26,158 bases of DNA from a virus, in the IMG/VR virus record IMGVR_UViG_3300024264_002480, positions 1 through 26,158 of that record. The stretch is one strand, 5' to 3'. Under the pieces are notes generated by a model. That model searched no databases. It worked only from the letters and a program-made list of their open reading frames with translations, and was not told the origin of the DNA. This document shows positions 1 to 26,158 of this stretch, in pieces. Numbering within the stretch: the first letter of the stretch is position 1; the number at the start of each line of letters is the position of its first letter. A program made the position numbers and the translations under genes.

Positions 1-691
1 CGTCTCTAACTAAAACTGAATTAGCGCTGGCGTCTTGGATTTTAGCATATGTAACATTATCATCTAGAATTTTAACAGTAGTAACAGCGTCATCAGCAAT
101 CATTGCAGTTTGCACTTGAGTTTCTGTTATAATTCCATTTGCGGTTGAACTTCCAAGCACTCTGTTTGCAGTTACAATGTCTTGCATTTTTGAATATGTT
201 ATAACATCAGATTCAATCGTAACAGCACCAGTATTTGTCATTGTAACATCGCCTGATAATGATGCTGCAGTAAATCCCGCTCCATTATTAATTAAAATTT
301 GAGTATCTGTTAAAACTTTATCTGACAAAACTCCATCTGTTCCTGCATCTCTAACTTTAATTGTATTAGCTGGCATAGATCCTAACATAGCATTTTCTAA
401 TGCTCCAGAGCTTATACTTAAACCATTTGCATCTTGAGTTAATCCGTTTCCAGCTAAAACAGTAAATGCGCCTGAAGAATCTCCGCTAGTTGACTTGCTT
501 ATTCCAAGACCTGCTGTGTATTGTCTTCTATTATAAAATGCCCAATTTATAGCTTCTACGAAATCAGAATCATGATTGGTAAATTCAGTAGACAATAAGT
601 CTAAATCACCTATCAAATTACTAAGAGCATTTGTCTTTATTCTCCAAGTGTTAATAGTGTCACTTAAGTTTACAGTTATGCGTCTAGCCAT
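1..691 (-). CDS. Tail-fibre-like virion protein, partial (C-terminus beyond window)
   Basis: An open frame of 230 codons starts with ATG at 691-689 on the - strand and runs off the left edge without a stop. It opens MARRITVNLSDTINTWRIKT. The body is rich in Ser, Thr, Ala, Gly, Asn and Asp and holds short degenerate repeats such as VTYAKIQDASANSVL and VITYSKMQDIVTANRVL. This low-complexity, beta-prone style is typical of tail fibres and other adhesion proteins of marine T4-like phages. A late promoter (TATAAATA on this strand, 736-729) lies 37 nt upstream, as expected for a virion gene. The ribosome site is weak. It is the only - strand gene here. The fibre role rests on composition, repeats and promoter type, not on a recognised domain. 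Confidence 0.7.
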   Translation of the reverse strand, partial: MARRITVNLSDTINTWRIKTNALSNLIGDLDLLSTEFTNHDSDFVEAINWAFYNRRQYTAGLGISKSTSGDSSGAFTVLAGNGLTQDANGLSISSGALENAMLGSMPANTIKVRDAGTDGVLSDKVLTDTQILINNGAGFTAASLSGDVTMTNTGAVTIESDVITYSKMQDIVTANRVLGSSTANGIITETQVQTAMIADDAVTTVKILDDNVTYAKIQDASANSVLVRD

Positions 692-728
692 TAAAATTAC
701 ACCATTACTTAATTTGATATTATGTATG

Positions 729-736
729 TATTTATA
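729..736 (-). promoter_or_regulatory. T4-type late promoter for the fibre-like gene
   Basis: The + strand reads TATTTATA, so the - strand reads TATAAATA, the exact T4 late -10 element recognised by gp55-loaded polymerase. It sits 37 nt upstream of the fibre-like start and 11 nt from the oppositely directed late element at 748-755. In so AT-rich a genome this octamer also occurs by chance, but the intergenic position before a virion gene supports it. Confidence 0.65.
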
Positions 737-747
737 TATAAAAAAAA

Positions 748-755
748 TATAAATA
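748..755 (+). promoter_or_regulatory. T4-type late promoter for gp19-like gene
   Basis: An exact TATAAATA lies 23 nt upstream of the ATG at 779, with the ribosome site AAGGAG between. A late promoter before a tail tube gene fits T4 late transcription by gp55 with gp45. Confidence 0.7.
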
Positions 756-778
756 GTAATAATTCAAGGAGTTATAAT

Positions 779-1297
779 ATGGCAGCACTAACTACTAATA
801 TCAATTTTCTACAGAGTACACAGTTTAAAGTAATAATCGATAGAAAAAAATTCGGTAATTTAGAATTTTTTGCTCAAGCTTTTCAGCATCCAGGTGTTAC
901 TGTAACTTCTGCTCCTATGGCGTATAAAAGAATTGCTACTGTTGGTCTACCTGGTGACACTTTAACTATTGATGAATTAGGTTTTGAGATCATAGTAGAT
1001 GAAGGTATGAACTCATATATTGAAATGTATAATTGGGCAAAATCGCAGACAGAAGACAGAAGAGGACTTTCAGGAAATAATCCTTTATATCGTGATATAC
1101 CATCAGCTACTGACACAAATGAAGCTGATATTACTGTTTTGTTAATGACAAACTCAAACAATGTTGTTCGAACAATAAAATATATAGATTGTGTTCCTAC
1201 TTCTTTAAGTGGTTTAAATTTCTCAGCTACAGTTGGCGAACCAAGTCAAGTCACATTCCAAGCATCATTTAGGACTGAATATTTTATTATAACTTAA
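779..1297 (+). CDS. 19: gp19-like tail tube protein
   Basis: This 172-residue protein resembles the T4 gp19 tail tube monomer, which stacks as hexameric rings inside the contractile sheath. Length (T4 163 aa) and pattern agree: an N-terminal strand FKVIIDRKKFGNLEF, then QAFQHPGV (T4 has QCKATALPAGI at this place), a GD element before the central strand, an NxYxxxxxWA helix and a C-terminal FQASFRTEYF strand. The start is set at ATG 779 because AAGGAG lies about 7 nt upstream and the late promoter lies at 748. An upstream in-frame ATG at 722 precedes the promoter and is rejected. In T4, gene 19 sits in the tail block between 18 and 20. Here it is beside uvsY, so this could be a second, diverged tube-like protein. 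Confidence 0.75.
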   Translation: MAALTTNINFLQSTQFKVIIDRKKFGNLEFFAQAFQHPGVTVTSAPMAYKRIATVGLPGDTLTIDELGFEIIVDEGMNSYIEMYNWAKSQTEDRRGLSGNNPLYRDIPSATDTNEADITVLLMTNSNNVVRTIKYIDCVPTSLSGLNFSATVGEPSQVTFQASFRTEYFIIT

Positions 1298-1329
1298 CGT
1301 ATATATACTTTATATTATGGAGAATTGAA

Positions 1330-1776
1330 TTGTTAACACTTGAAAATATACTTGAAGAATGGCAGCAAGACTGTCAGTTAGATGAAAATAACTTAGATAC
1401 CAGCTCAATCCAAATAGCTAAGTTTCATGCCAAATATCTTGAGATGCTGTCTATCACAAAACTTAAACTGAAAAAGACAGAATTAAATCAAAAAATATTG
1501 CTGAAAGAAAAATGGCTTTATTATAACGGTAAACTGACTGAAGATGAGTTAAAAGAAAAAGGCTGGGAATATGATCCTTTTCGTGGTATGAAAATCATGA
1601 AAGGTGACATGAATCGCTATTATGATTCTGATATAGATATACAACAGAGCGAAGAAAAGGTGGTGTATTTTAAAACTATTGTAGAGACTCTTACTGAAAT
1701 AGTCGATACTCTAAAATGGCGACACCAAACAATTAGTAATATTATAAAATGGAAGATGTTTCAAGCTGGTGGATAG
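1330..1776 (+). CDS. uvsY: UvsY recombination mediator
   Basis: The 148-residue product matches T4 UvsY (137 aa). UvsY loads the UvsX recombinase onto gp32-coated single strands during recombination and recombination-dependent replication. Shared features are an N-terminal helix beginning LxxLExxxEEW, a middle segment KWLYYNGKL (T4 has LDYYSG) and the ending MFQAGG (T4 AFEAGK). The start is TTG at 1330 behind GGAGA at 1319-1323; no in-frame ATG covers the conserved N-terminus. The last 8 nt overlap uvsW, which is also the T4 and cyanophage neighbour. The protein is almost wholly helical and charged, as the family is. Confidence 0.88.
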   Translation: MLTLENILEEWQQDCQLDENNLDTSSIQIAKFHAKYLEMLSITKLKLKKTELNQKILLKEKWLYYNGKLTEDELKEKGWEYDPFRGMKIMKGDMNRYYDSDIDIQQSEEKVVYFKTIVETLTEIVDTLKWRHQTISNIIKWKMFQAGG

Positions 1777-3271
1777 AATTTTATTACAGAAGAAAAATGA
1801 AGCAATGTTACTCATTGGATGCGATAATGGTATAGCAATGGAGCTTAGCGAATTCTTTTCGTTCTTTGTTCCAGGTTACAAATATATGCCTTTATTTCGT
1901 AACAAAGTGTGGGATGGTAAAGTAAGGTTATTTAATCCTGCAAGCTATGAGTTGCCAGTTGGTTTATTATCTTATGTAAAAGAATTTGCTGAAAAGCGTG
2001 ACTATACAGTAGAATATGAAGACGGACCGTTTGGTCCACCTGAATCGTTTAATAAAATTGACGTCAAAGATATTATGAGCTTTATAGAATCACTTAAACT
2101 TCATAGCAAAGGAAAAGCAATTGGTGTAAGAGATTATCAGTTTAATGCTATATGTGAAAGCATTCGTAAGAAACGAGCAATCTTATTATCTCCTACAGGC
2201 TCAGGTAAATCGCTTATAATATATGTTTTGATGAGATGGTATATGGCTAACCATGAAGATAAGGTTTTAGTCATTGTTCCAACTACTTCTCTTGTTCAAC
2301 AAATGATGTCAGATTTTGATGATTATTCATCTGAAGATAACAGCTTTTCAAAAGATGATTGCCATGCTATCTTTTCTGGTCAAGCTAAAATGAATATATC
2401 TGAAAACGTTTTTATTAGTACATGGCAATCAATATATAAATTACCCATGACATGGTTTAGTCAATTTGGTGTTATATTTGGTGATGAGGTTCATGGTTTT
2501 AAATCAAAATCTCTGTCCAATATTATGAATAAAGCTAAGACAACAGCATATCGTTTTGGTACTACAGGAACGCTTGATGGAACACAAACACATAAGTTAG
2601 TTCTTGAAGGTTTGTTCGGTAAAGTAATGAAAGTCACTACAACTAAGGCATTACAAGATAAAGAGACATTAGCAGCTCTTGATATTTTTATTTTAAGATT
2701 GGAACATGGCGAAGATGTAAGACAATTAATAAGCGGATCTACATATCAACAAGAAATAAATTTTATAATTGGAAATGAAAAACGTAATCATTTTATAAGA
2801 AACCTGGCACTCGATCAAAAAGGTAATTCATTAGTCTTATTTCAGTTCGTCGAAAAACATGGTAAGATTTTGTATGAACTGATACAATCTAAAGCTGATA
2901 TAAATAGAAAGGTATTCTTTGTTAGTGGTGCAACTGAAGCTACTGATAGAGAAGCTATAAGAAAAATAACGGAGAAACAAAAAGATGCGATTATCGTGGC
3001 TAGTCTCGGGACTTTTAGTACAGGGATTAACATACGTAATCTTCATAACATCGTTTTTGCGAGCCCATCAAAGTCACAAATTAAAGTCCTCCAAAGTATT
3101 GGTAGAGGACTCAGAAAAAGCGACAATGGAGTAACTACTAAACTATATGACATATCAGATGATATACAGCACAAATCAAAGAAAAACTATACGCTGTTAC
3201 ATTCCGAAGAAAGAATCAAAATATATAAAAGAGAGCAATTTAATTTCAAAATATATAAAATAAAGGTTTAG
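1769..3271 (+). CDS. uvsW: UvsW RNA-DNA and DNA helicase
   Basis: This 500-residue superfamily 2 helicase is the T4 UvsW counterpart (503 aa). In T4, UvsW unwinds origin R-loops and branched DNA and moves replication from origin to recombination mode. The N-terminal domain keeps the UvsW pattern FFSF..PGYKYMPLFRNKVWDGKVRL (about 29-54). Helicase motifs follow: Q-region near RDYQ (121-124), Walker A SPTGSGKS (141-148), DEVH box (239-242), TTGT motif III, and motif VI SIGRGLRK near the C-terminus. The start is GTG at 1769, overlapping uvsY by 8 nt; it aligns with the T4 N-terminus better than ATG at codon 13. T4 has DECH where this protein has DEVH. Confidence 0.93.
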   Translation: MDRILLQKKNEAMLLIGCDNGIAMELSEFFSFFVPGYKYMPLFRNKVWDGKVRLFNPASYELPVGLLSYVKEFAEKRDYTVEYEDGPFGPPESFNKIDVKDIMSFIESLKLHSKGKAIGVRDYQFNAICESIRKKRAILLSPTGSGKSLIIYVLMRWYMANHEDKVLVIVPTTSLVQQMMSDFDDYSSEDNSFSKDDCHAIFSGQAKMNISENVFISTWQSIYKLPMTWFSQFGVIFGDEVHGFKSKSLSNIMNKAKTTAYRFGTTGTLDGTQTHKLVLEGLFGKVMKVTTTKALQDKETLAALDIFILRLEHGEDVRQLISGSTYQQEINFIIGNEKRNHFIRNLALDQKGNSLVLFQFVEKHGKILYELIQSKADINRKVFFVSGATEATDREAIRKITEKQKDAIIVASLGTFSTGINIRNLHNIVFASPSKSQIKVLQSIGRGLRKSDNGVTTKLYDISDDIQHKSKKNYTLLHSEERIKIYKREQFNFKIYKIKV

Positions 3272-3275
3272 AGTA

Positions 3276-3710
3276 ATGATTGTAGATAACGTTAAACAGA
3301 TTAAAATGGTAAATGGCGATGAAATTATTTGTGAAATTTTAGAAGAACTCGAAGATGATTTAGTTGTAAGATATTGTTTACTAATCGATAAATTTAGAAC
3401 TACAAGCACTGAAGAAGAATATACTACTACATTATATGTACTTAAACCTTGGATGACATACATTGAACAAAAAGATGAAGTAATTACTATTAATGCTTAT
3501 CATTGCATGGCACTGTCTAATCCACACATTGAATTACTAAAGCAATACGAATCTGCTCTATCGAAAATCATAGAAATGTCGAATGAAGAAATTAAAGAAA
3601 AAGAAAATACTTTAGACACTTTAGCAAAAATTCTTGATGAAGATGACAGCGAACTTAAAAATGTTGTGACTTTAACATTTGCAAAAGCACCAAAAGATAG
3701 AATGCATTAG
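3276..3710 (+). CDS. Sm-like phage protein of unknown role
   Basis: A 144-residue protein starting 4 nt after uvsW. The first 65 residues have an LSm/Sm-like strand pattern: KQIKMVNGDEIICEILEE, then a strand DDLVVRYCLLI. Hfq and Sm proteins use the same hydrophobic-NGD-hydrophobic opening for RNA binding. An Sm-like protein of putative cyanophage origin has been described structurally, which fits the marine T4-like setting. The C-terminal half is acidic and helical, ending in a short basic tail KAPKDRMH. The fold call is by pattern only and the RNA-binding role is inference. It sits between uvsW and the late sigma gene and shares the uvsY-uvsW transcript, as far as spacing shows. Confidence 0.6.
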   Translation: MIVDNVKQIKMVNGDEIICEILEELEDDLVVRYCLLIDKFRTTSTEEEYTTTLYVLKPWMTYIEQKDEVITINAYHCMALSNPHIELLKQYESALSKIIEMSNEEIKEKENTLDTLAKILDEDDSELKNVVTLTFAKAPKDRMH

Positions 3711-3805
3711 CAGATACTACCTTCCCTTTAAAGAATACTCTTTATTATACCACATTTCTTGCGGTATGTAAACAGTTATTTTCAATATTTTAAAAAATAA
3801 ATTTA

Positions 3806-3834
3806 TGTACAAACAGCAAAAAATAGTTTATAAT
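3806..3834 (+). promoter_or_regulatory. Sigma70-type promoter upstream of gp55
   Basis: A -35-like TGTACA (3806-3811), a 17-nt spacer and a perfect TATAAT (3829-3834) lie 31 nt upstream of the gp55 ATG. The 155-nt gap 3711-3865 also holds a short imperfect hairpin (3747-3753 with 3761-3767) with no clean U-tract, so at best a weak terminator for the upstream genes. Confidence 0.55.
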
Positions 3835-3865
3835 TATTAATATATTCTGTGGAGATACAAATATT

Positions 3866-4456
3866 ATGCCTAAAAAAAATAAAAACGTACATTATGTAAA
3901 TAATGCTGAATTTTCATTATCAGTAGTTAACTATGTAAAAACTGTTTCTGAAGCTAAAGAAAATAGCGATGTTTTACCAATTGTTCCCGATGATATTGCT
4001 ATATCTTTTTTAAAAATTGCTGAAAATCTTTCACATAAATCTAACTTTATACGATATACTTATCGTGAAGAAATGGTTATGGATGCAGTTGAAAATTGTC
4101 TAAAGGCCGTTGAAAATTATAATATTGATGCTAAAACTCGGTCAGGCAAACCAAACGCATTTGCTTATTTTACGCAAATTATTTGGTTTGCTTTTCTTCG
4201 TAGAATCACAAAAGAAAAGAAGCAACAAGAGATCAAAGAAAAATATATGTTGCAATCTGGAGTTGAGGCGTTTATCACTTCTTCTGGTAGTGAAGAGTCA
4301 ACACAGGTAGCTACCCATTTTGTTGATACATTGAAGGACAGAATTAATAAAGTTAAAGAGTATGATACTGAACTTAAAACTTATGCTAAAGCTAATAAAC
4401 CACCAAAGAAAAGAGCTCGTATAGTTGACTCAGACTTACAGGATTTCTTAGAATGA
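3866..4456 (+). CDS. 55: Late-promoter sigma factor gp55
   Basis: A 196-residue homologue of T4 gp55 (185 aa), the minimal sigma factor that directs host RNA polymerase to TATAAATA late promoters. Matches include the start region NYVNN/HYVNN, the segment FIRYTYREEMVMDAVENCLKA (T4 [20 protein letters not shown]), KPNAFAYFTQIIWFAFLRRI (T4 KNPHAYITQACFNAFVQRI), and KKEKKQQEI. The protein ends DLQDFLE, the place of the T4 C-terminal sliding-clamp-binding peptide (DFLYE in T4), through which gp45 activates late transcription. GGAG at 3851-3854 precedes the ATG. The two intergenic late promoters in this window (729-736 and 748-755) are its expected targets. Confidence 0.92.
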   Translation: MPKKNKNVHYVNNAEFSLSVVNYVKTVSEAKENSDVLPIVPDDIAISFLKIAENLSHKSNFIRYTYREEMVMDAVENCLKAVENYNIDAKTRSGKPNAFAYFTQIIWFAFLRRITKEKKQQEIKEKYMLQSGVEAFITSSGSEESTQVATHFVDTLKDRINKVKEYDTELKTYAKANKPPKKRARIVDSDLQDFLE

Positions 4457-4674
4457 GTAAGATACAAGAAAGAATTAAGCTTCATATGGATGCTATTCAA
4501 GCTATTATGGAGTCACCTGGACAAGATCATTTGATAGAAGGCAAAACTGATCTATTAAATCAAATGGCCAAAGTTAGTTTATTTGCTGTACATATGAACG
4601 ACGAGGACAAAGATTACTATCAAGCAGTACAATTTGTACTTGAAGAAAAAGCTGATTGGAACATTAAAAAATGA
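4453..4674 (+). CDS. Small conserved-position protein between gp55 and gp47
   Basis: A 73-residue acidic helical protein of unknown function. It overlaps gp55 by ATGA and gp47 by ATGA, so it is translationally coupled on both sides and is surely expressed. Sequence highlights are an N-terminal helix SKIQERIKLHMDAIQAIM and a C-terminal aromatic stretch DYYQAVQFVLEEKADW. No signal peptide, membrane segment or known motif is seen. T4-like marine phages often have a short reading frame at this place; a clamp or recombination accessory role would be a guess. Confidence 0.75.
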   Translation: MSKIQERIKLHMDAIQAIMESPGQDHLIEGKTDLLNQMAKVSLFAVHMNDEDKDYYQAVQFVLEEKADWNIKK

Positions 4675-5732
4675 AAATAGCGGTCTTGAATGATACTCAT
4701 TGTGGTATTAGAAATAGCTCAGACATATTCTTAGATAATGCAAATACTTTTTATGACAAAATATTTTTTCCATATTGTAAAGAACATAATATTAAACAAA
4801 TAATTCACCTCGGTGATTACTATGATCATCGTAAGTTTGTTAATTTTAAAGCTCTTAATTCAAATAGAAAACATTTTCTTAATCGATTGAGAGATCTTGG
4901 TATTGCTATGGACATTATGCCAGGTAATCATGATACTTATTATAAAAATACAAATGATCTGAATTCTCTTAAAGAACTACTTGGTCACTTTATGAATGAA
5001 ATTCACATTGTAATGAAACCGACAGTAATGGAATATGATTCATTTAAGTTTGCAATGTTGCCATGGATTACTCCAGAAAATCATGATGAGTCAATGAACT
5101 TTATTAAAAACTGTAAAGCTGATTGGCTAGGTGGTCATTTAGAATTATCAGGTTTTAATTTAATGGCTGGTATTGTTAACCAACATGGCATGGATCATAA
5201 TATTTTCAATCGATTTGAAAAAGTACTATCGGGTCATTTCCATACAAAATCACAACGAGATAACGTAATGTATCTTGGATCACAGATGGAATTCTTTTGG
5301 AATGACGCACACGATAACAAATATTTTCATGTTATCGATACTGAAACTCGAAACATTGAAGCTATTCGTAATCCTCATACTCTATATGAACGAATTATAT
5401 ATGATGATTCGAATTATAATTATTTAGATATGAAACTAGATCATTTAGACCATAAATTTGTAAAAATAGTTGTAAAAAATAAACAAGATCTATTTACATT
5501 TGATAAATTTGTTGATAGAATACAGAATAAGAAGATACATGAACTAAAAATTGCTGAAAACTTTGAAGAGTTTATTGGAGAAAATGTTGAAGATGAAGGT
5601 ATATCACTTGAAGATACTTCAACATTGTTAGACAGTTATGTTGAATCTGTTGACACAGAATTAGATAAAGATAGAATTAAGATTGATATGAGAAAACTTT
5701 TAACAGAAGCACAGGCGCTTGAAGTAGTATGA
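4671..5732 (+). CDS. 47: gp47 recombination nuclease subunit (Mre11-like)
   Basis: This 353-residue calcineurin-like phosphoesterase is the T4 gp47 counterpart (339 aa). With gp46 it resects DNA ends and prepares 3' tails for UvsX and for recombination-dependent replication. All metal-binding motifs are present in order: NDTHCG (D8, H10), HLGDYYDHR (near 45-53), MPGNHDTYY (near 82-90), GGHLELSG (near 154) and SGHFHTKS (near 187). The C-terminal part, rich in charged helices, should bind the gp46 coiled-coil base. It overlaps both neighbours by ATGA, typical for subunits made in fixed ratio. Confidence 0.95.
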   Translation: MKIAVLNDTHCGIRNSSDIFLDNANTFYDKIFFPYCKEHNIKQIIHLGDYYDHRKFVNFKALNSNRKHFLNRLRDLGIAMDIMPGNHDTYYKNTNDLNSLKELLGHFMNEIHIVMKPTVMEYDSFKFAMLPWITPENHDESMNFIKNCKADWLGGHLELSGFNLMAGIVNQHGMDHNIFNRFEKVLSGHFHTKSQRDNVMYLGSQMEFFWNDAHDNKYFHVIDTETRNIEAIRNPHTLYERIIYDDSNYNYLDMKLDHLDHKFVKIVVKNKQDLFTFDKFVDRIQNKKIHELKIAENFEEFIGENVEDEGISLEDTSTLLDSYVESVDTELDKDRIKIDMRKLLTEAQALEVV

Positions 5733-7444
5733 TAGTATTTAAAAATCTTAGATGGAAAAACTTTTTGTCGACTGGTAATAAGTGGACAGAGATAAACTTA
5801 AATAAAATATCTTCAACATTAATTGTTGGACATAATGGGTCTGGTAAATCTACTATGCTAGATGCGCTGTCTTTTGCGTTGTTTGGAAAACCTCATCGTA
5901 ATATTAATAAGCCTCAATTAGTAAACTCTATTAATAATAAAGATTGTATTGTTGAAGTTAATTTTGTAATTGGTAAATTTGAATATAAAGTTGTACGAGG
6001 AATTAAACCTGGAATATTTGAAATTTGGCGTAATGGTGAATTATTAAATCAATCATCACATTCTAAAGAATATCAAAAAATACTTGAACAAAATCTTCTT
6101 AAATTGAATCATAAATCATTTCATCAAATTGTTGTTCTTGGTAGTAGTTCATTTATTCCATTTATGCAGTTACCAGCTCAACACCGAAGAGATGTGATTG
6201 AAGATTTACTTGATATTAATATATTTTCAAAAATGAATATTCTTATTAAAGAAAAAAATGCTATATTAAAAGAAAATCTTAAAGAATTAAATTATAAATT
6301 GGATATTGTAAAAAATAAAATAGAGTCTCAAAAGAAATATATTAGAGATATAACTCAAATTAATACGGATGAGATAAATGATAAAGAAGAAAAAATTAAA
6401 GAAGTACAAGAGATCATCACGAAATTACAATTATCTAATTCCGAACTTAGCACTTTTATTCAAAAAAACGCCGAAACCTGTGCAGACGCACTTAGTACAG
6501 CCAATAATAAAAAACAGATCGTATTGTCAGATAAGGCTACAACATCATCTTCCATTAAAAACGTCGTCATCGCTTCGAAATTTTACAAAGAGAATGACAA
6601 CTGTCCTACCTGTACACAGGCTATCGAACCAATTTTTAAGCAGGGGAAGGTTGATAGTCTCAAAACCGAAGCGATCGCTCTCAAGAACACGTTGGATACA
6701 TTACAAGAACAAGCCGAAGAGATAACAGAGAATTTAGATAAGTGGACAAAAGCACACGAAGAAATAAGAAAAAAACAATCCGATGTTCATTCTAATAATA
6801 AGAACATTGAGATATATCAAGATCAGATTACTGGCTACAATGCCGGTATTGCTAGATTAACTTCAAGAGAAGGTGATCTTTCTACTGCTAATTCTGATTT
6901 ACTTGATATGCGTAATAAAATTGAAGGATATATGGAATCAAGATACAAATTAAATGAGCAATATTCTTACAATAGTGTTATGAGTGAAATGCTTAAAGAC
7001 ACTGGAATCAAAACAAAAGTTATTAAACAATATATACCTGTTATCAATAAACTTGTTAATCAATATTTACAGGTATTAGATTTCTTTGTTCATTTTAATC
7101 TAGATGGCAGTTTTCAAGAAACAATACGATCTCGGCACAGAGATGCTTTTTCGTATGACTCATTTTCAGAAGGAGAAAAACAACGAATTGATTTAGCACT
7201 TCTCTTTACTTGGCGGCAAATTGCTAAAATGAAAAACTCAGTCGCAACAAATCTTTTGATACTTGATGAAACATTTGATAGCTCTCTTGATCATGATGGT
7301 GTAGATAATCTAATGAAAATACTACATACACTTGATGATGATACAAATGTGTTTGTCATCTCTCATAAGGGAGAGATTCTTGATGGAAAATTCAAAGAAA
7401 AACTTGAATTTTATAAAGATAAAAATTTTAGTAAAGTCAAATAA
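5729..7444 (+). CDS. 46: gp46 recombination ATPase subunit (Rad50/SMC-like)
   Basis: The 571-residue partner of gp47 (T4 560 aa). It has Walker A GHNGSGKS (34-41), an ABC signature FSEGEKQRIDLAL near 480, Walker B LLILDETFDSSLD, and a D-loop and H-switch (ISHKGEI) at the C-terminus. Between them lies a long coiled coil broken by the zinc-hook CPTC at residues 292-295, through which two gp46 molecules join. The base composition changes sharply around the hook: about 6481-6720 is near 40-45 percent G+C by count, while flanking coding DNA at 6241-6360 is 12-20 percent. This suggests a recombined apex (see findings). It starts at ATG 5729, overlapping gp47. Confidence 0.95.
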   Translation: MIVFKNLRWKNFLSTGNKWTEINLNKISSTLIVGHNGSGKSTMLDALSFALFGKPHRNINKPQLVNSINNKDCIVEVNFVIGKFEYKVVRGIKPGIFEIWRNGELLNQSSHSKEYQKILEQNLLKLNHKSFHQIVVLGSSSFIPFMQLPAQHRRDVIEDLLDINIFSKMNILIKEKNAILKENLKELNYKLDIVKNKIESQKKYIRDITQINTDEINDKEEKIKEVQEIITKLQLSNSELSTFIQKNAETCADALSTANNKKQIVLSDKATTSSSIKNVVIASKFYKENDNCPTCTQAIEPIFKQGKVDSLKTEAIALKNTLDTLQEQAEEITENLDKWTKAHEEIRKKQSDVHSNNKNIEIYQDQITGYNAGIARLTSREGDLSTANSDLLDMRNKIEGYMESRYKLNEQYSYNSVMSEMLKDTGIKTKVIKQYIPVINKLVNQYLQVLDFFVHFNLDGSFQETIRSRHRDAFSYDSFSEGEKQRIDLALLFTWRQIAKMKNSVATNLLILDETFDSSLDHDGVDNLMKILHTLDDDTNVFVISHKGEILDGKFKEKLEFYKDKNFSKVK

Positions 7445-7447
7445 CTG

Positions 7448-7476
7448 TTTACACTATTGCTAAAATATGATATAAT
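7448..7476 (+). promoter_or_regulatory. Early-type promoter for gp45
   Basis: TTTACA (7448-7453), a 17-nt spacer and TATAAT (7471-7476) lie just behind the gp46 stop and 25 nt before the gp45 start. It has the same form as four other promoters in the window. Confidence 0.8.
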
Positions 7477-7501
7477 AGACTAATATTAAAATGGAGAATA
7501 T

Positions 7502-8185
7502 ATGATGGAACTAACTGAAAATACTCTACAAATTCTTAAGAATTTTTCAGCAATTAATTCTAATATTGTTATCAATGAAGGTTATACCTTACAAACAATT
7601 GCAGAAGCTAAAAATCTCTTAGCAAAAGCTGAAGTTGTGGAAAACTTTCCAAAAAGCTTTGGTATCTATGATCTAAACGAATTCCTTAGTGTACTTAACT
7701 TAGTCGATTCACCTCAACTAGAATTCAATGAAGAATATGTATCAATTGCTGATTCAAGTGGTAGATCTAAAATTAAATATCGATATGCTGATATTGATAT
7801 GCTTACTACCGTTACTAAAGACGTAAAAATGCCTGCCCATGATATTAGCTTTACACTTGATAATACTACACTAGGTAGAATTAAACGAGCTGCAGCTGCA
7901 CTCGGTCATAACGAACTAGTTATTGAGCCAGATGGTGACGGTCTTGCAAGTTTGACTGTAACGACTGTAGAAAATAAAACAGCAAATACTTATTCTATTT
8001 CTGTACCAGTTGAGACTAACGAGAGTATATATAAACTTGTATTTAATATTTCTAATATTAAAGTTTTAGCTGGAGATTATGTTGTCGAAGTTTCGTCAAA
8101 GCTAATTTCTAAATTTACTAACTCAGCAAATTCAATGAATTATTGGATTGCACTTGAAAAAACATCAACTTATGGAGAACAATAA
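7502..8185 (+). CDS. 45: Sliding clamp gp45
   Basis: A 227-residue protein with the size (T4 228 aa), position and acidic character of the T4 processivity clamp. The trimeric ring tethers gp43 to DNA and also activates late transcription through gp55 and gp33. Recognisable parts are the N-terminal helix TLQILKNFSAINSNIVI, the FGIYDLNEFLSVL segment (T4 has a matching YDLNGFLGIL-like stretch) and the C-terminal YWIALEK strand. The start is ATGATG at 7502 with GGAG at 7493-7496. It heads the clamp and clamp-loader cluster and has its own strong early-type promoter. Several proteins in this window carry possible C-terminal clamp-binding tails. Confidence 0.93.
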   Translation: MMELTENTLQILKNFSAINSNIVINEGYTLQTIAEAKNLLAKAEVVENFPKSFGIYDLNEFLSVLNLVDSPQLEFNEEYVSIADSSGRSKIKYRYADIDMLTTVTKDVKMPAHDISFTLDNTTLGRIKRAAAALGHNELVIEPDGDGLASLTVTTVENKTANTYSISVPVETNESIYKLVFNISNIKVLAGDYVVEVSSKLISKFTNSANSMNYWIALEKTSTYGEQ

Positions 8186-8188
8186 ACT

Positions 8189-8383
8189 ATGGCCGACCAC
8201 AAAAAATCTTATGATCTAATGAATCAGATCTCTCGATCTTCTATTGCTATTATTGATACTATTACTCAGCGTGGTGGTTTTCGAGGTGAAGAGCTTTCCA
8301 CAATTGGTCAACTACGTGATCAATGTGCTCAAGCAGTTCAAGTAGTTGAATCATTCAAACAAGAAGAAGCTGAAGAAGAATAA
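8189..8383 (+). CDS. Small protein between clamp and clamp loader
   Basis: A 64-residue acidic protein of unknown function starting 3 nt after gp45. The upstream GGAG at 8175-8178 lies inside the gp45 end. The sequence is one amphipathic helical stretch (SYDLMNQISRSSIAIIDTI), a Gly-Arg turn RGGFRGEEL, a second helix and a Glu-rich tail. No known motif is seen. Cyanophage-type genomes often have a short frame here. A link to clamp loading is suggested only by position. Confidence 0.7.
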   Translation: MADHKKSYDLMNQISRSSIAIIDTITQRGGFRGEELSTIGQLRDQCAQAVQVVESFKQEEAEEE

Positions 8384-8408
8384 ACCATCTATAAGGATAG
8401 ACTATATA

Positions 8409-9353
8409 ATGAATCTTGATAATGAATTTCTGTGGGTTGAAAAATATCGCCCACAAACCATTGAAAAAACTATCCTACCTTCTGAGCTAAAAACAACATT
8501 TGAACAAATTATCAAGACCGGTGAACTCCCAAATATGTTATTTACGGGATCTGCTGGTCTTGGTAAGACTACTGTTGCAAAAGCATTATGTAACTCTCTT
8601 GGCTTAGATTACATTTTAGTCAATGGTTCTGAAGAAGGTAATATTGATACTCTCCGTGGTAAAATTAAACAATTTGCTTCATCAATTTCTTTACAGGGTG
8701 GCTACAAAGTAGTTATTCTTGATGAAGCTGATTATTTAAATGCTCAATCAACTCAACCAGCTCTTCGAGCTTTTATTGAAGAGTTCTCTAATAATTGTAG
8801 GTTTATCTTAACCTGTAATTTTAAAAATCGTATCATTGAACCACTTCATTCTCGTTGTGGTGTATATGAATTTAATACTTCAAAGAAAGATCTGACTGTT
8901 CTTGCTACATCATTCTATAAGAGAGCACGTAATATTCTTGAGCAAGAAAATGTTACATATGAACATCAAGATCTAGTTGATATTATTATGAAACATGCTC
9001 CTGATTGGAGGAGGGTTTTAAATGAACTCCAAAGACGATCTGTGGATAGTGTACTTAGTAGCAGTGGTTCTTCTAGCTCTACTGGTACTGAAATTGATAT
9101 ACTCATGAAATATATCAAAGAAAAAGACTTTAAGAAAATGCGAAGCTGGGTTGTTAATAATATTGATACCGATGCGTCATCTATCTTTCGTGGGATTTAT
9201 GATCGTATGTATAATCATATGAAACCAGCATCGGTTCCTCAAGTAGTTCTTATTCTTGCTGACTACCAATATAAACAAGCTTTTGTTGCTGATCATGAAT
9301 TAAATGTAGTAGCATGTATGACAGAGCTAATGGCTAATGTGGAGTTCCAATAA
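8409..9353 (+). CDS. 44: Clamp loader large subunit gp44
   Basis: A 314-residue AAA+ ATPase matching T4 gp44 (319 aa). Four copies with one gp62 open and close the gp45 ring on primer ends. Seen are the KYRP box (12-15), Walker A GSAGLGKT (47-54), Walker B VVILDEAD (101-108), sensor 1 LTCNFKNRI and the SRC box with its arginine finger. The ATG at 8409 is chosen because it gives the family N-terminus NEFLWVEKYRP and has AAGGA at 8393-8397; the frame stays open upstream to 8346 but that segment overlaps the previous gene. A Ser/Gly-rich linker (SSSGSSSSTG) near residue 220 precedes the C-terminal collar domain. Confidence 0.95.
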   Translation: MNLDNEFLWVEKYRPQTIEKTILPSELKTTFEQIIKTGELPNMLFTGSAGLGKTTVAKALCNSLGLDYILVNGSEEGNIDTLRGKIKQFASSISLQGGYKVVILDEADYLNAQSTQPALRAFIEEFSNNCRFILTCNFKNRIIEPLHSRCGVYEFNTSKKDLTVLATSFYKRARNILEQENVTYEHQDLVDIIMKHAPDWRRVLNELQRRSVDSVLSSSGSSSSTGTEIDILMKYIKEKDFKKMRSWVVNNIDTDASSIFRGIYDRMYNHMKPASVPQVVLILADYQYKQAFVADHELNVVACMTELMANVEFQ

Positions 9354-9937
9354 TGGATAATGCAGTTGTATACGATTTTGAAACCTTATCACAAGATCCA
9401 GTTAAAGGTGTAGTAATTTCATTTGCTATGCTCTCATTTGATGAATCTCGTTTTGTTGATAAACCATATTCATATGAAGAACTTTTAAAAAATTGTCATA
9501 TGATTAAATTTAATGTTGATGAACAGGTTAAAGAATATGGTCGATCTGTTCAGCAAAGCACTATTGATTGGTGGAAAAACCAACCAAAAGAAGCTCAATA
9601 TCAGTTAAAACCATCTACTGATGATGTATCTATTACTGAATTATATGATTTCTTTGTTGAAAATAGACCAGATGATCTTAAAAAAGTTTATACTCGAGGC
9701 AACACCTTTGACCCAATCTTTTTTGATTTTTTAATGAAAGATACAGATCAAGTTACGCCATATCCTTGGTGGACAATAAGAGATACTCGGTCTCTTATCG
9801 ATGGTATGGCTTGGGGATCTTCTTTAAATAATAAATTTATGCCAGTTGATGTAGCAGATAAATTTATTCATCATGATCCAAAACATGATATTTCTGTAGA
9901 TGTTATGAGAATTCAAGCATTGGCCCAAGCGCTATGA
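9353..9937 (+). CDS. dexA: DexA-like 3'-5' exonuclease
   Basis: A 194-residue DnaQ-fold (DEDD) exonuclease resembling T4 DexA (227 aa). Exo I is YDFET with D8 and E10; Exo II carries an Asp in NTFDPIFFD; the C-terminal HHDPKHDISVDVMRIQAL holds the last His and Asp. The DexA-specific stretch STIDWWKNQPKEAQ (T4 STIEWWKNQSPEAR) is strong evidence. Overlap with gp44 (TAATG) and gp62 (ATGA) puts it inside the clamp-loader operon, away from its T4 location. T4 DexA degrades single strands from the 3' end; here a role in end trimming at the fork or in nucleotide salvage is inferred. Confidence 0.88.
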   Translation: MDNAVVYDFETLSQDPVKGVVISFAMLSFDESRFVDKPYSYEELLKNCHMIKFNVDEQVKEYGRSVQQSTIDWWKNQPKEAQYQLKPSTDDVSITELYDFFVENRPDDLKKVYTRGNTFDPIFFDFLMKDTDQVTPYPWWTIRDTRSLIDGMAWGSSLNNKFMPVDVADKFIHHDPKHDISVDVMRIQALAQAL

Positions 9938-10314
9938 GTCCTTTTGACTATCTTAATAGTATCAATACAACTAAAACCAATATCATGAATGATGATTTAG
10001 ATGAAAAAGCTTATTCAGCTTTTATGATTAATCGTAGTCTTTCTTATTTTAATGATACTGTTTTAATGGCTAATGAGATGAATCTTAATCATAATCTTGA
10101 TAGCCGGCTTCAGTATGACTTTTATCTTGAAATTGTTCGTAAAAGAAAAAGGTTTTCTAAATGGACTAAAGAAGATAAATCAAAAGATGTTGATGCTATT
10201 AAAGAATATTATGGATATTCAAAAGCAAAAGCATATCAAGTTCTACCGTTAATAACAAAAGAACATTTGGAAAAAATTCATTCATCAATTAGTAAAGGTG
10301 GTAAAACTCGCTAA
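9934..10314 (+). CDS. 62: Clamp loader small subunit gp62
   Basis: A 126-residue protein equivalent to the single gp62 subunit of the clamp loader. Its length is short compared with T4 (187 aa) but usual for marine T4-like phages. The pattern PFDYLNSINTTKTNIM, AFMINRSLSYFNDTVLMANEMN and RKRKRFSKWTKEDK is characteristic, as is the ending HLEKIHSSISKGGKTR. It overlaps dexA by ATGA and follows gp44 closely, as expected for an obligate partner. Confidence 0.9.
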   Translation: MSPFDYLNSINTTKTNIMNDDLDEKAYSAFMINRSLSYFNDTVLMANEMNLNHNLDSRLQYDFYLEIVRKRKRFSKWTKEDKSKDVDAIKEYYGYSKAKAYQVLPLITKEHLEKIHSSISKGGKTR

Positions 10315-10326
10315 AAATTTAATTAG

Positions 10327-10334
10327 TATAAATA
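10327..10334 (+). promoter_or_regulatory. Possible late promoter upstream of regA
   Basis: An exact TATAAATA lies in the 76-nt gap between gp62 and regA. It fits the late element, but the downstream gene is not a virion gene and the octamer is frequent by chance at this base composition. Confidence 0.35.
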
Positions 10335-10390
10335 CAACTATCATGAGTACATTATCGTGAATAGAATATATTAAAAAGTGAGTTGAAAAA

Positions 10391-10804
10391 ATGAATGAAG
10401 AAGCTACTTTAGTAGACTGGTCTCCAGAATCTATGTTAGAGATTACTCTTAACGATCCAGATGATTTTTTAAAAGTTAGAGAAACTCTTACACGCATTGG
10501 CGTTGCATCTAGAAAAGAAAAGAAATTATTTCAATCTTGTCATATACTACATAAACAGGGTCGATATTTCATTGTACACTTCAAAGAATTATTTTTGCTT
10601 GATGGTAAAAAATCTACTCTTGAAGAGACTGATATTGCTAGACGAAATACGATTGCTACATTAATTTCTGACTGGGGCTTGATTACAATAGATAATATTC
10701 AAAAAGCTTTACCAGTTGCGCCTTTAAGACAAATTAAAATAATTTCTTTTAAAGATAAAAACCAATGGGAATTGTGTCCAAAGTATAATATTGGTCGAAA
10801 ATAA
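10391..10804 (+). CDS. regA: RegA translational repressor
   Basis: The 137-residue product closely matches T4 RegA (122 aa), which binds ribosome sites of early mRNAs, including those of the replication genes, and shuts their translation. Conserved are LEITLNDPDDFLKVRETLTR, GVASRKEKKLFQSCHILHKQGRYFIVHFKE, ARRNTIATLISDWGLI and the end KIISFKDKNQWELCPKYNIG. The ORF starts at ATG 10391, giving 14 extra N-terminal residues; ATG 10433 (MLEITL) matches the T4 N-terminus exactly. Neither has a strong ribosome site, so the start is open. Confidence 0.94.
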   Translation: MNEEATLVDWSPESMLEITLNDPDDFLKVRETLTRIGVASRKEKKLFQSCHILHKQGRYFIVHFKELFLLDGKKSTLEETDIARRNTIATLISDWGLITIDNIQKALPVAPLRQIKIISFKDKNQWELCPKYNIGRK

Positions 10805-10824
10805 TTTTTTTTTGATATAAGCTA

Positions 10825-10854
10825 TTTACTTTTTTAAACAAAGTACTATATATA
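10825..10854 (+). promoter_or_regulatory. Probable promoter for hsp20
   Basis: TTTACT (10825-10830) is followed after 16-20 nt by the run TATATATACT (10847-10856), which offers several -10 hexamers. Transcription would start near 10860, giving a leader of about 88 nt before the hsp20 ATG. Confidence 0.5.
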
Positions 10855-10860
10855 CTATAG

Positions 10861-10948
10861 AGGCAATTCATAGGAATTGTCCAAAGACGGAGGGATGCAG
10901 AATAGTCTGGTCCCAGAACATTCTTGCTTGGAAGAGGAGAACACCAAA
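10861..10948 (+). promoter_or_regulatory. Structured leader of hsp20, candidate RNA regulator
   Basis: The leader is visibly richer in G+C than nearby DNA and folds on paper. CAATTC (10864-10869) pairs with GAATTG (10874-10879) over a four-base loop, extended by G-U and G-C. GAAT..TCTG (10900-10909) pairs with CAGA..ATTC (10914-10923). TTCTT (10921-10925) can pair with either AAGAG (10932-10936) or GAGAA (10937-10941), both covering the ribosome site AGGAG (10935-10939). Small heat-shock genes of bacteria often carry RNA thermometers of this general kind. An in-frame ATG at 10895 makes a coding reading of part of the leader possible but its ribosome site is too close. Confidence 0.4.
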
Positions 10949-11419
10949 ATGACAGGCATACAAACACTATTTCCGCGATCATCTTTTGTAGGATTTGATC
11001 ATCTGTTTAATGAAATGGAACATACCGTTCGTCACGCAGCAGATCACTATCCGCCCCATAATATTATTAGAGCATCTGAGCACGAGTATCTTATTGAACT
11101 CGCAGTTGCTGGTTTTTCAAAAGATGAATTATCAATAGAAGTTAAAGATAGAACTTTGATGATAACTGGAGAACACGTAAGCAAAGGAAGAGATTTTATT
11201 CATCGTGGTATTAGTACCAAGAAGTTTAAACGTACTTTTCGATTGTCTGAACACGTTCAAGTAAACGGAGCAGATATTCAGGATGGCATACTTGCAATAG
11301 AATTGAAGTATGAAATACCAGAAGAAATGCGTCCTCGTAAAATTTCAATTGGAAAAAACGAGGAAAACTCAAATGCAACATATACTAACAAGTCACAACT
11401 ACTTAACGAAAGCAATTAG
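10949..11419 (+). CDS. hsp20: Small heat-shock protein Hsp20
   Basis: A 156-residue alpha-crystallin-type chaperone, an ATP-independent holdase for unfolding proteins. The N-terminal arm PRSSFVGFDHLFNEME is typical of the IbpA-like class. The crystallin domain runs about residues 38-130 and ends with the family signature A(x4)GIL (GADIQDGILAIEL) followed by the IPEEMRPRKISI tail. Start at ATG 10949 is set by AGGAG at 10935-10939 and by the family N-terminus; the open frame extends upstream to 10877 without a good site. hsp20 between regA and the polymerase gene is a hallmark of marine T4-like phages. Its 3' end overlaps the next gene by 47 nt. Confidence 0.93.
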   Translation: MTGIQTLFPRSSFVGFDHLFNEMEHTVRHAADHYPPHNIIRASEHEYLIELAVAGFSKDELSIEVKDRTLMITGEHVSKGRDFIHRGISTKKFKRTFRLSEHVQVNGADIQDGILAIELKYEIPEEMRPRKISIGKNEENSNATYTNKSQLLNESN

Positions 11420-11624
11420 TTCATTAATAGATCTAATTAACGATTCTCTCAACCGTTTGTGGAATTCTATGATTAGAGCCAGACAAGTAGAAGCAAACCG
11501 AAAAATTGCTCCTATGCTAAAAAGCGAATATCCAAATATGACAGTAGATCAAATTTGGGATTTATTGAATAGAAATACCATGGGTTTAGAAAATTTAGAT
11601 CATCTTCCAAAGGCAGAAAGATGA
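11373..11624 (+). CDS. Small protein downstream of hsp20, unknown
   Basis: An 83-residue protein starting inside the hsp20 end (ATG 11373, AGGAA about 8 nt upstream). An amphipathic N-terminal helix (SSLIDLINDSLNRLWNSM) leads into a basic segment RARQVEANRKIAPML and a motif YPNMTVDQIWDLLNRNT. No domain is recognised with confidence. The basic helix is faintly like small DUF1127-type proteins, but the match is too weak to name. Tight coupling to hsp20 suggests a related stress or assembly role, which is inference. Confidence 0.65.
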   Translation: MQHILTSHNYLTKAISSLIDLINDSLNRLWNSMIRARQVEANRKIAPMLKSEYPNMTVDQIWDLLNRNTMGLENLDHLPKAER

Positions 11625-11773
11625 TGGAATTACTTATGAAACTATTCAAATTTGTTAAGCCTAAAACTGAGATTGAATTGAGAGATGAATATTTCTCAAA
11701 AGCTAAATCTCACGCCGATCTTGAAAGGCGAATGAAAGTATGGGAGAATGATAACCTCAGAGGTTGGGGGTGA
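11621..11773 (+). CDS. Small DUF3563-like protein
   Basis: A 50-residue frame starts at ATG 11621 (or the adjacent ATG 11624), overlapping the previous stop, and ends at TGA 11771-11773. After a hydrophobic-basic N-terminus (LLMKLFKFVKP) comes RDEYFSKAKSHADLERRMKVWE. This resembles the DUF3563 pattern of small proteobacterial proteins (RDxYLxxAxDxxDLExRMR). The function of that family is unknown. Good coupling, charged content and the domain-like pattern argue it is real. A host-derived origin is possible and would point to a proteobacterial host. Confidence 0.6.
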   Translation: MMELLMKLFKFVKPKTEIELRDEYFSKAKSHADLERRMKVWENDNLRGWG

Positions 11774-11848
11774 TTGTATACGTTATGGTAATGAATTACC
11801 GATTATACCGACAAATAATAGAATATTTTTGGTATAAAATAAATTAAA

Positions 11849-11872
11849 AATTGGGGCATTTCTGCCCCAATT
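11849..11872. terminator. Strong GC-rich hairpin, possible terminator
   Basis: A 10-bp perfect stem with a TTTC loop. Read on the - strand it is followed by a T-rich run, giving a classic intrinsic terminator. Read on the + strand it is preceded by A-rich and followed by CA-rich sequence, so it may instead mark or protect the 3' end of the hsp20-cluster mRNA. Confidence 0.5.
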
Positions 11873-11886
11873 ACACACTACACACA

Positions 11887-11923
11887 GTTATGATTAATAA
11901 AAGATGGTTTTATTAATCATAAC
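11887..11923. repeat. 16-bp perfect inverted repeat, 5-nt loop
   Basis: GTTATGATTAATAAAA and its exact complement flank GATGG. The repeat ends 21 nt before the ATG at 11945. At DNA level it could be an operator for a dimeric regulator; at RNA level it is a long hairpin just upstream of the ribosome site AAAGGA. Confidence 0.75.
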
Positions 11924-11944
11924 ACAATTAAAGGAATCACACAC

Positions 11945-12166
11945 ATGACACAGAAAAACCCCTTTGAAATTAGAGCTGAAATGCTTCAAATGTCTAAAGA
12001 CTATATGGATCAACAATATAAAATGAATATTCAACTTGCTACTGATATGTATGATCAAGGCCTAAAAACTAGGGATGAATTACAAGATGCGTACAAAATA
12101 TATTCAGTTGAAGACATGATGGAAAAAGCTAAAGAAATGTATTCTTTTGTCTCGAAGAAAGATTAA
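11945..12166 (+). CDS. Small conserved-type protein upstream of DNA polymerase
   Basis: A 73-residue, Met- and Lys-rich, fully helical protein: NPFEIRAEMLQMSKDYMDQQYKMN, then DMYDQGLKTRDELQD, ending VEDMMEKAKEMYSFVSKKD. AAAGGA (11930-11935) precedes the ATG. Short proteins opening NPFEIR and ending EMYSFVSKK are familiar from marine T4-like phages near g43, but their function is not known. It lies between a large hairpin region and an early-type promoter, so it may form its own transcript. Confidence 0.75.
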   Translation: MTQKNPFEIRAEMLQMSKDYMDQQYKMNIQLATDMYDQGLKTRDELQDAYKIYSVEDMMEKAKEMYSFVSKKD

Positions 12167-12169
12167 AGG

Positions 12170-12198
12170 TTTACATTACTTCTATATTATGTTATAAT
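12170..12198 (+). promoter_or_regulatory. Early-type promoter for DNA polymerase operon
   Basis: TTTACA (12170-12175), a 17-nt spacer and TATAAT (12193-12198) lie 23 nt before the gp43 start. Confidence 0.8.
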
Positions 12199-12221
12199 TA
12201 CTCCAATGACGGAGGAATGTT

Positions 12222-14813
12222 TTGAATAATTTTTACACATCAGTTAATCGGTATGGTAATACTATTTTATATAGAGGCTATACTGAAAACGGTACTCGAA
12301 TAGAAGACCGAATTAAATTTGGTCCAACACAATATTTGCCATCGAAAGAACCTACAAAATTTCGTTCTTTCGATGGTGGATATTTAAATGCTATTAAATT
12401 TCAAAAAATGAGTGAGTCAAAAGATTTTCTTGAAACTTATAAAGAAATGGAAGGCGTTAAAGTATATGGCACCCGAAATTATATCCAACAATTTATTACA
12501 GATAAATTTCCAACTGATATAAAATTTAATCAAAATCATATCAATATAGTTAATTTTGATATTGAAGTTGCATCAGACGATGGATTTCCTGTTCCAGAAG
12601 AAGCTGCATATCCTATTATATCAATTGCTCTTAAATCTAGTAAATCTTCCATCTATGAAGTTTGGGGATTAAACGATTATGATCCAGCAAAAACAGAATT
12701 AGAAATGAATGGTGATCTAATCAAGTATCATAAATTTGATACTGAAAAAGCTATGTTAGCTTCCTTTTTACATTATTGGGTAAACAATTATCCAGATGTT
12801 ATTACAGGTTGGCATATTCGTTTCTTTGATATTCCTTATCTTGTAAATCGTATCAAAAATATTGGTACTGAAGAAGCAGCTAATAAACTTTCTCCATGGA
12901 AGCTGGTTAATGATAGACAAATAACTAAGATGGGCCGCACTCAATATAGTTATGAATTAGTTGGTATTCAAACCGCAGACTATATTGAATTATTCAAAAA
13001 GTTTGGTTATTCATATGGCGCTCAAGAATCTTATAAGCTTGACCATATTGCTTATACAGTCCTTAATGAAAAAAAATTATCTTATGAAGAACACGGTAAT
13101 CTTCATAGTCTATATAAGGCCGACCATCAAAAGTTTATTGACTATAATATTAAAGATGTTCAACTTGTAGATCGTATTGATCAAAAAATGGGTCTTATTA
13201 ATCTTGGATTGACTATGGCATATAAAGGTGGTGTTAATCTTGGTGATACAATGGGTACAACTTCAATATGGGAATCAATCATTTATCGAAGACTTCTTAA
13301 AAATAATATAATATCACCAATTGAACAGATTAAACCATGTATGTATGCTGTTCATGGAGCTACTGAAACTTCAAAGAAAAACCCAGCTGGTAATTTAGAT
13401 CGTACTCGTGAACCACAAAAATCTCACGCAATTGCTGGAGGTTATGTTAAAGATCCACATGTTGGTTCACATGATTGGGTCGTATCATTTGATTTAAATT
13501 CTCTATATCCAAACATAATTGTTCAATCTAATATATCTCCTGAAACTCTTGTAAAAGATAAATCATTTGGTGAATATACCCAAGGTGTTGATCACTATTT
13601 TACTGCAGGTGAGGCTGCTTCTAATGAGTATTCTATATGTGCAAGTGGTGTCCCATTTAGTAAAAATAAGCAAGGTATTATTCCTGAACTAATTGTTGAA
13701 TATTATGCTGAACGTAGCGTAATTAAACAAAAAATGCTTAAGGTAAAACAAGAGTATGAGCAAACAAAAAATGTAGCTCTTGAGTCAGAAATTAATCAGC
13801 TAGAAAATAATCAAATGTCTATTAAGATTTTACTTAATTCTTTGTATGGCGCAATGGCAAATAAGTATTTTAAATATTTTGATAATGCTCTTGCCGAAAG
13901 TGTAACTCTTACTGGTCAACTTTCAATAAAGTGGGCTGAAAGAGCTATCAATATTGAAATGAATAAAATACTTAAAACTAAAGGAAAAGATTATGTTATT
14001 GCTATTGACACTGACTCAGTCTATATTAATTTTGGTCCTCTTATTGCTCAACTGGCGCCAAAAGACCCTGTTAAAGCATTGGACAAAATATGTAAGACAC
14101 ACTTCGAACCTATAATTGCTAAGTCATATGATGAATTATTTCATAGATTAAATGCTTACACTCCTCGTATGGAAATGGGCAGGGAAGTTATAGCTGATCG
14201 TGGTATATGGACAGCGAAGAAAAGATATATTCTCAATGTACATAATAACGAGGGTGTACAATATGCTGAACCAAAACTTAAAATTATGGGTATTGAAGCT
14301 ATTAAATCCAGTACTCCTGAAGTAGTTCGTGATAAATTTAAAGAAGCATTTAAAATAATTGTTACTGGATCTGAAATTAAAACTCGTAAGTTTATAGATA
14401 ACTTTAGACAAGAATTTAAATCATTACCTCCCGAAAAAGTATCATTTCCTCGTGGAGTGTCAGAAGTTACTAAATGGCAAGATAGAAATTTAATTTATAA
14501 AAAGGGTACACCAATTCATGTTCGTGGTTCTCTTTTATATAATCATGAAATTAAAGACAAAGCTCTTAATAAAAAATATGATATGATACAAAATGGCGAA
14601 AAGATTAAATTCACTTATCTTAAGATGCCTAATCCTATTAAAGAAAATGTCATATCCTTTCCAGAATACTTACCACCCGAGCTTAATCTTCATAAATATA
14701 TAAACTATGATATGCAATTTGATAAAACTTTTATTGAACCACTCACACCAATTCTTGACGCTGTTGGTTGGTCGGTTGAAGATAGAGCAACGTTAGAGGA
14801 TTTCTTTGGATGA
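12222..14813 (+). CDS. 43: DNA polymerase gp43
   Basis: An 863-residue family B polymerase (T4 898 aa). Exonuclease motifs are [23 protein letters not shown] and [10 protein letters not shown]. Polymerase motifs are [12 protein letters not shown] (A), [16 protein letters not shown] (B) and [11 protein letters not shown] (C). The thumb holds [27 protein letters not shown]. It ends ATLEDFFG, equivalent to the T4 clamp-binding tail SLDFLFG. The start is TTG at 12222, 6 nt after GGAGG (12211-12215); an ATG at 12217 opens only a two-codon frame. The next gene overlaps the stop by ATGA, so polymerase and the PEPCK homologue are co-translated. T4 gp43 must accept hydroxymethyl-dCTP, relevant since gp42 is encoded here. 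Confidence 0.97.
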
Positions 14814-16015
14814 CAAATATTAATATTACAACAAGTCCAACAGGACGAAGCCCAGAAAATAAATACTTTTTTGGAGAAAAAACAAAGTGTTTAGACAAGA
14901 CTCGACCAAAGTATTATAAAGTTGGAGAAATGGAAGACTTTCTTCAATTTGCAGATTTGATGATGCCTAGGATAATATCAGAACATATTTATAGAAAACC
15001 ATTATATCTTGAAACATGTGGTATAAAATTTCAAATTAATACTAACGATGAAAGACACGAGCAATTTGTCAAGAATATGTTTGATGTAGTCCCTAACAAC
15101 GAGACTATTCCAGATTGGACGATTTGGCATAATACAGAATTAAAAGTTGATGAACCAAAAATCTATGTAAATCTTGATACTAAAACTATGTTAATTGCTG
15201 GGACAACATTTCTAGGCGAAATCAAAAAAGGTATATTTGGTGTAGTTAGTTTTGAATTACCAAAACATGATATTTTACCAATGCATTGTAGTGCTTTTAC
15301 ATATAATGATACGACTAATTTAATGTTTGGATTAAGTGGCACTGGTAAAACAACTCTTAGTAGTGATCCAGAATACCGATTGATTAGTGATGATGAAGTA
15401 TCTTGGAATCATAATGGAATTGAAATGATTGAAACGGGTTGTTATGCAAAGAGTGAAGGGTTAACACCAGAGACACATAAGACTATATTTGATGCAGTAG
15501 AAAAAGCAAGATTAGAAGATTGCTTAGTTGTAGAAAATCCAGGTGTACCAAATGCGAGATTAAGTTATCCTATTACATGTGTTGAAAATGCTTATCATGA
15601 GCCTCAACAATTTAATCATCCAACTAATATCTTTTTTCTTACTATGGACGCAAAAGGCGTATTTCCTCCCGTATCTAAAATTTCTGGTGAAACTGTAAGA
15701 CGCTTTTTTGAAACTGGATATACGAGCCAAATGCCTGGAACTGAACAGGGAGCAACAGAAATTAAGCCACTCTTTAGTCCGTGTTATGGTTCGCCATTTA
15801 TGCCAAGACCAATACATGTTTATAGTGATTTACTAATGCAAAAAATTCAGTCTAATGATTGTAACGTATATCTTATTAATACTGGTATGGATAAAGCTGG
15901 TCATAGATACTCATTAGACTTTACTAGAAATTGTGTCAAAGAAGCAATTAACCATGGCACTCGTGACGATAGTGAAAATGTGTTAAACATCTTAGAAAGT
16001 TTAATAAATGATTAA
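14810..16015 (+). CDS. ATP-type phosphoenolpyruvate carboxykinase homologue
   Basis: This 401-residue protein is a shortened PckA (E. coli 540 aa). PckA turns oxaloacetate and ATP into PEP, CO2 and ADP, the entry to gluconeogenesis. Core elements are kept in order: TGRSP with R13 (E. coli R65), GEIKKG with K139/K140 (K212/K213), MHCSA with H159 (H232), P-loop GLSGTGKT (174-181), kinase-2 SDDE (193-196, metal ligands), NARLSYP with R250 (R333), the lid [10 protein letters not shown] (near 308-317) and HRYS with R366 (R449, adenine site). Missing are about 50 N-terminal residues, part of the first domain and the C-terminal tail. The tyrosine before GGEMKKG in E. coli is Phe134. It overlaps gp43 and the mutase gene. 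An altered substrate is possible. Confidence 0.88.
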
Positions 16016-16724
16016 TTTTATTTTTGATGTTGATGGAACTCTTACTCCAAGTAGAGGTAAAATGGATGAAGAGTTTTCAAAGTTTTTCTTTGATTTTTGT
16101 TGTTTAAATAAAGTATATTTAGTAACAGGTAGTGATATTCAAAAAACACGAGAGCAGGTTGGAGAAGTCATTTGGGGAATGACTAAGCGTAACTATCAAT
16201 GTTCCGGTAATGACGTATGGGAACGTGGTAAGAATATTCGTACTTCTACTTTAAAGTTACCAGACGAAATGTGGGGTTATTTGAATAGAGCTATCACTGA
16301 TAGCTCATTTCCAGTTCAAAATGGACAACACATTGAGGAGCGTCCTGGGCTATATAACTTATCTATTCCAGGAAGAAATATAGGCAATCGTACTCGAATT
16401 CAATATGTAGCATATGACAATCATACTAATGAAAGAAATAATATTGCTGCTAAGTTGCAAGACCAATTTCCGTTGTTTGAATTTAAAGTCGCAGGAGAAA
16501 CAGGTATAGATATTACTGCTAAAGGAAATAATAAATCACAAATTCTTGATGATTTTGATCCTTTAGATATTATCTATTTCTTTGGAGACACGTGCGATAA
16601 GGGCGGAAATGATCATGAAATCGCATTAGCTGTACATGATCGTGGAGGAGAAAATAGTACATATCAAGTAAATAGTTGGGAAGACACCTTTTCTTATTTA
16701 CAAGCTATTAAAAATGTAGTATAA
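16008..16724 (+). CDS. Eukaryote-type phosphomannomutase-like HAD enzyme
   Basis: A 238-residue HAD protein aligned along its length with human PMM2 (246 aa). It has FDVDGTLTPSR (nucleophile D7 and acid D9), VTGSDIQKTREQVG, HIEERPGLYNLSIPGR (substrate-phosphate arginines), GETGIDITAKGNNKSQIL (with K176) and YFFGDTCDKGGNDHEI (D194, D202). These enzymes move phosphate between C6 and C1 of mannose, and some also of glucose, giving the 1-phosphate needed for nucleotide sugars. It overlaps the PEPCK homologue by 8 nt and its end contains the next promoter. A simple phosphatase function cannot be excluded. T4-like phages rarely carry this family, as far as I know. Confidence 0.85.
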   Translation: MINFIFDVDGTLTPSRGKMDEEFSKFFFDFCCLNKVYLVTGSDIQKTREQVGEVIWGMTKRNYQCSGNDVWERGKNIRTSTLKLPDEMWGYLNRAITDSSFPVQNGQHIEERPGLYNLSIPGRNIGNRTRIQYVAYDNHTNERNNIAAKLQDQFPLFEFKVAGETGIDITAKGNNKSQILDDFDPLDIIYFFGDTCDKGGNDHEIALAVHDRGGENSTYQVNSWEDTFSYLQAIKNVV

Positions 16725-16725
16725 T
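16697..16725 (+). promoter_or_regulatory. Early-type promoter for the mazG-primase unit
   Basis: TTTACA (16697-16702), a 17-nt spacer and TATAAT (16720-16725), lying in the last codons of the phosphomannomutase-like gene, 25 nt before the MazG-like start. Confidence 0.75.
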
Positions 16726-16750
16726 ACTCTATATAATGATGGAGAATATA

Positions 16751-17164
16751 ATGACTAAAGTATGGTTTAATGACATCGAGCAAATGCATGAAAAGTTTGG
16801 TGTCAACGATTGGTTTGAAGCCAATAAAGATAATAAAGAATTGATGGCAAAATATCTTGCATTTCGTATGTCAATGATTAAAGAAGAATATGACGAGACT
16901 ATGGATGCTATTGAAGCAAAAGATGCTGAAGAAGTAGTTGATGGTTTAATTGATATGTGTGTATTTGCTATTGGCACTCTTGAAGTATTAGGTGTTAATG
17001 GTAATGAAGCATGGACAAAAGTATTCAATGCTAATATGACTAAATCTCCTGGTGTTAAGCCTGGTCGTCCTAATCCGTTTGGATTACCAGATTTGCTTAA
17101 GCCTGAAGGATGGACTGCACCAACTCATAGAGGTAATCATGGAAGTCTCAGCGACATTCTTTAA
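16751..17164 (+). CDS. MazG-like nucleotide pyrophosphohydrolase
   Basis: A 137-residue all-alpha NTP pyrophosphatase-like protein. The metal-binding pattern is visible as MIKEEYDETMDAI (EExxE type) and AEEVVDGLIDMCVFAIGTL (ExxD type). The C-terminal KSPGVKPGRPNPFGLPDLLKPEGW is common in phage members of the family. ATG 16751 is chosen for GGAGA at 16741-16745; the upstream ATG 16736 has no site of its own. Marine phages commonly carry MazG-like proteins; roles proposed are dNTP pool control or removal of non-canonical nucleotides. In a hydroxymethyl-dC phage, hydrolysis of unmodified dCTP (the T4 gp56 job) is a testable alternative. Confidence 0.78.
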   Translation: MTKVWFNDIEQMHEKFGVNDWFEANKDNKELMAKYLAFRMSMIKEEYDETMDAIEAKDAEEVVDGLIDMCVFAIGTLEVLGVNGNEAWTKVFNANMTKSPGVKPGRPNPFGLPDLLKPEGWTAPTHRGNHGSLSDIL

Positions 17165-18074
17165 ATCTATATACGATAATAAAACTAATCGTAACATGAA
17201 ATTTAACAGCTTCTCTCAATTTGAGAAGCTGTTATATAAATTGTCTGAGATGCCTAGGAAAGGAAAAAAAGATGCTGAACTTATATCGCCAGCTAGTTAT
17301 GTTGATGATACGACTCGGGCAAACAAAAATGTTTTGGATTGGTCAGGTTGGACTGCTGTTGATGTTGATGATCATGAGTTTAAAGGAAACTTAAAAGATG
17401 AGTTATATAATCGTTTTGGTAGTCTTTCTTATGTTTGCTATAGTACTGCCAGTAGTTCCGACAATCATCCAAAGTTTAGGCTTGTCTTCCCACTTAGCAA
17501 ACCGGTTGAATCTGTTAAAATCAAGCATTTCTGGTTCGCTCTCAATAAAGAACTCGGTGAAATTGGAGATGGACAAACTAAAGACTTATCTCGAATGTAT
17601 TACATCCCTGCAACGTATGCTGGCGCTAACAATTTTATATTCAGTAATATTGGTGTTTATATTGATCCTGAACAGTTAATATCTAAACATCCATATACTG
17701 AAAAACGAGGGTCGTCATTTATGGATAGGCTTACACCTGAAATGCAAGCTCAGGTTATAGAACACCGTAAAAATAAAATGGAAAATACTAATTTCAATTG
17801 GTCTGGATATAGAGACTGTCCATTTATTAATAAGAATCATATTAAAGAATGGTTTGCTATATCTGGTATTGATAATTCTGGTAGATATGCAATGATATAT
17901 AAGATCATGGTATCAACAGCAATGAGTGCTATTAAAAGACAATATCCAATATCGTCATATGAAATTGAACAATTAGTAAGAGAATTGGATAATGAAACAA
18001 CCCGTAGATATGAAAAACGGCCGCTAAATGTTGAAGCTGATAGAGCTATAGAATATGCATATAAAAATGCATAA
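17139..18074 (+). CDS. Primase-polymerase-like (AEP superfamily) protein
   Basis: A 311-residue protein with the look of an archaeo-eukaryotic primase domain. TAVDVDDHE (D75, D77, motif I), YSTASSSDNHPKFRLVFPLSKPV (motif II with H110 and the common PxFRxxxPLxxPV run) and KDLSRMYYIPA (motif III region) occur in the right order and spacing. The second half is helical and basic, ending KRPLNVEADRAIEYAYKNA, and may be a PriCT-like or DNA-binding part. ATG 17139 follows GAGGT and overlaps mazG by 26 nt; ATG 17196 is an alternative lying just before a 12-bp inverted repeat. T4-like phages normally use gp61 as primase, so this may be an additional priming or repair enzyme. Confidence 0.6.
   Translation: MEVSATFFKSIYDNKTNRNMKFNSFSQFEKLLYKLSEMPRKGKKDAELISPASYVDDTTRANKNVLDWSGWTAVDVDDHEFKGNLKDELYNRFGSLSYVCYSTASSSDNHPKFRLVFPLSKPVESVKIKHFWFALNKELGEIGDGQTKDLSRMYYIPATYAGANNFIFSNIGVYIDPEQLISKHPYTEKRGSSFMDRLTPEMQAQVIEHRKNKMENTNFNWSGYRDCPFINKNHIKEWFAISGIDNSGRYAMIYKIMVSTAMSAIKRQYPISSYEIEQLVRELDNETTRRYEKRPLNVEADRAIEYAYKNA
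17204..17234. repeat. 12-bp perfect inverted repeat inside the primase-like gene
   Basis: TAACAGCTTCTC (17204-17215) pairs with GAGAAGCTGTTA (17223-17234) over a 7-nt loop. It falls in codons 22-32, right after the alternative ATG 17196. No U-tract follows, so a terminator is unlikely; a translational hairpin or a DNA-binding site is possible. Confidence 0.6.
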
Positions 18075-18089
18075 TATTGAAAATAATCC

Positions 18090-18118
18090 TTTACATTTGC
18101 TTAAAAGTGTTATATAAA
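18090..18118 (+). promoter_or_regulatory. Early-type promoter for small-gene unit
   Basis: TTTACA (18090-18095), a 17-nt spacer and TATAAA (18113-18118), 24 nt before the ATG at 18142. Confidence 0.75.
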
Positions 18119-18141
18119 GAATATAACAAAAGGAGTTACCA

Positions 18142-18330
18142 ATGAACCTATTTACTCAAACAATCGCTAATCAAATCCCTACAGGTCTAGATCGTTACGA
18201 TCAAATCTTCGCTGCTAAGAGACTTATCCTTGCATCAGACTCTCCTCTTCTAGCTACATGCAGAGAGACTCTAGAAGAAATCGAAGAAATCATCTTTCAA
18301 CGAGACAGAAAGGAATTGCCAGATGCATAA
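18142..18330 (+). CDS. Small early-type protein with biased codons, unknown
   Basis: A 62-residue protein with no recognised domain, starting behind an excellent ribosome site (AAAGGAG, 7 nt spacing) and an early-type promoter. Sequence: NLFTQTIANQIPTGLDRYDQ, then two acidic helices. All seven Ile codons are ATC and many Leu codons are C-rich, while neighbours favour ATT and ATA. Strong signals plus biased codons suggest high early expression, as for T4 host-takeover proteins. That role is inference. Confidence 0.75.
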   Translation: MNLFTQTIANQIPTGLDRYDQIFAAKRLILASDSPLLATCRETLEEIEEIIFQRDRKELPDA

Positions 18331-18511
18331 AGCTGAAATTAATAATTTAGTAAAAGCTTATCTTGATAATGGTGGTAGAATTCAAAAAATTCCAACATCC
18401 AGGATCAAAAAACATACTAATTTGGAGAAACCAAATTATTATCTTAATAGAAGATCTTTATCAAAAGCAAAGGCAAACAATGCCTATGTTTCAACAGAAA
18501 GAGGAGTATAA
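18323..18511 (+). CDS. Small basic protein, unknown
   Basis: A 62-residue basic protein (predicted strongly positive) overlapping the previous gene by 8 nt. The opening NNLVKAYLDNGGRIQKIP is a style seen in short phage proteins of unknown function, and the rest is Lys/Arg/Asn-rich (RIKKHTNLEKPNYYLNRRS). Nucleic-acid binding is plausible from charge alone. AAGGAA upstream supports translation. Confidence 0.65.
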   Translation: MHKAEINNLVKAYLDNGGRIQKIPTSRIKKHTNLEKPNYYLNRRSLSKAKANNAYVSTERGV

Positions 18512-18512
18512 A

Positions 18513-18884
18513 ATGAAAGATAAACATTCAATTAGATTTCTGCATCAATGCGCAGAAGTACAAATCAAAAAAAGTAATGACTATCAAAATCCAAATTCTC
18601 GAGTAAAACAAGCTCACTATTATCCTCGAGGTTGTGCTAGTATTCTTGATACAATGGCTGCAAAAGTTTTGCGAATGCAGTCTGTTATCGAGGCTATGGA
18701 ACTAGATCCAAACTACGCCCCGAATTTTGAATCACTTGAAGACTCTTGTATTGATCTTGCTAATTACGCGTCGTTCTTTGCTGCTTATATGAATGGTGCC
18801 ATTGATGGTCAAACAGATGATCGTGATTTTTTAAATCGTCCTATAGTACCTAAAGGAAAAACAAATGAGATCGTTCAGTCTTAA
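18513..18884 (+). CDS. Nmad1/DUF1599-like protein
   Basis: A 123-residue helical protein. KKSNDYQNPNSRVKQAHYYPRG, then ILDTMAAKVLRMQSVIEAM and LEDSCIDLANYASFFAAYM, follows the nucleotide-modification-associated domain 1 (DUF1599) pattern: a KxxDY motif, a helix with K..R, and E/D..DLANYA. That family is helical, MazG-like in style, and is found beside modified-base genes. ATG 18513 sits 6 nt after GAGGAG (18501-18506); the frame is open further upstream but overlaps the previous gene. The setting just before a gp42 cluster fits. The exact reaction is unknown. Confidence 0.6.
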   Translation: MKDKHSIRFLHQCAEVQIKKSNDYQNPNSRVKQAHYYPRGCASILDTMAAKVLRMQSVIEAMELDPNYAPNFESLEDSCIDLANYASFFAAYMNGAIDGQTDDRDFLNRPIVPKGKTNEIVQS

Positions 18885-19344
18885 AGATATAGATTTGATA
18901 GAACTCTTGGCCAAAGCAAAGGCTGAGAGTCAACTTATTTTTGATAAAGAGTCTACTCGAAAGGGTAGAACTCTTGATGATATTACTGTCACTAATATGT
19001 ATGGTCTTGCGGCTGAACAGTTTCTTATTGAAAAATGCAATTTCACTGATAATCCTTTACCATATCAGGATGTAATATCTCCAGAAGGTATTGATGTTGA
19101 GGTAAAAGTAACAAAAGTTTTTAACTATATTCCTAATGTGTTATATCGTTTAAAAGAAAAGCGTAAAAAGTATCCTAGCTTATACCAGCCTGATTGGGTT
19201 ATCATATATATAAATGATAAAAAGACTCGGGATTATGTTTTTGCTGGTACATATAAATGGAATGGTAAAACATATGTTACTAAAGATTGGTCTTTAGAAA
19301 TTGATAGAGAATTTCTTGCAAACTATGAAGGAGCAAATAATTGA
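18865..19344 (+). CDS. PD-(D/E)XK-like nuclease, putative
   Basis: A 159-residue protein with the core pattern of the restriction-endonuclease fold. A helix with E (YGLAAEQFLIEKC) precedes QDVISPEGIDVEVKVTK, where D..ExK forms the catalytic triad, and a strand-rich half follows (WVIIYINDKK, YVFAGTYKW). No specific family is recognised. It overlaps its upstream neighbour by 20 nt and the cupin gene by 4 nt. In a phage with modified cytosine, a nuclease against unmodified host DNA is an attractive role (compare T4 EndoII/EndoIV, which attack unmodified C-DNA), but this is inference; a Holliday-junction or repair role is equally possible. Confidence 0.5.
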   Translation: MRSFSLKDIDLIELLAKAKAESQLIFDKESTRKGRTLDDITVTNMYGLAAEQFLIEKCNFTDNPLPYQDVISPEGIDVEVKVTKVFNYIPNVLYRLKEKRKKYPSLYQPDWVIIYINDKKTRDYVFAGTYKWNGKTYVTKDWSLEIDREFLANYEGANN

Positions 19345-19685
19345 AAGCTGGAAAAGTCTGGGGAATGACTGAACTTATTGAAGCTAATGGTACTTTAGAA
19401 TTTCATCGTATTGAAATGGAAGCTACAGGAGTATGTTCAAAACATCTTCATGAATATAAATGGAATGGTTTTTATATCGAGTCAGGAATAATGCTTGTAC
19501 GTGTATGGCAAAATGATTATAATTTAATTGATGAAACTGTTTTACAGGCCGGTGATTATACTAAAGTAAAACCTGGTGTTTATCACCAATTCGAATGCAT
19601 TGAGCCAGGTGTAGCTTTTGAACTGTACTGGGCAGAATTTAACCACAACGATATTATTAGGGAAACAGTAGGTCATATAGAATGA
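19341..19685 (+). CDS. Cupin-fold protein
   Basis: A 114-residue single-domain cupin. Motif 1 is KHLHEYKWNGFYIESG (H35, H37, E38 or E47) and motif 2 is GDYTKVKPGVYHQFE (G71, PG at 78-79, H82), enough for a metal site. The layout resembles the cupin part of mannose-6-phosphate isomerase/GDP-mannose enzymes and small sugar-binding cupins. Start is TTG 19341 with AAGGAG (19328-19333); its TTGA overlaps the upstream stop. It directly precedes a cytidylyltransferase, so a sugar-phosphate isomerase or epimerase role is suggested by context only. Confidence 0.7.
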   Translation: MKAGKVWGMTELIEANGTLEFHRIEMEATGVCSKHLHEYKWNGFYIESGIMLVRVWQNDYNLIDETVLQAGDYTKVKPGVYHQFECIEPGVAFELYWAEFNHNDIIRETVGHIE

Positions 19686-20089
19686 AAGTAGGATTTACTT
19701 GTAGCACCTTTGACTTGCTTCATGCTGGACATATAATGATGCTCAGAGAAGCTAAATCACAATGTGATTATTTAATATGCGGTTTACAAGTAGATCCCAC
19801 TCTGGATCGTAAAGAAAAGAATGCTCCAATTCAAAACATAGTAGAAAGACAGGCTCAACTTACTGCAATAAAATATGTCGATGAAGTCATTATTTATTGT
19901 ACAGAAGCTGATTTGTGTGATATAATAAACATGTATCCAATTAATGTTAGGATACTTGGTGAAGAGTATAGAAGCAAAGATTTTACTGGTAAGGATGAAT
20001 GTCGCAATCGCGGTATCGATCTATACTTTAACAAACGTGATCATCGCTTTTCAACTAGCGATCTAAGAAAGAGAGTATGTGAACAATGA
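19682..20089 (+). CDS. Cytidylyltransferase (TagD-like), copy 1
   Basis: A 135-residue nucleotidyltransferase of the glycerol-3-phosphate cytidylyltransferase type. The N-terminus GFTCSTFDLLHAGH holds the HxGH CTP-binding motif (H14, H17); the second signature is the C-terminal RFSTSDLRKR (family RTxGxSTTxL position). Length matches TagD (about 130 aa). Such enzymes make CDP-glycerol, CDP-choline, CDP-ethanolamine or related CDP-alcohols. It overlaps the cupin and gp42 genes. A close paralogue lies at 23753-24217. The substrate cannot be read from sequence. Confidence 0.88.
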   Translation: MKVGFTCSTFDLLHAGHIMMLREAKSQCDYLICGLQVDPTLDRKEKNAPIQNIVERQAQLTAIKYVDEVIIYCTEADLCDIINMYPINVRILGEEYRSKDFTGKDECRNRGIDLYFNKRDHRFSTSDLRKRVCEQ

Positions 20090-20775
20090 AAATGAATTCT
20101 GTAAAAGATGTTCGTCAATTCTTTGTTGATGAACTAAATGATCAAGCATTCACTATTGATAAGACTGGCGCACGAACTATTGAAATGATTGGTGCTTCAT
20201 TTATTGCAGATGAAGCATCTATATTCGGTAAACCATCTCACTCTTATATTCGAAAAGAATTGGATTGGTACGATAGCCAATCAACTAATATCTTTGATAT
20301 TAATAAAGAGTCTGGTGAAGATGCTCCTGCAGCTTGGAAATATGCTGCTAATACGCATGGTGAAATTAATTCAAACTATGGTCATCTGATCTATGCTAAT
20401 AAATATTTTGATCAATATCAAAATGCATTATCTGAATTAGATAAAAATCCTGATGGTAGACGTGCTTCTATGATCTACAATCGGCCTTCTATTTGGGTGG
20501 AGTTTAACGAAAATGGAAAATCTGATTTCATTTGTACTAACGCTGTCACTTACTATATTCGTGATAATTTACTTCATTGTGTAGTCCAAATGCGGTCTAA
20601 TGATGTAGTGTTTGGTTATAAGAATGATTATGCTTGGCAACGCCACGTACAAAATAAATTAATAGAAGATTTAAATAATATTTATAGAGTTAAAGATCCG
20701 GTTAGTACTGGCATGATGATATGGCAAGTACAAAATCTTCACGTATATGAAAGGCATTTTAATCTTGTCACATAA
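20086..20775 (+). CDS. 42: dCMP hydroxymethylase gp42
   Basis: A 229-residue thymidylate-synthase-fold enzyme that matches T4 gp42 (246 aa) much better than ThyA. Shared are DKTGARTIEMIGASFIADE, YIRKELDWY, GEINSNYG, RRASMIYNRPS, FICTNAVTYYIRD (nucleophile C150, T4 C148), MRSNDVVFGYKNDYAWQ (D181, T4 D179) and IWQVQNLHVYERHF. The Cys is followed by TN, as in gp42, where ThyA has H. gp42 converts dCMP plus methylene-THF to 5-hydroxymethyl-dCMP, so this phage should carry modified cytosine. The C-terminus stops right after HFNLVT, about 20 residues shorter than T4. It overlaps the cytidylyltransferase and dCMP deaminase genes. Confidence 0.93.
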   Translation: MKMNSVKDVRQFFVDELNDQAFTIDKTGARTIEMIGASFIADEASIFGKPSHSYIRKELDWYDSQSTNIFDINKESGEDAPAAWKYAANTHGEINSNYGHLIYANKYFDQYQNALSELDKNPDGRRASMIYNRPSIWVEFNENGKSDFICTNAVTYYIRDNLLHCVVQMRSNDVVFGYKNDYAWQRHVQNKLIEDLNNIYRVKDPVSTGMMIWQVQNLHVYERHFNLVT

Positions 20776-21226
20776 TACTGATCGTCAACATAAATGGGAT
20801 CTAAGATATTTAGAGCTGGCTAAAACTATTGCTGGATGGTCTAAAGATCCTTCAAGTCAGATTGGAGCTATAGCTGTAGGTTCAAAAGGACAAGTCTTAG
20901 CTCAAGGATATAATGGATTCCCGCGTGGGATGATGGATAGTCAACATCTTTACATTAATAAAACAGAAAAATATGCTCGAATAATACATGCTGAAATGAA
21001 TATGATCTTTAATGCATCATTTAATGGTGTGTGTCTTAATGGTTCAAGTGTATATGTTTCTGGATTACCAACTTGTTCTGATTGCGCAAAAGGTCTTATT
21101 CAAGTTGGTGTAAAGGAATTAATCATGCCTAGAGAAAAAATTGAAGATCGTTGGTATGACTCATGGCAACGGTCAAAAGAATATTACAAAGAGGCTGGTC
21201 TTAAATATAGATGGGTCGTGCTGTAA
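20747..21226 (+). CDS. cd: dCMP deaminase
   Basis: A zinc-dependent deaminase of the dCMP (ComEB/T4 Cd) class, converting dCMP to dUMP for dTMP synthesis. Key parts are WSKDPSSQIGAIAV, the HAEMN motif (zinc His and catalytic Glu) and PTCSDCAK (zinc cysteines). The open frame starts at ATG 20747, overlapping gp42 by 29 nt; TTG 20765, 10 nt behind AAAGG and giving MSHNTDRQHKWDLRYL, agrees better with family N-termini. Being shorter than T4 Cd (193 aa), it lacks the T4 insert. Next to gp42 it competes for the same dCMP pool, so the pair sets the ratio of thymine to modified cytosine. Confidence 0.9.
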   Translation: MKGILILSHNTDRQHKWDLRYLELAKTIAGWSKDPSSQIGAIAVGSKGQVLAQGYNGFPRGMMDSQHLYINKTEKYARIIHAEMNMIFNASFNGVCLNGSSVYVSGLPTCSDCAKGLIQVGVKELIMPREKIEDRWYDSWQRSKEYYKEAGLKYRWVVL

Positions 21227-21234
21227 ACTTTTAG

Positions 21235-21263
21235 TTTACATTCTATTGAAAATGTAATATAAT
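21235..21263 (+). promoter_or_regulatory. Early-type promoter for glycosyltransferase unit
   Basis: TTTACA (21235-21240), a 17-nt spacer and TATAAT (21258-21263), 60 nt upstream of the glycosyltransferase ATG at 21323. Confidence 0.8.
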
Positions 21264-21322
21264 ATAATCATTAAAACTGTTATAACTATAACATGAGCTA
21301 CACTGAAATAAAGGAAGTAAAA

Positions 21323-22747
21323 ATGAAAGTTGCTTTTATCTTTGGAAAAGGTATTGAAGGATGCGGTGTTACCAAAGGCGCTAACATATTCGAATCTTGG
21401 TTAGTATCTCAAGGGCATGAAACAATCGTAATTGATTTTGATAATAAACAACACTTTGGCCGCGCTAAAGATACTGAATGGAAAAGCACTATTCATCGAG
21501 TTGAATCCAATCATGAAATTAAAGATACCCAACCAGTAATTGATGAAGTAAACACTTGCGATATTGCAATCATACATTCATTCCCAACTCGCAAAAATGG
21601 AAAGTACATTGATCGTTTCCGTGAATTTGTTGAGCATATCAGTGATCCCATTATTGTAATACATGACCATGCTATTACGAAGCAAACTATCAATAGACAA
21701 ACCCAAGCTGCTGAATTATTTTCTTTAGCAGACATTGGTGTTACACAATCGTTTGAAGGTTATTCTAACGATTGTTATCTACACACTGATCCAGGCCTTG
21801 AAGGTTGTCTTATGGAGAATCCAATATGGGTTAATACTAGTGAATATGATAAACACCGTGCCTCGCTTGAAGACCGTAAGAAACACTTTATATACATGGG
21901 CCGCATGTCAACACTTAAAGATCCAGGTATGATCTGCCGTATTGAACCATATTTAAAGAATGATTGGGATTTAACTTTGATGGGATGTGAACGTTCAATA
22001 TCATCTATTGGAATTCCAGAATCTAAAACTCTTGCCACTGATCCAGCACCTTACCATAAATCATATCAACCAAAGATTAAATTTATTGGCACAAATTCTG
22101 CAGGCGAACACTATGAACCAGCTAAAGAAAAAGAAAAGACTGGTACCACGATTACAGCATATGATAGTTACAAATATGATTTTGGAATGAATCAACTTGG
22201 TAGTTCTATGGCAGCTTGGTGTGGATATCGTCTAGGTAATCCAAAAGAGTATGGCCATCGTATGGAATATACTGTAATTGAATCATTTCTTTTATCTCTT
22301 CCTGTCATTAGTAAACATTTTGCTGAAAACGCTGTATCACCTGAAGGTAAAAAATGGGGTGAATATTATGGACCACTTATATCTAAAGCAACATGTGAAG
22401 AAGAGCTAGCAGCAGAATTAAATAGGATCTATAATAATAAAGAAGAATGGATTGCTCGTACAAAAGCTTGTCAAGAGTTAGTCTATAATTTTAATGATAT
22501 TGAAGTACTTGGTCCTAAGTTTTTAGATTTTGTGTTGACAAAAGGAAAAAGACGTAATAAAATAGAATTTATAGATAGGATTTCAAGTTATTTTCCAAGC
22601 GCAAAGCAAAGACGTGAAGATGGTGAGATTATTGTATCAACCCCAGGAAGTGTATTAAATGAAAAAGCGTATACATTGGTAGATGGAAAACAAAATGAAA
22701 TCAAAGAACCAAAAGATGTTGGTGCAACACTTGAAGGATTTTTCTAA
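21323..22747 (+). CDS. DNA glycosyltransferase, T4 alpha-glucosyltransferase-like
   Basis: A 474-residue GT-B glycosyltransferase. The N-terminus KVAFIFGKGIEGCGVTKGAN matches T4 AGT (RICIFMARGLEGCGVTK), and IVIHDHAITKQTINRQTQAAELFSLADIGVTQS and SMAAWCGYRLGNPKEYGHRMEYTVIES align with AGT counterparts. AGT moves glucose from UDP-glucose to hydroxymethylcytosine in DNA; the RB69 homologue is tied to arabinosylation. It is longer than AGT (400 aa), with an inserted region near 230-280 and about 70 extra C-terminal residues ending GATLEGFF, which looks like the gp43 clamp tail. ATG 21323 has AAGGA 7 nt upstream; ATG 21293 has none. The donor sugar is unknown. Confidence 0.88.
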   Translation: MKVAFIFGKGIEGCGVTKGANIFESWLVSQGHETIVIDFDNKQHFGRAKDTEWKSTIHRVESNHEIKDTQPVIDEVNTCDIAIIHSFPTRKNGKYIDRFREFVEHISDPIIVIHDHAITKQTINRQTQAAELFSLADIGVTQSFEGYSNDCYLHTDPGLEGCLMENPIWVNTSEYDKHRASLEDRKKHFIYMGRMSTLKDPGMICRIEPYLKNDWDLTLMGCERSISSIGIPESKTLATDPAPYHKSYQPKIKFIGTNSAGEHYEPAKEKEKTGTTITAYDSYKYDFGMNQLGSSMAAWCGYRLGNPKEYGHRMEYTVIESFLLSLPVISKHFAENAVSPEGKKWGEYYGPLISKATCEEELAAELNRIYNNKEEWIARTKACQELVYNFNDIEVLGPKFLDFVLTKGKRRNKIEFIDRISSYFPSAKQRREDGEIIVSTPGSVLNEKAYTLVDGKQNEIKEPKDVGATLEGFF

Positions 22748-23772
22748 TGTACCATAAACGCATAGTTGTCGACTTTGACGATACTTTAGCTTTCCATCAA
22801 AACCGTAAATTCGATGAAGCATTGCCAAACAAACCTCTTATTGAAAAGCTAAATAAGCTACATTCTGAGGATTGGCAAATTGACATCTTTACTGCTCGTG
22901 GTTCTATATCATGCAAAACCCGTGAAGATGCTCGTAAGAAATATGAAAAGAGCATGCTTAATTGGCTTGATAAAAATAATGTAAAGTTTAATATTCTCTC
23001 ATTTGATAAGCCTTTAGCAGCTTATTATATTGATGATAAAGGTATTGTGCCTGAAGATTTTCTTGAAATTAATATTCGTGAACTCGAGGGTGGATTATCT
23101 GGCGGTGAAATCTATACCGATGGTAAAGTAGTACATAAGCAAGATAGCAATGCACATCAAACACGTGATTGGTTTGATAACGCTAAAAAGATCGGCATTA
23201 AAACACCTAGTATTCATCGAGTTGTTGGTGAAACTATTACTATGGATTATATTAATCACGACGAAAACTTCTTTTCAAATAATTTTTGGATGGCTTTAGC
23301 CACAGTTCAAACACAATTAGATAAAATGAAATCATTAAAAGCAGTTGACAATTTAAAGTTTAGTGATTATATTGAGCGTATTGAAGAACATGCTAAAAAT
23401 TCTAGTAAAACAAAATTAATTGAAGTGGCTTCAAGCTTAAAGCAGTATGAGATAAAACGTGGTTATTCTCATGGTGACTTTGGCATTAAAAATATGCTAT
23501 TCAATAATTGTGATATGCATTTAATTGATCCAATCTGTGGAATATTTGGATCTACTGAATTGGATGCTGCAAAGTTTTGTGCAAGCTTACTTATTAATCT
23601 ATACCCGATTGGATTGTTTAAGCAATCTTTAAATTATCTGGCTCTAGCTAACGATATAAATAAAAATATGCTGGTATCATTAGTGGCGGCAGAAGTGACT
23701 AGGGTGTACAAATACCATCCTAACAAATATTTTATTATGGAGTGTATTGATAATGTTTACAAACAAAGCTGA
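22747..23772 (+). CDS. HAD phosphatase fused to APH-type kinase
   Basis: A 341-residue two-domain protein. Residues 1-110 form a small HAD domain like those of capsule biosynthesis: VVDFDDTLAF (D9, D11), IFTARGS (T49, R51) and AAYYIDDKG (D96, D97). Residues 113-341 look like an aminoglycoside/choline-type phosphotransferase: GGLSGGEIYTDGKVVHKQ as nucleotide-binding lobe with a Lys near 131, TMDYI hinge, YSHGDFGIKNML (HGDxxxxN, catalytic D244 and N249) and HLIDP (D261). Such kinases phosphorylate small alcohols or sugars. Placed just before a cytidylyltransferase it recalls the LicA-LicC order (kinase then CTP transferase). The ATG overlaps the glycosyltransferase stop (TAATG). Confidence 0.8.
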   Translation: MYHKRIVVDFDDTLAFHQNRKFDEALPNKPLIEKLNKLHSEDWQIDIFTARGSISCKTREDARKKYEKSMLNWLDKNNVKFNILSFDKPLAAYYIDDKGIVPEDFLEINIRELEGGLSGGEIYTDGKVVHKQDSNAHQTRDWFDNAKKIGIKTPSIHRVVGETITMDYINHDENFFSNNFWMALATVQTQLDKMKSLKAVDNLKFSDYIERIEEHAKNSSKTKLIEVASSLKQYEIKRGYSHGDFGIKNMLFNNCDMHLIDPICGIFGSTELDAAKFCASLLINLYPIGLFKQSLNYLALANDINKNMLVSLVAAEVTRVYKYHPNKYFIMECIDNVYKQS

Positions 23773-24217
23773 GATAGCAAGAAAAGTTGGCAAGCCTATT
23801 GAAGAAGTAAAAATTGGTTTTACCTGTTCTACTTTTGATTTATTACATGCCGGTCATATTGTAATGCTACAAGAAGCTAAAGAGCTTTGTGATTATCTCA
23901 TTTGTGGTCTACTAACTGATCCTACAGTTGACCGCCCTGATTCAAAAAATAAACCAATTCAAACTCCATTTGAGCGCTATGTTCAATTGGCAGGTTGTCG
24001 TTTTGTTGATGAAGTCATTCCATTTAGTACAGAACAAGAAATCGTCGATATGATTTTAACTATTCAGCCACATGTTAGGATCGTTGGTGAAGAATATAAA
24101 GGCACAGATCATACTGGTATTGGATTATGTTCTATTCACTACAACAAACGTAAGCACTCGTTTTCATCTACAGATTTAAGAAATCGTGTAGTAGAAGCAG
24201 TACAGGGAAAAAAATAA
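23753..24217 (+). CDS. Cytidylyltransferase (TagD-like), copy 2
   Basis: A 154-residue paralogue of the gene at 19682. VKIGFTCSTFDLLHAGHIVMLQEAKELCDYLICGL is nearly the same as in copy 1, as are VRIVGEEYKG and the C-terminal HSFSSTDLRNRV. It has an 18-residue N-terminal extension, TNKAEIARKVGKPIEEVK. ATG 23753 is chosen with GGAG at 23739-23742; TTG 23747 in the same frame is possible. The first 20 nt overlap the HAD-kinase gene. Two copies with diverged middles (VDPTLDRKEK versus TDPTVDRPDS) suggest two alcohol-phosphate substrates or a heteromer. Confidence 0.87.
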   Translation: MFTNKAEIARKVGKPIEEVKIGFTCSTFDLLHAGHIVMLQEAKELCDYLICGLLTDPTVDRPDSKNKPIQTPFERYVQLAGCRFVDEVIPFSTEQEIVDMILTIQPHVRIVGEEYKGTDHTGIGLCSIHYNKRKHSFSSTDLRNRVVEAVQGKK

Positions 24218-25420
24218 ATGATTTACAGACACGCGTCTATTGTACCACTTATTGGTGGTGAAACAATCGCTCAAGAAAATGTTTTTGGAACAAGACCCGA
24301 ATATATTTTAAGCTATTCCGCATTTGAAGCTAACGACAGACAATTAGTTGAATACTATGATAATAAAGTGCCTTATCATCATTTAGATGGTGATACTCCT
24401 TATAGCGTACCAACTGTTGACGTTATCAATACAGTTTGCCCATGCGCTGGATTATCAAGTCTTAGCCCATCTGCATCGTCTACTAATGCTAATAATGACT
24501 GGATGGTAAATACTGCTCGGCATGTTTTAAGTACACTAAAACCTAAAGTATTTTGGGGTGAAAACGCCCCGCGATTAGCTAGTAAAATGGGTGCGCCGAT
24601 TGTTGAGCAGTTAAAAAGAATTGCTAGTCAAAACGGATATACATTTAGCATTTACAAAACAAAATCTATACTTCATGGACTAAGCCAAGTACGAGATCGT
24701 ACTTTTTATTTTTTCTGGCAAGGTGATAAAATACCTATGTTAAGTTATATTGAACGCAAACATGAAAAAATTGAAGATACTATTCGTAATGTAGATCTAC
24801 ATGAAGATGACCCTATGAATATAATTGTTAATAAAAAAATTCCAAGTGAAAATCCATTTTATAAATATGTACTTGAAGAACTTAATAATGGTATTTGTCA
24901 TTCTGAATTTCAAGATAAAATTGTAAAGAGTACTAATCCACTTGATGAAATTGAAAAATCTGGAATTAAATACGATAAAGTACACGAGTGGATGAAAGAA
25001 AAAGGATTTGAAAATGAAGCTGGTAAATGTAATCGTATGTACCACAAACTAAAAAGTGGCGGTAATATTATGCGTAAGACTACCGAAATACCTAAAGATT
25101 ATATTGGTGCGTTTGTAGGACATATGCCAGGATATCTTACTCATCCAGATGAAGATCGCTATTTGACTATTCGAGAATGTCTTTCTATTATGAAACTTCC
25201 AGGTGATTTTATGTTACAGGGCGGAGTAAAAAATCTTAATATGATTTGTCAAAATGTTCCTGTAACTACAGCACAAGATATGGCTGAACAAGTTCAATCT
25301 TTTGTACATGGTAGACTTGATAATCAAATGATTGATGCCAAATTTGCTATTCAGTGTAATAAAAAACAAACTATAAATTATGAAAAAGTAAGTAACACAT
25401 TAGAGGAATTTATATGTTAA
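24218..25420 (+). CDS. C5-cytosine methyltransferase homologue
   Basis: A 400-residue protein with C5-MTase motifs: CPCAGLS (motif IV, C76), GENAPRL (motif VI ENV-like), SQVRDRTFYF (motif VIII QxRxR) and, after a long variable region (170-290) at the target-recognition position, TIRECLSIMKLPGDF (motif IX region) and a motif X-like NVPVTTAQDMAEQV. Motif I is degenerate (VPLIGGETIA), so SAM binding is not assured. Normally these enzymes flip a cytosine and attack C6 with the motif IV Cys. In a phage that already has hydroxymethylcytosine the substrate is an open question. It ends NTLEEFIC, similar to the gp43 and glycosyltransferase tails. It starts at the stop of copy 2 and overlaps the next gene by 7 nt. 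Confidence 0.78.
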   Translation: MIYRHASIVPLIGGETIAQENVFGTRPEYILSYSAFEANDRQLVEYYDNKVPYHHLDGDTPYSVPTVDVINTVCPCAGLSSLSPSASSTNANNDWMVNTARHVLSTLKPKVFWGENAPRLASKMGAPIVEQLKRIASQNGYTFSIYKTKSILHGLSQVRDRTFYFFWQGDKIPMLSYIERKHEKIEDTIRNVDLHEDDPMNIIVNKKIPSENPFYKYVLEELNNGICHSEFQDKIVKSTNPLDEIEKSGIKYDKVHEWMKEKGFENEAGKCNRMYHKLKSGGNIMRKTTEIPKDYIGAFVGHMPGYLTHPDEDRYLTIRECLSIMKLPGDFMLQGGVKNLNMICQNVPVTTAQDMAEQVQSFVHGRLDNQMIDAKFAIQCNKKQTINYEKVSNTLEEFIC

Positions 25421-26158
25421 AATTAAAAATATCTGTTATTGGATGTGGATTTGTAGGCAAAGCTATTATTAATGGTTTTGATGAAACCCTATGTGACATA
25501 ACTCCAATTGATATTAAATATGATACTACAGTAGAAGATACTAATCCATATGATGATATTTTTTTCGTATGTTTACCAACACCTATGAATGATGATAGAT
25601 CGGTTAATGCTGAACTAGTAATTGAAACTGTTAAATGGTTAAAGCTTAATAGAGCTGGACATATTGTAATAAAATCAACTGTCACGCCTGATATTATAGA
25701 TAAACTTTCTGGTGATAGAGTAGTCTATAATCCTGAATTTCTAAATGAAAAATCTGCAGATAAAGATTTTATTAATCCACCAATGCACATATTTGGCGGG
25801 CATATTAAAGATACAACCCATATTGAGAAAATATATAAAAAATATAGTAAATGTAAACCTTGCCCATGCCACCATGTGACATTAAAAGAAGCAAGCTTTA
25901 TTAAATATGGAATTAATTGTTTTCTTGCTACAAAAGTATTATGGTTTAATCAATTCTATGATATAATACAAAAACATGATTGTAATTTTGATGAGATTAC
26001 TTATGCAATGAGATCCGATCCAAGAATTGGTAACTCTCATACAAGTGTTCCAGGATTTGATGGTAAAATGGGTTTTGGTGGAGCTTGTTTTCCAAAAGAC
26101 ACTTCAGCATTTTTAGATTTTGCAATATCATTTTCTTTGTTAGATGAAGTGATTAAAT
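25414..26158 (+). CDS. UDP-glucose 6-dehydrogenase-like, partial (3' end beyond window)
   Basis: The first 248 residues of a nucleotide-sugar dehydrogenase of the UDP-glucose/GDP-mannose family. NAD-binding VIGCGFVGKA (GxGxxG, 10-15), LPTPMNDD (near 54-61), STVTP (88-92), NPEFLNEKSA (106-115), the LKEASFIKYGIN helix (K164, N168) and FGGACFPKDTSAF with catalytic C225 are all there. The product of the usual enzyme is UDP-glucuronate, precursor of UDP-xylose and UDP-arabinose. GAGGAA precedes ATG 25414. The frame runs off the right edge. Next to a hydroxymethylcytosine glycosyltransferase it suggests a donor other than plain UDP-glucose. Confidence 0.88.
   Translation, partial: MLKLKISVIGCGFVGKAIINGFDETLCDITPIDIKYDTTVEDTNPYDDIFFVCLPTPMNDDRSVNAELVIETVKWLKLNRAGHIVIKSTVTPDIIDKLSGDRVVYNPEFLNEKSADKDFINPPMHIFGGHIKDTTHIEKIYKKYSKCKPCPCHHVTLKEASFIKYGINCFLATKVLWFNQFYDIIQKHDCNFDEITYAMRSDPRIGNSHTSVPGFDGKMGFGGACFPKDTSAFLDFAISFSLLDEVIK

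Follow-up and report, generated by a model that had tools for sequence, protein, structure and literature searches.

The window, that is, the whole stretch of DNA analysed here, is a 26,158-base IMG/VR fragment (IMGVR_UViG_3300024264_002480). Its backbone is T4-like, and its DNA polymerase is nearest to that of Phage C48C1 (Kyanoviridae, 53.5%), followed by those of Synechococcus phages. This agrees with a preliminary description of the sequence, which had called the core cyanophage- or pelagiphage-like. The same description had placed a cytosine hypermodification locus at 20086–26158. All the genes it named are open frames with database support in the places it gave, and matches to databases and PDB entries bore out a T4-type gp42 together with an AGT-family transferase. 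All features discussed below lie on the plus strand.

The gp42-type dCMP hydroxymethylase, a thymidylate synthase (TS) homologue, is encoded at 20086–20775 (phrog_160, 4.8e-45) and is homologous over nearly its whole length to the T4 enzyme (1b49, E 1.1e-67 over residues 6–228). The catalytic residue of T4 gp42 is Cys148, and the cytosine-selecting one is Asp179. The window protein keeps Cys and Asp at the positions where the solved variants 6a9a and 6l18 differ, and D181 is invariant in profile A6. Judged by its sequence, the enzyme is T4-type with a cytosine-type Asp. As this Asp is also found in the RB69 enzyme, it cannot tell hydroxymethylation from hydroxylation; however, with 25% identity to RB69 p048, the window protein falls outside the 5-hydroxy-dCMP-synthase type of TS homologue. 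A dCMP deaminase follows at 20747–21226 (PF00383, 5.8e-16; phrog_174, 2.3e-34). Upstream, a cupin (19341–19685; PF07883, 1.2e-6) precedes CT1, a TagD/RfaE-II-type nucleotidyltransferase that adjoins gp42 (19682–20089; PF01467, 2.8e-13) and lies just outside the range of the preliminary description. CT1-type genes stand beside gp42 in 35 of 75 gp42-selected loci, counted without dereplication. Further upstream, a MazG/PRA-PH-type pyrophosphohydrolase (16736–17164; PF01503, 3.7e-8; phrog_671, 3.1e-24) is a candidate for lowering dCTP; in cassette relatives that cover this stretch, the MazG-type gene sits between gp43 and gp42.

Comparison with close relatives divided the locus into a constant frame and an exchangeable interval, 21217–25418. 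Three relatives matched the window on both flanks by blastn, with 89–94% nucleotide identity on the left and 85–90% on the right: L188 showed 94.3% up to 21216 and 84.8% from 25420, and L190 and L192 showed 89.1% up to 21216 and 90.4% from 25419. Between the flanks they carry DNA unrelated to the window (2.1 kb in L188, 2.9 kb in L190 and L192). In L193–L195, similarity is also lost, after 21327, and these records end before the UDP-glucose-dehydrogenase-like gene (UGD). The window and the three relatives have gp42, the deaminase, CT1 and UGD in common, and the cupin is kept in L188 and L192. The cassette therefore consists of four genes: an AGT-like DNA glycosyltransferase, a HAD phosphatase–kinase fusion (HADkin), a second nucleotidyltransferase (CT2) and a C5-methyltransferase (C5-MTase) homologue. 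Thus, although every gene of the run proposed earlier is present, the functional unit is narrower, with UGD and CT1 outside the co-inherited part.

The AGT-like gene occupies 21293–22747 (PF11440, 1.7e-6; phrog_2888, 1.2e-32). The ATG at 21323 is the likelier start: most relatives begin there, and a purine-rich stretch precedes it. The protein matches T4 AGT (1y6f) at 5.5e-10, in the N-terminal part only. According to the published work on T4 AGT (PMC6024577), G15, R204 and E311 contact the UDP phosphate and ribose; H114, H116 and H140 are the glucose contacts. In our alignment, the phosphate and ribose contacts are all present, as are K209 and E306, whereas the glucose set is incomplete: H114 and H116 are kept, but H140 is replaced by Gln. 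Gln occupies this position in 20/20 dereplicated AGTs encoded beside HADkin versus 0/23 without HADkin (His 20, Tyr 2, Phe 1), an agreement that corresponds to one change on the tree and not to repeated events. The position of T4 His114 also varies among AGTs without HADkin.

HADkin (22747–23772) joins an EcbF/BcbF-type HAD phosphatase to an APH-type small-molecule kinase, as judged by profile matches and by the motifs DFDDT at residue 9 (HAD) and HGDFGIKN at 242 (kinase). The HAD domain matches the capsule-biosynthesis phosphatase family TIGR01689 at 4.2e-11, below the model cut-off, and belongs to the family of PDB 9iqw (E 1.1e-9, profile A2), to which RB69 p051 is near-identical. The kinase domain matches a solved kinase weakly (methylthioribose kinase, E 0.061), and a related gut-phage protein (L023) matches Choline_kinase at 7.1e-4, below the Pfam cut-off. 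A scan of 84,980 bacterial and archaeal species genomes, seeded with short patterns, yielded 7 HADkin relatives; 5 of them were HAD only, and 2 of the 7 sit within a full TS–AGT–HADkin–CT–MTase set. HADkin thus looks virus-borne. CT2 (23747–24217, probably starting at the ATG at 23753) is again of the TagD/RfaE-II type (PF01467, 5.3e-13; HAGH motif), with matches to TIGR02199 (7.3e-22) and TIGR01518 (1.3e-14) that are both below the cut-offs. It resembles glycerol-3-phosphate cytidylyltransferase (1coz, E 7.1e-13), and its sequence does not separate the use of CTP from that of ATP. Enzymes like CT2 are found in cyanophages, too, in the company of other sugar genes; in S-B43, for example, the CT2-like gene stands beside a dTDP-glucose dehydratase and an epimerase.

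We then asked which genes accompany HADkin elsewhere. The 80 HADkin-selected loci were reduced to 33 by dereplication at 95%. Near HADkin in these, a CT was found in 32, the MTase homologue in 29, a TS homologue in 22, an AGT in 15, and GTX, another glycosyltransferase type unrelated to AGT, in 15. When the analysis was limited to the 16 dereplicated loci that had 3.5 kb or more upstream and 4 kb or more downstream, 15 had a gp42-type TS, a CT, the MTase homologue and one type of glycosyltransferase, never both (7 AGT, 8 GTX, 3 of the latter being loci, or near-copies of loci, used to build the GTX profile). Since each of the 15 carries one of two unrelated transferases, the same activation genes would appear to feed both. 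In L028, HADkin and CT are present, but TS, glycosyltransferase and MTase are absent. In two gut-phage records, cytosine-type TS homologues and genes of the GTX type neighbour the HADkin–CT pair. Conversely, of the dereplicated gp42-selected loci, 35 had 7.5 kb or more downstream; HADkin was near gp42 in 1 of these, the MTase homologue in 25, AGT in 13 and GTX in 2, so the cassette is not needed by gp42. No isomerase of the RB69 arabinose-5-phosphate type (SIS; PF01380) was found in 12 cassette-type records, of which all or nearly all are fragments, while 14/14 control genomes were positive.

The last cassette gene (24218–25420; PF00145, 7.1e-18) encodes a protein whose predicted fold is that of a C5-MTase. 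The catalytic set (Cys of motif IV, Glu of VI, Arg-x-Arg of VIII), mapped through PDB alignments, is present in 90/90 aligned rows. In the same 90/90 rows, motif I reads V/I-P-L-I-G-G (VPLIGG in the window) instead of FxGxGG, in a register that we anchored on the GG, and Gln (Gln345 in the window) occupies the motif X position of HhaI Asn304. From its sequence, this appears to be a methyltransferase-like family with an altered cofactor side that often accompanies this DNA coating. TIGR00740, presumably the model for the Cx-SAM synthase CmoA, gave no match over cut-off in 12 cassette-type records, which may be fragments, and one spurious weak match. The carboxymethyltransferase CmoX of S-B43, a marine T4-like phage, is likewise a C5-MTase homologue for cytosine hypermodification and is defined, in its description (PMC12783734), by an SPPC motif and Arg350. 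The cassette protein has VCPC and Gln345 instead and is not CmoX. By analogy with CmoX and its Arg at the same position, we tentatively suggest, as a possibility that we consider rather doubtful, that the protein (VPLIGG...PC...ENAP...RxR...QNVP) is no methylase: its Cys may attack C6 of C or hydroxymethylcytosine in DNA, and the enzyme may then move a non-methyl group from an altered cofactor or activate the hydroxymethyl group for the donor.

Taken together, these results point to a cassette for DNA hypermodification, replaceable and set among the T4-type replication genes, which would place a phage-made donor on hydroxymethylcytosine; we give this reading a probability of about 0.6. The sequences themselves show the gene set, the exchange of the four-gene block as one, the co-occurrence of the genes and the conserved active-site residues; most likely, the block makes an activated sugar that is put on hydroxymethylated cytosines. 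We infer the following course. The gp42 of the constant frame would convert dCMP to 5-hydroxymethyl-dCMP, which would then be polymerised into DNA, while lowering of the plain dCTP pool would fall to the deaminase, possibly aided by the MazG-type enzyme. From a phosphosugar or a similar alcohol, HADkin and CT2 would make a nucleotide-activated donor, which the AGT-like enzyme would move to the hydroxymethyl group instead of host UDP-glucose. The C5-MTase homologue may also act on cytosine in DNA within this pathway, and the purpose may be protection against restriction.

The earlier prediction of a sugar on hydroxymethylcytosine is best read in this form, given the Gln in the AGT-like enzyme and its linkage to HADkin and CT2. 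Ordinary T4-style glucosylation with host UDP-glucose, HADkin and CT2 serving something else, would fit the AGT family and the five retained contacts (G15, R204, E311, H114, H116), but Gln at His140 beside HADkin only, the gain and loss of the block as one, and a CT near 32/33 HADkins make it unlikely, if still the most plausible of the other readings. A coat of two layers, with a CDP-activated polyol phosphate from CT2 on top of the sugar, is suggested by the 1coz match; it is also unlikely, as profile scans recognised no polyol-phosphotransferase in the cassette and RfaE-II scores as well as TagD. Should the genes be capsule- or LPS-type ones, placed next to gp42 by chance and decorating a surface glycan or virion protein, the TIGR01689 match, the TagD/RfaE likeness of CT2 and the S-B43 neighbourhood would be accounted for. 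We regard this as quite unlikely in view of the co-occurrence with cytosine-type TS and MTase homologues in unrelated phages, the scarcity of HADkin relatives in the pattern-seeded cellular scan, and the RB69 HAD of the same type within a DNA-arabinosylation module.

Two further readings concern the base and the sugar. The decorated base could be 5-hydroxycytosine, as reported for Mosigvirus; 5-hydroxy-dCMP synthase function has been ascribed to the TS homologue of RB69, in which the Asp is likewise present. The low identity to p048 and the near full-length match to the T4 hydroxymethylase render this reading very unlikely. Least probable of all is a route in which UGD makes UDP-glucuronate, or a pentose from it, for transfer by the AGT-like enzyme. 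UGD (25414–26158, cut by the window end) adjoins the cassette and keeps the catalytic motif GFGGACF. However, it is short: L001, a near-identical contig extending past the window end, shows it complete at 272 aa, it holds the NAD-binding and central domains without the C-terminal UDP-binding domain, and its TIGR03026 match spans 68–303 of 413. Moreover, UGD stays when AGT, HADkin and CT2 are replaced, our gene survey found none beside the cassette in L003–L017, and Pfam scans recognised no UDP-glucuronate decarboxylase in the window. In Phage C48C1, an epimerase and UGD precede uvsX, and the 42 kb fetched gave no gp42-type, AGT or MTase match. The uronic acid proposed in the preliminary description is weakened by the place of UGD in the constant frame and its missing domain.

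The locus is best read as a rewired variant of cytosine hypermodification with phage-made sugars, as in RB69 and Thanatos. Both carry pentoses and have HAD-, kinase- or nucleotidyltransferase-type genes, according to the literature; the pentose suggested in the preliminary description would agree with this, while the SIS result in the mostly fragmentary cassette-type records would speak against a route like that of RB69. Our searches did not contradict the claim that no system with this set has been described, although much of the logic recurs in RB69 and Thanatos. Like the window, the RB69/Mosigvirus arabinosylation module lies between DNA polymerase and uvsX; its p051 is a HAD of the family found here, it has the functions of an APH-type kinase and a nucleotidyltransferase, and its TS homologue carries the cytosine-type Asp. 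It differs in its RmlA-type nucleotidyltransferase with kinase (p053/p052), 5-hydroxy-dCMP synthase and transferase, it has a SIS isomerase (p055), and the 26 kb fetched gave no AGT, CT or MTase-homologue match; the window has HAD and kinase fused, a TagD/RfaE-type CT2 and a T4-type gp42. T4 itself shares the gp42 type and the AGT family, whereas donor-making genes, the MTase homologue and Gln for His140 set the window apart. Shewanella phage Thanatos, according to its published description, has sugar activation encoded beside a dCMP hydroxymethylase-type gene, using different enzymes: TH1_060 has glycosyltransferase-like and phosphotransferase domains, and TH1_063 is a pyrophosphorylase. Pseudoalteromonas phage vB_Psh_XG4 has a gp42-type gene, HAD, nucleotidyltransferase–APH fusion, GTX, a further GT-like gene and the MTase homologue in one run. 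Bacillus phage G has, within 15 kb, two AGT-like genes, an annotated HAD and NTase, kinase-like gp311, MTase homologue gp301 and cytosine-type TS gp319; its gp310 did not match the HAD profile. Unlike in the window, the nucleotidyltransferases of both are non-orthologous and the kinase is not fused to HAD, and XG4 has GTX instead of AGT. Neither gene set is annotated as a system.

Phages may thus exchange complete base-coating modules at a single locus and leave the remainder nearly unchanged; a single recombination event could then give a genome a different chemical coat. Since donor-making genes accompany an altered residue in the transferase pocket, the sugar specificity of DNA glycosyltransferases becomes testable, and the DNA of the isolates phage G and XG4, with their similar gene sets, is measurable. 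The family beside gp42, with its catalytic residues intact and its cofactor side altered, would, if the non-methyl reading is true, be a common partner of marine gp42-type phages, and cytosines in one genome would meet two fates.

The 26,158-base IMG/VR virus record carries T4-type replication genes on the + strand, and its DNA polymerase is closest to that of Phage C48C1 (Kyanoviridae, 53.5% identity), followed by those of Synechococcus phages. No tRNA was found in the window. From position 19341 to the end, the gene order is cupin, nucleotidyltransferase CT1, gp42, dCMP deaminase, AGT-like transferase (T4-type alpha-glucosyltransferase family), HAD phosphatase-kinase fusion, nucleotidyltransferase CT2, C5-MTase homologue and a UDP-glucose-dehydrogenase-like gene (UGD). 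CT1 (19682-20089) and CT2 are 58% identical. Contig L001 is nearly identical to the window (98% at the nucleotide level over 14 kb) and extends further; there UGD is complete with 272 aa, and uvsX, gp41, MazG and thyX-type genes come next, the last names being by-eye readings of the sequence. Three further genes were observed in the window. An ATP-type PEP carboxykinase homologue with a GLSGTGKT motif (14810-16015; PF01293, 1.2e-93), here in a T4-like phage, also occurs in L001 and the related contig L002 and is absent among the genes matched in contigs L003-L017. It is followed by a HAD protein of the eukaryotic phosphomannomutase family (16008-16724; PF03332, 8.3e-23; phrog_29277, no assigned function). 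A small protein of the phrog_1485 family, also without assigned function, lies at 18363-18884, and look-alikes are found near gp42 in contigs L188, L039 and L043.

Comparison with related contigs showed that part of this region is exchanged as a block at a fixed place. Three contigs align with the window over gp42 and the deaminase, the piece that stops at 21216 showing 94.3% identity in L188 and 89.1% in both L190 and L192. The alignment resumes at 25419/25420, where UGD begins, with 84.8% for L188 and 90.4% for the other two. Nothing matches in between, and the intervening DNA measures 4.2 kb in the window, 2.1 kb in L188 and 2.9 kb in L190 and L192. Since these contigs match on both sides and differ in between, the AGT-like, HAD-kinase, CT2 and MTase-homologue genes (21217-25418) form one exchangeable cassette, set in a frame of cupin, CT1, gp42, deaminase and UGD. 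Similarity to the window is also lost after 21327 in L193-L195, contigs that stop short of UGD. The converse case was found as well: seven contigs from the first search, L003 among them, carry the cassette with roughly 85% of nucleotides identical (positions 21307-24735 in most), and identity is only 73% in their gp42 stretch and 49% in their polymerase protein where the contig covers it. In L188 and L192 the replacement genes encode a phrog_13881 protein or look-alike and a second unassigned protein of 351-357 aa, to which L192 adds a PLP-enzyme-like gene. This alternative module (L188:7320-9343; L192:11126-14001), whose 351-357 aa protein has no Pfam match, likely specifies another cytosine modification.

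The gp42 of the window matches T4 dCMP hydroxymethylase with an E-value of 1.1e-67 and carries Cys and Asp at the two sites that are changed from the wild type in the solved variants 6a9a and 6l18. It is only 25% identical to its RB69 homologue, a thymidylate-synthase (TS) homologue that PMC13390438 describes as a 5-hydroxy-dCMP synthase. At first reading, 109 of the 113 TS hits in the loci collected by then had Asp at the selecting position; of the rest, three had been misread by the pattern, two of them proving to be Asp when re-read, and one is a fragment. The RB69 enzyme carries Asp too, so this residue marks cytosine and not the hydroxymethyl product. A CT1-type gene adjoins gp42 in 35 of 75 gp42-selected loci (not dereplicated, among the best loci listed), including loci free of the HAD-kinase fusion. 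In cyanophage S-TIM54, a gene annotated as ThyA (L021:7120-7962) has the sequence RSNDMATGVPLD, in which Asp occupies the cytosine-selecting position; an MTase homologue (L021:9992-11209) is 2 kb away.

The HAD domain of the fusion matches PDB entry 9iqw (E 1.1e-9), which is almost identical to RB69 p051, encoded between polymerase and uvsX. The cassette HAD is thus of the same type as a component of the RB69 module linked to DNA arabinosylation. A name search found no paper associated with entries 9iqc, 9iqu, 9iqw and 9ir2. The kinase half carries the HGDxxxxN motif and resembles methylthioribose kinase, though weakly (E 0.061). CT2 scores with the RfaE-II as well as the TagD model, and because both scores are below cut-off, the sequence does not fix the nucleotide used.

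The preliminary description had proposed searching related phages for co-occurrence of these genes. Loci selected by the HAD-kinase fusion were the best 80 of 113, or 33 after dereplication at 95%; two further locus sets comprised the best 80 of at least 527 and the best 80 of at least 570. Of these 33 loci, 32 have a CT gene near the fusion, 29 an MTase homologue and 22 a TS homologue; AGT and GTX, the latter an unrelated glycosyltransferase-like protein, are near in 15 each. With one exception (L028), all 16 dereplicated loci with enough flank encode TS, CT, MTase homologue and exactly one transferase (7 AGT; 8 GTX, three of which are loci, or near-copies of loci, that went into the GTX profile). 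That profile was built from Pseudoalteromonas phage vB_Psh_XG4 (XG4), L023, L029, L039 and L043. Cassette loci, XG4, S-TIM54 and phage G contributed to the MTase profile, and L023 and L024 to the TS and kinase profiles, so that these match by construction. In the gut-phage records L023 and L024, the fusion-CT pair adjoins cytosine-type TS homologues and GTX-type genes, the GTX of L024 being spread over two frames. In L039 (9010-9927) and L043 (9005-9922), a 305-aa gene lies between fusion and CT; the L039 copy has no Pfam or PHROG match.

Two other accounts of the donor genes were considered. A plain capsule role was rejected on a scan of 84,980 species genomes, in which short-pattern seeding, which misses distant relatives, returned seven relatives of the fusion: two inside a full TS-AGT-fusion-CT-MTase set in metagenome-assembled genomes, and five matching the HAD domain only. 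UGD was rejected as the donor maker, as it stays when the cassette is swapped and, at 272 aa in L001, lacks the C-terminal UDP-binding domain.

Alignment of 43 dereplicated AGT-like proteins with T4 AGT showed that the T4 contacts G15, R204, K209 and E306 are kept. E311 is replaced by Asp in five proteins without the fusion. All 20 AGTs encoded beside the fusion have His at H114, which varies among the others, and one of these 20 has Arg in place of H116. At the position of H140, a glucose contact in T4 AGT (residue roles from PMC6024577), all 20 AGTs encoded beside the fusion and a CT carry Gln, residue 152 in the enzyme of the window, and the 23 others carry His (20), Tyr (2) or Phe (1); both enzymes of phage G have Phe. 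The AGTs beside the fusion form one branch of the tree (100/100), and the change to Gln therefore counts as one event, not many. It may go with a donor other than UDP-glucose. An AlphaFold model of the enzyme (pLDDT 40.6) was of no use.

Similar functions have been assembled from different proteins elsewhere, as three phage gene sets indicate. XG4 encodes, in one run, a gp42-type protein, a HAD, a nucleotidyltransferase-APH fusion (weak APH match), GTX, a further GT-like gene and an MTase homologue. In tblastn, its nucleotidyltransferase-kinase matched six phage records only; because RB69 is missing from these, the likeness to RB69 p053/p052 is one of domain type, with homology not demonstrated. 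In L132, separate genes encode a HAD, a kinase, a nucleotidyltransferase, GTX, an epimerase and an MTase homologue (functions outside the profiles read by eye). In Bacillus phage G, two genes are AGT-like and others are annotated as HAD and NTase; the kinase-like gp311 (E 1e-6), an MTase homologue, a deaminase and a cytosine-type TS are present as well. Together these genes (L020, 205000-240000) may make up a complete set for cytosine hypermodification in a giant phage long kept in culture.

The MTase homologue keeps Cys, Glu-Asn-Ala and Arg-x-Arg in 90 of 90 sequences (89 dereplicated proteins and the window). Motif I is V/I-P-L-I-G-G in nearly all, in a register set by our own anchoring, and the HhaI Asn304 position, mapped by PDB alignments, is Gln in every one. 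A moderate model (pLDDT 67.2, pTM 0.70) retrieved C5-MTases first in Foldseek (3ubt, E 2.9e-9, TMq 0.48; the carboxymethyltransferase CmoX, 8yf3, 3.5e-9); the predicted fold is that of a C5-MTase, the model being good enough for the fold and not for the pocket. CmoX has Arg at the Asn304 position, where it binds the carboxymethyl group, according to PMC12783734. Identity with CmoX was rejected, as neither SPPC nor this Arg is present; no match to the Cx-SAM synthase CmoA above cut-off was found in 12 records searched, which may be fragments. Among the best 80 loci selected by the MTase homologue, a TS homologue lies near it in 35, AGT or GTX in 53 and either in 61. For those without a nearby TS, a TET-type route (5mC, then oxidation) was considered. 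Eighteen records with the MTase homologue, 14 of them without a nearby TS, were searched whole: seven contain a TS, the four read having Asp, and in 11, possibly fragments, none was found. Conversely, an MTase homologue lies near gp42 in 25 of 35 dereplicated loci that were selected by gp42 and extend at least 7.5 kb downstream (among the best loci listed), and gp42 can do without it, since 3 of 11 gp42- or fusion-selected records searched whole have none.

A phage-made sugar on modified cytosine is already known from RB69-type phages and Thanatos, and the cassette is probably of the same kind. No description of the fusion-CT2-AGT-MTase set was found in the literature searched, most subscription journals lying outside it. 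Pyle et al. 2024 reportedly tested virus glycosyltransferases from metagenomes, perhaps including relatives of the AGT-like enzyme, and may bear on the transferase. As far as these searches go, the wiring of fusion and CT2, the block exchange at a fixed place, the accompanying Gln and the MTase-homologue family beside gp42 are new. By its strong homology, gp42 would form hm-dCMP, which the polymerase would build into DNA; polymerase incorporation of hydroxymethylated dCMP is known in T4. The fusion and CT2 would supply an activated sugar or similar compound, which the AGT-like enzyme would move onto the hydroxymethyl group, and the MTase homologue may carry out some further reaction on cytosine. 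Such modification protects the DNA of T4, RB69-type phages and Thanatos against restriction and DNA-directed defence, and the cassette would probably likewise protect its phage from restriction and other defences directed at DNA.
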